From Aquipuribacter nitratireducens (GTDB lineage Bacteria; Actinomycetota; Actinomycetes; Actinomycetales; JBBAYJ01), in the NCBI RefSeq assembly GCF_037860835.1, contig NZ_JBBEOG010000005.1:186001-250000 (forward strand): a stretch of DNA of 64,000 nt, read 5' to 3'. Position 1 is the first letter of the stretch, and every line of letters starts with the position of its first letter. The notes below the pieces were generated by a model, which worked only from the letters and a program-made list of their open reading frames with translations, had not been told where the DNA came from and did not search any database. Of the stretch, positions 1-64,000 are shown in pieces. Made by a program: the position numbers and the translations under genes.

Positions 1-562
1 TGGGCACCCGGACGCCCGCCTCCTCCAGCCGGGACCGCGATGCCCAGATGCCGAGGCCCGACTCGAACATCCCGACGGCGTACAGCGAGTCGTCGACCGT
101 CCCCTGGGCGCGCAGCGACGGCAGCAGGCCCGCCACGGCCTCGTCGTCGACGAGGCCGTCGAGAGGGGCGAGGGCGTCCTGGTAGACGTACGAGGCGACG
201 AGCGGGCCGTCGACCTCGACGAGGTCGGGCAGGGTGCCGGCGATGATCGCGGTCTGGACGACGTGGCCGTAGTCGCCCTCCGGCACGTCGACGACCTCGA
301 CGGTCGACGTGGTCGACGTCGTGTTCCACTCCTCGACGAGCGTGTCGAGCGCCTGCGTCTCCGCGTCCGTGCCGTCGTGCGTCCACAGGGTGAGCACGAC
401 CGGGCCGGCGTCCGCCGCGTCCGGCCCGACGCCGCCGCACGCGCCGGCCAGCAACGAGGCCGCCACGACGGCTCCCACGACCACCGACCGCACGGCGCCT
501 CGCGACCGGCGCTGCGTGGGGGGGCGCCGAGCGCCGGCGTGCGTCTGGGCAGCAGTCCTCAC
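1..562 (-). CDS. ABC transporter sugar-binding lipoprotein (3' part off the window)
   Basis: Extracellular solute-binding protein, family 1, which would hand a sugar or similar solute to an ABC importer. Reading leftward from GTG 562 gives a basic N-terminus, a hydrophobic stretch and a lipobox-like LAGAC, then a mature start 'LTLWTHDGTDAETQALD' typical of the fold (hydrophobic strand, then a helix containing 'TLVEEW') and 'GTLPDLVEVDGPLVASYVY'. About 187 codons are visible; the rest lies beyond base 1, so permease genes would be to the left. GTG 493, just before the hydrophobic stretch, is an equally plausible start. The family call is firm; the solute is unknown. Confidence 0.8.
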   Translation of the reverse strand, partial: MRTAAQTHAGARRPPTQRRSRGAVRSVVVGAVVAASLLAGACGGVGPDAADAGPVVLTLWTHDGTDAETQALDTLVEEWNTTSTTSTVEVVDVPEGDYGHVVQTAIIAGTLPDLVEVDGPLVASYVYQDALAPLDGLVDDEAVAGLLPSLRAQGTVDDSLYAVGMFESGLGIWASRSRLEEAGVRVP

Positions 563-618
563 GCGGTGCGTGATCGGCGCGGTCCGCCGTCTCCTGAGAC
601 GCTGCGTGGGCCGTCCGG

Positions 619-1803
619 GTGACGACCGGTCAGCGAGTCCGCCCGCCGGCCGATCCCCACTCCATGGCCGCGGTGACGGGCGCTGGACGCCGGGTCGACG
701 CGGTGACCGCGTCGACGGCGCTCGTCGTCGTCGTCCTCGGCGTCTTCGCGGCGTGGGCGGTCCAGGCGCTGTGGGTGACGACCGCGGGCGTGGCGGAGAC
801 GACGACGCGGGTCGCGGCGTACCAGCATCTGCAGGACGCTGTCGCCGCGCAGGCCTTCGCCGAGGCCGGCTACCGGCGAGCACCCTCCCCGGCTGCGCGG
901 CTCCGCCTCGACGCCGCTGTCGCCGACGTGGCCGCGAGCGCGGCCCGGCTGAGCACGGACGCCGACCGCGGCGACGGGGCGATGCTGTCGTACCTGCTCG
1001 TCCTCAACGACCGCTACGTCGACGAGGCGCGCCGGACCCTCGACGCCCCCGTCGACGGCGCGGTGGGCGACCGCGTGGCCGGACCGGCACTGGATGCCGT
1101 CGAGGACCTCGTGCAGGCCGCGATCGTGGCCGCCCAGGACGACGTCGCCCGGGCCGTGGACCGGCAGCGTCGTCTGGTGCAGTCCCTCGCCGTCCTCCTG
1201 CCCGCCGTGCTGTGCGTCGCGGCCGTCAGCCTCGCGCTCGGCGCCCGGGCGAACCGGGCGCGGGTCCACCGGCTCCACGACGTCGCCTCCGACGCGGAGC
1301 GCCGCGCTCAGGTCGACGCCCTCACGGGCATCGGCAACCGCCGGGCGTTCGAGCGTGCCTGGGCGACGCACCTGGCCACGGGAGACGCAGTGGCCGTCCT
1401 GCTGCTCGACGTCGACCACTTCAAGCAGGTGAACGACACGCACGGCCACACCGTGGGCGACGCCGTCCTCGTCGAGGTGGCCCGCCGGCTGCGTCGTGTG
1501 CTGCGACCCCGCGACGTGGTCGTGCGCCTCGGCGGCGACGAGTTCGCCGTCCTCCTCGTCGAGTGCACGGACGCGGACGCCACCGCGGTCCGGGTGCAGC
1601 AGGCCGTGACGCAGCCGCTGGCCGTCGGCGAGGTCGTCCTCGTCCCGTCCGTCAGCATCGGCATCACGACGCGGTCGTGGCAGGAGCTGTCGCGCGCGGT
1701 GCAGGACGCCGACACGGCCCTGTACGAGGCGAAGCGGCGGGGCCGCGGCACCTACTGCGTGGCGCCCACCACGTCGCTGACGGGATCGACCCCGACCCGC
1801 TGA
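619..1803 (+). CDS. Membrane-anchored diguanylate cyclase (GGDEF)
   Basis: Predicted to make cyclic di-GMP. The 394-residue protein has an N-terminal membrane segment (about residues 33-53), an extracytoplasmic-looking helical region rich in Ala/Asp, a second membrane segment (about 190-210, 'VLLPAVLCVAAVSLALG') and a C-terminal GGDEF domain beginning 'ALTGIGNRRAFERAW'. The catalytic GGDEF is intact near residue 304, and the metal-binding 'DVDHFKQVND' and 'HGHTVGD' motifs are present. The helical sensor region resembles four-helix-bundle sensors but no ligand can be named. ATG 664 is a possible shorter start. It stands alone, divergent from the sugar-binding lipoprotein. Confidence 0.88.
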   Translation: MTTGQRVRPPADPHSMAAVTGAGRRVDAVTASTALVVVVLGVFAAWAVQALWVTTAGVAETTTRVAAYQHLQDAVAAQAFAEAGYRRAPSPAARLRLDAAVADVAASAARLSTDADRGDGAMLSYLLVLNDRYVDEARRTLDAPVDGAVGDRVAGPALDAVEDLVQAAIVAAQDDVARAVDRQRRLVQSLAVLLPAVLCVAAVSLALGARANRARVHRLHDVASDAERRAQVDALTGIGNRRAFERAWATHLATGDAVAVLLLDVDHFKQVNDTHGHTVGDAVLVEVARRLRRVLRPRDVVVRLGGDEFAVLLVECTDADATAVRVQQAVTQPLAVGEVVLVPSVSIGITTRSWQELSRAVQDADTALYEAKRRGRGTYCVAPTTSLTGSTPTR

Positions 1804-1915
1804 CGCCCCCGCCCGCCGGAGGGACCGCAGGCGGTCGGCCACCCGGTTTCACGGTCGCTTCACGCGCCCTTCCTACGGTCGGCCCCGCCGCCGACCGTGC
1901 CATCGAGGAGCTCCC

Positions 1916-4213
1916 GTGCACTTCGCCTCCCACCGCCCCACGCGGACCCTGACCGTCGCCGTGACCGCTGGGCTGCTCGTCGCCGCGGGCGCCGCGCCCG
2001 CCTCTGCCGACCTCGTCGTGAACGGCGTCGACGACTCCATCGACACGACGATCGAGCAGATGGCCCTGAGCCTCGGTACCGGGGCGGAGACGACGACGAT
2101 CTACGTCGTCCCCGCCGACGACGACAACGACCCCGGCTGCAACTTCGACGGCCCGAGCGAGACGGTCACGGTCAACCTCGCCGTCGACGACCCGGCGGTC
2201 GCCACCGTCTCCCCGAGCAGCCTGGTCCTGTCCGCGTGCGGCTCGGCGGGCGCGCAGACCGTGACCGTCACCCCGGTCGGAGTGGGCACGGCCCTCGTCA
2301 CGACGACGGTCGCCGCGGGGACGAACAGGACCGGCGGGAGCTTCAGCATCGCGAACGCCCGCTTCCGGGCGAAGGTGTCCGAGGTGCCGAACACGCCCCC
2401 CACGGTCGCGGTCGTCGGCGTCGAGGAGGGCGGGCAGTACCCCAAGGGCTCGCTCGAGCGGCCGCAGTGCGTGGCGACGGACGTGGACGACTTCCCCGAG
2501 CCGCCCCACACCTCGACGTGGAACGCGCCCCTCACCGCCGTCACCGGCCCGTGGGCGGCCGACGGCATCGGCGTGCGCTACGCGATGTGCTCCTACGTCG
2601 ACTCCTTCGGCGTGCAGGTCCTCGCCCGCACGGGCTACGCGATCATCGACGACTCCGCGCCCGTCATCCAGCGGACCATCGACCCGGAGCGCGAGGAGAC
2701 CGGCTGGTACCGCGGCGACGTCTCCCTGTCGTACACGGTCGTCGAGAACCAGTCCCCGAGCTCGCTGCAGCCCCCGGTGGGGTGCGAGCCCGTCACGGTG
2801 ACCGCGGACACCGCGCTCACGACGTTCACGTGCGAGGCGACGAGCGCCGGCGGGACCAGGACCGTCGTCACGAACATCCGGCGCGACGCCACGGCGCCGG
2901 TCGTGAGCCCGACGACCACCGTCACCGGGGGAGGCACGCTCGTCGACGGCTGGTACACCGCCCCCGTCGACGTCACGTTCACGGCGACGGACGAGACGTC
3001 GCGGTTCCTCGTCGACGAGCGCGCGGTCCTCACGGCCTCGCGGACCGTGACGAGCAGCGGCGACGGCCAGGTCGTCGTGCCGAGCCCGGCCTTCACCGAC
3101 CGTGCCGGGAACTCCTCGGCCGTCGGCGCCGTCACCCGCACCGTCAAGGTCGACACGACCCCGCCGGCGGCCCCGACGGCGTCCCTCAGCACCGCCGCGA
3201 ACAGCGCGGGCTGGCACGACGCCCCCGTCACCGTGACCTTCGACGCCGCCGGGGACGTCGGCAGCGGAGTCGCGTCGTGCACCCCCGCCGTCACCGTCGA
3301 CGTCGACACGGCCGGCCGGACCGTGTCCGGCACGTGCACCGACCGTGCCGGTCACGTCAGTGCGACGACGCACGTGACCGTCCGGCTGGACCGAGGCGCG
3401 CCCGTCGTCACGCAGGCCGTGGTCGCGTCCGCCCCGACGGGGGCGAACGGCTGGCACACGAGCGACGTCGACGTCGACTTCACGGCGACCGACGCCCTGT
3501 CCGGACTGGTCGCCGCCACCGCCCGCGTGCGGAGCACGGGCGAGGGAGCCGCCGTGGAGGTCGCGAGCCCGGCGTTCACCGACCGCGCGGGCAACACCGT
3601 CCCCGCCGGTGCCGTGGCGACGACCGTCAAGGTCGACAGCACGCCGCCGGCGACACCCGTCTTCGTCGGCGGGCCGTCGGGCAGCCACTACTTCGGGCAG
3701 GTTCCGGCTGCGCCCACGTGCACCTCGACGGACAGCGGGTCCGGCCTCGCCGCCTGCGTCGTCACGGGCGGGGGCACGACGGTCGGCAGCCACACCTGGA
3801 CGGCGACCGCCACCGACCACGCCGGACTCACGAGCACGGCGGTCGTGCGCTACGACGTGCTGCCGTGGCGGACGAACGGCTTCTACGCGCCCGTCGACAC
3901 CTCGAGCGGTGTCGTCAACACCGTCAAGGGCGGTAGCACCGTCCCGGTCAAGTTCGAGCTCTTCGCCGGGCCCACGGAGCTCACCTCGGTGCAGGACGTC
4001 ACGCTCGGCGCCACCAAGGGCTCCTGCCTCGCCGGCGCGATCCTCGACGAGGTCGAGCTGCTCGCGAGCGGCAGCACCTCGCTCCGGTACGACGCCACGG
4101 CCGGGCACTTCCAGTACAACTGGAAGACCCCGACCGGCGCTGCCTGCTACACCCTGACCATGACCGCCCGCGACGGCACCACGACCGCCGTCGCGCGGTT
4201 CCGGACCCGGTAG
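1916..4213 (+). CDS. Secreted multi-domain protein with C-terminal PxKF domain
   Basis: A 765-residue exported protein of unknown job. A GAGGAG ribosome binding site precedes GTG 1916, and residues 1-33 look like a signal peptide ending near 'APASA'. The body is a chain of beta-rich Ig-like/HYR-like modules marked by repeated 'FTDRAGN' and 'TVKVD(T/S)TPPA' phrases. The last 110 residues match the PxKF domain pattern, with 'NTVKGGSTVPVKFELF' and a closing 'LRYDATAGHFQYNWKTP...CYTLTMTARDGTTT'. Such modules usually occur at the end of actinobacterial surface or secreted proteins. No catalytic motif or sortase signal is visible, so an adhesive or structural role is only inference. Confidence 0.8.
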   Translation: MHFASHRPTRTLTVAVTAGLLVAAGAAPASADLVVNGVDDSIDTTIEQMALSLGTGAETTTIYVVPADDDNDPGCNFDGPSETVTVNLAVDDPAVATVSPSSLVLSACGSAGAQTVTVTPVGVGTALVTTTVAAGTNRTGGSFSIANARFRAKVSEVPNTPPTVAVVGVEEGGQYPKGSLERPQCVATDVDDFPEPPHTSTWNAPLTAVTGPWAADGIGVRYAMCSYVDSFGVQVLARTGYAIIDDSAPVIQRTIDPEREETGWYRGDVSLSYTVVENQSPSSLQPPVGCEPVTVTADTALTTFTCEATSAGGTRTVVTNIRRDATAPVVSPTTTVTGGGTLVDGWYTAPVDVTFTATDETSRFLVDERAVLTASRTVTSSGDGQVVVPSPAFTDRAGNSSAVGAVTRTVKVDTTPPAAPTASLSTAANSAGWHDAPVTVTFDAAGDVGSGVASCTPAVTVDVDTAGRTVSGTCTDRAGHVSATTHVTVRLDRGAPVVTQAVVASAPTGANGWHTSDVDVDFTATDALSGLVAATARVRSTGEGAAVEVASPAFTDRAGNTVPAGAVATTVKVDSTPPATPVFVGGPSGSHYFGQVPAAPTCTSTDSGSGLAACVVTGGGTTVGSHTWTATATDHAGLTSTAVVRYDVLPWRTNGFYAPVDTSSGVVNTVKGGSTVPVKFELFAGPTELTSVQDVTLGATKGSCLAGAILDEVELLASGSTSLRYDATAGHFQYNWKTPTGAACYTLTMTARDGTTTAVARFRTR

Positions 4214-4364
4214 CCGTACCGGAGGGCCGTCGGGGAGGGCCGCCGCGGAACGCACCGCCGCGCGCTCACGTTGTGCACGGCGGGTGCCGATCCCGGTTGT
4301 ACCGTGAGCAGCGGCCCTCTCTCGCCGGAGATCCTCCGGCGCACCCTCGACGAGCAGGACGGAC

Positions 4365-5840
4365 ATGAGCACGATCGCGCGCGGCCGCCACGTCCGCGAC
4401 CCGCGCCACCCCGTCGCGTCCCTGCTGGTGCGGGGGGCGCTCACGGCTGTGGCCGTCGTCGTGGTCGTCTCGCTCAGTGCCGCCGCGGTCCTCGTCCGCC
4501 AGCTCGACGGCAACATCGTCGCCGCCGACGTCGAGGCGCTCCTCGAGGACCGTCCGACGCCGGAGCCGGAGGCGACCGAGGCGCTCAACATCCTCGTGCT
4601 CGGCGCGGACCGGGCCGAGGGGGAGGCCGTCGACCTCGGCAGCTCGGTCGAGCAGAGCCGGCGCGCGGACACGACGATCCTCGTCCACCTCGCCGCGGAC
4701 CGGGACAGCGCCACCCTCGTCAGCATCCCCCGCGACTCCATGGTCCAGGGCCCGGCGTGCCTCCTCGAGGACGGCACGCGCACCGACGCCGGACTCATCC
4801 AGTTCAACGCCGCCTTCGAGCACGGCGGCGTCGCCTGCACGATCAACACCGTGGAGGAGACGACGGGCGTCTTCATCGACCACTACGTCGTCGTCGACTA
4901 CGACGGGTTCCTCGACATCGTCGACGCGCTCGGCGGGGTGCGGGTCTGCCTCCCGGAAGCGGTCGACGACAGCTTCTCCGGTCTCGACCTCCCCGCGGGC
5001 GAGCAGACGGTCCGCGGCGACCAGGCCCTCGCCTACGTCCGCGCCCGCAAGATCGGTGACGGGTCCGACCTCGGCCGCATCGAGCGCCAGCAGGCGTTCA
5101 TCGCCTCGATGGTCCAGCAGGCGACGAGCACGGGGCTCCTCGCCCGACCGAACCGCCTCATCAGCGTGCTCGACGCCGGGACGCGCTCGCTCACCACCGA
5201 CCCCGGGCTGGCCAGCGTGACGGCGCTCGCGAGCGTCGCGCGCTCGGTCCAGGCGCTGCCGGCGGACCGGGTGCGCTTCGTCACCGTGCCCACCGAGCCG
5301 TGGCCGCAGGACGAGAACCGGGTCGTGTGGACCCCGGCCGCCGACGAGCTGTGGGCGTCGATCCGGGAGGACGCGCCGCTGCCCGGCAGCGAGCCGAGCG
5401 CGCCGCCGAGCCCCGAGCCGAGCCCGACGCAGGCCCCCGATCCGCTCACGGTGTCGCCGGCCGAGATCACCGTCGACGTCGTCAACGCGGGCGCCCGGGG
5501 CGGCGCCGCGGGCGACGCCGCGACCGACCTGCGGATCCAGGGCTTCACCGTCGGCGCGATCCTCAACGGCGACGAGGAGGTCGACGGCGTCCGGCTCGTC
5601 GTGCCACCCGGCCAGGAGGAGGCGGCGCGGACCGTGCTCGAGGCGTTCCCGGACGCCGAGCTCGTGGCCGCCACGGACGGCGAGCGCATCCGGGTCGAGC
5701 TGGGCTCCGGCGCGCCGTTCGTCCAGGAGGTCCCCAACCGCCTCGGCGACGAGCCGCTGCCGCAGCGCACCCTGCCGCCGGACCCGGGTGCCAGCCCCTC
5801 GCTGTCGGTGCGCGCCGCCACCGACGACATCTGCGCCTGA
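4365..5840 (+). CDS. LytR-CpsA-Psr (LCP) family protein with LytR_C domain
   Basis: LCP proteins transfer undecaprenyl-linked glycopolymers onto peptidoglycan outside the cell. This 491-residue protein has one N-terminal membrane segment (about residues 24-46), an LCP domain starting 'ALNILVLGADRAEGE' with the conserved 'RRADTTILVHLA', 'VSIPRDSMV', 'VVDYDGFLDIVDALGGV' and 'ALAYVRARK', then a Pro/Ser-rich spacer and a C-terminal LytR_C domain ('ITVDVVNAGARGGAAGDAA'). The Arg and Asp residues of the LCP phosphate-binding pocket are present. ATG 4365 follows a GAGCAGGAC-type binding site. A second LytR_C protein lies at the right edge of the window (63428-64000). Confidence 0.92.
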   Translation: MSTIARGRHVRDPRHPVASLLVRGALTAVAVVVVVSLSAAAVLVRQLDGNIVAADVEALLEDRPTPEPEATEALNILVLGADRAEGEAVDLGSSVEQSRRADTTILVHLAADRDSATLVSIPRDSMVQGPACLLEDGTRTDAGLIQFNAAFEHGGVACTINTVEETTGVFIDHYVVVDYDGFLDIVDALGGVRVCLPEAVDDSFSGLDLPAGEQTVRGDQALAYVRARKIGDGSDLGRIERQQAFIASMVQQATSTGLLARPNRLISVLDAGTRSLTTDPGLASVTALASVARSVQALPADRVRFVTVPTEPWPQDENRVVWTPAADELWASIREDAPLPGSEPSAPPSPEPSPTQAPDPLTVSPAEITVDVVNAGARGGAAGDAATDLRIQGFTVGAILNGDEEVDGVRLVVPPGQEEAARTVLEAFPDAELVAATDGERIRVELGSGAPFVQEVPNRLGDEPLPQRTLPPDPGASPSLSVRAATDDICA

Positions 5841-5845
5841 CCCTC

Positions 5846-5901
5846 GCGCCACGACCCCTGCGCCACGACCCCTGCGCCACGACCCCTGTGCCACGACCCC
5901 T
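5846..5901. repeat. Four tandem copies of a 14-bp unit
   Basis: GCGCCACGACCCCT is repeated head to tail four times immediately after the LCP stop codon; the last copy differs by one base (GTGCC). The same core, GCGCCACGACCCC, recurs in both copies of the 52-bp repeat at 5954-6056, so this spacer carries the motif six times in about 210 bases. Confidence 0.9.
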
Positions 5902-5913
5902 GTGGCGCAGGGG
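5869..5913 (+). terminator. Hairpin formed by the 14-bp repeats, likely terminator of the LCP gene
   Basis: CCCCTGCGCCAC at 5869-5880 is perfectly complementary to GTGGCGCAGGGG at 5902-5913, a 12-bp stem with a 21-base loop. Other copies of the repeat can pair with the same arm, so alternative hairpins are possible. There is no T tract, which is common for GC-rich actinobacterial terminators. Confidence 0.55.
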
Positions 5914-5953
5914 GGGTAGACGTGGAACGGGGCGTTTCGGCGCTCTACTCCCT

Positions 5954-6056
5954 GCGGCGCAGTGCTTCTGGACGCGGGGCCGGGCGCGCCGGGCGCCACG
6001 ACCCCGCGGCGCAGTGCTTCTGGACGCGGGGCCGGGCGCGCCGGGCGCCACGACCC
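5954..6056. repeat. Two direct copies of a 52-bp repeat
   Basis: A block beginning GCGGCGCAGTGCTTCTGGA occurs at 5954-6004 and again, almost unchanged, at 6006-6056. Each copy ends with GCGCCACGACCC, the core of the 14-bp tandem repeat just upstream, and contains a GGCGCGCC palindrome. No open reading frame in this spacer looks like protein. Confidence 0.85.
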
Positions 6057-6112
6057 GGTCCGTGCGCGTCCGGCAGCGCGCCGCGCACCCGTTAGGCTGT
6101 CCGACGTCGCAT

Positions 6113-6201
6113 GGAGGCGTCGCCTAGTGGCCTATGGCGCCCGCCTGCTAAGCGGGTTGGGGGTTGTAACCCCCTCGCGGGTTCAAATCCCGCCGCCTCC
6201 G
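6113..6201 (+). tRNA. tRNA-Ser(GCT)
   Basis: The acceptor arms GGAGGCG (6113-6119) and CGCCTCC (6194-6200) pair perfectly. The anticodon loop CTGCTAA reads GCT, which decodes AGC/AGU serine codons. A long variable arm with a GGGGGTTG/AACCCCC-type stem and the T loop GTTCAAATC are present, as expected for a class II tRNA. The 3' CCA is not encoded. Confidence 0.95.
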
Positions 6202-6207
6202 CACCGT

Positions 6208-6238
6208 GGGGCCCGGTCCCGGACAGGGGCCGGGCCCC
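6208..6238 (+). terminator. Hairpin after tRNA-Ser
   Basis: GGGGCCCGG pairs with CCGGGCCCC in a 9-bp perfect stem, which continues inward through a wobble and three more G-C pairs. It starts seven bases after the tRNA and lies between the tRNA and the convergent Nudix gene, so it may serve both strands. Confidence 0.65.
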
Positions 6239-6257
6239 GACGCGTCCCCGATCCCGC

Positions 6258-6905
6258 TCAGTCGAGCTCGGTCGGCAGCGACGGGTCCCGGTGGTGGGCG
6301 AGGCAGCGATGGAGCTCGTAGGCGGTGACGCGGCCCTCGGACAGCGGCGGCAGCTCGTCGAGGCCGAACCAGCCGGTCTCGAGGGTCTCGAGGGCGTCCG
6401 GGGCGCCGAGCGACACGACCCTGCAGAGGAAGAACAGCTTGACGACCGCGACCGGCAGGGGCGGGGTGTGCCCGCGTGCGTCCCGGTCCCAGCAGCCGAC
6501 GAGCTTCACGACGTCGACCTCGGCGCCCGCCTCCTCGCGGACCTCGCGGACGACCGCCTGGACGGGGGTGTCGCCCGGGTCGGCCCAGCCGCCGGGCAGG
6601 GACCACAGGCCGTCGATGCGCTCCCGCATGAGCAGCACCCGCTCGTGCTCGTCGAAGCACGCGCCGCGGACGTCGACCTTGGGGGTGGCGTACCCGCTGT
6701 CGCGGCCGAGCTCGACCGCGAGCTCGACCGAGTCGGCCCCCGACACCGTCGAGAGGAGGTCGACCGCGAGCGCGGCCACCGCCTGGTAGCGGTCGGTGTC
6801 GTAGTCGTTCTCCGCGTACGTCAGCCCGTCCTGGGCGAGCGCCGCGAGCCGCACAGCCGCGCGGCGCACGCGCTCGCCCGGGTGGTCGGGGTCGAGCGGG
6901 CTCAT
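6258..6905 (-). CDS. Nudix hydrolase with Nudix N-terminal helper domain
   Basis: Hydrolase of a nucleoside diphosphate linked to another moiety; the substrate is unknown. Of the 215 residues, the first 60 ('ERVRRAAVRLAALAQDGL...DRYQAVAALAVDLL') match the N-terminal helical domain found before some Nudix domains. The Nudix box is 'GWADPGDTPVQAVVREVREE', with Asp where the first Glu is usual; the REVREEAG core is intact. ATG 6905 overlaps the stop of the upstream penicillin-binding protein gene (ATGA), so the two are probably translated together. The family call is firm. Confidence 0.9.
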   Translation of the reverse strand: MSPLDPDHPGERVRRAAVRLAALAQDGLTYAENDYDTDRYQAVAALAVDLLSTVSGADSVELAVELGRDSGYATPKVDVRGACFDEHERVLLMRERIDGLWSLPGGWADPGDTPVQAVVREVREEAGAEVDVVKLVGCWDRDARGHTPPLPVAVVKLFFLCRVVSLGAPDALETLETGWFGLDELPPLSEGRVTAYELHRCLAHHRDPSLPTELD

Positions 6906-8890
6906 CCGAGCAGCCGGAGGAAGGTCTCGGCGACGGGCACCGCGACCCGGCTGCCGCTGCCGCCGTCCTCCACGAGCACCGCGAAGGCGACGTCGCCCTG
7001 GAAGCCGATCGTCCACGCGTGGGTGCGCGGCGGCTGCTCGGTGCCGTACTCGGCGGTGCCGGTCTTCGCGTGGACGGGGTCGCCGGGCACGTCCGCGAGG
7101 GCGGTGGCGGTGCCGTCCGTGACGACGTCGCGCATGAGGTCGCGGACGGTGGCGAGGACCGCCGCGTCCGGCTGCGGGGCCTCGACCGCCTCGGGTGCGG
7201 GGTCGAGGACGAGGCGGGGCTGCCGCCACTCGCCGGCGGCGACCGTCGCGGCCACCTGTGCCATGGCGAGCGGGCTCGCGAGCACCCGACCCTGCCCGAT
7301 GCTTGCGGCGGCCTTCTCCACGTCGGACTCCTCCACGGGGACCGAGCCGGTCGCGGTCGGCACACCGGCGCCCCACTCCCCGCCCAGGCCGAACCCGGCG
7401 GCGACGTCGGCGAGCGCGCCGGCCTCCAGCTGGTCCGCCAGCCCGACGAACGCGGTGTTGCACGAGCGGGCGAAGTCGGTGCGGAACGGCACGTCCCCGA
7501 GCTCGGAGTCCTCGACGTTGCCGAAGGCGCGGCCGTCGACGGTCGCCGTCCGCGGGCACGGCACGGTCTGCTCCGGCGTCACGAGACCCTGCTCGAGGAA
7601 CGTCGCCGTGCTCACCGCCTTGAACGTGGACCCCGGCGGGTAGGTGCCGGTGAGTGCCCGGTCGGTGCCGGTGACGGGGGTGTTCGCGACCGCGAGCACG
7701 TCACCGGTCGGGACGTCGATCGCGACGACGGCGACGTTGCCGTTGCCCTCGGCGGCGCTCGCCGCCGCCTGGTCGGCGGCGTTCTGGACGTCGACGTCGA
7801 GCGTGAGCCGCACGTCGTCCCCGGGGACCGCGTCCTGGGTGAAGAGGCCGGTCCGCTGCTCACCCGCCGCGGCGACGACGCTGAAGCCGGCCGTCCCCGC
7901 GAGCCGCTCGTCGTACTGCCGCAGCAGACCGGACAGGCCGGTGACGTCGCCCGGCTGGATGCGCCCGCCCGACTCCTCGACGAGCTCGGCCGTCGCAGGA
8001 CCGACCCGTCCGAGGGTGGCGCGGGCGAAGGCCCGGGTGGGCGCGAGGGGCTGCTGCCCCTCGCGGAAGACGACCCCGGTCTGGGCGCGGACGACGTCGC
8101 GGACGGGGTCGTAGTCCTCGCGCCGCAGCGTGATGACGGGCACGAACTCGTCGGGCCCCGCGGCCTCCACCCGCTCGGCCAGACCTGCACCGTCGATGCC
8201 GACGGCCCCGGCGAGGGCGCTCGTGAGCGCGTCGAGGTCCTCGACGCGGGAGGGCTGCACGCCGATCTCCACGACGTTGCGGGGCTCGACGACGGGCTCG
8301 CCGTCCCGGCCCAGCACGTCGCCGCGCTCGGGCACCTCCCGCTCCGACGCCAGGACCGCGCCCTCGGTGAGGTCCGGGTGGACCGTGCTCGTGGTGACGT
8401 CCGCCTGCCACGTGCCGCCGCTCGTGTCGAAGGCGCCGAGGACCCCGCCGGACCCCTCGTCGGCGGAGCGGGTGGCGACGACGGTGACGTCGTAGGTCCA
8501 GCCGTCGGCCCCGAACGGCCACGTCACCGTCAGCGAGCCGGAGGCGGAGTCGCCGACGCGCTGCACGGGGCCCAGGGCGATGCTCTCCGGCCACACGGGC
8601 GTCAGCTCGTCGTCGCCCTCGCCGGGCACCGGTTCCCCGACGAGCTCCGCGGGTGAGACACCGGCGAGCCCGTCCGTGATGGCCGCGTACGGGACCTCGT
8701 CCGGGAACAGCCCGAGGTCACGGGCGCCCCAGCGCTCGACGACGCTGGCGAGGGCCTGCTGTGCCGCCTCGTCCGCGTTCGCCTCGCGCTGCTGCGGCAC
8801 GACGACGACCGCGTACGCCGCGACCCCGCCGACCCCCAGCACCACCAGCAGACCGAGCACCCACCACAGCCACCCCCGCGCACCGCTCAC
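6902..8890 (-). CDS. Class B penicillin-binding protein (transpeptidase)
   Basis: Cross-links peptidoglycan outside the membrane. The 662-residue protein has one N-terminal membrane anchor (about residues 8-28), an NTF2-like MecA_N-type domain (about 35-150), a PBP dimerisation region and a transpeptidase domain. All three active-site motifs are visible: STFK (near residue 420), SCN (near 477) and KTG in 'HAKTGTAEYG' (near 609). This is the common actinobacterial MecA_N-type PBP rather than a division-cluster FtsI. GTG 8890 starts the membrane segment directly. It lies downstream of a tiny ORF and PEPCK on the same strand, and overlaps the Nudix gene by four bases. Confidence 0.93.
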   Translation of the reverse strand: MSGARGWLWWVLGLLVVLGVGGVAAYAVVVVPQQREANADEAAQQALASVVERWGARDLGLFPDEVPYAAITDGLAGVSPAELVGEPVPGEGDDELTPVWPESIALGPVQRVGDSASGSLTVTWPFGADGWTYDVTVVATRSADEGSGGVLGAFDTSGGTWQADVTTSTVHPDLTEGAVLASEREVPERGDVLGRDGEPVVEPRNVVEIGVQPSRVEDLDALTSALAGAVGIDGAGLAERVEAAGPDEFVPVITLRREDYDPVRDVVRAQTGVVFREGQQPLAPTRAFARATLGRVGPATAELVEESGGRIQPGDVTGLSGLLRQYDERLAGTAGFSVVAAAGEQRTGLFTQDAVPGDDVRLTLDVDVQNAADQAAASAAEGNGNVAVVAIDVPTGDVLAVANTPVTGTDRALTGTYPPGSTFKAVSTATFLEQGLVTPEQTVPCPRTATVDGRAFGNVEDSELGDVPFRTDFARSCNTAFVGLADQLEAGALADVAAGFGLGGEWGAGVPTATGSVPVEESDVEKAAASIGQGRVLASPLAMAQVAATVAAGEWRQPRLVLDPAPEAVEAPQPDAAVLATVRDLMRDVVTDGTATALADVPGDPVHAKTGTAEYGTEQPPRTHAWTIGFQGDVAFAVLVEDGGSGSRVAVPVAETFLRLLG

Positions 8891-8953
8891 CCGGGCGATG
8901 CTGCCAGAGGGGGTGGACGCGTCAGGCCCCGCGTCGAGGAGGACCGGCGGGGA

Positions 8954-9040
8954 TCAGTGGACGATCGTGTGGCCGATGTCCCGCTCGTGCCGCGTGACGT
9001 AGCGGTGCCACCGCACCGCGCACGTGAGCCGACCGATCAA
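8954..9040 (-). CDS. Candidate 28-residue small protein between PEPCK and PBP
   Basis: A TTG codon at 9040 sits six bases after a near-ideal GAGGAGG ribosome binding site. It opens a frame encoding LIGRLTCAVRWHRYVTRHER followed by DIGHTIVH, then TGA. The peptide is basic and contains four His residues in its second half. It begins 31 bases after the PEPCK stop and ends 63 bases before the PBP start, all on the minus strand. I do not recognise a family. It may be a true small protein or a leader for the PBP-Nudix transcript. The ribosome binding site is the main support. Confidence 0.5.
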   Translation of the reverse strand: MIGRLTCAVRWHRYVTRHERDIGHTIVH

Positions 9041-9071
9041 GGTGGACCTCCTCGACTCGGTGCCCTGACGC

Positions 9072-10946
9072 TCAGCCCGTCAGCCGCGCGCGCAGCGTCT
9101 CCAGCTCGTCGCGCAGCATCGACGGCAGGGTGTCGCCGAACGTGTCGAACCACCGCTGGATCTGCGGCAGCTCGCGGGCCCACTCGTCGCGGTCGACCCG
9201 CAGGGCGGCCGCCATCCGCTCCTCCGGCACGTCGAGCCCGGTCGTGTCGATCGCCCCGTACGTCGGGACCCGGCCGACGGGGGTGTCCTTCGCCGCGGCG
9301 CGACCCTCGAGCCGGTCGACGACCCACTTGAGCACGCGGATGTTCTCGCCGAACCCGGGCCAGAGGAACCCGCCGTCGCCCGCGGCGCCCTCGCGCCGGA
9401 ACCAGTTGACGTAGAAGACCTTCGGCAGCCGGTCGGCGTCCGCCTGCTTGCCGACGTCGAGCCAGTGGCCGAAGTAGTCGCCGGCGTCGTAGCCGATGAA
9501 CGGCAGCATCGCCATGGGGTCGCGGCGGACGACGCCGGTCCGCCCCGTCGCGGCGGCCGTCGTCTCGCTCGACAGCGTCGCGCCCATGAAGACCCCGTGC
9601 GCCCAGTCCCGGGCCTCGGTGACGAGCGGGATCGTCGTGCGGCGGCGGCCCCCGAAGAGGATCGCCGAGATCGGCACGCCGCGCGGGTCGTCGTACTCGG
9701 GCGCCAGCACCGGGCACTGCGAGATCGGCGTGCAGAAGCGGCTGTTGGGGTGCGACGAGGGCCGGTCGGCGTCGGGCGTCCAGTCCTCCCCGCGCCAGTC
9801 GACGAGGTGCGCCGGCGGCTCCTCGGTCATGCCCTCCCACCACACGTCGCCGTCGTCGGTGAGCGCGACGTTGGTGAAGAGCGAGTTGCCCTTCGCGATC
9901 GTCCGCATGGCGTTCGGGTTGGTGTCCCAGCCCGTGCCGGGCGCGACGCCGAACAGCCCGAACTCGGGGTTGGAGGCCCACAGCCGGCCGTCCTCGCCGA
10001 AGCGCAGCCACGCGATGTCGTCGCCGAGGGTCTCGACCGTCCAGCCGGGGATCGTCGGCTCGAGCATCGCGAGGTTCGTCTTGCCGCACGCCGACGGGAA
10101 GGCGGCCGCGACGTAGTGGACCTCCTGCTGCGGCGAGGTGAGCTTGAGGATGAGCATGTGCTCGGCGAGCCAGCCCTCGTCGCGCGCCATGACCGAGGCG
10201 ATCCGCAGGGCGTAGCACTTCTTGCCGAGCAGCGCGTTGCCCCCGTAGCCGGACCCGTACGACCAGATCATCCGCTCCTCGGGGAACTGGACGATGTACT
10301 TCGTCTCGTTGCTCGGCCACGCGACGTCGCTCTGCCCGTCCGCGAGCGGCATGCCGACGGAGTGCAGGCACGGCACGAAGGACGCCTGCGCCCGCTCGAG
10401 CTCCCGGAGCACCGTCGCCCCCATCCGCGTCATGATCCGCATCGACGCGGCGACGTAGGCGGAGTCGGTGAGCTCGACGCCGAACATCGGGTGCTCGGCA
10501 TCCAGGCGGCCCATGACGAACGGCACGACGTAGAGCGTGCGGCCCCGCATCGACCCGTCGTACAGCTCGGTGAGGATCCCCTTCATCTCGTCGGGGTCGA
10601 GCCAGTTGTTCGTCGGGCCGGCGTCACGCGGGTCGCGGCTGCAGATGAACGTCCGGTCCTCGACGCGGGCGACGTCGTCGGGGTCGGAGCGGGCGAGGAA
10701 GCTCGTGGGAGCGGCGTCGAGCCGCAGGAGGGTGCCGGTCGCGACGAGCTCGTCGGTGAGCCGGGTCCACTCGGCGTCGCTGCCGTCGCAGACGTGCACC
10801 CGGTCCGGCGTCGTGAGCGCGACGACCTCCTCGATCCACTGCTGCAGGGCCTCGTGCGTCGTCCACCGGGGGGCGGCCGACGCCCGCCCCGTGCCGGTCG
10901 TCGTGCCGGTCGTCGTGCCGGTCGTCCTGTCGGCTGTGATGCTCAT
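9072..10946 (-). CDS. pckG: Phosphoenolpyruvate carboxykinase (GTP)
   Basis: Converts oxaloacetate and GTP to phosphoenolpyruvate, GDP and CO2, the first step of gluconeogenesis. The 624-residue cytosolic enzyme shows the GTP-class signature '[13 protein letters not shown]' (near residue 285-297), containing the catalytic Cys and P-loop, then '[21 protein letters not shown]' split over the kinase-2 region, and 'GPTNNW' early on. Length agrees with the family (about 600-620), with a non-conserved Thr/Gly-rich N-terminal tail encoded by short tandem GTCGTGCCG-type repeats (about 10896-10925). ATG 10946 has an upstream GGGAGGA site. It would serve growth on the aromatic and organic acids handled elsewhere in the window. 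Confidence 0.97.
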
Positions 10947-11126
10947 GCCTGTCCTCCCAGTCGTCGGTCCCCGCGGCTGTCACGGCGCAGCGGTGCTCCG
11001 GGCGCGCCCGGGCCCACCGAGTGTGTGGTGACGCTAGGGCCGTCCGCACTGTGAGAAGACGCTGGTGAGACCGCCGTCACGGTGAGCCCGATCACGCAGG
11101 CGGCCCAACGAAAGGGGCACCTGTCA

Positions 11127-11810
11127 ATGACTCCCGTCGTCCTCCTCGACGTCAACGAGACCCTCACCGACATGTCCGGGCTCGACGCCGGCTTCGCCGA
11201 CGTGCTGACCGACGTGCCGGGCGCCCCGGCGCCGCCGGTCGTGCGCGGCCTGTGGTTCGCGCGGCTCCTGCGCGACGGCTTCGCGGCGACGGCCGCGGGG
11301 TCCTCCGTCGCGTTCGCCGACCTCGCGCGGGTGCAGGCGGAGCAGGTCCTCGCCTCGCTCGGGCACGACGACCCGGCGACCGCGGCGCAGCACGTGCTCG
11401 GGGGCATCGCCGGTCTCGACCTGTACCCGGACGCGGCGCCCGGGCTCCGTCGTCTCGCGGGGAGCGGGGCCCGGCTCGTGCCGTTCACCAACGGCGCGAC
11501 GGCCGTGAGCGACGGCGCGTTCGAGCGGGCCGGCGTCACCGACCTCTTCGAGACGCGGCTCTCGGTGCTCGACGCCGGGGTGTGGAAGCCCGCCGGGGAC
11601 GCCTACCGCGGGGCGGCGGAGCGGCTCGGCGTCACGACGGCGGACTGCACGCTCGTCGCCGTCCACCCGTGGGACCTCATGGGTGCCGCCAGGGCCGGCT
11701 GCGCGACCGCGTGGGTGCGGCGCGGGACGAGCTGGCCCGCCTACTTCCCGGCACCAGATGTCGAGGCGGACGACATCGGGGCCCTCGCGGAGGCCATGAT
11801 CGGGTCGTGA
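11127..11810 (+). CDS. HAD-superfamily haloacid dehalogenase type II-like hydrolase
   Basis: The 227-residue protein resembles L-2-haloacid dehalogenases, which displace a halide through an aspartyl-ester intermediate. The nucleophile loop is 'LLDVNETLTD', motif II is 'VPFTNGATAVSDGAFE', the motif III Lys is in 'VWKPAGDAY' and the acidic motif is 'HPWDLMGAARAG'. The 'HPWD' phrase is characteristic of the type II dehalogenase branch. True substrate is unknown; many members act on phosphates. ATG 11127 was preferred to an in-frame upstream GTG because an AAGGGG site precedes it and the fold begins at once. TGA overlaps the ATG of the cardiolipin synthase gene. Confidence 0.85.
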   Translation: MTPVVLLDVNETLTDMSGLDAGFADVLTDVPGAPAPPVVRGLWFARLLRDGFAATAAGSSVAFADLARVQAEQVLASLGHDDPATAAQHVLGGIAGLDLYPDAAPGLRRLAGSGARLVPFTNGATAVSDGAFERAGVTDLFETRLSVLDAGVWKPAGDAYRGAAERLGVTTADCTLVAVHPWDLMGAARAGCATAWVRRGTSWPAYFPAPDVEADDIGALAEAMIGS

Positions 11811-13336
11811 TGCGCGCTGCCGCCGTGCTCGCGACCGGAGCGGACCGGACGCTCGAGACCCCCGGGGAGGTCGCGGGCGGCGTCGTCACGCTCGTGCTCC
11901 TCGTCGCGCTCGTCGTCAGCGCGCTGTGGGTGGGGCTCGTCGTCGTACCACGTGACCGGCGCCCGTCCTCGGCGCTGGCGTGGATGCTCCTCATCTACCT
12001 CCTGCCGCTCGCCGGCCTGCTCGCGTTCGCGCTCATCGGCAGCCCGAAGCTGCCGGTGTCGCGGCGCGACCGGCAGCGCGAGATGGACCGGCGGATCGAG
12101 GCGCGCGTCGAGCGCGAGGGCCGCGCCCACGACCCGACGCCCGGCCCTGCGTGGCTCGACGGCGTCGTCCGGCAGAACACGCGCGTCGGCCGGCTCCCCA
12201 TGCTCCGGGGCAACGCCGCGACGCTCCACGGGGACTACGACGCGGCGATCCTCGCCATGGCCGACGACATCGCGTCGGCTCGTGAGCACGTGCACGTCGA
12301 GTTCTACATCCTGTCCCTCGACGACACGACAGAGCCGTTCTTCGCCGCCCTCGAGCAGGCCGTCGCCAACGGCGCCGACGTGCGCGTGCTCTTCGACCAC
12401 ATCGGCTCGGCTGGCTACCCCGGCTACCGGGCCACCCGGGAGCGGCTCACGAGGGCCGGGGTGCGGTGGGCCCTCATGCTGCCGGTGCAGCCGTGGCGCG
12501 GCCGCTACCAGCGCCCCGACCTGCGCAACCACCGCAAGCTCGTGGTGGTCGACGGTGCAGTCGGCTGGGCGGGGTCGCAGAACCTCATCGACCGCTCCTA
12601 CGACAAGCCCGCGAACGTCCGCCGCGGCCTGCAGTGGCAGGACCTCATGGTCCGGCTTCGGGGTCCTGCTGTCCAGGCGCTCGACGCCGTCTTCGTCACC
12701 GACTGGTACAGCGAGACCGACGAGCTGCTCGGCGTCCGAGCGCCGCTGCGCCCCCGGGACGCGCGCGGGGCGGCGTCCGAGGGGCCGGTCGCGGTGCAGG
12801 TGCTCCCGAGCGGGCCCGGCTTCGAGACGGACAACAACCTCCTGATGTTCGACGCGCTGCTGTTCGCCGCGCGCACGCGCGTCAGCATCACGAGCCCGTA
12901 CTTCGTGCCGGACGAGTCCCTCCTGGCCGCGGTCGTGGCCGCGGCCCTGCGCGGCTGCGACGTCGAGCTCTTCGTCCCGGCGCGCGCCGACCAGGCGCTC
13001 GTCCACCACGCGCAGCGCTCGTACTACGAGGAGCTGCTGCGGGCGGGCGTCAGGATCTTCCTCTACCCGGCGCCGTACGTCCTCCACGCCAAGCACGTGA
13101 GCATCGACGACGACGTCGCCGTCATCGGCTCGAGCGACCTCGACATCCGCTCGTTCGCCCTCGACCTCGAGTCCTCGCTGCTGTGTCACGACCGGGCCTT
13201 CGTCGACGCCCTCCGCGAGGTCGAGGACTCCTACCGGGCGCGCAGCCGCGAGCTCACCCTCGCCGAGTGGGTCCACCGTCCGCGCCACCAGCGCGTGCTC
13301 GACAACCTCGCGCGGCTCACCTCCGCCGTGCAGTGA
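11810..13336 (+). CDS. cls: Cardiolipin synthase, phospholipase D type
   Basis: Membrane enzyme condensing phosphatidylglycerol-type lipids into cardiolipin. Its 508 residues have two N-terminal membrane segments (about 21-43 and 51-73, the second within a PLDNc-type '[21 protein letters not shown]' split across the segment) and two PLD active sites. The first HKD motif is 'HRKLVVVD' (near residue 240) and the second 'HAKHVSID' (near 425), followed by '[10 protein letters not shown]'. The length and two-HKD layout are those of bacterial Cls. The ATG overlaps the TGA of the preceding HAD gene, so the two are probably cotranscribed. Confidence 0.94.
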
Positions 13337-13361
13337 CGCCCGGCACCCGCCGGCGTTCTGG

Positions 13362-13390
13362 TTGACAGGTGAACGACGTGCGGTCACCCT
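13362..13390 (+). promoter_or_regulatory. Possible promoter of the hydroxyquinol operon
   Basis: A consensus -35 hexamer TTGACA at 13362-13367 is followed, 17 bases later, by CACCCT at 13385-13390, which keeps only the key A and final T of the -10 consensus. The predicted start point would fall just upstream of the palindrome at 13410-13424. The -35 match is striking for such GC-rich DNA; the -10 is weak. Confidence 0.35.
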
Positions 13391-13409
13391 GTTCTACAGC
13401 CGCACACTC

Positions 13410-13424
13410 GTTCGCTATGCGAAC
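13410..13424. promoter_or_regulatory. Palindromic operator candidate for the IclR-type regulator
   Basis: GTTCGC-TAT-GCGAAC is a perfect 6+3+6 inverted repeat located between the putative promoter and the leader ORF of the aromatic operon. IclR-family regulators of aromatic pathways bind short palindromes of this general form, and an IclR gene closes the cluster (19335-20129). Binding itself is inference. Confidence 0.55.
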
Positions 13425-13444
13425 CGTTGCCAACGGAGGCAACC

Positions 13445-13501
13445 ATGCGTCCTCACCCCAGCGCCGGGCCCGCCCGTCGTCCGGCGTGGAGGACTTCGTG
13501 A
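13445..13501 (+). CDS. Candidate 18-residue leader peptide of the hydroxyquinol operon
   Basis: ATG 13445 follows a GGAGG site by five bases and encodes [18 protein letters not shown], ending in a TGA that overlaps the GTG start of the maleylacetate reductase gene (GTGA). This geometry suggests translational coupling: ribosomes finishing the leader would restart on the reductase. The reductase also has its own GGAGG inside the leader. The peptide is Pro/Arg-rich and not recognised; it has no run of one regulatory amino acid, so a classical attenuator is not evident. Confidence 0.45.
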
Positions 13502-14604
13502 CCCGCTCGGAGGGCTTCACCTACACCTCGACCCGCAGCCGCGTCGTCTTCGGCGTCGACGCCTCGCGCGAGCGGCTCGCCGCCGAGGTCGACGCCCTCG
13601 GCGGGCAGCGCGTCCTCGTCGTCGCCGGGGCCGCGGAGATGCCGCTGGCGCGCGAGCTCGCCGAACCCTTCGCCGACCGCGTCGTCGGCTGGTTCGACGA
13701 CGTCCGCCAGCACGTCCCGGTCGAGTGCGCGGAGGCCGCCCGCGCCCTGGCGCGCGACACGAGCGCCGACCTGCTGCTGAGCGTCGGCGGGGGCTCGACG
13801 ACCGGCACCGCCAAGGCCGTCGCCCTCACCGACCGGCTGCCGGTCCTCGCGGTCCCGACGACGTACGCCGGCAGCGAGATGACGAACGTGTGGGGCCTCA
13901 CCGAGGGCGCCCGCAAGACGACGGGCGTCGACGACGTCGTCGCCCCCCGCACCGTCGTCTACGACCCCGCCCTCACCGTCGGGCTGCCCCCGGGGCTGTC
14001 CGCGGCCAGCGGGCTCAACGCGATGGCGCACTGCGTCGAGGCGCTGTGGGCGCCCGGTGCCAACCCGGTCACGACGCTGCTCGCCGTGGAGGCCGTCGCC
14101 GGTCTCACGCGCGGTCTGCCCGGCGTCCTCGCCGACGGCGAGGACCTCACCGCCCGCTCGGACGTGCTGTACGGCGCGTGGCTCGCGGGCACCGCGTTCG
14201 CGACGGCCGGGTCGGGGCTGCACCACAAGACGTGCCACGTCCTCGGCGGCGCCTTCGCCCTCCCGCACGCGGAGATGCACGCGGTCGTCCTGCCGCACGT
14301 CCTCGCCTTCCAGACCCCGGCCCTGCACCCGGCGACCGTCGACCGGCTCTCCCGGGCCCTGCAGGGCCCGGGCGCCGAGCGGCCCGCCGAGCTGCTCGCC
14401 GACCTCGACGACGCCCTCGGCATCCCCGCCGGGCTGCGCGACGTCGGCCTGCGCGAGGAGGACCTGCCGGAGGCGGCGACGCTCGTCGCGGACGTCGTCG
14501 CCGACGGCGCCATACCGAACCCCCGACCCATCAGCCGCGCCGACGTCGACGCCCTCGTCCGGGCCGCGTGGGCGGGGCGCCCCCGCCGAGGAGGACCCGA
14601 ATGA
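13498..14604 (+). CDS. Maleylacetate reductase
   Basis: Iron-containing-alcohol-dehydrogenase-fold enzyme reducing maleylacetate to 3-oxoadipate with NAD(P)H, the step after hydroxyquinol ring cleavage. The 368 residues start '[18 protein letters not shown]' as in the family, with nucleotide-binding '[18 protein letters not shown]', '[15 protein letters not shown]' and '[21 protein letters not shown]' carrying the metal-site His residues. GTG 13498 was chosen because GGAGG lies five bases upstream and the resulting length fits (about 350-370); an in-frame ATG at 13417 has no such site and overlaps the palindrome. Its stop overlaps the next ATG. Confidence 0.92.
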
Positions 14605-15530
14605 GCCAGACGTACGGCCAGGACCCCGCGCAGGTCGCGGTCGAGCGCGACGTCACCGACCGGGTCGTCGCGAGCTTCGCCGGTGCCGCCTCGCCGCGGT
14701 ACCGGGAGGTGATGACGAGCCTCGTCGAGCACCTGCACGCGTTCGTCCGCGACGTCAGGCTCACCGAGGAGGAGTGGACGACCGCCGTGGAGTTCCTCCG
14801 CGGCTGCGGCGACACCACGACGGGAACGCGGCAGGAGTTCATCCTGCTGTCCGACGTGCTCGGGGTCTCGATGCAGACGATCGCCGTCAACAACCCCGTG
14901 GGCGCGGAGGTCCCGGGCGACCTCACCCCGACCGAGGCGACGGTGTTCGGGCCGTTCTTCGTCGACGGCACGACCGAGGTGCCGAGCGGGGGCGACGTCA
15001 CCTTCGGCGCCAAGGGCACCCCGTGCCTCGTCGAGGGCCGCGTCACCGACACCTTCGGCCGGCCGGTGCCCGGGGCGCGCCTGGAGGTGTGGGAGGCCGA
15101 CGAGGACGGGTTCTACGACGTCCAGCTCGACGGTTTCGACGGGCCGGGCTCGATGGCCGGACGCGGGCACCTGTTCAGCACCGACGACGGCTCGTACGCG
15201 TTCTGGTCGGTGCTGCCCGCCAGCTACGGCATCCCCGACGACGGCCCTGTCGGCGACCTCCTCGCCGCCGCCGGACGCAGCAACTACCGCCCCGCCCACA
15301 TCCACTTCATGGTGACGGCGCCCGGGATGCGCCGTCTCGTCACCCACGTGTTCGTCGCCGGCGACGAGCACCTCGCCACCGACGCGGTGTTCGGCGTCAA
15401 GGACTCCCTCGTCCTCGACTTCACGGAGCAGCCGCCGGGGGAGGCGCACGGCCGGCACGTCGACTCACCGTGGGTGCGCACCCGCTTCGACATCGTCCTG
15501 GCTCCCACCACCAGCGGAGGAGACACATGA
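14601..15530 (+). CDS. Hydroxyquinol 1,2-dioxygenase (intradiol)
   Basis: Fe(III) enzyme that opens 1,2,4-trihydroxybenzene between the two ortho hydroxyls, giving maleylacetate. The 309-residue protein has the N-terminal helical dimerisation domain of intradiol dioxygenases and a beta-sandwich core. Expected iron ligands are visible: Tyr 172 in 'DGFYDVQ', Tyr 229, His 233 and His 235 in 'NYRPAHIHF'. A catechol 1,2-dioxygenase is the alternative, but the maleylacetate reductase next door strongly favours hydroxyquinol. ATG 14601 follows GAGGAGG and overlaps the reductase stop; its own stop overlaps the hydroxylase start. Confidence 0.92.
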
Positions 15531-17311
15531 CCGAGCCCCTGAAGACCGACGTCCTCGTCGTCGGCACCGGCCCCGCCGGGTCCGCGGCGTCCCTCGCGCT
15601 CGCGACGTACGGCGTCGACCACATGGTCATCACGAAGTACCGGTGGACGGCCAACACGCCCCGGGCGCACATCACCAACCAGCGGACGATGGAGATCCTC
15701 CGCGACCTCGGCGTCGAGGAGCAGGTCGAGGCGCTCGCCGTCCCGCAGCACCTCATGGGCGACACCGTGTTCTGCACGAGCCTCGCCGGGGACGAGCTGG
15801 GCCGGGTCCGCACGTGGGGCACGCACCCGCGCCGCCAGGCCGACTACACGCTCGCGAGCCCCAGCAGCATCTGCGACATCCCGCAGAACTACATGGAGCC
15901 GATCCTCGTCCGCAACGCCGCCGAGCGCGGCGCCCACGTCCGCTTCGACACCGAGTACGTCGCGATGGAGCAGGACGACGACGGCGTCACCGTCACGGTC
16001 CGGGACCGCCTGACCGGCCACGAGTACCCGATCCGCGCCCAGTACGTCATCGGCGCCGACGGCGGGCGCTCCCAGGTCGTCAAGGACCTCGGGCTCGCCC
16101 ACGAGGGGCAGATGGACGTCGCCGGGTCGATGAACATCGTGTTCAAGGCCGACCTGTCGAGGTACGTCGCCGAGCGGCCCTCGATCCTCTACTGGGTCCT
16201 GCAGCCCGGCAGCGACGTCGGCGGCATCGGCCTCGGCCTCGTGCGGTGCGTGCGCCCGTGGGACGAGTGGCTCATCGTGTGGGGCTACGACATCTCCGCC
16301 GAGCCGCCCGTCGTCGACGAGGCGTTCGCGACCAAGGTCGTCCACGACCTCGTCGGCGACGACACCATCGACGTGCAGCTGCAGTCGACGAGCCTGTGGG
16401 GCAACAACAAGTGGTACGCCACCGAGCTGCGCCGGGGGCGGGTGTTCGCGATGGGCGACGCCGTCCACCGGCACCCGCCGAGCAACGGGCTGGGCTCCAA
16501 CACGTCGATCCAGGACGCGTACAACCTCGCGTGGAAGCTCGCCCACGTCCTGCGCGGGCAGGCCGGCACGGGGCTGCTCGACTCCTACGAGCCGGAGCGC
16601 GCCCCGGTCGCCGAGCAGATCGTGCTGCGCGCCAACAAGTCGATCGAGGAGTTCGGGCCGATCCTCGAGGCGCTGGGGCTCACCGACACGTCCGACCCCG
16701 CCGTCATGAACGCCCGTATCGCCGACCGCGCCGACGACACCGCCGAGGGTCGCGCCAAGCGGGAGGCGCTGAAGAAGGCGCTCGAGCTGAAGGACTACGA
16801 GTTCAACGCCCACGGCGTCGAGCTCGGCCAGCGGTACGCCAGCGGCGCCGTCGTCCCCGACGGGACCCCGGAACCGGAGTACGAGCGCGATCCCGAGCTG
16901 TACTACCACCCGACGACGTGGCCCGGCGCCCGCCTGCCGCACTGCTGGCTCGGGCACCGCGAGGGGTCCGGCTACCGGAAGGTCAGCACCCACGACGTCG
17001 CCGGGCAGGGCCGATTCACCCTCTTCACCGGCATCGGCGGGCAGGCGTGGGCCGACGCGGCGGACACGCTGTCGCGCGAGCTCGGCGTCGAGGTGCGTGC
17101 CGTCGTCGTCGGGCCCGGGCAGCCGTACACCGACCTGTACGACGACTGGGCGCGGCTGCGGGAGGTCGACGAGGACGGGTGCGTGCTCGTCCGGCCCGAC
17201 AACCACGTCGCGTGGCGCTCGCTGCATCCCGTCGACGACGCGCGCGCGGTGCTCGGCGGGGTGCTCCGGCAGGTCCTCGACCGGCCCGTCGACGCAGCGG
17301 CGGGCGGCTGA
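15527..17311 (+). CDS. FAD-dependent aromatic hydroxylase (phenol/resorcinol monooxygenase type)
   Basis: Single-component flavoprotein hydroxylase of the phenol 2-monooxygenase/2,4-dichlorophenol hydroxylase group. Its 594 residues show the dinucleotide fold '[15 protein letters not shown]' (residues 10-24), the DG motif '[11 protein letters not shown]', the GD motif '[19 protein letters not shown]' (near 308) and a thioredoxin-like C-terminal third. With the following ring-cleavage genes it most likely makes hydroxyquinol, for example from resorcinol, using NAD(P)H and O2; the substrate is inferred from context only. ATG overlaps the dioxygenase stop (ATGA), and the CoA-transferase gene follows at once. 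Confidence 0.88.
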
Positions 17312-17312
17312 C

Positions 17313-18125
17313 GTGGCCCGGCTCCTCGGCCTCGCCGAGGCGGTGGCGGAGCTCGTCCGCGACGGCGACACGGTCGCGGTCGAGGGCTTCACCCACCTCA
17401 TCCCCGTCGCCGCGGGGCACGAGGTGATCCGGCAGGGCCGGCGCGACCTCACCCTCGTCCGGATGACGCCCGACGTCGTCTACGACCAGATGATCGGCGC
17501 GGGGTGCGCGTCCCGGCTCGTGTTCAGCTGGGGCGGCAACCCGGGCGTCGGGTCGCTCCACCGGTTCCGGGACGCCGTCCAGAACGGCTGGCCCCGACCG
17601 CTGGAGATCGAGGAGCACTCCCACGCCGGGATGGCCAACCGGTACGTCGCCGGGGCGAGCGGCCTGCCGTTCGCCGTGCTGCGCGGCTACCGCGGCACCG
17701 ACCTGCCCGCGCACACCACGACGATCGCGACCGTCACGTGCCCGTTCACCGGTGAGGAGCTGACGGCCGTCCCGGCGCTCACACCCGATGTCGCACTGCT
17801 CCACGCCCAGCAGGCCGACCGCGAGGGCAACGTGCAGATGTGGGGCATCACGGGCGTCAACAAGGAGGTCGCGCTCGCCTCGCGACGCGTGCTGTTCACG
17901 GTCGAGGAGGTCGTCGACGCGCTCGAACCCCGACCCGGCGCGGTGGTGCTGCCGTCGTGGGTCGTCGACGCCGTCGCCCACGTGCCGGGCGGCGCGCAGC
18001 CGTCGTACGCGCACGGCTACTCCGAGCGCGACAACGCCGCGTACCGCGCGTGGGACGCCGTGAGCCGCGACCGGGAGACCTTCGGCCGGTGGCTGGCCGA
18101 CGAGGTGGGGGCGGTGCCGGCGTGA
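17313..18125 (+). CDS. 3-oxoadipate CoA-transferase, alpha subunit (CatI-like)
   Basis: Subunit A of a family I CoA-transferase; with the next gene it would move CoA from succinyl-CoA to 3-oxoadipate. The 270 residues include 'DTVAVEGFTHLIPVAAGHE', 'MTPDVVYDQMIGAGCASRL' and 'FSWGGNPGVGSLHRFRDAV', the pattern of the CatI/GctA-like branch rather than of the shorter PcaI type. GTG 17313 starts one base after the hydroxylase stop and gives a start aligned with the family. Position behind maleylacetate reductase fits 3-oxoadipate as acceptor; glutaconate or steroid-ring acids are less likely alternatives. Confidence 0.87.
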   Translation: MARLLGLAEAVAELVRDGDTVAVEGFTHLIPVAAGHEVIRQGRRDLTLVRMTPDVVYDQMIGAGCASRLVFSWGGNPGVGSLHRFRDAVQNGWPRPLEIEEHSHAGMANRYVAGASGLPFAVLRGYRGTDLPAHTTTIATVTCPFTGEELTAVPALTPDVALLHAQQADREGNVQMWGITGVNKEVALASRRVLFTVEEVVDALEPRPGAVVLPSWVVDAVAHVPGGAQPSYAHGYSERDNAAYRAWDAVSRDRETFGRWLADEVGAVPA

Positions 18126-18889
18126 GCTGGACGACGTCGGAGATGATGACCGTCGCGGCGTCGCGGGCGCTGCGCGACGGCGCGACCTGCTTCGTCGGCA
18201 TCGGTAAGCCGTCGACCGCCGCGAACCTCGCCCGCGCGACGCACGCGCCGGGCCTCGTCCTGATCTACGAGTCCGGGACGATCGGCGCGAAGCCGGACCG
18301 GCTGCCACTGTCGATCGGGGACGGGGTGCTCGCGGAGACGGCGACGACGGTGGTGAGCGTGCCGGAGATCTTCAACTACTGGCTCCAGCCGGGGCGCATC
18401 GACGTCGGGTTCCTCGGCGCCGCCCAGCTCGACCGCCTCGCCAACATCAACACCACCGTCATCGGCCCGTACGACGACCCGACGGTGCGCCTGCCCGGAG
18501 CGGGCGGCGCGCCGGAGATCGCGGCCTCGTGCCGGGAGGTGGTGGTCGTCGTCGCGCAGTCGCGGCGCACGTTCGTCGAGCGCGTCGACTTCGTCACCTC
18601 CGTGGGGTTCGGCGACGGTCCCGGGTACCGGGAGCGGCACGGCCTGCGGGGCCGGGGCCCGACGCAGGTCATCACCGACCTCGGCGTGCTGCGCCCGGAC
18701 CCGGTGACGTGCGAGCTCGTGCTCACCGAGCTGCACCCGGGGGCCACGGTCGAGCAGGCGCGCGAGGCCACGGGCTGGGACCTGCGCGTCGCCGCCGACC
18801 TGTCCGTGACGCCGGAGCCGAGCGAGCACGAGCTGCGGGTGCTGCGGGCCATCGAGGCGACGGCCACCTCCGGCGGCGCGGCGCCGTGA
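18122..18889 (+). CDS. 3-oxoadipate CoA-transferase, beta subunit (CatJ-like)
   Basis: Partner of the preceding subunit, 255 residues, GTG overlapping its stop (GTGA). The catalytic Glu is expected in 'LIYESGTIGAKPDRLP', and 'GFLGAAQLDRLANINTTVIG', 'LPGAGGAPEIA' and 'VDFVTSVGFGDG' are characteristic of the beta subunit. Product 3-oxoadipyl-CoA needs a thiolase to yield succinyl-CoA and acetyl-CoA, and no thiolase gene is found in this window, so that step must be encoded elsewhere. The operon ends here, two bases from the stop of a convergent gene. Confidence 0.88.
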   Translation: MSWTTSEMMTVAASRALRDGATCFVGIGKPSTAANLARATHAPGLVLIYESGTIGAKPDRLPLSIGDGVLAETATTVVSVPEIFNYWLQPGRIDVGFLGAAQLDRLANINTTVIGPYDDPTVRLPGAGGAPEIAASCREVVVVVAQSRRTFVERVDFVTSVGFGDGPGYRERHGLRGRGPTQVITDLGVLRPDPVTCELVLTELHPGATVEQAREATGWDLRVAADLSVTPEPSEHELRVLRAIEATATSGGAAP

Positions 18890-18891
18890 CC

Positions 18892-19287
18892 TCAGCGGTC
18901 GCGGTCGCCCCGCGTCAGGGGTCGGACGAGGACGAGGTTGGCGATCCCGCCGACGACGCTGACGACGAGGGCGCCCCAGAACGCCGCCCAGAAGCCGTCG
19001 ACCTCGAACGGCAGCCCGAGCCGTCCCGTGATCCAGCTCGACAGCCAGAACAGCAGGCCGTTCACCACGAGCCCGAACAGACCGAGGGTGAGGACGTAGA
19101 GGAGGCATCCGACGGTCTTCGCGATGGGCTGCAGGACGGCGTTGACGACGCCGATCACCGCCGCCACGACGACGAGCGTCCAGACCCGCTCCGTCAGGGT
19201 GCCGGAGTCGAGCCGGATGCCCGGCACGAGGAGCACGGCGACCCACACCGCGAGCGCGGTGGCGAGCACACCGAGCAGCAGCCTCAC
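18892..19287 (-). CDS. Phage holin family 4 (4-TM) membrane protein
   Basis: A 131-residue integral membrane protein with four hydrophobic segments (about 1-21, 34-55, 60-84 and 100-125) matching the widespread bacterial 'phage holin family 4, superfamily II' (PF04020 type). Despite the name these are ordinary chromosomal proteins and nothing phage-like is nearby. Typical features are 'GVVNAVLQPI', 'LTLGLFGLVVNGLLFWL' and a closing 'LVRPLTRG'. GTG 19287 starts at the first membrane segment. It lies tail to tail with the CoA-transferase gene and head to head with the IclR gene; function unknown. Confidence 0.82.
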   Translation of the reverse strand: MRLLLGVLATALAVWVAVLLVPGIRLDSGTLTERVWTLVVVAAVIGVVNAVLQPIAKTVGCLLYVLTLGLFGLVVNGLLFWLSSWITGRLGLPFEVDGFWAAFWGALVVSVVGGIANLVLVRPLTRGDRDR

Positions 19288-19334
19288 GGGGGCGAGGCTA
19301 GACGACCGCGCTGCGGCACGATAGGAGCGCGCCG

Positions 19335-20129
19335 GTGACCACCGTCGTCGGGCGGGCGGAGGTGCACGTGAGCAGCGAGACGTTCGTCCGCTCGCTCGAG
19401 CGGGGCCTCGCCGTCATCCGCGCCTTCGACGCCGAGCACCCGCGGCTGTCGCTGTCGGAGGTCGCGCGCCGGACCGGGCTCACCCGTGCGGCCGCGCGGC
19501 GGTTCCTCCTCACCCTCGTCGAGCTCGGCTACGTCCACGCCTCCGACGGGGTGTTCTCCCTGCGGCCGCGGGTGCTCGAGCTCGGCTTCGCGTACCTGTC
19601 CGGGCTGCGGCTCGTCGACGTCGCGCACCCGCACATGCAGTCGCTGTCGGACGCGGTCCACGAGTCGGTGTCGGTGTCGGTCCTCGACGGCGACGACCTC
19701 GTGTACGTCGGCCGCGTCCACGCCCGCAAGATCATGACGGTGGCCCTCGACGTCGGCAGCCGGCTGCCGGCCTACTGCACGTCGATGGGCCGCGTGCTCC
19801 TCGCCCACGCCCCCGCCGACCGGCTGTCCGACTACCTCGCCCGTGTCGACCTCGTGGCGCGCACCCCGCACACCGTGACCGACGCCGCCGCCCTCGCGGA
19901 GGTGCTCGACCGGGTCCGCGCCGACGGGTTCGCCGTCGTCGACCAGGAGCTGGAGCTCGGGCTGCGGTCCGTCGCCGTGCCGCTGCACGCCCGGGGCGGG
20001 GAGGTGGTGGCGGCGATGAACGTCGCCGCACCGCTCGAGCGCGGCTCCCTCGAGGAGATCCGCGCCGAGCTCCTGCCCCCACTGCTCGCCGCCGCCCGGG
20101 AGTGCGAGGCGGACCTGCTCGCGGTGTGA
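19335..20129 (+). CDS. IclR-family regulator (PcaR-like) of the aromatic operon
   Basis: DNA-binding regulator of 264 residues. A winged helix-turn-helix at about residues 15-75 ('LERGLAVIRAFD', 'LSLSEVARRTGLTRAAARRFL') precedes an effector-binding IclR domain ('VGRVHARKIMTVALDVGSRL', 'AYCTSMGRVLLAHAP'). This wording is that of the PcaR/PcaU/PobR branch that senses aromatic catabolites such as 3-oxoadipate or hydroxybenzoates. GTG 19335 has AGGAG upstream; an internal GTG at 19368 is possible. The nearest likely target is the palindrome at 13410-13424; activation or repression cannot be told from sequence. Confidence 0.9.
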   Translation: MTTVVGRAEVHVSSETFVRSLERGLAVIRAFDAEHPRLSLSEVARRTGLTRAAARRFLLTLVELGYVHASDGVFSLRPRVLELGFAYLSGLRLVDVAHPHMQSLSDAVHESVSVSVLDGDDLVYVGRVHARKIMTVALDVGSRLPAYCTSMGRVLLAHAPADRLSDYLARVDLVARTPHTVTDAAALAEVLDRVRADGFAVVDQELELGLRSVAVPLHARGGEVVAAMNVAAPLERGSLEEIRAELLPPLLAAARECEADLLAV

Positions 20130-20182
20130 GTCTGCATCGGTGACCGCGACACGCCGCGCGTCCCGGTCACCACTGCAGACTC
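20128..20182. terminator. Long bidirectional hairpin between convergent genes
   Basis: GAGTCTGCA (20128-20136) pairs with TGCAGACTC (20174-20182), and, after a 2x2 mismatch, GGTGACCG (20139-20146) pairs with CGGTCACC (20164-20171). The total is 17 base pairs around a loop containing CGACACGCCGCGCG. It starts within the IclR stop codon and precedes the convergent DUF8129 stop. It shares GGTGACC arms and a CGACACGCCG core with the palindrome at 47698-47756. Confidence 0.7.
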
Positions 20183-20208
20183 GCCGGCCGCGAGGGCGGT
20201 CAGGCGGC

Positions 20209-20553
20209 TCAGGTGGTCCGGCGGGTGGCGGGCTGGCGACGACCGGGGCCACCGTGCGGGTCCGGCGGGCTCGGCTCGGCCTGCGTGTCGTCGCTCACGG
20301 GGCTGCCGGCCGCCTCCGGCCGAGGCGTGTCGGCCGGAGCGGTCCGGCTCGTCGGGTCGGGGTCCGTCGGCTCCGCGCCGTCGGCCAGCTGCTGGAGCCG
20401 GCCTCGCAGCACCGTGAGGACCGGCAGCCGGTTGCCGTGCGCCTCCTCGTGCTCGACGAGTGCGTCGATCTCCTCGGGCTCCAGGCTGCGCACGCGGTGC
20501 TCGAGCTGCTGCGGGCCGAGCTGGTCGATGTCAGGGATGGCGAGATCGGGCAT
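20209..20553 (-). CDS. Conserved hypothetical protein, DUF8129-like
   Basis: A 114-residue soluble protein. Residues 1-55 ('MPDLAIPDIDQLGPQQLEHR', 'VRSLEPEEIDALVEHEEAHG', 'NRLPVLTVLRGRLQQL') follow the short helical DUF8129 pattern seen in actinobacteria: a 'IPDYDxL' opening, 'RLRSL' and 'ANRxPVxxxLxxRL'. The rest is Pro/Asp/Thr-rich and probably disordered. ATG 20553 is chosen because the conserved motif starts directly; the frame is open further upstream. Biochemical role unknown. It is convergent with IclR and divergent from tRNA-Arg. Confidence 0.7.
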   Translation of the reverse strand: MPDLAIPDIDQLGPQQLEHRVRSLEPEEIDALVEHEEAHGNRLPVLTVLRGRLQQLADGAEPTDPDPTSRTAPADTPRPEAAGSPVSDDTQAEPSPPDPHGGPGRRQPATRRTT

Positions 20554-20660
20554 GTCCCGGCCGTACCCGCGTGATCCGACGGCATGCCGCGCGGTCGAGA
20601 GCACCGCGCCGGGTCCGGTACGCTCGTCCGGTCGTCGCGTCACCCCGACGTGGGCGGCAT

Positions 20661-20733
20661 GCGCCCGTAGCTCAACGGATAGAGCATCTGACTACGGATC
20701 AGAAGGTTGGGGGTTCGAGTCCCTCCGGGCGCG
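20661..20733 (+). tRNA. tRNA-Arg(ACG)
   Basis: GCGCCCG (20661-20667) pairs with CGGGCGC (20726-20732). The anticodon stem TCTGA/TCAGA encloses loop CTACGGA, anticodon ACG, presumably edited to ICG by the TadA enzyme encoded at 46147-46581 in the same window. D arm and T loop (GTTCGAGTC) are intact. CCA is not encoded. Confidence 0.96.
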
Positions 20734-20751
20734 CGTCAGGTTGAGACAGGA

Positions 20752-20787
20752 GAGGGCCCGGCCACCGGATGCGGTGGCCGGGCCCTC
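20752..20787 (+). terminator. Strong hairpin after tRNA-Arg
   Basis: GAGGGCCCGGCCACC pairs perfectly with GGTGGCCGGGCCCTC, a 15-bp stem with a six-base loop, starting 18 bases after the tRNA and followed by TGCTG. Confidence 0.85.
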
Positions 20788-20923
20788 TGCTGTCCACCTC
20801 GGCCCACCGGCGTGACCCGGTGACGCCCCCCGCGACGCATCTGCGTCGTGAGTGGGGGATGCGTCCCAGGGCACGCCGGTCGGGGCGGGACAGATCCCCC
20901 TTTCACGCCGTCGGCGGCCTGGC

Positions 20924-21286
20924 TCAGCCCGTGAGGAGGCCGAGCACCCGGACGGTGTTCGTGCCCGACGTGGTCGAGCAGTCGAGGAGCTCGCCCGCGA
21001 GCGCGTCGAGCCGGCCCCCGCCCTTCGGGTCGACCGTCGTCGTCCCGTCCGCCCGGGTGATCGTCGTCTCGACCTGCAGCCAGACCTGCGTGCTGCCCAC
21101 CACCGGGCTGCCGTTCGCGGCGAAGCTCGGCCGGGCGGTCGTGAACGTCGTCCCGTCGGTGCAGGTCCAAGTCAGGGTCCGCTCGTGCGGCCGCGGCGGT
21201 TCGGCCGCCTGCGCCGCGACGGGTGTCAGGGCCAGGGCGCCGACCGCCACCGCGGCGCAGGCTCGTCCGGCCGTTGGTGCTCTCAT
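20924..21286 (-). CDS. Secreted hypothetical protein
   Basis: A 120-residue protein with a clear signal peptide: basic start, hydrophobic 'ACAAVAVGALALTPVAA' and an AQA-type cleavage near residue 27. The mature 93 residues contain two Cys ('WTCTDG', 'LLDCSTTSG') that could form one disulphide, and the beta-strand-like 'TLTWTCTDGTTFTTARPSFA'. No family is recognised. ATG 21286 has GGAGGGAACCCC upstream. It is transcribed away from the O-methyltransferase gene. Confidence 0.7.
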   Translation of the reverse strand: MRAPTAGRACAAVAVGALALTPVAAQAAEPPRPHERTLTWTCTDGTTFTTARPSFAANGSPVVGSTQVWLQVETTITRADGTTTVDPKGGGRLDALAGELLDCSTTSGTNTVRVLGLLTG

Positions 21287-21402
21287 GGGGTTCCCTCCGT
21301 CCGGGGGTCGCCCTCCGACCCCGGGTGACAGGACGCCAGGAGCCCGTCGCGAACGCGCCTACCGTGCTTCCCCCACTCCTGGCGGCGCGCCACCCTGACC
21401 TC

Positions 21403-22059
21403 ATGGACATCGTCGACCCGACCGTCGCCCGCTACGTCCTCGACCACTGCTCGCCGGGCGAGGACGATCTCCTGGCCGAGCTCGCGGCCGAGACCCGCGA
21501 GCGCTACCCCGACTCCGCCGGCATGCAGATCACCGCCGACGAGGGCGCGCTGCTCGCGATGCTCGTCCGGTTGTGCGGTGCGCGGGACGCCGTGGAGGTC
21601 GGCGTCTTCACCGGCTACTCGTCCCTGTGGGTCGCGCGGGCACTGCCCGGGGACGGGCGCCTGCTCGCGCTCGACGTGAGCGACGAGTGGACGTCGCTGG
21701 CGCGCCGGTACTGGGAACGGGCCGGTGTCGTGGACCGCATCGAGCTGCGACTCGGGCCGGCCGCCGACGCGCTCCGTGCGCTGCCGGACGAACCCGTCCT
21801 CGACTTCGCGTTCGTCGACGCCGACAAGGAGGGCTACCCGACGTACTACGAGGAGGTCGTCCGCCGGCTGCGGCCGGGCGGGCTCGTCGTGCTCGACAAC
21901 GTCCTGCGGGAGGGCCGTGTCGTCGACCCGGCGCAGCAGGGCCCCGCCGACGCCGCGATCCGCCGCGTCAACGACGCGGTCGTCGCCGACACGAGGGTCG
22001 ACTCCGTCATGCTGCCGGTCCGTGACGGTGTCACCGTGGCGCGGCGTCGCCCCGCTTGA
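21403..22059 (+). CDS. SAM-dependent O-methyltransferase (class I, CCoAOMT-like)
   Basis: Rossmann-fold methyltransferase of 218 residues related to caffeoyl-CoA and catechol O-methyltransferases. Motif I is 'AVEVGVFTGYSSLWVARALP', followed by 'LLALDVSDEW', the metal-binding acidic 'FVDADKEGYPTYYEEVVRRL' and 'GGLVVLDNVLREGRVVD'. Bacterial members need a divalent cation and act on small phenols, but the acceptor here is unknown. ATG 21403 was chosen because the family begins with such a 'DPxVxxYVxxH' phrase; the frame is open upstream. Its 3' end overlaps the convergent DUF2200 gene by 29 bases. Confidence 0.88.
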   Translation: MDIVDPTVARYVLDHCSPGEDDLLAELAAETRERYPDSAGMQITADEGALLAMLVRLCGARDAVEVGVFTGYSSLWVARALPGDGRLLALDVSDEWTSLARRYWERAGVVDRIELRLGPAADALRALPDEPVLDFAFVDADKEGYPTYYEEVVRRLRPGGLVVLDNVLREGRVVDPAQQGPADAAIRRVNDAVVADTRVDSVMLPVRDGVTVARRRPA

Positions 22060-22396
22060 TCGATGCCATCTTCTTGCCGCGCGCGACCTCGTCGACGACC
22101 TTGTCCATCCAGCGGATCCGCTGCATGAGCGGGTCGTCGATGTCCTCCACGCGCACCCCGCAGATCACGCCGGTGATGAGCGACGCGTTCGGGTTCATCG
22201 CCGGCGCCCGGGCGAAGAACGTCTCGAGGTCGCGCTGGTCGGTGAGCGTCTCCTGCAGCCCGGCGTCGTCGTAGCCCGTGAGCCACTCGATCACCTCGTC
22301 CACCTCCGCCTTCGTCCGGCCCTTCCGCTCGGCCTTCGCGACGTAGTGCGGGTAGATGCTCGCGAACGGCGTCGCGAAGATGCGGTGACCGGGCAC
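22031..22396 (-). CDS. DUF2200 family protein
   Basis: Protein of 121 residues, matching the DUF2200 family from start ('HRIFATPFASIYPHYVAKAE') to end ('LMQRIRWMDKVVDEVARGKK'), with 'EVIEWLTGYD' and 'FFARAPAMNPNASLITGVIC' between. The fold is small alpha-helical and the biochemical role is unknown. GTG 22396 lies one base after the stop of the upstream CMD gene, so the two are probably one transcript. Its tail overlaps the end of the O-methyltransferase gene on the other strand. Confidence 0.85.
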   Translation of the reverse strand: MPGHRIFATPFASIYPHYVAKAERKGRTKAEVDEVIEWLTGYDDAGLQETLTDQRDLETFFARAPAMNPNASLITGVICGVRVEDIDDPLMQRIRWMDKVVDEVARGKKMASIKRGDAAPR

Positions 22397-22397
22397 G

Positions 22398-23153
22398 TCA
22401 GAGTCCTTTCACGGCGCGGACGGCGGCGAGGGTGCGGGGGAAGCCGACGTACGGCAGGCAGTGGACGATCGCGGCGAGGACCGTCTCGCGGCTGTTGCCG
22501 ACCTCCAGGCACGCGCGGGCGTGCGGCGTCAGCTGCGGCCCCGTGTCGCCCAGGGCCGTGAGGGCGCACAGGACGAGCAGCTCCCGCTGGGCGAGCGTGA
22601 GCCCCTCGCGCGTGTAGAAGTCGCCGAAGCACCACTCGGTGAGGAACCGGGGCAACGCCTCGTCGAACGGCGCGGGCAGGTCGGCGAGGTTGTCGCGGAT
22701 CTCCGTGCCGTACAGCGGGGCCTGGATCTCGAGGCCGCGCTCGTACCGCTCGTCCTCTCCGACGGTGCCCTGGTCGGGCAGCGGGAGCTCGACGCCTCGC
22801 GCCGTGAGCACGTCGTCGACGGTGACGAGGGCGGTGAGGGTGCGTGGGAACCCGACGAAGGGCGCGAGCTGGTACACCGCCTCGCGGAGCGACACGGGCG
22901 GCACCCCCACGTTCAGCGCGGCGTGGGTGTGGGCGCCGAGCTGGCGCCCGGTGCCCAGCACCGAGAGGACCGTGACGGTGACGAGCTCCCGGGTCGCGTC
23001 GTCGAGCTCGCCGGTGCGGAACACGTCGCCGAAGACGACGCCCCGCAGGATCGCCATGAGCTCGGGGTGGGTCTCGGGGGCATCGCGGTCACGCGGGCCG
23101 AAGAGACACGCGTACGTCTCCTCGGCCCACTCCTGGCGGGCGGACGACGTCAT
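22398..23153 (-). CDS. Tandem carboxymuconolactone decarboxylase (CMD) domain protein
   Basis: A 251-residue protein with two CMD/AhpD-fold halves. The first half has 'DATRELVTVTVLSVLG' and 'LGAHTHAALNVG', the second 'LAQRELLVLCALTALG' and 'LTPHARACLEVGNS', with matching 'PFVGFPRTL' and 'PYVGFPRTLAAV' ends. The halves lack a CxxC pair, so an AhpD-like peroxidase role is unlikely. Carboxymuconolactone decarboxylation is possible but unsupported by neighbours; the hydroxyquinol route does not need it. ATG 23153 begins the gene; DUF2200 follows after one base. Confidence 0.87.
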   Translation of the reverse strand: MTSSARQEWAEETYACLFGPRDRDAPETHPELMAILRGVVFGDVFRTGELDDATRELVTVTVLSVLGTGRQLGAHTHAALNVGVPPVSLREAVYQLAPFVGFPRTLTALVTVDDVLTARGVELPLPDQGTVGEDERYERGLEIQAPLYGTEIRDNLADLPAPFDEALPRFLTEWCFGDFYTREGLTLAQRELLVLCALTALGDTGPQLTPHARACLEVGNSRETVLAAIVHCLPYVGFPRTLAAVRAVKGL

Positions 23154-23222
23154 GCGGCCACCGTCGTCGCCCGCCGGACCGCTGTCAACGAGCGGGCTCG
23201 GCCCGGACCGCGGCGAGCAGTG

Positions 23223-24131
23223 TCACGCCCCTCGGCCGGAGTGGTCGGCGGCCCAGGCGGCGAAGACCGCGCGGCTGCTCGCGTGCGGGGCGCCCGGCAC
23301 GTCGCGGACGAGGTCGTGGTCCTGCAGGGCGCTCGCCAGGTCGTCGCTCTCGCGCCGCAGCGAGTCACCGAGCGTGCGGGTCCCTGCCCCCGGGCACGCC
23401 GTCGCCGCCTCCGCGAGGTCGAGGAGCACGGACGAGCGCACGGCGAGGCTGGCGTCGCGGTCGGCGTCGGAGAACCAGTAGCTGACGTTGTACTGGTCGA
23501 CGTCGACACGGACCCGGGTGAGGTCGTCGACGACCGGCTCGAGGACCGCGACCGCCGTCGAGTCGTCCATCGCCGCGAGCCGGGCCGTCGCGCCCACGTC
23601 CGCGAGCCGGCTCAGCCGGAGCGCGAGCATCCGGCGCCGGCCCAGCGCGGGGTACACCTGCAGCGTCCACGTGACCGCGCCCGTGAGGATGACGAAGCCG
23701 ACGAAGGCCTGGAGCGGCGCGGCGACCCGCAGCCACGTGTTCTGGGGCACGACGTCGCCGTAGCCGAGGGTCACCTCGGTGACGAGCGACAGGTAGAGCG
23801 CGTCGAGGGCGTTCGAGCGTTCCGCGGCCGCGAGCCCGTCCGACAGGACCACACCGCCGGGGACGTGCGGCCAGTACACGAGCGTGAACCCGGCCACCGT
23901 CAGCAGAGCCCACGACAGGAGGACGAGCGCGAGGCCGAGGGGCCCGGCGACGTCGAGGGACGAGCGACGGCGCGCGAGGCGCCGCGTCACCCGCCAGGTG
24001 GCCCGCATGACCGGGCGGGTGACGTGCCCGACGCCGCTGGGACGCCACAACGTGCGGAACAGGTCGGTGAGCGCCACCAGCACCAGGGCGAGACCGACCA
24101 CGGTCAGCACCGTGGTGCCGGCGGCCGTCAC
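23223..24131 (-). CDS. Two-TM potassium channel family protein
   Basis: A 302-residue membrane protein with N-terminal membrane segments (about 8-26 and 62-88), a pore loop with selectivity filter 'TLGYGDVVP' (near residue 120) and a following pore helix segment 'LQAFVGFVILTGAVTWTLQV'. The 150-residue C-terminal part is cytoplasmic, helical and not an RCK/TrkA_N domain by eye. It probably conducts K+. GTG 24131 overlaps the stop of the upstream MS-channel-like gene (GTGA), indicating cotranscription and perhaps joint work in ion or turgor control. Confidence 0.85.
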   Translation of the reverse strand: MTAAGTTVLTVVGLALVLVALTDLFRTLWRPSGVGHVTRPVMRATWRVTRRLARRRSSLDVAGPLGLALVLLSWALLTVAGFTLVYWPHVPGGVVLSDGLAAAERSNALDALYLSLVTEVTLGYGDVVPQNTWLRVAAPLQAFVGFVILTGAVTWTLQVYPALGRRRMLALRLSRLADVGATARLAAMDDSTAVAVLEPVVDDLTRVRVDVDQYNVSYWFSDADRDASLAVRSSVLLDLAEAATACPGAGTRTLGDSLRRESDDLASALQDHDLVRDVPGAPHASSRAVFAAWAADHSGRGA

Positions 24132-25036
24132 CAGCGGCGCTCGGGCTGCTCGTCGTGCTGACGCGTCGCGTCGTCGGTGAGGTCGACCTCGGGGGGACGC
24201 CCGCGCGGCTGCTCGAGGTCCTCGTAGGTGCCGCCGCCGTACGCCTCGTACGCCGGGTCGGTGCCGTACGACGGTGCCGCGGCGTACGCGTCGTCCTCAC
24301 GCTCGGCGGCCTCGCGTTCGGCGGCCTCGCGCTCCACCGCGGCCGACTCCCGGCGCTCGCGCTCCCGCCTGACCTCGCGCTTCACGTTGTCGCTCTCGCG
24401 GCTCGCGGTCTGCAGGTAGCCCTCCCAGCGCGACTGCATCGGCCGGATCAGGCCGCCACCGACGCCGACCACGAGGATGCCGCCGATCGTCGCGAGGACG
24501 GTGACGAGGATCGGGGTGGTGACGGTCGTGGCGATCCCGACCTGGTTGAGGGCGGCGATGACGCCGATCCCGAGGATCAGCACGCTCGACGCCGTGGCGA
24601 GGCCCCGCCCGTACGACAGCCCGCCGAGGGCGGAGGCGACGAGGTCCTTGACGGCGGCGGCGATGGCGGCGGCCACGACGACGATGACGATCGCGACGAC
24701 GAGCCGCGGCAGGAACGCGATGACGGCCGTGAGGAGCTCGCTCACCGGGTTCGGCCCGAAGACGCCGAAGGCGAGCTGGAGCACGAGCAGCAGCAGCCCG
24801 TAGAACACCAGGCGCGACACGAGACCGGAGGCGTCGTACCTGCTGTGCTCGAGCATCCGACCGATCCCGCCCCGCTCGACGGCGCGGTCGAAGCCGACCC
24901 GCTCGAGGACCCGGGCGAGCGCCTTGGCCAGCAGCCTCGCGAGCAGCCAGCCCACGAGGAGGATGACGAGGAAGAGCAGGAGCCGCGGCACGAAGTCCAC
25001 GACGGTGACGTAGGCCGAGGTGAGGGCCTCTCTCAT
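24128..25036 (-). CDS. Mechanosensitive-channel-like TM protein (CmpX/MscS-helix type)
   Basis: A 302-residue membrane protein with four to five hydrophobic helices: 'FVPRLLLFLVILLVGWLLAR', 'LVSRLVFYGLLLLVLQLAF', 'LPRLVVAIVIVVVAAAIAAA' and 'TTPILVTVLATIGGILVVG'. The pattern matches conserved TM-helix repeat proteins (PF05552 type) related to the first helices of small-conductance mechanosensitive channels but lacking the MscS beta domain. The last 90 residues are charged, with a Glu/Arg coiled-coil-like run, then disordered. ATG 25036 is chosen over an upstream GTG because GGAGG lies eight bases before it. It is cotranscribed with the K+ channel gene. Confidence 0.78.
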   Translation of the reverse strand: MREALTSAYVTVVDFVPRLLLFLVILLVGWLLARLLAKALARVLERVGFDRAVERGGIGRMLEHSRYDASGLVSRLVFYGLLLLVLQLAFGVFGPNPVSELLTAVIAFLPRLVVAIVIVVVAAAIAAAVKDLVASALGGLSYGRGLATASSVLILGIGVIAALNQVGIATTVTTPILVTVLATIGGILVVGVGGGLIRPMQSRWEGYLQTASRESDNVKREVRRERERRESAAVEREAAEREAAEREDDAYAAAPSYGTDPAYEAYGGGTYEDLEQPRGRPPEVDLTDDATRQHDEQPERRW

Positions 25037-25136
25037 GGCGGTGTCCTCCGGGGGCACGTGGGCAGGGACGCGTGCGCGCTGTCGCAGGAGCGGTACCCGT
25101 GTGACCGTGGACTACACGTGCCTGGTCACCGTCCCA

Positions 25137-27263
25137 TCACTGTCCGCGGCCGACCGGCTGCTCGTCGTGCACCTCGAACCACACCCGCTGCCCCGTCGTC
25201 GTGCGCTGGCTGCCCCACGCGTCCGTGACCTCCGCGACGAGCGCGAGCCCCCGGCCGCGCGTCGCGTCGGCCTCGACGACCTGCACCTCGACCGGGCCGC
25301 CACGGCCCTGGTCGACGACCTCGACGACGACCCTGCCCTCCCCGTGACGCAGCGACAGGCGCGACGGGGTCCGCGCATGGAGCACGGTGTTCGTCACGAC
25401 CTCGGTGACCGCGGCCTCGACGTCGTCGCTCCGCGGGTGGCCGCCGCCGGCCTCGAGCTGCGCGGCCACCCACCGGCGGGCCAGCCGCGGCGCCGTCGTG
25501 TCGGCCGGGAGCACCGTCTCGGCGGTGCGGTGCGGGGCGCCCGTGCGCTGCACCGCGAGGACGGCGACGTCGTCGTCGCTGCCGGCGCGGTGCTCGTCGA
25601 GCAGCCGCGCGGACACCTCGTAGGGGTCGGCGTCGGCGAGGTCGTCGAGGCGGCCGACGAGGGCCTCGAGACCCGCGGCGAGCGGGCGTCCCCTGCGCTC
25701 GACGAGCCCGTCGGTGTAGAGGAGGAGGAGGTCGCCGGGCGCCAGGTCGAGCTCGACGACCGGGTGGGTACCGGGCATACCCAGCGGCGGACCTGCCTCC
25801 AGGTCGAGGAGCCGGCTGCCGTCGGCGCGGCGGACGGCCGGCGCGGGGTGCCCGGCGCTCGCCGCGCAGGCGTGGCCCGTCCGCGGGTCGAGGAGCACGT
25901 AGGCGACGGTGAGGAAGCCGCCCTCGGGTGCGGCGTCGTTGGTCTCCGCGATCGAGCGGAACACCCGGTCGCCCGCGCTCAGCACGGCAGCCGGGCTGGG
26001 GTCGGCGAGCGCGAGGGCGCGGAGGGCGGCGCGCACCTGCCCCGTCACCGCCGCCGCGACCGCGCCGTGGCTCATGGCGTCGCCGACCACGAGCGCGACC
26101 TGGCCGTCGTCGACGACGAAGGCGTCGTAGAAGTCGCCACCGGTCCGGCCCCGGGCCCCGGGCGCCTCGTGGCGGGCGGCGACGACGAGGTCCTCCCGCA
26201 CGGGGAGCCGGTCCGGGAGCAGGCTGCCCTGGAGCAGTCGGCCGCTGCCCCGCTCCTCCTCGAACGCCCGGGCCCGGGCGAGGGCGCGTCCGACGAGGCG
26301 GGTCGAGGACACGAGGAGAGCACGCTCGTCGTGCCGGAACGCGCGGGGCACGAAGCGCCCGAGTGTGAGCAGGCCGACCGTGCCCTCCAGTGGCACGAGC
26401 GCGACGCTGCGCAGGGCGCGGTCGGCGTCGTCGAGCTCGACGACGCCGTCGACGGTGGGGACGTCGGCGGGGGCGACGTCGCCGGGGCGCAGCTCGTCGA
26501 GCCACACCGCCTCGCCACGCTCCGCGACGCCGCTGACGCGCGGGTCCGGGTTCGGCGTGACGCCCGTCCACACCAGCGGGAGCCGCTCGGTCGCGGGGTC
26601 CGAGACGTCGTCGGCGAGCCGCCGCACGCTGGTCCAGCCGCCCCGGGCCTTGTCCTCCAGCCACAGTCGCGCGTAGTCGACGTCGAGCTCCGTGACGGCG
26701 TGGCGCAGCGCCGCGCGGACGACGTCGTCGCTCGACAGCGCGCCCGTGAGGACGGCCGCGAGCCGGCTGAGCCGGTCGAGGCCGGTCAGCGCGTGCGTGG
26801 TCTCGACGGCGACCGTCAGCATCCCGGTCGTCCGCCCGTCCGACGCGCGGACGGGGGAGTGCCCTCGCGTCCACGTCCGCGGCACCGCGTCGCCGTCCGG
26901 CACGAGCCCCCCGTCGTCACGGTTCTCCCGGTCGTCGGCGCGAAGGACGCCCTCGCCCGCGCCGACGACGGTCCGCACGATGGTGGGGTCCCCCACGACG
27001 TCCCAGTCGCTGTGCGGCAGGGCCTCCCGCGCGGGGGCCCCGAACGCCGCGGGGTGGGCGGGGCCGAGCAGCTCGGCGTAGGCCCGGTTGTACAGGAGGC
27101 GGTGCTCGGGACCGTGGGCGTACACCATCGGCAAGGGGGAGGCGAGGAGGAGGTCGACGGCGCCCCGGAGGACGGGGTCGTCGGCGTCGCGGCCCAGCGC
27201 GGCGCGCACGGCGGCAGCAGGGACCTCGGCGGGCAGCCGGGCGTCGCTGCTGGTCGGGGTCAT
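25137..27263 (-). CDS. PAS-GAF-SpoIIE phosphatase with C-terminal anti-sigma-type kinase domain
   Basis: A 708-residue stress signalling protein. An N-terminal PAS domain ('PMVYAHGPEHRLLYNRAYAE', about 45-150) precedes a GAF domain (about 180-340), a PP2C/SpoIIE phosphatase domain (about 350-570; 'TGGDFYDAFVVDDGQVALVV', 'LLLLYTDGLVERR', 'SDDDVAVLAV' carry metal-binding Asp) and a GHKL ATPase domain like RsbW ('VEAAVTEVVTNTVLHA'). Such proteins dephosphorylate anti-sigma antagonists and may also kinase or bind them, steering a sigma-B-like response. ATG 27263 follows GAGGAG. A second, shorter phosphatase of the same type lies directly upstream, suggesting duplication. Confidence 0.9.
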   Translation of the reverse strand: MTPTSSDARLPAEVPAAAVRAALGRDADDPVLRGAVDLLLASPLPMVYAHGPEHRLLYNRAYAELLGPAHPAAFGAPAREALPHSDWDVVGDPTIVRTVVGAGEGVLRADDRENRDDGGLVPDGDAVPRTWTRGHSPVRASDGRTTGMLTVAVETTHALTGLDRLSRLAAVLTGALSSDDVVRAALRHAVTELDVDYARLWLEDKARGGWTSVRRLADDVSDPATERLPLVWTGVTPNPDPRVSGVAERGEAVWLDELRPGDVAPADVPTVDGVVELDDADRALRSVALVPLEGTVGLLTLGRFVPRAFRHDERALLVSSTRLVGRALARARAFEEERGSGRLLQGSLLPDRLPVREDLVVAARHEAPGARGRTGGDFYDAFVVDDGQVALVVGDAMSHGAVAAAVTGQVRAALRALALADPSPAAVLSAGDRVFRSIAETNDAAPEGGFLTVAYVLLDPRTGHACAASAGHPAPAVRRADGSRLLDLEAGPPLGMPGTHPVVELDLAPGDLLLLYTDGLVERRGRPLAAGLEALVGRLDDLADADPYEVSARLLDEHRAGSDDDVAVLAVQRTGAPHRTAETVLPADTTAPRLARRWVAAQLEAGGGHPRSDDVEAAVTEVVTNTVLHARTPSRLSLRHGEGRVVVEVVDQGRGGPVEVQVVEADATRGRGLALVAEVTDAWGSQRTTTGQRVWFEVHDEQPVGRGQ

Positions 27264-27366
27264 GCGGCGGCTCCTCGAGGCCCCGGGCAGGAAGGGTGCC
27301 CCTCTGGGCAGTCCTACCCGGTCCGGCGCCCGCTCACACGCGCGACCCGCCGGGGCGCTGCGGACC

Positions 27367-29004
27367 TCACCCGGTGCGACGCCGCACGGCGAGGAGCGCG
27401 AGGTCGTCCTCCGGCGCCCCGCCGACCTGGGTGAGCACCGCGTCGCACAGCGCCTCGAGGCCGAGGTGGTGGAGGTCGGCCGCCGCCTCGCGCAACCGCT
27501 CGAGCCCCTGCTCGAGGCCGACGTCGCGTCGCTCGACCAGCCCGTCGGTGAACAGCAGCAGCGTCGCGCCGGGAGCGAGGTCGACACGGGTGTCGTGCCG
27601 CTCGGCCCGCGGGTCGACGCCGAGCATGAGGTCGGCGTCGGTCCACAGCAGACGGGCCGTGCCGTCGGGCGACAGCAGCAGCGGCGGCAGGTGGCCGGCG
27701 CTGGAGAAGACGACGGGGGTCGAGCCGTCGAGCGGCCCGAGGGAGCTGTGCTCGCCGCCGCGGCCGGCGACGAGGACGAGCGCGCTCGACATGGCGGCGA
27801 CGCCGAGCTGGTCCATGGCCCGGTCGAGCGCCCCGAGCACGCGCGACGGCGGGGTGCCGACGCTCTGCGCGACCCCGCGCAGCACGTTGCGCACCTGCCC
27901 CATGACGGCGGCCGCCCGCTGGTCGTGACCGGCGACGTCCCCGATGACGAGGCACGCGTCGTCGTCGGGCAGCCGGAAGGCGTCGTACCAGTCGCCGCCG
28001 ACGCGGCTGTCGTTGCGCGCAGGCAGGTACCGCACCGCGACGTCGAGCGGGGCGAGGTCCGGCGGGTCGGTGAGCATGCTGCGCTGCAGGGCCTCCGACA
28101 TCGCCCGCGTCGCGGCGGCCTCGGACCGCTCCTGCTCGTGGGCGTTCACGCGGTCGACCGCGGCGCCGATGGCTCGCGCGACGAGGACGAGGAAGTCGCG
28201 GTACGCCTCGTCCTCCGCGGCGAGGGGGTTGAGCAGCACGGCGAGCAGCGGCCGCCGGGCCCGCGGGCCCTGCACGGGCAGCGCGAGCCACGCGACCCTG
28301 CCTTCGGGGCCGTCGGCGACGACCACGTCCTCCAGGCCCACGTGCGCCGGCGGGGTGGCGCCGTGCCACGAGGTGGCGGCGACCTCGGCGGCACCCCCGA
28401 GGACGACGTCGACCTTCGGCAGGTCGTCGACCGCCTTGCCGAGGAGGTCGCTCGTCACGGCGACGAGCTCGCCGGCGTCGTCGACGTCGGCGAGGGCGAT
28501 GCCGAGTCGGCCGAGCACGTCGAGGCGGCGCCGGTCGACGACGTGCCCGGTCGTCTCGAGGGCGATGTCGAGGATGCCGAGCACCGTGCCGTCCGGCGCG
28601 GCCACGGGGGAGTAGCAGTAGGTGAAGTAGCCCTCGTCGAGGGCGCCGTTGCGCACCATGTCGAGGCGCATGTCGAGGGGGAAGGTCGCGACCCCGGTCT
28701 CCATGACCCCGTCGAGGAGCGGCTCGATGTCGTCCCAGATCTCGGGGAACACCTCCTGGGCGGGGCGCCCGAGCGCGGCCGGGTGCTTCTCCCCGATGAG
28801 CTCCGCGTACGCCTCGTTGTACACGAGCACGTACTCCGGGCCCCACAGGAGGGTCGCCGCGAAGCGGGTGGTGAGCGCGACGTAGAGGGTGCTGCGCAGC
28901 TCCGGTGCCCAGTCGCGCGGGGGTCCGAGGGGCGAGGCCGCCCAGTCGACCTGCTCGTAGGCAGGCCGCAGCGCACCTGTGGCCTCGAGCAGGGGTCCGC
29001 GCAC
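27367..29004 (-). CDS. PAS-GAF-SpoIIE serine phosphatase
   Basis: A 545-residue protein laid out like its downstream neighbour but without the C-terminal GHKL domain. The PAS region includes 'TLLWGPEYVLVYNEAYAELI', the GAF region spans about 150-310, and the phosphatase domain has 'RVGGDWYDAFRLPDDDACLV', 'GDVAGHD' and 'LLLFTDGLVERRD'. All expected metal-ligand Asp residues are present. It probably dephosphorylates an anti-anti-sigma factor in response to a small ligand, light or redox cue sensed by PAS. GTG 29004 lacks a clear binding site, so the start is less sure. The gap to the next gene is 103 bases. Confidence 0.88.
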   Translation of the reverse strand: MRGPLLEATGALRPAYEQVDWAASPLGPPRDWAPELRSTLYVALTTRFAATLLWGPEYVLVYNEAYAELIGEKHPAALGRPAQEVFPEIWDDIEPLLDGVMETGVATFPLDMRLDMVRNGALDEGYFTYCYSPVAAPDGTVLGILDIALETTGHVVDRRRLDVLGRLGIALADVDDAGELVAVTSDLLGKAVDDLPKVDVVLGGAAEVAATSWHGATPPAHVGLEDVVVADGPEGRVAWLALPVQGPRARRPLLAVLLNPLAAEDEAYRDFLVLVARAIGAAVDRVNAHEQERSEAAATRAMSEALQRSMLTDPPDLAPLDVAVRYLPARNDSRVGGDWYDAFRLPDDDACLVIGDVAGHDQRAAAVMGQVRNVLRGVAQSVGTPPSRVLGALDRAMDQLGVAAMSSALVLVAGRGGEHSSLGPLDGSTPVVFSSAGHLPPLLLSPDGTARLLWTDADLMLGVDPRAERHDTRVDLAPGATLLLFTDGLVERRDVGLEQGLERLREAAADLHHLGLEALCDAVLTQVGGAPEDDLALLAVRRRTG

Positions 29005-29085
29005 GATCGGACGGTACTTGCCCGTCGCCCCCGACGCGTAACGGACGACCGGCTCGTCCCCCGACCGCCGCGTCCGTCGCCCCGG

Positions 29086-29937
29086 TCAGAGCACCGGGCG
29101 ACCCCCGGTGACCGCCACGCGCGCGCCCGACACGTAGCTGCCGTCGTCGCTCGCGAGCAGCACGTACACGGGCGCCAGCTCCCTGGGCTGCCCCGCCCGA
29201 CCGAGCGGGGTGTTGCCCCCGAACGACGCCACCTTCTCCTCCGGCATCGTCGACGGGATGAGCGGGGTCCACACCGGTCCGGGCGCGACGCTGTTGACCC
29301 GGATGCCCCGCTCGCCGAGGAGCTGGGCGAGGCTCGCGGAGAAGTTCGCGATGGCCGCCTTCGTCGCCGCGTACGGCGCGAGGCCGGGCGAGGGCATGTC
29401 GGAGTTGACCGAGGAGCTGTTGATGATCGAGGCACCTTCGCCCATGTGGGGCAGGGCGTCCTTCGTGATCCAGAACATCGCGTGGACGTTCGTCGCCCAC
29501 GTGCGCTCCCACTCCTCGTCGTCGACCTCCTCCAGCGAGTCGTGGTTCATCTGGAAGGCGGCGTTGTTGACGAGGACGTCGATCCCGCCGAGCTCGTCGA
29601 CCGTCCGCCTGACGAGGTCGCGGCACACCTCGCGCTGCGAGATGTCGCCCTTGACGAGGACCGCCTTCCGGCCGGCGTCCTCGACGAGGCGGGCGGTGTC
29701 CTCCGCGTCGCCGTCCTCCGACAGGTACGACAGGACGACGTCGGCGCCCTCCCGAGCGAATGCGATGGCGACGGCGCGGCCGATGCCGCTGTCCGCGCCG
29801 GTGACGAGCGCCCGGCGACCCTCGAGGCGGCCGTGGCCGACGTAGCTGTCCTCCCCGCAGTCGGGGACGGGCGTCATCTCCGACTGCGTGCCGGGTGGGG
29901 TCTGCTGCTGTGCGGGCTGCTGGGCGTTGTCGCTCAT
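29086..29937 (-). CDS. SDR family oxidoreductase, general-stress type
   Basis: NAD(P)-dependent short-chain dehydrogenase of 283 residues. A Gln/Pro-rich N-terminal extension (about 40 residues) precedes the Rossmann fold: 'ALVTGADSGIGRAVAIAFAR', 'VLVNNAAFQM', the catalytic Ser in 'SIINSSSVNS', and YxxxK in 'YAATKAA'. The extension and sequence resemble the YhdG/YdaD-like stress dehydrogenases that often accompany sigma-B regulons, which fits the two SpoIIE phosphatase genes downstream. Substrate unknown. ATG 29937 starts the conserved extension. Confidence 0.88.
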   Translation of the reverse strand: MSDNAQQPAQQQTPPGTQSEMTPVPDCGEDSYVGHGRLEGRRALVTGADSGIGRAVAIAFAREGADVVLSYLSEDGDAEDTARLVEDAGRKAVLVKGDISQREVCRDLVRRTVDELGGIDVLVNNAAFQMNHDSLEEVDDEEWERTWATNVHAMFWITKDALPHMGEGASIINSSSVNSDMPSPGLAPYAATKAAIANFSASLAQLLGERGIRVNSVAPGPVWTPLIPSTMPEEKVASFGGNTPLGRAGQPRELAPVYVLLASDDGSYVSGARVAVTGGRPVL

Positions 29938-30001
29938 GCGGCCCGGGTACCCCGTCGGGGCGTCCTCACGCACGTCCGGCCGGGCTGTGGTCGACCCTCG
30001 G

Positions 30002-31024
30002 TCAGAGCGACCGCAGCGCTGGCACGACCTCCCGCTCGAAGAGCTCGATGCCGGACGTGTCGTACGCCGCCTCCGGGAAGTACGTGATGGCGTACGTCAT
30101 GCCCGCGGCGACGAGCGGACGCAGCTTCTCGACGACCTGCTCCGGCGTCCCCACCCCGGGCAGGTGCGGGGCGGCGGAGGCGACCTCGCGCTCGAGCGCC
30201 GCCGGGCTCACGAGGCCCTCGAGACGCGCGCGTCGCGCGGCGATCCGGTCGCGGACCTCGGCCTCGTCACGACCGAGGACGATGTTGTAGTTCGCGCTGC
30301 GGACGATCTCGCCGTAGTCGCGCCCGAGGTCGCGGCAGTGCTGCTCGAGCACCTGCGACTTGTGGGTGAACCCCTCGAGCGTGCCGTCGAAGTTCGTGTA
30401 CTGCGCGAGCTCGGCGGCGATCCGCAGCGTCTTGCGCTCGCCTCCGCCCGCGACCCACAGCGGGATGCCGCCCTCCTGCAGCGGCAGGGGACGGCAGAGG
30501 GCGCCGGCGGTGTCGTAGTGCGTCCCGGAGAACGTCGAGGTCCCGGTCCGCCACAGCTCGGTCATGATCCGCACGCCCTCGTCGAGCGCGCGCAGCCGGT
30601 CCCCCGCCGAGGGGAAGCCGTAGCCGTACGCGCGCCACTCGTGCTCGTACCAGCCGGCGCCGATGCCCATCTCGACCCGGCCGCCGGACACGATGTCGAC
30701 GGTCGCTGCCACCTTCGCGAGGTACGCGGGGTTGCGGTACGCCACGCACGTGCACATCTGGCCCAGCCGCACCCGCTCGGTGGCGGCGGCGAGGGCCGCC
30801 ATCAGCGTCCACGCCTCGTGCGTGGCCTCCTGCGTCGGCTCCGGGACCGTGTGGAAGTGGTCGTACACCCACACCGACTCCCACGGGCCCGCCTCGGCGC
30901 GCCGGGCGACCGAGAGCACCGTGGCCCACTGGTCCGCCGGGTCGACGCCGACGAGGTCGAGCCGCCAGCCCTGGGGGACGAAGAGACCGAAGCGCACCCC
31001 GTCGTCCGGCGAGTCGTCTGCCAC
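30002..31024 (-). CDS. LLM-class F420-dependent oxidoreductase
   Basis: A 340-residue TIM-barrel protein of the luciferase-like monooxygenase superfamily. The opening 'VRFGLFVPQGWRLDL', the 'WESVWVYDHFHTVP' loop and 'IGAGWYEHEWRAYGY' are typical of F420-using actinobacterial members. It probably transfers hydride between coenzyme F420 and an unknown small molecule. GTG 31024 was chosen as the first start before the conserved barrel strand. It is separated by nine bases from the proteasome-like gene upstream, so they may share a transcript. Confidence 0.87.
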   Translation of the reverse strand: MADDSPDDGVRFGLFVPQGWRLDLVGVDPADQWATVLSVARRAEAGPWESVWVYDHFHTVPEPTQEATHEAWTLMAALAAATERVRLGQMCTCVAYRNPAYLAKVAATVDIVSGGRVEMGIGAGWYEHEWRAYGYGFPSAGDRLRALDEGVRIMTELWRTGTSTFSGTHYDTAGALCRPLPLQEGGIPLWVAGGGERKTLRIAAELAQYTNFDGTLEGFTHKSQVLEQHCRDLGRDYGEIVRSANYNIVLGRDEAEVRDRIAARRARLEGLVSPAALEREVASAAPHLPGVGTPEQVVEKLRPLVAAGMTYAITYFPEAAYDTSGIELFEREVVPALRSL

Positions 31025-31033
31025 GGGGCGACC

Positions 31034-31780
31034 CTAGCCCCGGCTCCCCGAGCGCTGCCTGCCGGAGCCCCGGCCCGCCGCCGGCTTCTCGAAGAGGTGA
31101 TCGAGCGCCTCCTGCTCCAGATCCTGCCAGCGCCGGGCGTGCGAGCGTGCCTCCTCGATCTCGTCGTCGTCGAGGTGGTGGGCGCCCTCCTCCCGGATCC
31201 GGGCGACGCTGAGCGGTCCGCCGACGCTGGGCGAGGTGAGGGACAGCGCGTCGAGGACCCGCACCAGCGCGACGACGCCGTACTCGACCGACCGCTCCGT
31301 CATCCGGAAGTGCGACAGGAGCGCCCCGGCCTGCTGGGCCATCGGGGCCCCGGAGCCGATGGCGTGGAAGCCGACGTCGTCGTAGCGGCCGATGAGGCCG
31401 TTCGGGTTGATCTCGACGATCCACCGCTGGCCCTGGCTCACCCCCGCCGCGAGGACGTAGGCGCTGACGCCGCCTCCGTCGCCCTCGCCGGGCACGTCGG
31501 CGATGTAGTTGTCGTAGTGCTTGCGCATGATCGGGAGCACGCGCTCCTGGATCTCGTCACCGATGTCGGGGGACTCGAGGATCGCGGCGGCCGCGTCGGA
31601 CAGGACCGGCTTGAGGTCGTTGAGCACACCGCGCGCGCCGCTGCCGCCCCACGCGGCGCACTCGCCCAGCTCGTGGAGCTTCTGCGCGGGGAACGACATG
31701 CCGCGGCTGCTCTCGGTGATCTGCGAGTCGGCGCCGATGACGACGCCGTCCTTGCAGATGACGGCGAGGACGACGGTCAC
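31034..31780 (-). CDS. Proteasome-like Ntn hydrolase without propeptide
   Basis: A 248-residue homologue of 20S proteasome beta-type subunits. The protein starts (fM)TVVLAVICKDGVVIGADS, so removal of the initiator Met would expose Thr1. Counting from that Thr, Asp17 (in 'GADSQ') and Lys33 (in 'FPAQKLHEL') fall exactly at the proteasome catalytic positions. 'ARGVLNDLKP' and 'GSGAPMAQQAGALL' resemble core strands. There is no PrcA or PrcB partner, no Pup or Mpa gene and no HslU-like ATPase here. It may form its own ring, like HslV or Anbu-type enzymes. The last 40 residues are charged. GTG 31780 is fixed by the Thr1 requirement. Confidence 0.82.
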   Translation of the reverse strand: MTVVLAVICKDGVVIGADSQITESSRGMSFPAQKLHELGECAAWGGSGARGVLNDLKPVLSDAAAAILESPDIGDEIQERVLPIMRKHYDNYIADVPGEGDGGGVSAYVLAAGVSQGQRWIVEINPNGLIGRYDDVGFHAIGSGAPMAQQAGALLSHFRMTERSVEYGVVALVRVLDALSLTSPSVGGPLSVARIREEGAHHLDDDEIEEARSHARRWQDLEQEALDHLFEKPAAGRGSGRQRSGSRG

Positions 31781-31836
31781 GGTGGCCTCCGGTCGGCGAC
31801 TGCGCCGGGGGTCCGGCGGCGTCGCTGGGGTACCCG

Positions 31837-31878
31837 GGCCGCCGCCGCGTGACACCTCGCGGTGACGCGGCGGCGGCC
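31837..31878 (-). terminator. Strong hairpin between the LVIVD gene and the proteasome-like gene
   Basis: GGCCGCCGCCGCGT (31837-31850) pairs perfectly with ACGCGGCGGCGGCC (31865-31878), a 14-bp stem with a 14-base loop. It lies 22 bases past the LVIVD stop and 57 bases before the next gene, so it should end or attenuate transcription between them. Confidence 0.65.
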
Positions 31879-31899
31879 GGGAGGACCCCTCCCCGGGTG

Positions 31900-33804
31900 C
31901 TAGGGGGTGTACCGGAGGATGTAGAGGCCGAGGTCGCGGTCGGACAGGGCGACGTACTCGGTGCCGTCCTGCTCGAAGACCTCGACGCCCCAGAAGTTGT
32001 TGCCGCCCTCGTCGATGAACTGACCGACCTCGCTGATCCCGCCGGGGCCGACCTCGACGACCCGCAGGCCGCCCGCGTAGTACGACAGGTAGGCGAGGCT
32101 CGCGTCCTGCTGGGAGACGGCGACCTCGTGGACGGACAGGTCCCCGAAGCCGTCGGCGAGCTCGGCGGTGCGCGCCTCGGGGATGGCGTAGGAGTCGATC
32201 TCCGTCATCGTGTCGGCGTCGAGCAGCCGCACGAAGCCCCAGCCGTCGAAGTACTGCGAGAACGTCAGCGTGTCCCCCAGCTGGCCGAGGACCATCGGCG
32301 ACAGCTGGGTGCCGTCGCCGGCCCGGCAGGCGGCGTCGTCGTACTGCGCCTCGAGCCCGAAGATCGCGTAGCCCTGCTGGCGCGGTGCGACCCCGAACGT
32401 CGGGATGTCGCCCTCGACGGACATGCCGAGCGTCGTGTTGCAGCCGTCGAGCGCGGTCCGGTTGAAGATGAGGACGGCGTCGTAGCCGCCGGCCTGGATG
32501 ACGTTCGCCACCTTCACGGTGAAGTCGCAGAGGCCCCGCTCGACGACGGCGACGTACGGCCCGCCGGTCGACGGCGCCGCGGCCGTCTCCGCTGGGGTGC
32601 ACGCGCGGCCGGCGAACACGGCCTGCCCCGTCACGGTCTCCTCGCCCTCGAGCTGCCGGGTGTCGCTCCCGGGCGACGCGGTGATCTCCGTGCCGTCCGT
32701 GACGTTCGTCGCGTCGAGCGCGAACGGCGAGAAGTCCTCGTCCGCCGCGATGACGAACTCGTCGTCGAGCGTGAACTCGGCCTGGTGGGCGTTGCCCTCG
32801 GGCGCCACGGCCGTCGGGTCCGTCCCCGCGAGGGCGTCGGCCAGCGTCGGGTACACGGGCTGGCTGTCGACGGCGCCGAACTGGCTGTCGGCGAGCACCT
32901 CGACGTCGCGGGGGTCCGTCACGTCGAGGCGCACGTACCCGCCGTCCCAGTACGAGGCGAGCATGATCTGCCTGCCGTCGATCTCCTTGACGACCATGTC
33001 GTGGAGGAACACCTCGTCGAGACCGGCCTCGGTGGCGATGCCCTCCTCCACGAGGTCGTACTCGGCGATGAGCGCCGGCTTGCGGGGGTTCGTGATGTCG
33101 ACGATGTCGACGTCGGTGAACTCCTCGTTGTCGACCATGACGGCGTACGCCTTGGCGCCCGCGGTCCAGCCGAAGACGCTGTGCACCTGGTTGGCCGTCT
33201 TCTTCCGGTTCTTCCCCGCGATGCCGTTCGTCGTGTAGTCGCCGAAGCCGAGGGAGAGGTTGGCGGGCGCGTACGGGTCGGTGACGTCGTAGAGGTTGAT
33301 CCCGCCGAAGCCGACGCCGACCTTGCACAGCTCGTTGTTGGTGAGGAGGACGTCGCCGGTGAAGAACGGCGTGCTCATCGACAGCACCTGCGCGCCCTCG
33401 CCGGGGTAGCTGCCCTCCTTGGAGTTGATGAAGGCGACCTCGACGGGGTTCGCCACGTCCGAGATGTCGACGACGTGGGTGCCGTTGCGCCCGCAGTTGC
33501 CCGCACCGCCCCACGAGTTGAGGTAGGCGAAGTCGCCGTGCACCGCGACGTCGGCGATGCCGCCCTCCGTCACCCGGCTCATCGCCAGCGTGCTCACGAC
33601 CTCGAGGTCGTCGCTCTGCCGCGGCTCGAGGTGGCCCTCCTCGTGGCCGTGCTGCGCCTCGTGGGAGTGGGTGTCCTTCGCGTTCGTGTACGCGCCGTCG
33701 CTCACGAGGTCGAAGACGGTGTGGGCGGACGCGGCTCCGGCGCCGAGGGCGACGGCCATGACGGCCGCGGTCCCCCCGACGAGTGCTGCGCTTCTGGTTC
33801 TCAT
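31900..33804 (-). CDS. Secreted LVIVD-repeat protein with inserted PA domain
   Basis: A 634-residue exported protein. Residues 1-28 form a signal peptide ending 'GAASA'. The mature N-terminus is His-rich ('DTHSHEAQHGHEEGH'). The body is a beta-propeller of LVIVD-type repeats ('THVVDISDVANPVEVAFINS', 'INLYDVTDPYAP', 'VDIVDITNPRKPALIAEYDL', 'VRLDVTDPRDVEVLA'). Interrupting it, about residues 385-485, is a protease-associated (PA) domain with 'YVAVVERGLCDFTVKVANVI' and 'GYDAVLIFNR'. No catalytic motif is visible; ligand or partner unknown. ATG 33804 is chosen over ATG 33807 because AGGAG lies five bases upstream of it. Confidence 0.85.
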   Translation of the reverse strand: MRTRSAALVGGTAAVMAVALGAGAASAHTVFDLVSDGAYTNAKDTHSHEAQHGHEEGHLEPRQSDDLEVVSTLAMSRVTEGGIADVAVHGDFAYLNSWGGAGNCGRNGTHVVDISDVANPVEVAFINSKEGSYPGEGAQVLSMSTPFFTGDVLLTNNELCKVGVGFGGINLYDVTDPYAPANLSLGFGDYTTNGIAGKNRKKTANQVHSVFGWTAGAKAYAVMVDNEEFTDVDIVDITNPRKPALIAEYDLVEEGIATEAGLDEVFLHDMVVKEIDGRQIMLASYWDGGYVRLDVTDPRDVEVLADSQFGAVDSQPVYPTLADALAGTDPTAVAPEGNAHQAEFTLDDEFVIAADEDFSPFALDATNVTDGTEITASPGSDTRQLEGEETVTGQAVFAGRACTPAETAAAPSTGGPYVAVVERGLCDFTVKVANVIQAGGYDAVLIFNRTALDGCNTTLGMSVEGDIPTFGVAPRQQGYAIFGLEAQYDDAACRAGDGTQLSPMVLGQLGDTLTFSQYFDGWGFVRLLDADTMTEIDSYAIPEARTAELADGFGDLSVHEVAVSQQDASLAYLSYYAGGLRVVEVGPGGISEVGQFIDEGGNNFWGVEVFEQDGTEYVALSDRDLGLYILRYTP

Positions 33805-33960
33805 CATCGCTCCTGTCGCTGGGCCCGCGGTGCGCGGGTGGGCTGGACCGAGACGGAACCCCCTCGTCACCGGTAGTGCGGATCGCACTCCTCCAGGGGC
33901 TGCACGTCAAGGGCCTGACCCGGGTCGGCGGACACGACGGGCCTTTGCTGTGATGGGGGG

Positions 33961-34305
33961 GTGACAGAGGGCATCCGCGTGGGCAGGGTCGAGGACGTGC
34001 CGGAGGGCGGGGCCGTGGTCGTCGACAGGTCCGTCGCGGGCACGGGCGACGACGTCGCCGTGTTCCACGACGAGGGCGAGTTCTTCGCCCTCGACGACAC
34101 GTGCACCCACCAGGAGGCCTCCCTCGCCGAGGGGTGGGTGGAGGACGGCGAGGTCGAGTGCCCGCTCCACGCGGCGCGCTTCTCCCTGCGCACGGGCGAG
34201 GCGCTCTCGCTGCCCGCCGTGCGGGGGGCCCGCTGCCACCGGGTCGAGGTGCGCGACGGCGAGGTGTGGCTGCTGCCGGGCGAGCCCTGCCCGGCGCAGG
34301 CCTGA
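33961..34305 (+). CDS. Rieske [2Fe-2S] ferredoxin
   Basis: A 114-residue single-domain electron carrier of the aromatic-dioxygenase ferredoxin type. The cluster motif is 'CTH' followed 16 residues later by 'CPLH' ('DDTCTHQEASLAEG', 'VECPLHAARFSL'). It looks like HcaC/BphF ferredoxins, but no terminal oxygenase or reductase gene is adjacent, so its redox partner is unknown. GTG 33961 sits directly after a G-rich GATGGGGGG. It is divergent from the LVIVD gene. Confidence 0.9.
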   Translation: MTEGIRVGRVEDVPEGGAVVVDRSVAGTGDDVAVFHDEGEFFALDDTCTHQEASLAEGWVEDGEVECPLHAARFSLRTGEALSLPAVRGARCHRVEVRDGEVWLLPGEPCPAQA

Positions 34306-34323
34306 CGCGGGCGCGCGGGGGTT

Positions 34324-34349
34324 GGGGGTGCCCGTCACGGGGTACCCCC
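34324..34349 (+). terminator. Hairpin after the Rieske gene
   Basis: GGGGGT pairs with ACCCCC, with an inner CCCGT/ACGGG extension, starting 18 bases after the stop codon and ahead of the next plus-strand gene. Confidence 0.5.
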
Positions 34350-34378
34350 TCGCCACCTGAGCCCCCAGGAGGCGAGCC

Positions 34379-35203
34379 ATGAGCACGAGCGAGCCGCGGC
34401 CCCACGACCACCCGCAGCACCGCGCCGACCTCGACGACACCCGGGAACAGCCGCGCCCGGCCCCCGGCCCCACCGGACCGGAGCCCCGCGAGCGCTACGA
34501 CGACCACGGGGACCACCACGGGGACCACGACCGGGACCACGACGGGGCGGAGGGCGCGCACCGGCCGTCCGAGCGCCCCACCACCGACCCGCACGGCCCG
34601 GGCACGACGTTCTTCACCAACCACCCCGACGACGTCCTCGCCCGTGAGCGGGACGCCTACGGCGGGGTGAAGGTCGGCTCCGCGTTCTTCGGGTGGCTGA
34701 GCGCCGTCGGGCTGCTCGCGCTCCTGCTCGGGCTGCTGAGCGGGGCCGGCGCCGCGTTCGGGCTCGCCGAGCCGGGAGCGGTCGAGGAGGCCGTCGGCTC
34801 CGTCGCGGTCGACGCCGCCACGATCGGCGTCGTGAGCCTCGTGGTGCTCGCCCTCGTCCTCTTCCTCGCCTACCTCGCCGGTGGCTACGTCGCCGGTCGC
34901 ATGGCCCGATTCGACGGGGCGAAGCAGGGGGTCGCGGTGTGGCTGTGGGCCCTCGTGGTCGCCGTCGTGGTCGCCGTGCTCGGCGTCGTCGCGGGGGACC
35001 GCTTCGACGTCCTCGCCCAGGTCGACGCGTTCCCGCGGATCCCGCTCAACGAGGGCGACCTCACGACCACGGGGATCGTGGCCGCCGTCGTCGCCGCGCT
35101 CGTCGCCCTCGCGGGCGCCGTCGTCGGGGGGCTGCTGGGTGCGCGCTACCACCGCAAGGTCGACCGGGTCGGCCTGCTCGACCCTCCGGCGAGCCGGGCC
35201 TGA
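34379..35203 (+). CDS. Membrane protein with His/Asp-rich N-terminal tail
   Basis: A 274-residue protein of unknown function. The first 90 residues are hydrophilic and include a repetitive 'DHGDHHGDHDRDHDG' run that could bind metal ions. Four membrane segments follow: 'FFGWLSAVGLLALLLGLLSG', 'TIGVVSLVVLALVLFLAYLA', 'GVAVWLWALVVAVVVAVLGV' and 'TGIVAAVVAALVALAGAVVG'. 'GGYVAGRMARFDGAKQGVAV' between them is a conserved-looking loop seen in actinobacterial four-TM proteins. ATG 34379 follows AGGAGGCGAGCC. It is convergent with the GGDEF-EAL gene. Confidence 0.72.
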   Translation: MSTSEPRPHDHPQHRADLDDTREQPRPAPGPTGPEPRERYDDHGDHHGDHDRDHDGAEGAHRPSERPTTDPHGPGTTFFTNHPDDVLARERDAYGGVKVGSAFFGWLSAVGLLALLLGLLSGAGAAFGLAEPGAVEEAVGSVAVDAATIGVVSLVVLALVLFLAYLAGGYVAGRMARFDGAKQGVAVWLWALVVAVVVAVLGVVAGDRFDVLAQVDAFPRIPLNEGDLTTTGIVAAVVAALVALAGAVVGGLLGARYHRKVDRVGLLDPPASRA

Positions 35204-35219
35204 CGACGCGCTCGGCGGG

Positions 35220-37406
35220 TCAGACCGCCGGGGACCCCGTCCGCTCGACGCGGTCGAGGGCGTCGGCGAGCTCCTCGGCGAGGTAGGCGCACAGCCGGAG
35301 CTCGCGGTCCGACCACGACCGGTGGGCGCGGGAGAACACCTCGAGCAGCCCGATGGGGTTGTCGTCGTGCCGCAGCGGCATCACGACGACCGAGCCGTAG
35401 CCCAGCTCGCGCAGCACCCGCACCTCGCCCGGGTCCGCGGCGGGGTCGTCCGTGCGGACGGTCAGCGGCTGTCCGGTGCGCAGGCACTCGGCCGTCGCCG
35501 GGTAGTCGGCGAGGTGGTACCGCAGCTCCTGGCTCGTCCAGCCCGTACTGCGGACGACCACGAGGGTGTCGACGTCGAGCGCGGACAGGACGGCGTCGTC
35601 CGCGCCCAGCGGGCCGACGGCGGCGCGTGCGGCCTGTGCGACGTCGAACGGTGTGCGGGCCCGGTCGAGCATCGCCCGGAGCGGGCCGAGGTCCCCGGTC
35701 GTGACGACCGGCAGCATGCCGCAGGCGGTGGTGGCGGACGGGTTCACCGGGGGTGGCGGCGCTGCGGGACGCCCGACGTACCAGCCCTGGCCGAGGTGCA
35801 CCCCGAGGTCGGCGAGCGTCCTCAGCTCCTGGGCGGTCTCGATGCCCTCCGCGCACAGCGAGGCACCCGTCTGGCGGCAGAACGACACCATCGCCTCGAC
35901 CATCGCGCGCTTCTCCGGGTGGACGTGCACCTGGTGGACGAGCTCGCGGTCGAGCTTGACGACCTCGGGGCGGAGCACCACGAGCCTGCGCAGCCCGTCG
36001 TAGCCGGCGCCGGTGTCGTCCATCGCGACCCGCGCACCGCGGGACCGGAGGTCGTCGAGGAGGCGCGCGAGCTCGGCGAGGTCGAGCCTGGAGTCCTCCG
36101 TGACCTCGACGACGAGGCCGTGCAGGTCGCCGGCGAGCGAGCGGCGCACCTCGGGGCTGCCGAGCACGGCGGGGGAGACGTTGACGGTGAGGTACTCCCC
36201 GTCGTCCGGGCGGTGGCCCGCACGGGCGCGGAGGATGGCGGCGGCCTCGAGCGCGGCGCCGTGCCCGGTGGCGCGGGCGAGGCCGAACCACTCGCCGACC
36301 TCGCGGTGGGCGTGACCGGGGAACCGGGTGAGCGCCTCGTGGCCGACCAGGACCCCGGTGCCGAGGTCGCAGATCGGCTGGAACACCGTCCGGAGGGCAC
36401 CGGGAGAGGTGAGGAGCGAGGTGACCTCGGCCGCGACACGGCGGGGGTCGGCGCGCGCGACGTCCTCGTCGTAGGCACGGACCCGGGCGCGTCCGTCCGC
36501 CTTCGCCCGGTTTATCGCGAGGTCCGCCTCGTGGAGGAGCCGCTCGAGGTCCACCTCCGGCGTCCCCCCGGAGGCGCTGCTGCCCCCGCTGATCGACGTC
36601 GCCACGGGTCGCCCGCACAGCAGCACGGGCGCGCCCATCGCGTCGCACATCCGCTGCAGGAGGGCCGCCGCGCCCGCGGGCCCGGTCTCCGGCAGGAGGA
36701 CGCCGAACTCGTCTCCGCCGAGCCGTGCGACGAGGTCGCCGGGTCGGACGGCGCCCACCAGCCGGGTCGCGGTCGTGCGCAGGAGCTCGTCGCCCGCCTG
36801 GTGGCCGAGGTCGTCGTTGACGACCTTCAGCGTGTCGAGGTCGAGGACCGCGACCGCGAGCGGGCGACCGGTGGCGGCGGACTGGTCGGCCATCGCCCGG
36901 CCCCGCTGCATGAACAGCGCCCGGTTGGCGAGGCCGGTCAGCTCGTCGTAGAAGGCCATGCGTCGAAGCTCGGCCTCCAGCCGGCGCTCCGCCGTGCGGT
37001 CGCGGAAGCCCCAGACGCGGCCGACGACGACCCCGTCCGCGTGCTGCGGACCGGACCAGCGCTTGAGGACCCGTCCGTCGGCGAGCTCCACCTCGTCCTC
37101 GAGGAGCCGGTCGGGATCGGCGTGGACGGCCCGCACGGTGGTGCGGAACGCGTCGGGGTCGGTCGTGAGCCCGGCCGCGTGCTCGAGCAGCGCCCGTCCG
37201 TCGCACGCGTCGGGGCCGGGCTCGACGTGCCACAGCCGGGCGAACGCGGCGCTGCAGGCGACCACGGCACCGTCGGTGTCGACGACGAGGATGCCGTCGG
37301 AGGTGGACGCGAGCGTCGCCGCGAGCAGGGACCGTGCGGAGACGAGCGCCGAGCCCGCCGGTGCGGGGACGCCGCGACGCGCGACGGACCAGCGGCGGTT
37401 CGGCAC
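35220..37406 (-). CDS. PAS-GGDEF-EAL-GAF cyclic-di-GMP enzyme
   Basis: A 728-residue bifunctional signalling protein. The order is PAS ('STSDGILVVDTDGAVVACSA', about 30-150), GGDEF (intact GGDEF near residue 228; 'DLDTLKVVNDDLGH'), EAL (EAL near 357; 'TVNVSP', 'MDDTGAGYDGL', 'VKLDREL', 'AEGIET', 'GQGWYVGRP') and a C-terminal GAF domain (about 610-720). All key catalytic residues of both enzymatic domains are present, so it could make or degrade c-di-GMP. The loop-6 motif reads DDTGAG instead of DDFGTG. There is no membrane segment. GTG 37406 follows GAGAGGAGG. Confidence 0.92.
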   Translation of the reverse strand: MPNRRWSVARRGVPAPAGSALVSARSLLAATLASTSDGILVVDTDGAVVACSAAFARLWHVEPGPDACDGRALLEHAAGLTTDPDAFRTTVRAVHADPDRLLEDEVELADGRVLKRWSGPQHADGVVVGRVWGFRDRTAERRLEAELRRMAFYDELTGLANRALFMQRGRAMADQSAATGRPLAVAVLDLDTLKVVNDDLGHQAGDELLRTTATRLVGAVRPGDLVARLGGDEFGVLLPETGPAGAAALLQRMCDAMGAPVLLCGRPVATSISGGSSASGGTPEVDLERLLHEADLAINRAKADGRARVRAYDEDVARADPRRVAAEVTSLLTSPGALRTVFQPICDLGTGVLVGHEALTRFPGHAHREVGEWFGLARATGHGAALEAAAILRARAGHRPDDGEYLTVNVSPAVLGSPEVRRSLAGDLHGLVVEVTEDSRLDLAELARLLDDLRSRGARVAMDDTGAGYDGLRRLVVLRPEVVKLDRELVHQVHVHPEKRAMVEAMVSFCRQTGASLCAEGIETAQELRTLADLGVHLGQGWYVGRPAAPPPPVNPSATTACGMLPVVTTGDLGPLRAMLDRARTPFDVAQAARAAVGPLGADDAVLSALDVDTLVVVRSTGWTSQELRYHLADYPATAECLRTGQPLTVRTDDPAADPGEVRVLRELGYGSVVVMPLRHDDNPIGLLEVFSRAHRSWSDRELRLCAYLAEELADALDRVERTGSPAV

Positions 37407-37482
37407 GGCGACCTCCTCTCGCGGCGACGGCTCCACCACGTCCGCCGACACGACGGGTATCGGCAGCGCGGCCAGTCTCCCT

Positions 37483-37515
37483 GAGCCGGACGGGTGACGT
37501 CTGCCCGTCCGGCTC
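37483..37515 (-). terminator. Hairpin downstream of the TRIC channel gene
   Basis: GAGCCGGACGGG (37483-37494) pairs perfectly with CCCGTCCGGCTC (37504-37515), a 12-bp stem with a nine-base loop. It overlaps the start of short GGCTCGGTCC tandem repeats that run into the 3' end of the TRIC gene. It lies between two minus-strand genes. Confidence 0.65.
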
Positions 37516-37533
37516 GGTCCGGCTCGGTCCGGC

Positions 37534-38241
37534 TCAGTCAGGCTCGGTGCGCTCGCCCGGGTCCCGGGTCCGCCGCGGGCGCTCCGGCCACGCCGGTGGC
37601 GCGGTGGCGGTGCGCCGCAGGTGCCAGCGCCGCCGCCGGGCGAGGAGGCGGACGGTGAACACGGCCCCTGCCACGACGACGCCTGCGGTGGCCGAGAACG
37701 CCCCGACCTGCCACAGGACGACGACGGCGACGCTGCCGGCGAGGGAGGGCAGGGCGTAGATGTCGTCCTGCAGCACGACGGGCACCTGGCCCGACAGCAG
37801 GTCCCGCAGCACACCGCCCCCGATGCCGGTCACGAGACCGAGCAGCACGGCGGCGAGCGCCGGTGCGCCCAGGGCGAGCGCGGTGACCGCGCCGCTCACG
37901 GTGAACAGGCCGAGCCCCCCTGCGTCGAGCACGAGGACCGCGCGCCGGAAACGAGCGAGGCCGAGGTCGGCGTAGAAGGCGACGACGCCGGCGGCCGCCG
38001 CGCAGCCGAGCGCCCAGGCGTTGCTCAGGTTGGTCGGGGGCACGGCGCCGAGGAGGACGTCGCGGATGGTGCCGCCGCCGAGACCCGCGACGAGCGCGAG
38101 CACGACGGCACCGAACAGGTCCATGCCGCGGCGCGCCGCCACCAGACCACCGGACAGGGCGAAGACCGTGACGCCCACCAGCTCGGCGACCACTCCGACG
38201 ACCTCCCCGGAGCCGCCCAGGCCCGGCAGACCGACCGTCAC
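37534..38241 (-). CDS. TRIC-type (UPF0126) cation channel
   Basis: A 235-residue membrane protein with two repeats of the glycine-rich three-helix UPF0126 module. The repeated signature is 'GLGGGTIRDVLLGAVPP' and 'GIGGGVLRDLLSGQVPVVLQ', each followed by hydrophobic helices, about seven in all. Prokaryotic TRIC proteins are K+-permeable trimers. The C-terminal 35 residues are basic and Pro-rich. GTG 38241 is chosen because GAGGAGG lies eight bases upstream. It is divergent from the protein kinase gene. Confidence 0.87.
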   Translation of the reverse strand: MTVGLPGLGGSGEVVGVVAELVGVTVFALSGGLVAARRGMDLFGAVVLALVAGLGGGTIRDVLLGAVPPTNLSNAWALGCAAAAGVVAFYADLGLARFRRAVLVLDAGGLGLFTVSGAVTALALGAPALAAVLLGLVTGIGGGVLRDLLSGQVPVVLQDDIYALPSLAGSVAVVVLWQVGAFSATAGVVVAGAVFTVRLLARRRRWHLRRTATAPPAWPERPRRTRDPGERTEPD

Positions 38242-38338
38242 CGTCGTGGCCTCCTCAGCTCCCCCGCCCGGCACGGACCCGCCGGGCCGTTTGCCTGCGG
38301 GGGGCGAGTGGTACCAGCCTTGCGTACAGGAGGTGGCG

Positions 38339-39556
38339 GTGGACAGCGACAGGACCACCCGGTCCGTGCCGCAGGCCGACCGGGGTGAGGCTCGTGTGCT
38401 CGCGGGGCGGTACCGGCTCGAGGCGCTCATCGGTCGGGGCGGCGTCGCCGACGTGCACCGCGCGCACGACACCGTGCTCGGTCGCGACGTCGCCCTGAAG
38501 ATCGTCCGGGACGACAGCCCGGACCCCGCGGCTCTCGACCGATTCACCGCCGAGATGCGCATGCACGCGTCGCTGTCGCACCCCAACCTCGTCACGGTGC
38601 TCGACGCAGGGGCGGACCGCGGCCGCCCGTTCCTCGTCATGGAGCTCGTCGAGGGCACGACGCTCGGCGGGCTCGTCGACCGGCCGCTGCCGCCGGGACG
38701 CGTGGCGACGATCGCGGCCGAGGTCGCCGCTGCGCTGGCGTACGTCCACGCGCAGGGCGTGGTGCACCGCGACGTCAAGCCCGCGAACGTCCTCCTCGGG
38801 GAGAACGGTCGGGTCGTGCTGTCGGACTTCGGCATCGCGCGGCTGCGCGACGTCGACCACGGCCACACCGCCAGCGGCTTCACGATCGGGACGGCGTCGT
38901 ACTTCGCGCCGGAGCAGGTCGTGGGTTCCGACGTGACGCCGGCGGCCGACGTCTACGCCCTCGGGCTCGTCGTCGTGGAGGCGCTCGGTGGCCGGCGCGT
39001 GTACACGGGACCGCCCGCGCAGGCGGCGCTCGCACGGCTGCAGCAGCCGCCACCCCTGCCGCGGGGGGTCCCGGCCGCCTTCGCCGACCTCCTGCGGCGC
39101 ATGACGCACCGCGACCCTGAGCGCCGACCGCGAGCGGAGTCGGTCGAGCAGTCGCTGCGCCGGGTGCTCCCGGCGCTCCGGCGCCTGCCTCCTCTGCCCC
39201 CGCTGCCGCCCACGCCCTCGGGCCTCGACGCGCGCGCGTCGAGCGCGCTCTCGACGTCCGCGACACCCGTCACCCCCGGGCCGAGGGTGACGCCACCCCT
39301 GCCGCGTCCGGCCCGGACGTCGGCATCCAGGACGGCGGTCCACGCGGCACCCGTGACGACGTCGGCCCGGACGGCCACGGCCGTGGGCCCGACCCAGCGG
39401 CCGAGCCCCGTCATGGTGGCCGTGGTCGTCGTGCTGTGCGCGATCGGCCTCGTGCTCGGGGCCGCGCTCGTCGACGCCACCGTGTCCGCGTCTCCCGACG
39501 GCGACGCGGGCGCTCTCCCCGCCCGAGAAGAAGCGGAGCCCGCCCACCTCACGTGA
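38339..39556 (+). CDS. Membrane-anchored Ser/Thr protein kinase
   Basis: Hanks-type (PknB-like) kinase of 405 residues. The kinase domain (about 20-275) has the glycine loop 'IGRGGVADVHRAHD', ATP-anchoring Lys in 'VALKIVRD' (near 52), 'VHRDVKPANVLL' (near 142), 'LSDFGIARL' and 'IGTASYFAPEQV'. A Pro/Ser/Thr-rich linker leads to one membrane segment ('VMVAVVVVLCAIGLVLGAAL', about 350-375) and a very short outside tail, so there is no PASTA sensor. Targets are unknown. GTG 38339 follows AGGAGG by five bases. It precedes a secreted lytic transglycosylase gene. Confidence 0.9.
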   Translation: MDSDRTTRSVPQADRGEARVLAGRYRLEALIGRGGVADVHRAHDTVLGRDVALKIVRDDSPDPAALDRFTAEMRMHASLSHPNLVTVLDAGADRGRPFLVMELVEGTTLGGLVDRPLPPGRVATIAAEVAAALAYVHAQGVVHRDVKPANVLLGENGRVVLSDFGIARLRDVDHGHTASGFTIGTASYFAPEQVVGSDVTPAADVYALGLVVVEALGGRRVYTGPPAQAALARLQQPPPLPRGVPAAFADLLRRMTHRDPERRPRAESVEQSLRRVLPALRRLPPLPPLPPTPSGLDARASSALSTSATPVTPGPRVTPPLPRPARTSASRTAVHAAPVTTSARTATAVGPTQRPSPVMVAVVVVLCAIGLVLGAALVDATVSASPDGDAGALPAREEAEPAHLT

Positions 39557-39570
39557 CCGGGCGCCGACGA

Positions 39571-39599
39571 GACGTCACGACGCGCCAGTGCGACGTCAC
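39571..39599. promoter_or_regulatory. Two GACGTCAC boxes spaced 21 bp upstream of the lytic transglycosylase
   Basis: GACGTCAC occurs at 39571-39578 and again at 39592-39599, two helical turns apart, in the 157-base spacer between the kinase and transglycosylase genes. The same octamer, as palindrome GTGACGTCAC, occurs between upp and its divergent neighbour (45515-45524). Such sequences can arise by chance in GC-rich DNA. Confidence 0.25.
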
Positions 39600-39713
39600 G
39601 GATGTGCGCCGTACGGGTCCCGGTCCCCTCGAACAGGGTTCACCAGCCACCGCCGCTCGCCTATCCTTCTCGCGGCGCCGCTCCCGTGACGGGAGGCGTT
39701 CGAGGAGGACCGG

Positions 39714-41480
39714 ATGACCAGGGGACGCACGGGCGACGCCGCGGGACAGGCGTCGACCGCCGCCGCGTCGTCCGCCCCGCCTGCATCTGCCGCCCAGGCC
39801 CGTGCGCGGGCGGCGCACCGCGGCAGCGGCGCCCCCCGGGTCCGTCGGGTCGCCGTCGCGCTGGTCGCGGTCGCGAGCGTCGCGCTCGGCGCCGCCACCG
39901 CCGGAGGCGCCGTCCCGGCCGTCGAGCAGCCGCAGGACGTCCTCGCCGCCGGGGTCGGCGGACTACCCGACATGGACCTCGAGGGCTGGCGCCACGACGC
40001 GTCCGCGCCCGGCTGGGACACCGCCGCGGGGCAGTCGCGGGCGCCCGGCGCCGTCCCCGGCGGTGCGGCCGCCGGCGTCGCCGGCGAGGACGGCTGGTAC
40101 GACTGGGACACCTGGCCCGACGGCGTCGTCGCGGGCGCCGACGCGTTCGGAGCCCCCTTCGAGATCCCCGGCGGCGAGGAGGTCCGGGGGTCTGCGGTGC
40201 CCGGCGGCCTCGCGGCCAGCGGCATCCCCGAGCCCACGCTGCGCGCGTACCGCGCCGCCGCGGAGGTGCTGCGCCGTGAACGACCCGGCTGCGGCGTCGA
40301 CTGGGCGCTGCTCGCCGGTATCGGACGGGTCGAGTCCAACCACGGTCGCTTCGGCGGCGCCGTCGTGACGACCGACGGTGTGTCCGTCCCCCGCATCCTC
40401 GGTGTGCGCCTCGACGGCAGCCTCGCCAACACCATGGTCATCCGGGACACCGACGGCGGTGCGCTCGACGGGGACACCGCCTACGACCGTGCGCTCGGGC
40501 CCATGCAGTTCCTGCCCGGCACGTGGGCGCGCTGGGGCAGCGACGGCGACCGGGACGGGGTGCGCAACCCGCAGGACATCGACGACGCCGCGCTCGCGGC
40601 GGCGCGGTACCTGTGCGCGGTCGGCGTCGACCTCCGCGGGCCCGACGTCTCGCAGGCCATCCGGAGGTACAACAACTCCGCCGAGTACGTGAGCCTCGTC
40701 CTCGCGACGGCGAGCGGCTACCGCTCCGGTGGCGTCTCGCCGCTGCCCGCGGGGGGACCGGTCTCGCCGCTGCCGCCGCTGCCGCCGGGCTGGACCCCGC
40801 CGGTGCTCCGACCCGGCGGACCGGTGGGAGGCGTCCCCACCCCGGGCGTCCCCACCACGGTGCCCTCGGTGCCCGCGTCGACGCCGACACCCTCGGTCCG
40901 GCCCACGACCTCCCCGCGCCCGGTGCCGCCGTCGACGCAGACGCCGCGCCCGCCGGTCGTCGGCGCGCCCGGTGAGCCGACGACCCCGCCGTCCACCGGT
41001 GCGCCCGACGAGGGGTGGACGCCCGCGGAGCCGAGCGGCGAGCCGACCACCGGGACGACCGGGCGACCCAAGGTCGTCGTGACGCCGTCGGCGGAGCCCA
41101 CGACGGAGCCGTCCTCGACGCCGACGCCGACGCCGTCGCCGGAGCCGTCGCCGGAGCCGTCGTCGGAGCCGTCCGCGACCCCGTCGGTGCCGCCGTCGTC
41201 CGAGGCGTCCGCCCCGGTGTCGTCCGAGCCGTCCGCCGCCCCGGCGTCGGGCGAGGCGACGACCGCGCCGAGCGGTGACGTCACCGCCCCCGCCGCGTGT
41301 TCGCCCGAGGCGACGGACCCGGCGACCGGCACGTGCTATCCGCCGTGCCCCGACGGCGTCGTGGCCGTCGAGGGCGCCGAGCCCGGCGCCGCCGAGGGCC
41401 TCGAGCCGTGCCTCGTCGTCGACGGCCGACCGGTGGACCCGCGGACCGGCGCCGTCCTCGACCCCGCCCGGGAGCCGTAG
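39714..41480 (+). CDS. Secreted lytic transglycosylase with long Pro/Ser/Thr tail
   Basis: Cleaves peptidoglycan glycan strands. The 588-residue protein has a long basic N-terminus, a membrane/signal segment (about 45-66, 'VAVALVAVASVALGAATAG') and an SLT-type domain (about 170-345). The catalytic Glu is in 'IGRVESNHGRFGG', and 'ALGPMQFLPGTWARWG', 'DDAALAAARYLCAVG' and 'AIRRYNNSAEYVSLVL' are the usual MltB/SLT landmarks. The last 240 residues are low-complexity Pro/Ser/Thr with repeated 'EPSPEPSSEPS' and two or three Cys at the end, probably a wall-spanning stalk. ATG 39714 follows GAGGAGG. Confidence 0.9.
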   Translation: MTRGRTGDAAGQASTAAASSAPPASAAQARARAAHRGSGAPRVRRVAVALVAVASVALGAATAGGAVPAVEQPQDVLAAGVGGLPDMDLEGWRHDASAPGWDTAAGQSRAPGAVPGGAAAGVAGEDGWYDWDTWPDGVVAGADAFGAPFEIPGGEEVRGSAVPGGLAASGIPEPTLRAYRAAAEVLRRERPGCGVDWALLAGIGRVESNHGRFGGAVVTTDGVSVPRILGVRLDGSLANTMVIRDTDGGALDGDTAYDRALGPMQFLPGTWARWGSDGDRDGVRNPQDIDDAALAAARYLCAVGVDLRGPDVSQAIRRYNNSAEYVSLVLATASGYRSGGVSPLPAGGPVSPLPPLPPGWTPPVLRPGGPVGGVPTPGVPTTVPSVPASTPTPSVRPTTSPRPVPPSTQTPRPPVVGAPGEPTTPPSTGAPDEGWTPAEPSGEPTTGTTGRPKVVVTPSAEPTTEPSSTPTPTPSPEPSPEPSSEPSATPSVPPSSEASAPVSSEPSAAPASGEATTAPSGDVTAPAACSPEATDPATGTCYPPCPDGVVAVEGAEPGAAEGLEPCLVVDGRPVDPRTGAVLDPAREP

Positions 41481-41506
41481 ACCCGACGACGCCGGCCCCC
41501 GGGGTC

Positions 41507-41944
41507 TCAGTCCTCGAGAGCGGCGTCGAGCGTGATGGTGGTGCCTGCGAGCGCCTTGCTCACGGGGCAGGTCCGCTCCGCCGTGCGGGCGAGCTCCGCG
41601 AAGCGGTCGGCGTCGACGTCCGGCACCTTCGCGCGCAGGGTGACCGCGCTGCGCGAGATGCGGAACCCGCCCTCCGGGTCCTGCTCGAGGGTCACCTCGG
41701 CGCTGACCTCGACGTGCTCCGCCGTGAGGCCCTCCTTCGTGAGGACGCCGGTGAGGTTCATCGCGAGGCACGCCGAGTGCGCGGCCGCGATGAGCTCCTC
41801 CGGGCTCGTGAGCCCGTCCGGCTCCTCGGCCCGCGCCGGCCACGAGACGGTGAAGGGCCCGAGGTTCGAGGAGTCGAGGCTGGTCTGCCCGCTCCCGGTC
41901 TTCAGGTCACCGGACCAGCGGGTGGTGGCGTCTCGACTCGTCAT
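41507..41944 (-). CDS. OsmC/Ohr family peroxiredoxin
   Basis: Thiol peroxidase of 145 residues, likely against organic or fatty-acid hydroperoxides. The two redox Cys are visible in 'AAHSACLAMNLTG' (near 57) and 'RTCPVSKALAG' (near 122), with the N-terminal 'TRWSGDLKTGSG' of the OsmC branch. ATG 41944 follows CGAGGAGA. It is convergent with the lytic transglycosylase gene (26 bases between stops) and fits the stress theme of the window. Confidence 0.92.
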   Translation of the reverse strand: MTSRDATTRWSGDLKTGSGQTSLDSSNLGPFTVSWPARAEEPDGLTSPEELIAAAHSACLAMNLTGVLTKEGLTAEHVEVSAEVTLEQDPEGGFRISRSAVTLRAKVPDVDADRFAELARTAERTCPVSKALAGTTITLDAALED

Positions 41945-42045
41945 GGGTCTCCTCGGGTGCGGGCCGCGGCCGGTCGCCGTGGCGGTCGGTGGTGCCTGTC
42001 GGACAGCGACACCGTGCGTCACGTCGGCCTGTCCCGCACCTCGGA

Positions 42046-43512
42046 CTAGACGGCGCGACCGCGCAGGGGCACGACCTGTCCCGCGACGACGAGCTCCACC
42101 CGCTCGCTCGCTGCCGCCAGGGCGGCGTTGAGCCGACCGAGCTCGTCGCGGAACAGCCGGCCCGACCAGGTGGCGGGCACGACGCCCGCGCCGACCTCGT
42201 TCGACACCGCCACCACGGTGCGTGGAGTCGTCCGCCACGCCGCGAGCAGCGAGTCGACCTCGCTCCGCCACCGCTGCTGCGCGTCGCCCGCCCGCCACGC
42301 CGTCTCCTCCCACGCGCCGCAGCGGGTGAGGGTCGCGGTGGTCCACAGGGCGAGGCAGTCGACGAGCACGGGGGGGCCGGAGGCGCGGAGGAGCGGCACG
42401 AGGTCCGTGGTCTCGACCGTCTGCCACGAGTCGGGGCGCCTGGCCCGGTGCGCCGCCACCCGGGCGTCCCACTCGGCGTCGGGCTGCTCCGACCGCGTGG
42501 CGCCGGCGGTCGCGACGTACACGACGTCGTCGCGGTCGGCGAGGAGCTGCTCGGCGCGCGTGCTCTTGCCGGACCGGGCGCCCCCGAGGACGAGCGTGCG
42601 GTGCGGCGAGGGCGCGGGGGTGGTGTCGTCGCGCAGGCGGGCGTCGTCGGGCAGGCGGGCGTCGTCGCGCGGGCTGGTGTCGTCGCGCGGGCTGGTGTCG
42701 TCGCGCCCGCCGGTGTCGAGGACCGAGCCGTCGTCGTGGACCTCCGCGCCCCAGGCCGCCAGCCGCTCCCGCAGCTCGGGCAGCGGCGGGTTGTGGTGCG
42801 ACAGGTGCGTCGCGACGATCCGCGTCGTGGGCGTGACGGCACCGATCGCACGGAGGGCCGCGAGCGCGCGGGGGAAGGTGCGCAGGTCGAGGTGCTGCGT
42901 GCCGTGGTCGTGCCGGTCGCCGAAGGTCTCCTCGAGCACGACGAGGTCGTAGGCCCGCCCGGTCAGCGTCGCCGTCGCGTCGCCGTGCACGGGGCCGGTG
43001 TCGGTCGCGTAGAGCAGGCGGGTGCCGTCGGGGCACGTGACGTCGTAGTGCAGGGTCGCCACCTCGTGCGCGGCGGCGACCGCCCGCACCGTGTAGGAGC
43101 CGCCGCGTCCCGCCACCTGCAGGTGGTCGCCGTCGTCGAGCTCGACGAGCCGGACCGGGTCCTCCGGTCCCCGCCAGGGCTCCCACCCCCGCACGGCACC
43201 GGCCGGGCCGGCGACCACGAGCTCCGCGGCGGTGCCGGTCCACGCGCGCCACAGCAGCGCCGCCGGTGAGGAGTGGTCCGGGTGCTCGTGGGTGAGGAGC
43301 ACGGCGCGGACACCGCCGAGGTCGACCCCGGCCCGGACGGCCGCGCGGGGCGTCTCGGGTCCGCAGTCGAGCAGGACGGTCCCGTCGAGCAGGGCGCTGC
43401 TCTGGCCGCGTACGGCGTCCCGGGTGCGGGCGTCCTGGCACGACGCGCACGTGCAGAAGGCGTTGGGCCACCCGTCGGCGGAGCCGGTCCCGAGCAGGAC
43501 GAGGCGGCTCAT
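42046..43512 (-). CDS. cobU: MBL-fold hydrolase fused to CobU (adenosylcobinamide kinase/guanylyltransferase)
   Basis: A 488-residue fusion. Residues 1-275 are a PhnP/ElaC-like metallo-beta-lactamase-fold hydrolase with 'LGTGSADGWPNAFCTCASC' and the metal motif 'THEHPDHSS' (near 75). Residues about 305-488 are CobU, with the P-loop 'LGGARSGKSTRAEQLL' (near 310), 'VYVATAG' and 'VAVSNEVGAGVVP', which phosphorylates adenosylcobinamide and attaches GMP in B12 assembly. The linker (about 267-297) is encoded by five 18-bp DNA repeats. No other cobalamin gene is in the window. ATG overlaps the stop of the PH-domain gene (ATGA). Confidence 0.88.
   Translation of the reverse strand: MSRLVLLGTGSADGWPNAFCTCASCQDARTRDAVRGQSSALLDGTVLLDCGPETPRAAVRAGVDLGGVRAVLLTHEHPDHSSPAALLWRAWTGTAAELVVAGPAGAVRGWEPWRGPEDPVRLVELDDGDHLQVAGRGGSYTVRAVAAAHEVATLHYDVTCPDGTRLLYATDTGPVHGDATATLTGRAYDLVVLEETFGDRHDHGTQHLDLRTFPRALAALRAIGAVTPTTRIVATHLSHHNPPLPELRERLAAWGAEVHDDGSVLDTGGRDDTSPRDDTSPRDDARLPDDARLRDDTTPAPSPHRTLVLGGARSGKSTRAEQLLADRDDVVYVATAGATRSEQPDAEWDARVAAHRARRPDSWQTVETTDLVPLLRASGPPVLVDCLALWTTATLTRCGAWEETAWRAGDAQQRWRSEVDSLLAAWRTTPRTVVAVSNEVGAGVVPATWSGRLFRDELGRLNAALAAASERVELVVAGQVVPLRGRAV
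42625..42714. repeat. Five 18-bp tandem repeats inside the cobU fusion linker
   Basis: Units of GTCGTCGCGCGGGCTGGT and close variants are repeated five times; two neighbouring copies (42661-42696) are identical. In the gene's frame they encode an Asp/Arg/Pro/Ser-rich repeat ('DDTSPR'-like) that joins the MBL and CobU domains. Whole units preserve the reading frame. Confidence 0.85.
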
Positions 43513-44525
43513 CGGCCGCGGCCGGGCCCGGCGTCCTCGCGTCCGCGGGACCAGCGCCGACCGGACCGCGCGGACCGCCCGGACCCCTCGGACCGTTCGG
43601 ACCGCTCGGACCGCTCGGACCGCTCGGACCGCTCGGACCGCTCGGAGTCGTCGGACCGGCTCCCGCTGTCGCCGCGTCGCGCCGTCGCGGGCTCCGCCTC
43701 GCGCACCGGGCGCGAGCGCGGCTCCTCCCTCTCCGGTTCGCCGGACCCGCCGTACGCCTGGGTCCCGTACCCCTGCGCGCCGTACCCCTGACCGCCGCCC
43801 GGTCCGTAGTGGCGGGCGGGTCGGGTGAAGATCTGGACGCAGATCGTCTCGTACGTGCGCTCCGGCTCCCGGACGAAGCGGATCTCGCGGAGGGCCTGGT
43901 CGCGTCCGGCCGACTCGAGCACGAAGGTGCCGTAGCCGATGATGCGGCCGACGAGGGGCCGCTCGAAGGCCATGTCCGTCACCTTCTGCAGGGGCATCAT
44001 GTCCCGCTCCGTCGTGACGATCCCGTGGAGGCGGAGCAGGCGGCGGTCGGTGACGACGAACCAGTCGCGGCCCCACTCGGCGAACAGCCAGGCGGCCCGC
44101 GCGACGAGCACGAGCCAGCCGACGAGCAGGGCCCCCCGGGCGACGTCGAGAGAGCCCAGGTAGGGGCTCAGCCACCCGATGAGCAGCAGCACGGCGATGC
44201 TCGTGAGCACGGGTTCGAGCAGGACGACCGGGTGCCGGTGCTGCGCGACGAGCACCTTCTCACCCGGTACGAGTCCCGTGCCGAGCCGGCGGCGGACGAG
44301 GTCGAACTCGCGGGGCACCGGCGGCGGGGTGAACGGGCCCGGGGCCCGGCCCGGCCACTCCTCGGAGACGTCGGCGCCGTCCGGGGGAGGTGCGAGCTCG
44401 GGGACCCGCGGGGCGCGCACCCGGGGCAGGCGCACGGTCGGGCTGCCCGACTGCATGACGGTATCGGGGCCGGTGTGCCGCTCGAGCGGACCGTCCCGGT
44501 CGCGTCGGCGGCGTCCGAACGCCAC
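43509..44525 (-). CDS. PH-domain (bPH_2) membrane protein with Ser-Glu-Arg repeat tail
   Basis: A 338-residue protein. After a disordered 75-residue start there are two membrane helices ('PVLTSIAVLLLIGWLSPYLG' and 'GALLVGWLVLVARAAWLFA', about 100-145), then a bacterial PH domain of the bPH_2 type ('WFVVTDRRLLRLHGIVTTER', 'MMPLQKVTDMAFERP', 'GRIIGYGTFVLESAG'). The tail is Gly/Tyr-rich and then an SER-repeat of six units. The role of such proteins in the membrane is unknown. GTG 44525 follows the stop of a small membrane protein gene by five bases; its own stop overlaps cobU. Confidence 0.85.
   Translation of the reverse strand: MAFGRRRRDRDGPLERHTGPDTVMQSGSPTVRLPRVRAPRVPELAPPPDGADVSEEWPGRAPGPFTPPPVPREFDLVRRRLGTGLVPGEKVLVAQHRHPVVLLEPVLTSIAVLLLIGWLSPYLGSLDVARGALLVGWLVLVARAAWLFAEWGRDWFVVTDRRLLRLHGIVTTERDMMPLQKVTDMAFERPLVGRIIGYGTFVLESAGRDQALREIRFVREPERTYETICVQIFTRPARHYGPGGGQGYGAQGYGTQAYGGSGEPEREEPRSRPVREAEPATARRGDSGSRSDDSERSERSERSERSERSERSEGSGRSARSGRRWSRGREDAGPGRGR
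43589..43642. repeat. Six 9-bp tandem repeats (CGGACCGCT) in the PH-protein tail
   Basis: Five copies of CGGACCGCT plus one variant CGGACCGTT run head to tail. On the coding strand they give (Ser-Glu-Arg)n. Copy-number change would lengthen or shorten the tail without shifting the frame. Confidence 0.9.
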
Positions 44526-44530
44526 GCGCC

Positions 44531-44725
44531 TCAGGTGCCGGCGGGGGCGCCGGAGCTCTGCCGGAGGACCTCGTCGAAGAACGCGAAGACCGCACCGCCG
44601 GCGGCGCCGATGCCCTCGAAGGCGTTGACGACGATCGCCGCGGCCTGGGCCGGGCTGTTGAAGATCGCGTAGACCAGGAAGACGAGGAAGATCCAGAAGG
44701 CCCACTTGAGGACGCGCCTCAGCAT
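44531..44725 (-). CDS. Small membrane protein, 64 residues
   Basis: One N-terminal hydrophobic helix ('WAFWIFLVFLVYAIFNSP', about 8-25) and a second weaker, Ala/Gly-rich one ('AIVVNAFEGIGAAGGAVFAF', about 30-49). The family is not recognised by name. ATG 44725 has GGGAGGCTCCGC upstream, and the gene ends five bases before the PH-domain gene, so they form one operon with cobU. It may be a partner of the PH-domain membrane protein. Confidence 0.75.
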   Translation of the reverse strand: MLRRVLKWAFWIFLVFLVYAIFNSPAQAAAIVVNAFEGIGAAGGAVFAFFDEVLRQSSGAPAGT

Positions 44726-44745
44726 GCGGAGCCTCCCTTCGTCCG

Positions 44746-44770
44746 GGCACGGCGACCGGTCGGCCGTGCC
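44746..44770 (-). terminator. Hairpin downstream of upp
   Basis: GGCACGGC (44746-44753) pairs with GCCGTGCC (44763-44770). A second hairpin, GGGCCCA/TGGGCCC, lies beside it at 44774-44802. Both are between the upp stop and the next minus-strand gene. Confidence 0.5.
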
Positions 44771-44845
44771 GCAGGGCCCAGCATCCTCACGTCCGTGGGC
44801 CCGAGTCCACCCGCCACGCCGCGCAGGGCGTCCGGCTGACGGCGG

Positions 44846-45481
44846 TCAGACGACGCCGTAGAGGCGGTCGCCCGCGTCCCCGAGCCCGGGGACGATGAAC
44901 CCGCGCTCGTCGAGCCGGTCGTCGAGCCCGGCGAGCACGACCGTGAGGTCGACGTCGTCGCCCGTGTGCGCCTCGAGGGCCTCGAGGCCCTCGGGTGCGG
45001 CGAGGAGGCAGATCGCGGTCACGGTGCGCGCGCCCTTGTGGTGGAGGTAGTCGACGGCCATGGCCAGCGTGCCGCCGGTCGCGAGCATCGGGTCGAGGAC
45101 GAAGCACTGCCGTCCGGACAGGTCGTCGGGCAGCCGGTTGGCGTACGTCCGCGGCTGCAGGGTCTCCTCGTCCCGAAGCATGCCGAGGAAGCCCACCTCG
45201 GCCGTCGGCAGCAGCCGCACCATGCCGTCGAGCATCCCGAGGCCCGCTCGCAGGATCGGCACGACGATCGGCTTCGGGCTCGCGAGCCGCACCCCCGTCG
45301 TGGTCGTGAGCGGGGTCGTCACCTCGACCGGCGCGATGGCGACGTCGCGGGTCGCCTCGTACGCGAGGAGGGTGACGAGCTCCTCGACGAGGCGACGGAA
45401 CGTGGGGGAGTCCGTCTGCTCGTCCCGCAGCGTCGACAGCTTGTGGGCGACGAGGGGGTGGTCGGCGACGTGGACGCGCAT
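44846..45481 (-). CDS. upp: Uracil phosphoribosyltransferase
   Basis: Salvages uracil with PRPP to form UMP. The 211-residue enzyme matches family length. The PRPP-binding loop is '[20 protein letters not shown]', the uracil-binding end is '[18 protein letters not shown]', and the start '[20 protein letters not shown]' is typical. ATG 45481. Divergent from the tadA pair, with GTGACGTCAC in the 84-base spacer. Confidence 0.97.
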
Positions 45482-45565
45482 GGCCGAACGCTACCGACCC
45501 CGACCCGCGAGTTGGTGACGTCACGTACTTGCCCCGGTGCACAGGGGCAGTGCCAGGATGATCGG

Positions 45566-46120
45566 GTGTCGTACTTCACCGCTCTCCTCGTGCCCGGTGG
45601 CCGGTCGTGGTCCTCTCGTGACGCCGACCTGATGGAGGTCGACTCGCTCGAGGAGCTCGTCGACACGGTGCGGGAGCAGGTGGACGGCGGAACGGGTCTC
45701 GTCGTGCTGGAACGCGAGGACGAGTGGTTCGCCCTCGTGCGCGTCGACGGGGACGACGACGCGCGCGTCTTCGTCTCCGACCTGCCGGCGGCGCGGGCCT
45801 CGACGTTCTCCGGGGTGTTCGCGGACCCGGACGTGTGGTCCGACGCCGGCTCGCTGCGCGCCGCGGGCCTCGTGCCCGACGACGACGGCTTCGGCGGCGG
45901 CTACGACGAGGACGAGCCCGCCGCGCCCGTCTCGGAGGAGGACGCGCCCAAGGTCACCGAGGTGCCGTGGGCGGGTGACCTGTCGGTGCTCGAGGACATG
46001 GGCATCGGTGGCGAGGCCCTCAAGCAGGTCGTCGAGGACGACGCCGACGACCCCGCCCGGGCGCTCACGGAGATCGGGGAGCGGGTCGGGTTCCTCGACC
46101 TGCTGGAGACGCTGCGCTGA
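45566..46120 (+). CDS. tRNA adenosine deaminase-associated protein
   Basis: A 184-residue acidic protein regularly found directly before tadA in actinobacteria. The N-terminal half is beta-rich ('SYFTALLVPGGRSWSSRDAD', 'EWFALVRVDGDDDARVFVSD'), the middle is a disordered Asp/Glu-rich segment, and the C-terminal 'DLSVLEDMGIGGEALKQVVE' and 'ALTEIGERVGFLDLLETL' is helical. Its role beside TadA is not established. GTG 45566 starts the conserved 'SYFTALL'; the ribosome binding site is weak. TadA follows after 26 bases. Confidence 0.85.
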   Translation: MSYFTALLVPGGRSWSSRDADLMEVDSLEELVDTVREQVDGGTGLVVLEREDEWFALVRVDGDDDARVFVSDLPAARASTFSGVFADPDVWSDAGSLRAAGLVPDDDGFGGGYDEDEPAAPVSEEDAPKVTEVPWAGDLSVLEDMGIGGEALKQVVEDDADDPARALTEIGERVGFLDLLETLR

Positions 46121-46146
46121 ACCTGGGTCCCGGCCTCGACGAGGCG

Positions 46147-46581
46147 ATGGAGCGGGCCCTCGCGCTCGCACGGGAGTGCGTCGGGCACGGCGACGTGCCG
46201 GTGGGCGCGGTCGTGCTCGGCCCGTCCGGCGACGTCGTCGGATCCGGTCGTAACCGGCGGGAGGAGCTCGGCGACGCCACCGCGCACGCCGAGGTCGAGG
46301 CGCTCCGATCGGCCGCCGGGGCCCTCGGTGACGGCTGGCGCCTCGGCGGGGCGACCGTCGTCGTGACGCTCGAACCGTGCGTCATGTGCACGGGGGCGCT
46401 GGTGGCGGCGCGCGTCGCGCGGGTGGTCTTCGCTGCCTGGGACGACAAGGCGGGCGCGTGCGGGTCGGTGTGGGACCTCGCCAGGGACCCGCTGTCGCTG
46501 CACCGGGTGGAGGTCGTCGGCGGCGTGCGGGCGGCGGAGTCGGGGGAGCTGCTGCGAGGGTTCTTCGCGTCCCGACGGTGA
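46147..46581 (+). CDS. tadA: tRNA-specific adenosine deaminase
   Basis: Deaminates A34 to inosine in tRNA-Arg(ACG), whose gene is at 20661-20733. The 144-residue zinc enzyme has the cytidine-deaminase-fold signatures 'ATAHAEVEAL' (HAE near residue 47) and 'LEPCVMCTGALV' (PCxxC near 77), with 'VVFAAWDDKAGACGS' and 'LLRGFFASRR' at the end. ATG 46147 is the first start; the frame is open a little upstream without a better codon. The 3' end abuts the decayed toxin-antitoxin remnant on the opposite strand. Confidence 0.95.
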   Translation: MERALALARECVGHGDVPVGAVVLGPSGDVVGSGRNRREELGDATAHAEVEALRSAAGALGDGWRLGGATVVVTLEPCVMCTGALVAARVARVVFAAWDDKAGACGSVWDLARDPLSLHRVEVVGGVRAAESGELLRGFFASRR

Positions 46582-46584
46582 GCC

Positions 46585-46663
46585 GGGACCAGGCGTAAGC
46601 AGCGTCTTGCGGTCGCCCACCCAGGGCGTGTGGTCCCGCCAACCGTCCGGTGTGAAGCGGATG
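46585..46663 (-). pseudogene. N-terminal remnant of a YoeB/Txe-type toxin
   Basis: On the minus strand, from 46662, one frame reads IRFTPDGWRDHTPWVGDRKT. This follows the YoeB/Txe opening (hydrophobic-Phe-Thr-Pro-x-x-Trp-x-Asp-Tyr-x-x-Trp-x-x-x-Asp-Arg-Lys-Thr-Leu) position by position. Homology stops at about 25 residues, at the 3' end of tadA, so roughly 60 residues including the catalytic end are missing. Its position overlapping the tail of the antitoxin remnant is the usual yefM-yoeB arrangement. Confidence 0.6.
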
Positions 46664-46800
46664 GGCGGCCCGCCCGGCGCGGTAGTCGGAGATGCTCCTC
46701 CGGAGGTGGTCGGCGTTGGCGGGCGACGCCTGCAGGCAGGCGGTCTCGATCAGCGACCGGTACACGTCCTCCGGTACGAGGAACGCGGTCCCTCGCTTCG
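46650..46800 (-). pseudogene. C-terminal remnant of a YefM/Phd-type antitoxin
   Basis: The minus strand encodes GTAFLVPEDVYRSLIETACL and then QASPANADHLRRSISDYRAG. It matches the YefM/Phd pattern 'AVLVxxEDYxSLxETLYLLxSPANAxRLxxSIxxxxAG' over about 45 residues. The N-terminal DNA-binding part upstream (about 46800-46865) does not align in this frame, and no start or binding site is visible; one other frame shows 'DITTRR', which might be what is left of it. I read the locus as a dead toxin-antitoxin pair. The 305-base gap between tadA and tRNA-Ser is otherwise empty. Confidence 0.65.
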
Positions 46801-46886
46801 ACGGACGTCTCGTCGTGTGGTGATGTCGAGACGTCGGAGCTCGGGGAGGGTCGAGGCACTGCACGGCGCCCGGTACCCTCGTCGGC

Positions 46887-46973
46887 GGTGACGTGTCCGA
46901 GCGGCCTAAGGAGCACGCCTCGAAAGCGTGTGAGGGGGCAACTCCTCCGTGGGTTCAAATCCCACCGTCACCG
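46887..46973 (+). tRNA. tRNA-Ser(CGA)
   Basis: GGTGACG (46887-46893) pairs with CGTCACC (46966-46972). The anticodon loop CTCGAAA reads CGA, for UCG serine codons. A long variable arm (GAGGGGGCAACTCCTC region) and T loop GTTCAAATC are present. CCA is not encoded. Confidence 0.95.
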
Positions 46974-46991
46974 CCAGCCGGCCAGCCGGCC

Positions 46992-47019
46992 GACGCCGGG
47001 TCCTACGGGGCCCGGCGTC
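46992..47019 (+). terminator. Hairpin after tRNA-Ser(CGA)
   Basis: GACGCCGGG (46992-47000) pairs with CCCGGCGTC (47011-47019) around a ten-base loop, 19 bases after the tRNA. Confidence 0.65.
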
Positions 47020-47117
47020 CATGTCTCGCGGCGTCGCTGTGACGCGGTGTCCGCCGCCTGGGTGGGGGCGACTGCGATCCCCGGCGCAGCACGGCCCGGG
47101 TGCGACAAGCTCCGCGT

Positions 47118-47690
47118 GTGACGGGGAGCTCGCGGGCGACGGGGCGAGGCGCCGCGTCGACGGCGCGGTCGACCTTCCGCGGACCGCCCCCGCCGGAGCC
47201 GCTCCCGGTGGTGTGGCGGCTCTCGTGGTGGCGGGGGCGCGGCGTGCGGCTGGTGTACATCGCGGTGATCTCCGGCAGCGCCGCTCTCCACTTCGACGTC
47301 GTCGGTGAGCGGGCGCTCGCGCTCGCGTGTCTCGCGGGCGCCGGTGCGGCACTGCTCGCGAGTGCCTGGCTCGGGCTCGTCCCGGGTCGGCTGCGCCTCG
47401 ACGCGGAGGGCGTGCGGTGGGGACGGGGCCGTCGGCTCGCGTGGGTCGACGTCGCCTCGTTCCGCCTCCACGATGCGGTAGGGCTCCCCGCGGCGACGAC
47501 GTACCTCCTGCCGACCACACCGGACCAGGAGTACTGGCAGGAGGTCGGGGCCTGGAAGCGGGAGACCGTGGACGTCCCCGCCTGGGTGGCCGGCATACCG
47601 GCGTGGCGTGTCGTCGCGCTGCTCGAGCACTACCGACGCGAGGCACTCCGGACCCGCCTGCCACCGGATCGCCCCGCCGACGGCGACTGA
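47118..47690 (+). CDS. Hypothetical membrane protein, PH-like
   Basis: A 190-residue protein with two adjacent hydrophobic segments ('LVYIAVISGSAALHFDVV' and 'LALACLAGAGAALLASAWLG', about 50-90) followed by a soluble part ('LRLDAEGVRWGRGRRLAWVD', 'VPAWVAGIPAWRVVALLEHY') that looks like a small bacterial PH-type beta domain. The family is not firmly recognised. Start is uncertain: GTG 47118 and GTG 47100 are both in frame and neither has a clear binding site. It is convergent with the frameshifted phosphatase gene across a long palindrome. Confidence 0.55.
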   Translation: MTGSSRATGRGAASTARSTFRGPPPPEPLPVVWRLSWWRGRGVRLVYIAVISGSAALHFDVVGERALALACLAGAGAALLASAWLGLVPGRLRLDAEGVRWGRGRRLAWVDVASFRLHDAVGLPAATTYLLPTTPDQEYWQEVGAWKRETVDVPAWVAGIPAWRVVALLEHYRREALRTRLPPDRPADGD

Positions 47691-47697
47691 TCGCGCC

Positions 47698-47756
47698 GTG
47701 AGAGGTCACCGGTACGACGACACGCCGGCGTGTCGTGCACACAGGTGACCTCTCAC
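47698..47756. terminator. Long double palindrome between convergent genes
   Basis: GTGAGAGGTCACC (47698-47710) pairs perfectly with GGTGACCTCTCAC (47744-47756), 13 bp. Inside it ACGACACGCC-GGCGTGTCGT (47717-47736) is a perfect 20-bp palindrome. It sits between the stops of two convergent genes and resembles the hairpin at 20128-20182 in its GGTGACC arms and CGACACGCCG core. Most likely a bidirectional terminator. Confidence 0.75.
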
Positions 47757-47780
47757 GGATCCTGACGTCCGAGCCGCCGG

Positions 47781-49222
47781 TCAGTCCCCCACGCGGCGCG
47801 CGGCGAGGACGAGGGTGTCGTCGAGGTGGCGGGCGTCCGCGCGGAGCAGCTCGACGAGTCGCTCCGCGAGCACCTCCGTCGTGCGGGAGCGGAGGGTCCG
47901 GGCGTGCGAGCCGAGTGCGGCGAGACCGGCCTCCAGGTCACCCGTGCCCTCGATGAGGCCGTCGGTGTAGAGCAGCAGCGTGTCACCGCGCTCCGGCCGG
48001 TCCGGGCGACGGACTCCGTCCCGGCGAACGGGTACCCGACGGGACGCCCGTCGGACTCCAGCCACTCGGTACGGCCGTCGCCGCGGAGGACGAGCGCCGG
48101 CGGGTGCCCGGCACCGGCCACCTCGACGTCGCCGGTCACCGGGTCGACGGTCGCCGCGACGAAGGACGCGGTCGGCGGTGACTGCCCGGCCTCCTCGGGT
48201 GCGGCGTCGTCGACCGCCCGGGCGAGGTCGACGAGCGCGACGCCACGCCCGACGAGCGTCCGGGCCGCGTGCGCGACCTGCAGCGCCGCCCGCGTGGAGC
48301 CGACGCCGTGCCCGGCGGCGTCGACGACGAGGAGGAACAGACGCCCGTCGGCGAGGACGAGACCCTCGTGGAGGTCGCCCCCGGTCGGGGCGCCGTCCTC
48401 CGCCGCGCGGTACGCGACGGCGATCTCGAGGCCCGGCACCGTCGGTGGGGGTGGCCGCAGGGCGCGCCCCAGGACGTCGAGGTAGTGCTGCCGGAGCGCC
48501 GACTCCTGCCGTGCGGCGGCGAGCTCACCGACGCGCCGTTCCTGTGCGAGCCGCTCCTCGGCGTCCCGGAGCACGACGACGGCTCCGCCCGAGACCGCGT
48601 CGTCGAGCGGCTCCACCTCCCAGTCGACGACGACGGTGCGGCCGTCGGCGACGGTGAGACGGTCGCCGAGCCGGGCCCGGGCCTCGGTCCGCTCCGCCGA
48701 GCCGGTGAGGGCGCAGTGGCCGTCGCAGGGGCCGCCGGTCGTGCCGTCGTGGACGACGACGTCGTGCAGCAGGTGCCCGACGAGTCCGCCGCCGGGGGCG
48801 AGCAGTGCCTGGCTCGCGTCGTTGGCGTAGCTGACGCGACCGCCGTCGTCCACGAGGAGCACCGCGTCGGGGAGCGCCGCCAGGAGGGCGGCGTCCCGCT
48901 CCTGCAGGCGGCGGATGCGGCGGAGCATGAGGTGCCGGGAGCCCGCTGCCGCGATCCCAAGCCCCGAGCCGATCGCGACGTTCCCGACGCGCCACCACCC
49001 CTGCCCGGGAACCGCCCCTGCCAGCACGAGCAGCACCGCGCACGCCACGGCGACGACCGCCGTGGCGAGCACCACCCGGGGTGGACTCACCAGACCCGCG
49101 ACCACGACGACGATCCCGAGCGAGGACACGAGCACGGCGTCGGTGGTGATCGTGAGGACGGTGAGGACGAGCAGAGCCGTGATCCACAGCGCTGCCCACG
49201 CGACCCGGCGGTCCCACGCCAT
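47781..49222 (-). pseudogene. PAS-SpoIIE phosphatase with internal frameshift
   Basis: From ATG 49222 the protein has four to five membrane helices (about 8-95), a PAS domain ('RDAALLAALPDAVLLVDDGG', about 108-225) and a SpoIIE phosphatase domain ('APTGGDLHEGLVLADGRLFL', 'VVDAAGHGVGS', 'AGAGHPPALVLRGDG'). Homology runs to about 'DGRPVGYPFAG' and then resumes in another frame as 'RPERGDTLLLYTDGLIEGTG' through 'DDTLVLAARRVGD', stopping at 47781. The switch lies near 48000-48035 and needs loss of one base (a -1 shift). It may be a true pseudogene, a sequencing error or, less likely, recoding. Without the shift, translation ends at 47753 with a nonsense tail. Confidence 0.78.
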
Positions 49223-49360
49223 GCCCCACGGTACGGTCCGCGGCGCCCGCCGTGCAGGCCGACGACGTCTGCTACGTCGCGTTCTCCCGCATCGACGACC
49301 GGACGATCACGTCGAACTCGTGGTCGGGCGGGAACCCCGTCGCCGAGACGTGGCGGTCGA

Positions 49361-49819
49361 TCACGATCGGGTGGTGCTCGGCGTCGGCAGGTGCGCGCCG
49401 TCCCTCGCGGGCAGCCACATGGGACCGACCACGAGCAGGAGGACGGCGACGTTGAACAGCACGTTGCTCGCAGCGCCGGCTGCGAGGGAGCCGGCGCTGT
49501 CGAGCACGAACCACGACGAGGCGCCCACGACGAGCGAGCGACGGACGCCCTCGGGCGCGACGTCGAACACCCACTGGCGCAGGCACAGCACCATGACGCC
49601 CCAGCCGAGGAGGAACCCGCCGGTGAGCGCCGAGAGGAAACGGGTCGTCGCGGCGTCGTAGCTCGCGGCGCCGTCGACGGGCCAGTCGAGCAGGTCGAGG
49701 GTCCACCGCGCCGCCGCGGCGGTCGACTCGGTCGCGCCCAGGGCGAAGACGGGGCCGAAGCCGCCGATCAGCACCGCCGAGACGAGCAGCCACGCCCTGT
49801 GTGCCCCGTACGTCCGCAT
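49361..49819 (-). CDS. Four-TM membrane protein under TetR control
   Basis: A 152-residue membrane protein with four hydrophobic segments ('WLLVSAVLIGGFGPVFALG', 'FLSALTGGFLLGWGVMVLC', 'SLVVGASSWFVLDSAGSLAA' and 'VLFNVAVLLLVVGPMWLP'). The family is not recognised by name. ATG 49819 has GGGAGAG upstream. Directly before it lies a perfect 16-bp palindrome, and the TetR gene is immediately upstream on the same strand, so expression is probably repressed by that regulator and released by an unknown compound. About 90 bases after its stop, another minus-strand frame reads protein-like but without a start. Confidence 0.72.
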   Translation of the reverse strand: MRTYGAHRAWLLVSAVLIGGFGPVFALGATESTAAAARWTLDLLDWPVDGAASYDAATTRFLSALTGGFLLGWGVMVLCLRQWVFDVAPEGVRRSLVVGASSWFVLDSAGSLAAGAASNVLFNVAVLLLVVGPMWLPARDGAHLPTPSTTRS

Positions 49820-49837
49820 TTGTTCTCTCCCGCATTG

Positions 49838-49853
49838 TGTAGTGGCCACTACA
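49838..49853. promoter_or_regulatory. Perfect 16-bp TetR-type operator
   Basis: TGTAGTGGCCACTACA is an uninterrupted perfect palindrome in the 66-base gap between the TetR gene and the membrane protein gene. It lies 18 bases upstream of the latter's start codon, and is AT-richer than its surroundings, as a promoter/operator would be. Confidence 0.75.
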
Positions 49854-49885
49854 AAATAGGGGCGAGCCCGTGCGGCGGCAAGGGA

Positions 49886-50440
49886 TCAGCGTCGTGTCGT
49901 CGCCCCGTCGAGGACGGCGTCCCACGCCGCGCGTCCGGCGTCCTCCCCCAGCAGCGCGGACACGATGAGGAGCCCGTCGACGGTGGCGACCGTCGCGGCC
50001 GCGCTGCCCGGCGCCGCGGTCGGGCCCATGTGCGGCTCCAGCCACGCCACCCACCCCGCGAGCAGCTGCGGGACCACGACGTCGAAGGGCGCGACGCGGG
50101 CGGCGCCGAGCCCGACCGCCTCGAGGAAGAGCCGCAGCACGGGACCGTTCGCGGGGTCGGTGAAGACCGGCCGGGAGGCGCGCAGGACGTCGTGCGGCCG
50201 CAGACCCCGTCCGGCGTCCTCGGGCAGGGACGCCGCGAGGACGCCTCGGAGCCGCTCCCCGACGTGGGTGAGCACCGCCGTCAGCAGGGTCGCCTTGTCG
50301 GGCAGGTAGTAGACGACCATGCGGTCGCTCGTGCCGGCTTCCGCGGCGACCGTTCGGAAGGACAGGCTGCTGAGCCCGCCGGAGACCGCGGCGCGCACGG
50401 CGGCGTCGACGACGTCCTCGCGTGTAAGCCGGTGTCCCAC
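49886..50440 (-). CDS. TetR-family transcriptional regulator
   Basis: A 184-residue repressor. The N-terminal helix-turn-helix is 'TREDVVDAAVRAAVSGGLSS' and 'LSFRTVAAEAGTSDRMVVYY' with 'LPDKATLLTAVL'. The C-terminal ligand-binding part (about 70-180) is helical and unassigned. It lies directly upstream of the four-TM membrane gene, with a perfect palindrome between them, so regulating that gene is the natural inference. It is divergent from the HerA-like ATPase gene. Confidence 0.9.
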   Translation of the reverse strand: MGHRLTREDVVDAAVRAAVSGGLSSLSFRTVAAEAGTSDRMVVYYLPDKATLLTAVLTHVGERLRGVLAASLPEDAGRGLRPHDVLRASRPVFTDPANGPVLRLFLEAVGLGAARVAPFDVVVPQLLAGWVAWLEPHMGPTAAPGSAAATVATVDGLLIVSALLGEDAGRAAWDAVLDGATTRR

Positions 50441-50532
50441 CGGCTGATGCTAGGCGCAGCGGTGCGGCTCAGGACGACGTGACGGGGCCTCGAGCCGTGC
50501 CGTCGGCGCGGTGAGTGGGGCACCATCAGCGA

Positions 50533-52242
50533 GTGAGCGACGCCGCCGCACCCGACGCCTCCACCGACGCCTCCACGACCGACCCGGACCCGCACGTCGA
50601 GCTCGTCCGCGCCGGGTACGCCACTGCCGGCCCGGCGATCGAGCTCGGTGCCCTCCTCGTGCCCGGCGGGCAGCCGGGCGCGCCCCCCGCGCCCCGACCC
50701 GAGGCCGCCGTCCGGCTGCCGCTCGCGACCCTCAACCGTCACGGCCTCGTCGCGGGCGCCACGGGCACCGGCAAGACGAAGACGCTGCAGGTCATGGCCG
50801 AGCAGCTGAGCGACCACGGCGTGCCGGTGTTCCTCGCCGACATCAAGGGCGACCTGTCCGGCATCGCCGTGCCGGGCACGAGCAGCGACCGGCTCACGGC
50901 CCGCACCGAGGCCCTCGGGCAGGACTGGCAGCCCCGCGGCCGACCGACCGAGTTCCTCGCCCTCGGCGGGATCGGCGCCGGAGTGCCGGTCCGCGCCACC
51001 GTGACGAGCTTCGGCCCGCAGCTGCTCGCGAAGGTCCTCGACCTCAACGAGACGCAGACCTCGAGCCTCGCTCTCGTCTTCCACTACGCCGACACCGCCG
51101 GGCTGCCGCTGCTCGACCTCGCCGACCTGCGGGCCGTCGTCCAGCACCTCGTCTCCGACGAGGGGAAGGCGGACCTCGAGGGGCTCGGTGGGCTCAGCCC
51201 GGCGACCGCGGGCGTCATCCTGCGCGAGCTCGTGACGTTCGCGGCCGCCGGGGCGGAGGCGTTCTTCGGCGAGCCCGAGCTCGACGTCGCCGACCTCATG
51301 CGGACGGGCGACGACGGCCGTGGCGTCGTCACGTGCCTGGAGCTCGCGGCCGTGCAGGACCGGCCGGCGCTGTTCAGCACGTTCCTCCTGTGGCTGCTCG
51401 CCGAGCTGTTCCAGGAGCTGCCGGAGGTCGGCGACCTCGACGAGCCGAAGCTCGTGTTCTTCTTCGACGAGGCGCACCTGCTGTTCACCGACGCGCCGAA
51501 GGCCTTCCTCACGCAGGTCGTGCAGACGGTGCGCCTCATCCGCTCGAAGGGTGTCGGGATCGTCTTCGTCACGCAGACCCCGAAGGACGTGCCGGGTGAC
51601 GTGCTCGCGCAACTCGGCAACCGGGTGCAGCACGGGCTGCGCGCCTACACCCCGGACGACGCGAAGGCCCTTCGTGCGACGGTGTCGACGTTCCCGCGCA
51701 GCGACTACGACCTCGAGGAGCTCCTCACGACGCTCGGGACGGGTGAGGCCGTCGTCACGGTGCTGTCCGAGCGCGGCGCACCGACGCCGGTCGCGTGGAC
51801 GATGCTCCGGGCGCCCGAGGGCTCGATGTCGCCCGCCCCCGACGACGTCGTCGCCGCCACCATCGCCGCCTCCCCGCTGCAGGCGGAGTACGGCACGGCC
51901 GTCGACCGGGAGTCCGCCTACGAGCGGCTCACCGGTCGCCTCGCCGCCGCGGAGCCCGCCGCGACGCCGCTGGAGCCGCAACCGGAACCGACCCCCCAAC
52001 CGTCGGTCGACCTGCCCGGACCCGGGCAGGGCTGGGACGACGTCCCCGACCGGGAGCCGGCGCGGACGCCGACGCGTCCGGCGCGCCGGCGACCGACCCC
52101 GCCGGCGCCGGACCCGGGTGGGCCGCTGGGCGACGTCATGGGCTCCCCGGCCGTGCGGAGCTTCCTCCGTTCCGCCGGGACCGTCCTCGGCCGGGAGATC
52201 ATGCGGACGGTCCTCGGCACGGCCCGGCGGCGACGACGGTGA
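50533..52242 (+). CDS. HerA-like ATPase (DUF853 family)
   Basis: Cytosolic P-loop ATPase of 569 residues related to HerA/FtsK translocases. Walker A is 'GATGTGKTKTLQVMAEQL' (near residue 75), Walker B 'LVFFFDEAHLLFTDAPKAFL' (near 309), and the arginine-containing 'GIVFVTQTPKDVPGDVLAQL' and 'GNRVQHGLRAYTPDDAKALR' complete the DUF853 core. The last 100 residues are Pro-rich, then a short helical end. Cellular role of DUF853 proteins (YjgR-like) is not established; no NurA nuclease gene is adjacent. GTG 50533 is preferred to GTG 50515. The stop overlaps the next start (GTGA). Confidence 0.9.
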   Translation: MSDAAAPDASTDASTTDPDPHVELVRAGYATAGPAIELGALLVPGGQPGAPPAPRPEAAVRLPLATLNRHGLVAGATGTGKTKTLQVMAEQLSDHGVPVFLADIKGDLSGIAVPGTSSDRLTARTEALGQDWQPRGRPTEFLALGGIGAGVPVRATVTSFGPQLLAKVLDLNETQTSSLALVFHYADTAGLPLLDLADLRAVVQHLVSDEGKADLEGLGGLSPATAGVILRELVTFAAAGAEAFFGEPELDVADLMRTGDDGRGVVTCLELAAVQDRPALFSTFLLWLLAELFQELPEVGDLDEPKLVFFFDEAHLLFTDAPKAFLTQVVQTVRLIRSKGVGIVFVTQTPKDVPGDVLAQLGNRVQHGLRAYTPDDAKALRATVSTFPRSDYDLEELLTTLGTGEAVVTVLSERGAPTPVAWTMLRAPEGSMSPAPDDVVAATIAASPLQAEYGTAVDRESAYERLTGRLAAAEPAATPLEPQPEPTPQPSVDLPGPGQGWDDVPDREPARTPTRPARRRPTPPAPDPGGPLGDVMGSPAVRSFLRSAGTVLGREIMRTVLGTARRRRR

Positions 52243-52973
52243 GCGGGGCGCCCTGGGGCGGTCCGGGCGCTCCAGGGCCCGTCGCCCTCGTCGGGTCCGG
52301 GGAGTACCTGCCCGCGATGCACGAGGTGGAGGCGCGGCTGCTCGACGGGCGCGCGCCGCGCTACGTGCAGCTCGCGACGGCCGCGGCCCCCGAGGGGCAG
52401 CGGTCCCTGGCCCGCTGGCACGAGCTGGGACGGCGCGCGGCCGAGCGGCTCGGCGTCGAGCAGGTCGTGGTTCCCGTCGTCGACCGGGTGAGCGCCGACG
52501 ACCCGGGTCTCGCCGCGCTCGTCGAGGGCGCGGGCCTCGTGTACCTGTCCGGGGGCAACCCGAAGTTCCTCGCCGAGACCCTCCGCGGCACCGCCGTCTG
52601 GGCGGCGATCGAGCGGGAGTGGCGCGCGGGCGCGGCCCTCGCCGGCTGCAGCGCCGGCGCGATGGCGCTCTGTGGCAGCGTGCCCGACGTCCGCCACCCC
52701 CTGTCCGGCCACGTCGAGGGACTCGGGGTCCTGCCTGGCCTCGCGGTCGTGCCGCACTTCGACCGTTTCGGGGCGCGGCTGCTCGGCTCCGTCGTCGGCC
52801 ACCAGCGCGACCCCGGCGCCGTCGTCGTCGGCATCGACGAGGACACCGCCCTCGTCGGGGGGCCGTCCCGGTGGGACGTCGTCGGACGCGCCGCCGCCTG
52901 GCTGCTGCTCGACCACGGCCGGCAGGAGCACCTCGTCGGGACGTCCGTCGAGGTCCACGGGCTGCGCGCCTGA
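52239..52973 (+). CDS. Peptidase S51/cyanophycinase-like protein
   Basis: A 244-residue class-I-glutamine-amidotransferase-like fold protein. The nucleophile elbow is 'LAGCSAGAMALCG' with the S51-type Ser, preceded by 'LVYLSGGNPKFLAETL', and followed by 'VVPHFDRFG' and 'VVVGIDEDTALVG'. Relatives include dipeptidase E and cyanophycinase; the substrate here is unknown. GTG 52239 overlaps the stop of the HerA-like gene, so the two are cotranscribed. Confidence 0.85.
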   Translation: MSGAPWGGPGAPGPVALVGSGEYLPAMHEVEARLLDGRAPRYVQLATAAAPEGQRSLARWHELGRRAAERLGVEQVVVPVVDRVSADDPGLAALVEGAGLVYLSGGNPKFLAETLRGTAVWAAIEREWRAGAALAGCSAGAMALCGSVPDVRHPLSGHVEGLGVLPGLAVVPHFDRFGARLLGSVVGHQRDPGAVVVGIDEDTALVGGPSRWDVVGRAAAWLLLDHGRQEHLVGTSVEVHGLRA

Positions 52974-52977
52974 GCGA

Positions 52978-53526
52978 CTACCCGGGCGACCGTGCGAGCC
53001 ACCACTCCCGCCGGGCGTCCCCGTCCCAGCGCCGCACCCCGGTCGGGGGGCCGGGCTCGTCGAGGGGCCGCCACCGGCCGACCACGGCGACAGCCTGGCC
53101 GACCTGCTCCGGCGTGAGGCGCATCGCGAGGGTGACGTGCGGTGTCCACGCCCCCGTCCGGGTCGTCCACGGCACGCCCTCCGCGTGCCGCCACGCGGCC
53201 GCGACGCGCTCCTGCAGCGCGAGCAGGGACTGGGACGGCACGACGAGCCGGGCGAGGACGCAGCGCCCGTCCCGGCCCTGCGGCCCGAAGACGACGAGCC
53301 CGCCGAGCCGCACGACGGCCTGCGGCCAGAGGGCGAGGGCGTCGTCGAGACGTGCCTCGGCGTCGGCGTCGACCGACTGCGCGACGGCGAGCGTGACGTG
53401 CGGGCGGTTGGTCTCGCCCTGGTGGTTCGCGAGGCTCGACAGCCCGGCCTCGACGAGCGCGCGCCACTGGTCGCGCACCCACGCCTCGACGGTGGGCGAC
53501 GGCAGGAGCTCGACCGACTGGACCAC
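52978..53526 (-). CDS. 2'-5' RNA ligase family (2H phosphoesterase) protein
   Basis: A 182-residue protein with the two His-x-Thr motifs of the 2H superfamily: 'RPHVTLAVA' (near 43) and 'TPHVTLAMR' (near 130). Such proteins open or form 2',3'-cyclic or 2'-5' phosphodiester bonds in RNA or small nucleotides. Substrate unknown. GTG 53526 starts 'VQSVELLPS', as in the family. It is convergent with the S51-type gene (four bases between stops) and divergent from the DUF2277 gene. Confidence 0.88.
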   Translation of the reverse strand: MVQSVELLPSPTVEAWVRDQWRALVEAGLSSLANHQGETNRPHVTLAVAQSVDADAEARLDDALALWPQAVVRLGGLVVFGPQGRDGRCVLARLVVPSQSLLALQERVAAAWRHAEGVPWTTRTGAWTPHVTLAMRLTPEQVGQAVAVVGRWRPLDEPGPPTGVRRWDGDARREWWLARSPG

Positions 53527-53580
53527 GATCCGATCCTCGCCCCCTCGACCCGGCGCCGCCCACGCAGCAGCATGGCCGTC

Positions 53581-53856
53581 GTGTGCCGGAACATCACCGA
53601 GCTGCGGGGCCTCGAGCCGCCCGCGACCGACGACGAGGTGGCCGCGGCGGCGCGGCAGTACGTGCGGAAGGTGAGCGGGCTGACGCGCCCGCCCGTCGAC
53701 GCTCGCGCGGCGGCCGCGTACGAGGCGGCGGTGGCTCAGGTCGCCGCCGTGACGCGCGACCTGCTCGCGGCGCTGCCCGAGCGGCGGCAGCCGCCGGCGA
53801 CCGTGCCCCCGCTGCGCCGCCCGGAGGTGCGGGCGAGGCTCGGGCTCACCCCCTGA
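53581..53856 (+). CDS. DUF2277 family protein
   Basis: A 91-residue helical protein. 'CRNITELRGLEPPATDDEVA', 'AAARQYVRKVSGLTRPPVDA' and 'VAQVAAVTRDLLAAL' match DUF2277 closely; function unknown. GTG 53581 is preferred because family members start with Met-Cys-Arg-Asn; ATG 53572, three codons upstream, is the alternative. Convergent with an SDR gene ten bases away. Confidence 0.85.
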   Translation: MCRNITELRGLEPPATDDEVAAAARQYVRKVSGLTRPPVDARAAAAYEAAVAQVAAVTRDLLAALPERRQPPATVPPLRRPEVRARLGLTP

Positions 53857-53866
53857 GCGCAGCGCC

Positions 53867-54673
<807 letters not shown>

Positions 54674-54768
54674 GCGGGCGAGACTGCCGCCGCGGGCGCG
54701 CGGCCGCTACTCCGCGCGGGCGGCCCGACCGGCTCAAGCGTGACCGTCCGTCACCCGATGCACCACGC

Positions 54769-56610
54769 ATGTCGCCGCGCACCCGTCACCGTCTCCTCGC
54801 CGCCGGTGCGGCGGTCCTGCTGAGCGTCGGCGTCGCGACCGCCGCGACCCTCTCGCAGCGCGAGCCGGCCGCCGACCGCGTCCCGCTGTCCGAGGTCCTC
54901 GCCGCCGTCGACGCCGGCGACGTCGCCAGCGCACACCTGGGGGAGGCGGCGGCGACGGTCACCCTCGTCCTCACCGACGGCACGGAGCTCACCGCGTCGT
55001 ACCCGGCCGCGTACGCGGCCGCGCTCACCGGGCAGCTCGTCGACGGGGGCGTCGAGGTGCGGACCACGCCGATCACGCGGTCGAACGACACGTTCCTGCA
55101 GGTCCTGCCGGTCCTCGTCGTCGTCGCCCTCGTCGTGCTGCTCGTCGTGGCCGTCCGCCGTGGGTGGCTCGGCAGCGGGCTCGGGGCCATGCGGCGGGGG
55201 CGGGGCAGCGCCGTCGACGAGGTGCCTGCCACGCGCTTCGCCGACGTCGCCGGCTGCGACGAGGCCGTGGTCGAGATGCGTGAGCTCGTCGACTTCCTCC
55301 GCGACGGCGAGCGGTTCACCCGGGTGGGGGCCACGCCGCCGCGCGGGGCGCTGCTCGTCGGTCCGCCCGGCACCGGGAAGACGCTGCTCGCCCGGGCCGT
55401 CGCCGGGGAGGCGGGGGTCCCGTTCTTCCCGCTCGCCGGGTCCGACTTCGTCGAGACGTTCGCCGGTGTCGGTGCGCGGCGGGTGAGGGACCTGTTCGAC
55501 AAGGCGCGCGGCGCGGAGGGCGCCATCATCTTCATCGACGAGATCGACGCCATCGGTCGCACCCGCGGCGACGGCGGCCCGGGCCACTCCGGCGCCGACA
55601 CCGAACGCGAGAACACGCTCATCTCGATGCTCAACGAGATGGACGGCTTCGACGCCGACCACCGCATCATCGTGCTCGCCGCCACCAACCGCGCCGACGT
55701 CCTCGATCCCGCCCTCACCCGCCCGGGTCGGCTCGACCGGCAGATCCAGGTGCCGGCGCCGGACCGTGCGGGACGGACAGCCGTGCTGCGGGTCCACACC
55801 GCCGGGAAGCCGTTCGCCGCCGACGTCGACCTCGTCTCCGTCGCCCGCCGCACCCCCGGCATGAGCGGTGCCGAGCTGGCGCAGGTGGTCAACGAGGCGT
55901 GCATGGAGGCCGCGCGCCGTGGCCGCGACGTCGTCGACGGCGCGTGCGTCGACGCCGCGATCGCGACGGTCGCGCTCGGCCGGGCGCGCACGTCCGCGCT
56001 CGTCACCGACTTCGACCGCCGGGTCACGGCCTGGCACGAGGCCGGGCACACCGTCGCCGCGCTGCTGCTCGACGACGCCGACGACCCCGTCCAGGTGTCG
56101 ATCGTCCCGCGCGGCCCCGCGGGCGGGGTCACGTGGATGAGCGGCAACGACGACGTGTTCCTCCTGCGCGCGAAGGCGCTCGCCGACCTGCGGGTGAGCC
56201 TCGCGGGTCGCGCCGCCGAGGAGCTGCTGCTCGACGGGGAGTACACGCAGGGCGCGCACGGCGACCTCGACGCCGCGAGCCGGCGGGCGCTCGCGATGGT
56301 GACGAAGTACGGCATGAGCCGCCACGGCTACCTGCTCGTCGACGACGACACCGTCCGGATGGGCGGCGAGGTCGCGACCCGGGTCCGGGAGGTCGCCGAG
56401 GAGCTCCTCCGCGAGGCCCACCAGGACGCCTACGGCCTGCTCTCCGGCAACCGCGCGCTCCTCGAGGCGGTCGCCGAGGCGCTGCTCGAGCACGAGGACC
56501 TCACCCTCACCGACCTCCGGCGCATCGAGTCGCGGGTGGCCGGCCCGTCTCGCGCCGCCGTGGTGCCCGCGCCGCGCGCCTCCCGTGAGGAGGCCCGCGC
56601 CGTCAGCTGA
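54769..56610 (+). CDS. FtsH-like membrane AAA+ zinc protease
   Basis: A 613-residue ATP-dependent membrane protease. There is one N-terminal membrane segment (about 8-27), a small outside domain, a second membrane segment (about 108-128, '[17 protein letters not shown]'), an AAA+ domain (Walker A 'GPPGTGKT' near 198; Walker B '[12 protein letters not shown]'; SRH '[19 protein letters not shown]') and a peptidase domain with 'HEAGH' near 422 and the third zinc ligand expected in 'HGDLDAA'. At 613 residues, without the long acidic tail, it is shorter than most actinobacterial FtsH and is probably a second paralogue. The 3' end overlaps the convergent glycosyltransferase gene by eight bases. Confidence 0.93.
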
Positions 56611-57541
56611 CGTAGCGGCGCGCGCGGGACCCGGCCTGGGACACCTCCAGCGCCTCGAACCGCGCCTCGACGGACGGGGGCAGGACACGGCGCTCCCGCA
56701 CGACCCACGGCAGGCCGCGGACAGCGTCGAGGACCGCGCCCGCCGTCACCCGGTCCCGCGGCACCGTGCGTGCGAGCGCGACCGTCCGCCGCGCGACGGC
56801 GGGCAGCGGGCGTCGCAGCCACGTGAACCACAGCGTGTTCCGCAGCCCGACGCGACGTCGGGTGTGCGGGTCGCGCGCCGTCGACGCGCGGTGGTGCACC
56901 ACGAGGTCCTCGACGAAGCACAGCTCCCAGCCCGCGGCCGCGAGGTCGGCGGCCAGGAGCTCCTCCTCCCCGCCGAGCCACAGGCGCTCGCTGAACCCGC
57001 CGGCGGCGAGGTACGCGTCCCGTCGCACGACCGAGGCCCCCGCGAGGAACGACCCGAGGGCGGGGCCAGGCAGCCCCGGTGCCCCCGCCACGGGGGACTC
57101 GCGAAGCTCGGCGACGACCGGGTCCTCCGTCCCGGCCGGCTCGACGACGATCCGGGCGTTGACGACGGCGACCCCCGGGTGGGAGTCGAGCACGTCCGCC
57201 GCGCACGCCAGCGAGCCCGGCTCCCACCAGGTGTCGTCGTCGCAGAAGGCGACGTAGGGCGTGGTGAGCCGCTCGACCCCCCTCGTGCGGGCCACGGCGC
57301 CGGCGTTGTGGTCGAGCGCGACGACCGTGAGCCGCGGGTCGTCGCCGTGGGCGGCCCGGAGGGCGGAGACGGTGCCGTCGTCCGAACCGTTGTCGACGAC
57401 GACCACGGGCGGGCGATCGGGCAGGGCGAGCAGCCGGGCGGTGGCGGCCAGGGCCTCCTCCCGCCGGTTCCACGTGATGCACACCACGCCGACCCGGGGT
57501 GCAGGCGTGGTGCTCGGGCGGTGGGTCACGGGCACGGACAT
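56603..57541 (-). CDS. Glycosyltransferase family 2
   Basis: GT-A fold enzyme of 312 residues using a nucleotide sugar. 'RVGVVCITWNRREEALAATA' and 'PVVVVDNGSDDGTV' form the donor pocket, 'VAFCDDDTWWEPGSLACAA' carries the metal-binding DDD (near 100), and 'LAAGGFSERLWLGGEEELLA' and 'FVEDLVVHHRAS' (ED and His) follow. The 'HNAGAVARTRGV' phrase resembles rhamnosyl/mycofactocin-type GT2s. Acceptor unknown, and no polysaccharide locus is adjacent. ATG 57541 is divergent from the RecQ-like gene, 31 bases apart. Confidence 0.9.
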   Translation of the reverse strand: MSVPVTHRPSTTPAPRVGVVCITWNRREEALAATARLLALPDRPPVVVVDNGSDDGTVSALRAAHGDDPRLTVVALDHNAGAVARTRGVERLTTPYVAFCDDDTWWEPGSLACAADVLDSHPGVAVVNARIVVEPAGTEDPVVAELRESPVAGAPGLPGPALGSFLAGASVVRRDAYLAAGGFSERLWLGGEEELLAADLAAAGWELCFVEDLVVHHRASTARDPHTRRRVGLRNTLWFTWLRRPLPAVARRTVALARTVPRDRVTAGAVLDAVRGLPWVVRERRVLPPSVEARFEALEVSQAGSRARRYVS

Positions 57542-57572
57542 ACCCAGGGCGCGGAGCGGGTATGCCGATGCG

Positions 57573-59195
57573 GTGACCCCACCGCTGCGCCAGGGCGTCG
57601 CCCGCCGCGACGCCGTCCGGGCCGTCCTCGGGGACGCCGACCTCCGTCCCGAGCAGGAGGAGGCGCTCGACGCCCTCCGCGACGGCGACGCCCTCCTCGT
57701 CGCGCGGTCGGGGCTCGGCAAGACCGCCGTCTACGACGTCGCCGGCCGCCTCGTCGACGGGCTCACCCTCGTCGTGAGCCCGACCCTGTCGCTGCAGCGG
57801 GACCAGCTCGACGCCCTGCGCGCGACGGGCAACCGCGCCGACGCCGTCAGCTCCGCGCGCACCGCCGTTCAGCGGTGCCGGGCGCTCGAGGCCGCCGCCA
57901 CCGGGGACCTCGACGTCCTCCTCCTCGCCCCCGAGCAGCTCGGCCGCGACGAGGTGGTCGACGCCCTGCGCGACGCGAGCGTCGGGCTGCTCGTCGTCGA
58001 CGAGGCGCACTGCGTGAGCGAGTGGGGTCACGACTTCCGACCCGACTACCTCGCGGTCGCCGCAGCCCGTGAGCGGGTCGGCAGCCCCCGCACCCTGGCG
58101 ATGACGGCGACCGCCTCGCCGCACGTGCGCGACGAGGTCGTCGCGGCGCTCGGCATCGAGGGCGCCGCCGTCGTGGTGGGCGACGTCGACCGGCCGGAGA
58201 TCTGGCTCGGCGGCCGGGAGGTCGCCGACGAGCGGAGCGCGGACGACGCCGTCGTCGAGGCCGTCGCCGCCGTCGACGGAGCCGCTCTCGTGTACGCCCA
58301 GACCCGGCCCGACGTCGAGCGCCTCGTGGACCGGCTCCGCGACGTCCGACCGGACGTCCGCGGCTACCACGCGGGCCTCCGCGCCCGTGAGCGGGCGGCG
58401 GTGCAGGACGCGTTCGTCGCCGGCGACCTCGACACCGTGGTCGCCACCAGCGCGTTCGGCATGGGCATCGACCGACCCGACGTCCGCGCCGTCGTCCACG
58501 CAGGCCCGCCGCCGTCGCTCGACGCGTACTACCAGGAGGTCGGCCGGGCGGGGCGGGACGGCGAGGCGTCGACCGCGGTCCTCGTCCACCGGCAGGAGGA
58601 CTTCGCCGTCGCGCGGCACCTAGGCGCCGGCGGCGGCCCGCGTCGGAGCACGCTCCGGGCGGTCGCCCGCGCGCTCGCGGCCGGTGAGCCCGTCGACCGT
58701 ACCGGCCTGGCCGAGGCCGCGGACCTCGCGCAGCGGACCGTCGCGCGGGCCGTGGGCGCGCTCGCCGACGTCGGGGCGGTGGACGAGCAGCCCGACGGCA
58801 CGCTGCGCTGGGTCGCGGACCGCGCGGTCGCCGCGGTCCTCGACGACGTCGACGCGGCTCGGGAGCGGCGGCGCACGACAGAGCTGTCCCGTGCGGACCT
58901 CGTCCGCTCGTACGCCGACACCCTCGACTGCCGGCGCCGGGTGCTGCTCGGGCTGCTGGGGGAGGAGCACCGGGAACCGTGCGGGAGGTGCGACTCGTGC
59001 GACGCCGGGCGCAGCGAGGACGTCACCGACGGGGCGTGGCACATCGGGCAGGACCTGGAGCACGAGACGTTCGGCGTCGGCACCGTCCAGGTCGTCGAGC
59101 CCGACCGGATCACCGTGCTGTTCCCCGAGCACGGCTTCACGACGCTCGCGACCGCCCTGCTCGAGGGCGATGAGAGCCCGCTGCGGAGCGCCTGA
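57573..59195 (+). CDS. RecQ-family ATP-dependent DNA helicase
   Basis: Superfamily 2 helicase of 540 residues. Walker A is 'ARSGLGKTAVYDVAG' (near 44, with an unusual SGLGKT), the DEAH box and RecQ loop are 'VVDEAHCVSEWGHDFRPDYL' (near 142), motif III 'LAMTATASP', motif V 'TVVATSAFGMGIDRPDV' and motif VI 'YYQEVGRAGRDG'. A zinc site with Cys residues in 'DCRRR' and 'EPCGRCDSCDAG' follows. The last 50 residues ('GQDLEHETFGVGTVQVVEPD') look like an SH3-like beta domain rather than HRDC. Probably DNA repair. GTG 57573. Confidence 0.9.
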   Translation: MTPPLRQGVARRDAVRAVLGDADLRPEQEEALDALRDGDALLVARSGLGKTAVYDVAGRLVDGLTLVVSPTLSLQRDQLDALRATGNRADAVSSARTAVQRCRALEAAATGDLDVLLLAPEQLGRDEVVDALRDASVGLLVVDEAHCVSEWGHDFRPDYLAVAAARERVGSPRTLAMTATASPHVRDEVVAALGIEGAAVVVGDVDRPEIWLGGREVADERSADDAVVEAVAAVDGAALVYAQTRPDVERLVDRLRDVRPDVRGYHAGLRARERAAVQDAFVAGDLDTVVATSAFGMGIDRPDVRAVVHAGPPPSLDAYYQEVGRAGRDGEASTAVLVHRQEDFAVARHLGAGGGPRRSTLRAVARALAAGEPVDRTGLAEAADLAQRTVARAVGALADVGAVDEQPDGTLRWVADRAVAAVLDDVDAARERRRTTELSRADLVRSYADTLDCRRRVLLGLLGEEHREPCGRCDSCDAGRSEDVTDGAWHIGQDLEHETFGVGTVQVVEPDRITVLFPEHGFTTLATALLEGDESPLRSA

Positions 59196-59245
59196 ACGTC
59201 CGGCGCACTGTCGCGCCGAATGCCGAACGACCGGTGCATAGGAGG

Positions 59246-59261
59246 GTGTGCAGCCGCACAC
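59246..59261. promoter_or_regulatory. Inverted repeat upstream of indolepyruvate oxidoreductase
   Basis: GTGTGC-AGCC-GCACAC is a perfect 6+4+6 palindrome in the 135-base gap before the oxidoreductase gene. It could be an operator for the Lrp/AsnC regulator encoded after that gene, or part of the RecQ-like gene's terminator. Confidence 0.4.
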
Positions 59262-59277
59262 TCCGGTGCGGTGTTTG

Positions 59278-59291
59278 TTCGGCACACCGAA
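59278..59291. promoter_or_regulatory. Second inverted repeat upstream of indolepyruvate oxidoreductase
   Basis: TTCGG-CACA-CCGAA is a perfect 5+4+5 palindrome centred 31 bases (about three helical turns) downstream of the palindrome at 59246-59261. It lies 39 bases before the start codon. Confidence 0.35.
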
Positions 59292-59330
59292 GGAGTGCGA
59301 CCCTGCTCGCCACGTGACGAGGAGGTCGCC

Positions 59331-62300
59331 ATGACGGACACCGCCGACACCCGCGAGACCGCGGGCGCCCGGGTCGACCCGCCCCGGCCGGTCGTGCCCG
59401 CCGCCGAGGACTACCGGCTCGAGCACCGCTACACGCAGGAGTCCGGTCGGGTGCTCATGAGCAGCATCCAGGCGCTCGCCCGCCTGCCCGTCGAGCAGCT
59501 GCGACGCGACCGCGCCGCCGGCCTCCGCACGGCCGCCTTCCTCTCCGGGTACCCCGGCTCGCCGCTCGGCGGCTACGACCTCGAGGTCGCCCGCATGCTC
59601 CGCGCGCACTCCGGCGGCGCCGACGCCGACCTGCCCGTCGTCCACAAGCCCGCGGTCAACGAGGAGCTCGGTGCCTCCGCCGTCATGGGGTCCCAGCTCG
59701 CCGCCTCTCGACCGGACGCGCGATACGACGGCGTCGTCGGCATCTGGTACGGCAAGGCACCGGGGCTCGACCGTGCGACCGACGCCATCCGTCACGGCGT
59801 CTTCGCGGGCACCTCGCAGCACAGCGGTGTCGTCGCGCTCGTCGGCGACGACCCGGCGGCGAAGTCGAGCACGATGCCGTCGAGCTCCGACGCCGCGCTC
59901 GTCGACCTCCACATGCCGATCCTCTACCCCGGCACCCCGGCGGAGTGCCTCGAGCTCGGCCTCCACGCCGTCGCGATCAGCCGGGCGTGCGGCCTGTGGG
60001 CGGCGATGAAGGTCGTGACGCCGGTCGCCGACGCGGTCGGCACCGTCGACCTCCCGGCCCTCGACGCGGACCCCGTCATGCCGGAGGGCTGGGACGCCGT
60101 CGAGCGGCACCCGTCCGCAGTGTTCCTCGGCTCCGCCCGGATGATCGCGGTGGAGAAGGAGTTCCGCACCGTCCGCGCCGACCTCGCCTACCGCTACGGC
60201 GTCCTCAACGGCCTCAACCGGATCAGCGTCGACCCGTCCGACGCGTGGCTCGGGATCGTGTCGACCGGCTACACGTACTACGAGGTCCGGGAGGCGCTGC
60301 GCCGGCTCGGCCTGCACTCCGACGACGACGTCCGCGGCGCCGGCATCCGCCTGCTGCAGCTGCGGATGCCCGTCCCGTTCGACCGCGACATGGTGCGCCG
60401 CTTCGCCGACGGCCTCGAGGAGATCGTCGTCGTCGAGGAGAAGAACCCGACCCTCGAGGGGCTCATCAAGGAGACCCTCTACGACACCGCGCACCGGCCC
60501 CGCGTCGTCGGCAAGAAGGACGAGAACGGCGCCGAGCTCATCCACGAGTACGGCCTCATGGACGCCGACGCCATGGTCGACGCCCTGCGTACGCGGCTCT
60601 CCCAGCGCCTCGCCGACCGCCTCGCGCCGCCGCCCCGCGAGCGCATCGAGGTCGGGCAGCTGCTGCCGCTGTCGACGCAGCGGACGCCGTTCTTCTGCTC
60701 CGGCTGCCCCCACAACTGGGGCACCAAGGTCCCCGACGGCACCCTCGTCGGCGCCGGCACCGGCTGCCACGGCATGAGCCTGCTCATGGACCCCGGCCTC
60801 GTCGGCGACACGTTCGGCATCACCGCGATGGGCAACGAGGGTGCCCACTGGATCGGCATGTCCCCGTTCGTCGAGACCGAGCACGTCGTGCAGAACTTCG
60901 GCGACGGCACGTACTTCCACTCCGGCCAGCTCGCCGTGCAGGCCGCGGTGGGTGCCGGCAGCCGCATCACCTTCAAGATCCTCTACAACGACACGGTCGC
61001 GATGACGGGAGGGCAGGACGCGACGTTCGCGGTCGGGGTCCCGCAGCTCGTCACGACGCTCCTGCAGCTCGGCGTGAAGCGGGTCGTCGTCACGTCGCCG
61101 GACGCGCGCTCCTACGACCGCACCGGCCTCCCGCGCGAGGTCGAGGTCCGCGACCGCGACGACATCGTCGCCGTGCAGGAGGAGCTCGCGGCCGTCGACG
61201 GTGTCACCGTCCTCGTCCACCACCAGCCGTGCGCGGCGGAGCTGCGACGCGGCCGCAAGCGCGGCACCGTCGAGACCCCGCCGACGCGCGTCGCCATCAA
61301 CCCGCGCATCTGCGAGGGCTGCGGCGACTGCGGGCAGGTGTCGAACTGCCTGTCCGTGCAGCCGCTCGACACCCCGCTGGGCCGCCGGACGCGTATCGAC
61401 CAGGACAGCTGCAACCTCGACTTCTCGTGCGTCAAGGGCGACTGCCCGGCGTTCATGGAGGTCGACGTGTCCGAGGGCGCGGAGCCCGCACCCCGGCCGG
61501 ACACGCGCGGCGGGCCGGACCACGCCCTGCCCGCGCCGGCCACCCCCGAGGCGAGCGACGTCGTGCGCGTCCGGCTGGCCGGCATCGGCGGCACAGGCGT
61601 CGTCACGACCGCCCAGGTGCTCGGCACCGCCGCGATGCTCGACGGCTGGGGCGTGCACGGTCTCGACCAGACCGGTCTGTCGCAGAAGGCCGGCCCGGTC
61701 ATCAGCGACGTGGTCCTCACCCGCGGCGAGGGCGCGTCGACGAACCTCATCGGCGCCGGCCAGACCTCCGTGCTGCTGGCGCTCGACGGGCTCGTGGGCG
61801 CCTCGGACCCCGTCCTCGCCGCGTGCGACCCGGCGCACACCCGCGTCGTCCTGTCGACGACCCGGACGCCGACCGGGCGCATGGTGTCCGACCCGGCCAT
61901 CCCGTACCCCGCCGAGGCCGACGTCGAGGCCCGCCTGCGCGCGGGGTCTCGCGAGGTGCTCGCCGCCGACGCGTCGTGGCTGTCCCGGGCGCTGCTCGGC
62001 GACGCGGCGTACGCCAACGTCCTCGTGCTCGGCATGGCCGTCCAGGCCGGCGCCGTCCCGGTCGACGTCGCCCTGCTCCAGCGCGCGCTCGAGCTCAACG
62101 GCGTCGCCGTCGAGCGGAACCTCGCCGCGTTCGCGTGGGGTCGGGCGTGGGTCGCGGACCCCGCGGGCACCGAGGCGGAGGCACGGAGCCGGCTCACGAC
62201 CGCCGGGGAGCTGCTGACGGTGCCGGAGCTCCCGGCGTCGCTGCGGGCCCGCGTCGACGCCGCCGGCCTCACGAGCGAGGTCGCGGGGACGGTCGCGATG

Positions 62301-62912
62301 CTCGCCGCCGACCTCGTCGGCTACCAGGACGCCCGCTACGCGGGCCGCTTCCTCGACACCGTCGAGCGGGTCGCCGCGGCGGAGCACGCCCTCGACGCGA
62401 CAGCCGTCCCCGCCGCCGCGCACGAGCAGCTGACGGAGACCGTCGCGCGCTCGCTGCACAAGCTGATGGCGTACAAGGACGAGTACGAGGTCGCCCGGCT
62501 CATGCTCCTGCCCGAGGCCGACGCCGCGGCGGAGGAGGCGGGCACGGGTCCTCGGACGTACCTCCTCCACCCGCCGATGCTCAAGGCGCTCGGGGTCGAG
62601 CGGAAGCTCCGCTTCGACGAGCGGACCCGGCCGGGGTTCCAGGCCCTCGCCGCGGGCAAGCGGCTGCGCGGCACCCGCCTCGACCCGTTCGGCGCGACGG
62701 AGATGCGACGGACCGAGCGGTCGCTCGTCCGGGAGTTCGTCGGCACCGTCGTCGCGCTCGTCCGCGGGCTCGACGCGACCTCCCACGCCCACGCGGTCGA
62801 GATCGCGCGGCTGCCCGACGGCATCCGCGGCTACGAGGACCTCAAGCTGCGCCGGGTCGGGGAGTACCGGGAGGCGGTCGCCGCCGCGATGGCGTCGTAC
62901 CCCGGAGCCTGA
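59331..62912 (+). CDS. Indolepyruvate:ferredoxin oxidoreductase, fused alpha-gamma-beta type
   Basis: Oxidatively decarboxylates arylpyruvates from aromatic amino acids to aryl-acetyl-CoA, reducing ferredoxin. The 1193-residue fusion has an N-terminal pyrimidine-binding part ('RTAAFLSGYPGSPLGGYDLE'), a TPP-binding part ('GTGCHGMSLLMDPGLVGDTF' and 'GNEGAHWIGM'), a Cys-rich iron-sulphur segment (about 650-710: 'RICEGCGDCGQVSNC' and 'SCNLDFSCVKGDCPAF') and a C-terminal gamma-type domain ('VRLAGIGGTGVVTTAQVLGT'). Length matches single-chain homologues (about 1150-1200). ATG 59331 follows GAGGAGG. An Lrp/AsnC regulator gene follows. Confidence 0.93.
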   Translation: MTDTADTRETAGARVDPPRPVVPAAEDYRLEHRYTQESGRVLMSSIQALARLPVEQLRRDRAAGLRTAAFLSGYPGSPLGGYDLEVARMLRAHSGGADADLPVVHKPAVNEELGASAVMGSQLAASRPDARYDGVVGIWYGKAPGLDRATDAIRHGVFAGTSQHSGVVALVGDDPAAKSSTMPSSSDAALVDLHMPILYPGTPAECLELGLHAVAISRACGLWAAMKVVTPVADAVGTVDLPALDADPVMPEGWDAVERHPSAVFLGSARMIAVEKEFRTVRADLAYRYGVLNGLNRISVDPSDAWLGIVSTGYTYYEVREALRRLGLHSDDDVRGAGIRLLQLRMPVPFDRDMVRRFADGLEEIVVVEEKNPTLEGLIKETLYDTAHRPRVVGKKDENGAELIHEYGLMDADAMVDALRTRLSQRLADRLAPPPRERIEVGQLLPLSTQRTPFFCSGCPHNWGTKVPDGTLVGAGTGCHGMSLLMDPGLVGDTFGITAMGNEGAHWIGMSPFVETEHVVQNFGDGTYFHSGQLAVQAAVGAGSRITFKILYNDTVAMTGGQDATFAVGVPQLVTTLLQLGVKRVVVTSPDARSYDRTGLPREVEVRDRDDIVAVQEELAAVDGVTVLVHHQPCAAELRRGRKRGTVETPPTRVAINPRICEGCGDCGQVSNCLSVQPLDTPLGRRTRIDQDSCNLDFSCVKGDCPAFMEVDVSEGAEPAPRPDTRGGPDHALPAPATPEASDVVRVRLAGIGGTGVVTTAQVLGTAAMLDGWGVHGLDQTGLSQKAGPVISDVVLTRGEGASTNLIGAGQTSVLLALDGLVGASDPVLAACDPAHTRVVLSTTRTPTGRMVSDPAIPYPAEADVEARLRAGSREVLAADASWLSRALLGDAAYANVLVLGMAVQAGAVPVDVALLQRALELNGVAVERNLAAFAWGRAWVADPAGTEAEARSRLTTAGELLTVPELPASLRARVDAAGLTSEVAGTVAMLAADLVGYQDARYAGRFLDTVERVAAAEHALDATAVPAAAHEQLTETVARSLHKLMAYKDEYEVARLMLLPEADAAAEEAGTGPRTYLLHPPMLKALGVERKLRFDERTRPGFQALAAGKRLRGTRLDPFGATEMRRTERSLVREFVGTVVALVRGLDATSHAHAVEIARLPDGIRGYEDLKLRRVGEYREAVAAAMASYPGA

Positions 62913-62956
62913 CCATCCGCCGCGCCGGAGGTGTCGCACGGGCTACGGTCCCGCTC

Positions 62957-63424
62957 GTGCAGACGCCGCTGCTCGACGACCTGGACCGGCTCATCCTCGC
63001 CGAGCTCCAGCGCGACGCCCGCCAGACGAACCGTGCGCTCGCCGAGACGGCCGGCGTCGCCCCCTCGACGATGCTCGCACGAGTGCGCCGGCTCGAGGAG
63101 GCCGGGGTCATCCGCGGCTACCACGCCGTCGTCGACCACCGGGCCGTCGGGCGAACCGTCCGCGCCGTCGTGAGCGTGCGCCTGCAGCCGAAGAGCCGCG
63201 AGGTCGTCGCGGCGTTCCTCGACGCCGTGTGGCAGCTGGACGAGACCGTCGGGGTGTCGCTGACGACCGGCACCTACGACGTGCTCGTCCACCTGTCGGC
63301 CAAGGACGTCACGAGCCTGGGGGAGCGGGTGCTCCACGACATCGCGTCGTTCGACAACGTCGTCGCCGAGCACACCGCGCTCGTCCTCGAGCAGCGGGAG
63401 AAGTCGGCGATCACCGCGCTGTAG
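62957..63424 (+). CDS. Lrp/AsnC-family regulator
   Basis: A 155-residue amino-acid-sensing regulator. The helix-turn-helix ('LDRLILAELQRDARQTNRAL' and 'AETAGVAPSTMLARVRRLEE') fills residues 8-55, 'GVIRGYHAVVDHRAVGR' links to the RAM ligand-binding domain ('VWQLDETVGVSLTTGTYDVL'). It follows the indolepyruvate oxidoreductase gene by 44 bases on the same strand and probably controls it in response to an aromatic amino acid or arylpyruvate; this is inferred from position. GTG 62957 starts the family-typical 'LDDLDRLIL'. Convergent with the last gene, three bases apart. Confidence 0.9.
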   Translation: MQTPLLDDLDRLILAELQRDARQTNRALAETAGVAPSTMLARVRRLEEAGVIRGYHAVVDHRAVGRTVRAVVSVRLQPKSREVVAAFLDAVWQLDETVGVSLTTGTYDVLVHLSAKDVTSLGERVLHDIASFDNVVAEHTALVLEQREKSAITAL

Positions 63425-63427
63425 GGC

Positions 63428-64000
63428 TCAGCCGGACGGCGCCGGGCTCGGCGCGGGGCTGACCGCCCCGTCGCCGGGTGCGGGGCTCGCGCCCGGCAGC
63501 ACGGGCACGCCCTGGCTGCCGTCCGCGCACCGCACCCGCGACGGCTGCGGCGTGGCGGCCGCCTCGGCGGCGACGTCGGGCGCGGCCAGCCCCGCCCACG
63601 TCTCGCCGAGCACGACGGTGACGACGTCGACCCGCTCGTCGGGCTCGAGGACGGCGCCCTGGAGGTTCGCCGCGACGACGAGGGCCGCCGGCTCCGCGAC
63701 CGGCGAGTAGCGGACGACCGCCGCCTCGACCTCGCGCGGGGCGTTGCCGATCTCCGCGATCGTGAAGCCGCGCGCCTCGAGCTCGTCGGCGGTGCCCCCG
63801 GCCAGGCCGGTCCGGTCGGTGCCGTTGAGGACCGTCACGCTCGTGCCCTGGACGTTCGCCGGCTGCACGGCCGCCGGCTCGCACGGGGCGCCGGTCGGGG
63901 CGACCGAGGGAGCGGCCTGCGGCTCGGGGGCGAACGGGAGCGCCCAGCGGCCGAGGACGGCACCGGCGGCGATGACGCCGGTCCCGCCGACGACCGTGAT
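63428..64000 (-). CDS. LytR_C-domain membrane protein (5' part off the window)
   Basis: The 3' 191 codons of a gene that starts beyond base 64000. The visible part begins in a hydrophobic segment ('ITVVGGTGVIAAGAVLG'), then a Pro/Ala spacer, then a LytR_C domain ('TSVTVLNGTDRTGLAGGTAD', 'ELEARGFTIAEIGNAPREVE', 'LEPDERVDVVTVVLGETW') and a Pro/Ala-rich tail. Actinobacteria have small single-TM LytR_C proteins of this layout without the catalytic LCP domain, and the short spacing between membrane segment and LytR_C suggests this is one. The full LCP protein at 4365-5840 carries a related domain. Confidence 0.8.
   Translation of the reverse strand: MTVVGGTGVIAAGAVLGRWALPFAPEPQAAPSVAPTGAPCEPAAVQPANVQGTSVTVLNGTDRTGLAGGTADELEARGFTIAEIGNAPREVEAAVVRYSPVAEPAALVVAANLQGAVLEPDERVDVVTVVLGETWAGLAAPDVAAEAAATPQPSRVRCADGSQGVPVLPGASPAPGDGAVSPAPSPAPSG

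Follow-up and report, generated by a model that had tools for sequence, protein, structure and literature searches.

The gene described here lies on the reverse strand of a 64,000-nucleotide stretch of DNA from Aquipuribacter nitratireducens (“the window”) and encodes a proteasome-like N-terminal threonine hydrolase. It comprises 248 codons from a GTG start codon (31037..31780), followed by a TAG stop codon at 31034-31036. A GGAGG ribosome-binding-like site (31786..31790, reverse strand) precedes the GTG by 5 nt. With the GTG read as Met, the 248-aa protein begins with Met-Thr. If this Thr, encoded by codon 2 (31775..31777), is numbered as residue 1 of the mature protein, i.e., as the nucleophile, then Asp17 (31727..31729), Lys33 (31679..31681), and Gly47 fall exactly in place, all on the same strand. 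The preliminary description had put Thr1, Asp17, and Lys33 at the canonical catalytic positions of proteasome beta subunits, and alignment to five PrcB and three HslV sequences confirmed this. The G+C content of the gene is 71.5%, versus 74.9% for the window. Between the window gene and its homolog in a genus mate, pN is 0.094 and pS is 0.329 (pN/pS about 0.28), indicating that the gene is under purifying selection.

Relatives were collected by a scan of genome contigs, from which the best 80 of 122 loci were kept. The window protein, these 80 loci, and 12 loci from genome searches gave an alignment of 93 rows, reduced to 91 distinct members by dropping two identical ones. Thr1, Asp17, and Lys33 are each present in 91/91 members. 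A 17-residue tail in the window protein (232-248) is uncommon, with 86 of the 91 members ending by position 231. Thr is the second residue in all of the best 80 of 122 loci, and the 91 members start with either ATG-Thr (77/91) or GTG-Thr (14/91). At 48 of the 80 loci, there is no in-frame ATG, GTG, or TTG between the preceding stop codon and the Met-Thr start; the remaining 32 do have an upstream in-frame start codon, so for them the Met-Thr start follows from conservation alone. A purine-rich ribosome-site tetramer precedes the start in 71/91 family genes; on the basis of control windows placed farther upstream, 13.0 would be expected. Because the Met-Thr start is kept across the family and is accompanied by ribosome sites, the missing propeptide is a family trait rather than an artefact of a single start call. 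The GGAGG site and the conservation thus bear out the earlier claim that the window protein has no propeptide, and a start at GTG 31780 is well supported over the N-terminus further upstream that had been named as a way to overturn it.

Nine nucleotides downstream of the hydrolase gene, on the same strand, is a gene encoding a luciferase-like (LLM) oxidoreductase (PF00296; 30002..31024), and the two may be cotranscribed. The LLM oxidoreductase gene adjoins the hydrolase gene in the window genome and in one of two genus mates. In the other genus mate (G002), the LLM orthologue has no hydrolase gene beside it, so that the oxidoreductase is a genus-level neighbor only, and we rejected a functional link between the two. 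At this G002 locus (L142), a different ORF sits in the place of the hydrolase gene beside the orthologue, reflecting gain or loss within the genus. The product of the upstream neighbor (31900-33888, reverse strand) combines LVIVD and PA domains. Pfam upholds both neighbors named in the preliminary description, the downstream oxidoreductase, putatively F420-dependent, and the upstream LVIVD protein, putatively secreted as read from its sequence. The LVIVD/PA protein has a 45% paralog at G000:C4:170475-172418 in the window genome and no match at 1e-60 in the two genus mates. A Pfam scan of six neighboring ORFs, one of which had no match, found no proteasome part, consistent with the earlier statement that PrcA, Pup, and Mpa are not neighbors. 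Likewise, none of these six was recognized as an Anbu-type operon gene.

We surveyed the neighborhoods of the 80 loci with a simple ORF caller and flanks of up to 6 kb, several loci being shorter. A conserved operon was rejected: with the gene itself and overlapping ORFs set aside, no neighbor cluster among the 45 listed occurs at more than 12 of the 80 loci. The clusters found at 10-12 loci are all mycobacterial, and three broader clusters, at 7-8 loci, resemble in sequence kinase, ABC-transporter, and quinone-oxidoreductase genes of a generic type. A link to defence was also rejected, since PADLOC gave no match at E 0.1.

The window genome encodes an ordinary proteasome on another contig, which carries PrcB and PrcA. 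A 16-kb stretch at that locus includes genes for the proteasome ATPase (833 bits), Dop (695 bits), PrcB (347 bits), and PafA (751 bits), as well as a Pup-like ORF ending in ...EEFVRGFVQKGGQ. The suggestion that this lineage may also have the PrcAB system is thus correct, and the presence of a Pup-proteasome locus elsewhere in the genome indicates that the window gene encodes a separate enzyme, not PrcB. The same holds more widely: all eight further member genomes encode another Thr1 protease, with PrcB and PrcA in five and HslV in three (named from their sequences). The three alphaproteobacterial member genomes examined have HslV, with PrcA and PrcB absent at E 0.001.

Profile scores point in the same direction. 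The window protein matches PF00227 with 32.9 bits, above the curated cut-off of 22.4, although that cut-off misses some members, detecting the family gene in only four of eight member genomes searched. The PrcB equivalog model TIGR03690, with a cut-off of 191.9 bits, gives the window protein 17.3 bits and the true PrcB of the genome 347.1 bits; an HMM search, proposed earlier as a check, therefore places the protein outside PrcB. The window gene also lacks the propeptide and the prcA and pup neighbors of a PrcB gene. The HslV models TIGR03692 (13.8 bits, cut-off 157.75) and NF003964 (16.1 bits, cut-off 137) also score low, and HslV and archaeal beta models together give 13.8-23.6 bits, all far under cut-off. 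The family profile is nearer PrcB (E 2.2e-13) than HslV (E 8.1e-4), as judged with small profiles of five PrcB and three HslV sequences. Sequence searches of solved structures found no close relative, with best scores of 22.9 bits for the single protein and 31.5 bits for the profile. When 396 genomes were scored with profile A2, there was an empty gap from the remote homologs (230 bits) down to the window genome's own PrcB (55.9 bits); the 12 core genomes (at least 343 bits) and five remote ones are themselves rows of this profile, and their own high scores arise by construction.

An AlphaFold2 model built from an 18-row alignment (pLDDT 86.0, pTM 0.82, with residues 99-102 below 50) is a beta sandwich with helices H1-H4, a strand at 199-202 (S12), and a long C-terminal helix, H5, at residues 205-230 (31091..31168, reverse strand). 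The predicted H5 has a conserved amphipathic pattern, with Trp218 in 90/91 members, and by analogy with Anbu could act as a coiled coil. Foldseek ranked many 20S subunits together, the best being mouse 20S chain H (E 1.6e-12). VIA-align gave Z 24.2 for Mycobacterium tuberculosis PrcB (rmsd 3.4, 211 residues), Z 22.3 for Yersinia bercovieri Anbu (rmsd 3.5, 216 residues), and Z 21.6 for Pseudomonas aeruginosa Anbu (223 residues). HslV and BPH were not among the best 50 structural matches listed, which does not in itself point to a different fold.

Phylogenetic analysis separates the family from its better-known relatives. A tree was built from 38 rows: 13 core, five remote, seven PrcB, six PrcA, six HslV, and one other, with no Anbu, BPH, or archaeal beta sequences. 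Its core rows form one clade with support of 99/100, apart from PrcB, PrcA, and HslV. The possibility that the gene is an ordinary PrcB, for which a tree had been proposed as the check, is thus not borne out. Support for the PrcB clade is only 86/88, HslV forms its own clade, and long branches meet in this tree. AU tests rejected neither a grouping of the core with PrcB (p 0.145) nor one with HslV (p 0.176). Together, the core clade and the PrcB model score support the central claim of the preliminary description, that of a separate proteasome-like Ntn hydrolase. In a 91-row quick tree (SH-aLRT support only), the window protein and its genus mate group with the 16 Micromonosporaceae (99), and a branch with support of 100 separates the 37 alphaproteobacteria from the remaining rows.

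In mature numbering, Thr1, Asp17, Gln19, Lys33, Trp43, Gly45, Ser46, Gly47, Arg49, and Gly141-Ser142-Gly143 are invariant in 91/91 members, with Ser142 aligning to Ser129 of the proteasome. From Thr1 to residue 52, the alignment is gap-free against four of five PrcB; insertions occur near residue 9 in the fifth, the L106 PrcB, and near residue 39 in HslV. The predicted S1 pocket includes Arg49 (31631..31633, reverse strand; numbered via the PrcB alignment), which is Ala in five of five aligned PrcB. Ala also occupies position 49 in the eukaryotic S1 pockets quoted by PMC5666114. Other columns of the predicted pocket are Ile20 (89/91), Ala31 (89/91), Gly45 (91/91), and Leu52 (90/91). For Cytophaga hutchinsonii Anbu-2, the same paper lists I20-A29-R46-R50-T53 and suggests an acidic cleavage specificity (Fuchs et al. 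2017, PMC5666114). By this analogy, Arg49 would confer a preference for an acidic or otherwise anionic P1 residue, a prediction that draws on one residue and on Anbu-2, whose own specificity was proposed ahead of any demonstrated cleavage.

The second catalytic triad differs from that of the proteasome. The column corresponding to Asp166 holds Ser (86/91), Ala (3/91), or Gln (2/91), versus Asp in the five aligned PrcB, and the 169 column holds Val in 91/91, versus Thr169 in the aligned PrcB; in the window protein, Ser182 and Val185 align to these predicted positions. According to Huber et al. 2016 (PMC4792962), Asp166 together with Ser129 protonates the Thr1 amine, an archaeal proteasome with D166A undergoes no autolysis and is not catalytic, and D166N reduces activity in yeast. 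Judging by these columns, changes at Asp166 and Ser169 could weaken or alter catalysis, and a propeptide-free family might tolerate the loss of Asp166. However, three HslV rows have Cys in the 166 column, and most HslV is reported to have a propeptide (PMC8665760), making a tie between the Asp166 change and the missing propeptide doubtful. Hence, loss of activity does not follow from the change, and the absence of a propeptide is not enough to account for it.

The family is sparsely distributed. The best 80 of 122 loci comprise 37 from alphaproteobacteria, 19 from Mycobacterium/Mycolicibacterium, 16 from Micromonosporaceae, and eight from other actinobacteria (grouped by hand from record titles), with no archaeal or PVC member among them. 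Among relatives of the window organism, the gene occurs in two of 59 genomes, including the window genome itself, and in one of 36 genera; the third genome of that genus, G002, lacks it. In a sample of the phylum, 18/396 genomes match, with 12 close members and six weak matches, of which L022 reads as a true PrcB and L017-L021 as remote Met-Thr homologs. In the window's own class, 13/296 genomes match (six strongly, seven weakly at ≤27.2 bits), and in the class to which the alphaproteobacterium G448 belongs, 5/190 match, i.e., G448 itself and four weak cases (≤20.4 bits). L017-L021 are 22-28% identical to the window protein and keep Thr1, Asp17, Lys33, and Gly47 but not Arg49; they likely belong to other classes of lone homologs. 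Separately, one more Met-Thr proteasome-like protein (L140), encoded by a 1.4-Mb genome in the alphaproteobacterial sample, has a very long branch in the tree.

The window protein shares 80-82% identity with three Micromonospora members, while the PrcB and PrcA proteins of the window genome are 64.0% and 57.5% identical to those of one of these Micromonospora genomes (L023). These values, and the fact that none of the 35 other genera sampled gave a match, argue for horizontal transfer, in either direction, and suggest an exchange between the window genus and a Micromonospora-like lineage. The corresponding pS values (0.43-0.45 for the family gene, 0.51 for PrcB, and 0.56 for PrcA) count against transfer but decide nothing, because, in DNA this rich in G+C, comparisons of PrcB and PrcA with those of other genera give values down to 0.31 and 0.34.

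We rejected a phage or plasmid origin for the gene, as there was no plasmid or phage match at 1e-5 (50,697 phage records). Searching the phage records with the remote homolog L021 likewise gave no match, a search with HslV found 13 HslV-like records, and the sole match in PHROGs was an HslV-type family (29.6 bits). Two viral contigs (L103:5001-5561 and L104:2636-3196) encode near-identical 187-aa proteasome-like proteins. The L103 copy, the only one compared, keeps Thr1 and Asp17 and has Lys one position later. It scores best against the hydrolase family (40.8 bits), followed by HslV (30.4), PrcB (29.3), and the remote homologs (28.1), having been fetched by its likeness to the hydrolase family.

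Lone proteasome relatives have already been described in print. Fuchs, Alva, and Lupas (2021) defined 22 classes of lone proteasome homologs, which are propeptide-free and for which genomic context is uninformative (PMC8665760). One of these, the Widespread Proteasome Homolog (WPH), is near proteasome beta, has a predicted coiled-coil H5, and includes Actinobacteria, Proteobacteria, archaea, and PVC among its hosts (PMC8665760). The hydrolase family is probably the WPH class, a match made by description rather than against WPH sequences. The shared features are a lone, propeptide-free protein close to proteasome beta, a predicted C-terminal coiled-coil helix, and occurrence in Actinobacteria and Proteobacteria; the difference lies in the archaeal and PVC members, absent from the best 80 of 122 loci here. 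The window protein has S12 and a coiled-coil-like H5 in the model and lies nearer proteasome beta than group I, where group I is represented by HslV alone and the AU test is undecided on deeper grouping. The label thus draws on S12/H5, on nearness to PrcB in profiles of five PrcB and three HslV sequences, and on the presumed owner of one accession: the WPH representative WP_040339656.1 is presumably a Candidatus Blastococcus massiliensis protein. The genome of this organism encodes a family member (L095) and otherwise only PrcA and PrcB (PF00227 search, E 0.001). Among the papers listed in searches for later work, none characterizes WPH; one 2026 review, in the passage found, only cites Fuchs et al. 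2021. With such a class described and uncharacterized, the window gene adds a member to a kind already known.

Comparison with other proteasome relatives refines the earlier proposal that the enzyme may be HslV- or Anbu-like. The HslV part found no support, given scores far under cut-off and a separate HslV clade: HslV and BPH share with the window protein a lone beta-type subunit, and the GSG motif region is HslV-like, but HslV is shorter and lacks H5. The Anbu part stands in general form only. Like Anbu, the window protein has no propeptide, a Thr1 presumably exposed by Met removal, a long H5 helix (in the model), and no known ATPase; unlike Anbu, it has no recognized Anbu-type operon genes among its six neighbors, and the model aligns to Anbu at 14-18% identity, with Anbu behind PrcB in Z and the trees built without Anbu. 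Actinobacterial PrcB shares the fold, Thr1, Asp17, Lys33, Gly47, and the Ser129 equivalent (in structure alignment, the mycobacterial and rhodococcal proteins are 17-19% identical to the window protein), but differs in having a propeptide, an adjacent PrcA gene, a shorter H5, Ala in place of Arg49, and Asp166 and Thr169 in place of Ser/Ala/Gln and Val.

We consider it likely that the gene encodes a cytosolic, stand-alone N-terminal threonine hydrolase that is separate from the 20S proteasome, activated by Met removal, independent of ATP, and probably a WPH. This reading builds on what was observed: the fold family, the catalytic residues, the lack of a propeptide, occurrence alongside PrcAB or HslV, a clade of its own, and sparse presence. 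The protein would be made as Met-Thr, with methionine aminopeptidase exposing Thr1, much as Met removal exposes an epoxomicin-reactive Thr1 in Anbu (PMC5666114), and autolysis of a propeptide would not be needed. Thr1, with Lys33, Asp17, and a Gly47 oxyanion hole, would then attack an amide bond. The enzyme most likely forms a homo-oligomer via its beta-type helices and long C-terminal helix, and would work without a dedicated ATPase, as none is conserved nearby.

Several alternatives merit consideration. The profile comparison, the mycobacterial PrcB rows at the top of the VIA-align results, and the core-plus-PrcB grouping retained by the AU test would all fit a diverged second PrcB, i.e., an alternative beta subunit joining PrcA in the 20S proteasome. 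We find this highly improbable, given the separate clade, the missing propeptide, the low PrcB model score, and the occurrence of the family in alphaproteobacteria that have HslV and no detected PrcA or PrcB. A further alternative concerns the label alone. AAH, the alphaproteobacterial and actinobacterial proteasome homolog, is a compact class on the HslV/BPH side that is also found in phages. Its name covers the range seen among the best 80 of 122 loci, and the hydrolase family is the best-scoring group for the L103 viral protein, whose length leaves no room for H5, with the caveat on how this protein was fetched. Assignment to AAH is nonetheless unlikely, since group I lacks S12/H5 (PMC8665760) and the window model has both, the profile is nearer PrcB than HslV, and the 50,697 phage records gave no match at 1e-5 even though AAH is said to be common in phage genomes.

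The chemistry could also differ from that of a general peptidase. A specific transpeptidase/protein ligase or a small-molecule amidase would accord with the sparse presence, the lack of shared context, and the altered second triad. It would also accord with earlier reports of no activity on standard substrates for the lone relatives Anbu and BPH; the same literature describes an open ring for Anbu (PMC5666114, PMC5777263, PMC8665760). We regard this as improbable: the model has no helix between the strands of residues 20-48, i.e., no connectase-type helical insertion, and it includes H1 and H2 (50-69 and 73-90), which are missing in connectase. An inactive relict would suit the patchy presence (12/396 genomes of the phylum sample) and is scarcely credible alongside catalytic residues invariant in 91/91 members and a pN/pS of about 0.28 between genus mates. 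A more novel, tentative, and rather unlikely proposal is a distinct threonine hydrolase in which the second triad, Ser129-Asp166-Ser169, has been rebuilt as Ser-Ser-Val and Arg49 gives Glu/Asp-type or C-terminal-carboxylate specificity. Such an enzyme might be a dedicated prokaryotic acidic-site peptidase/transpeptidase, exchanged between actinobacteria and alphaproteobacteria and acting beside the Pup-proteasome or HslUV.

The family offers small, propeptide-free targets for study and makes two residue-level predictions, regarding Arg49 and the missing Asp166. Member organisms also have a proteasome or HslV, which provides an internal control. More broadly, lone proteasome homologs may reveal the roles that proteasome subunits had before ATP-driven degradation.
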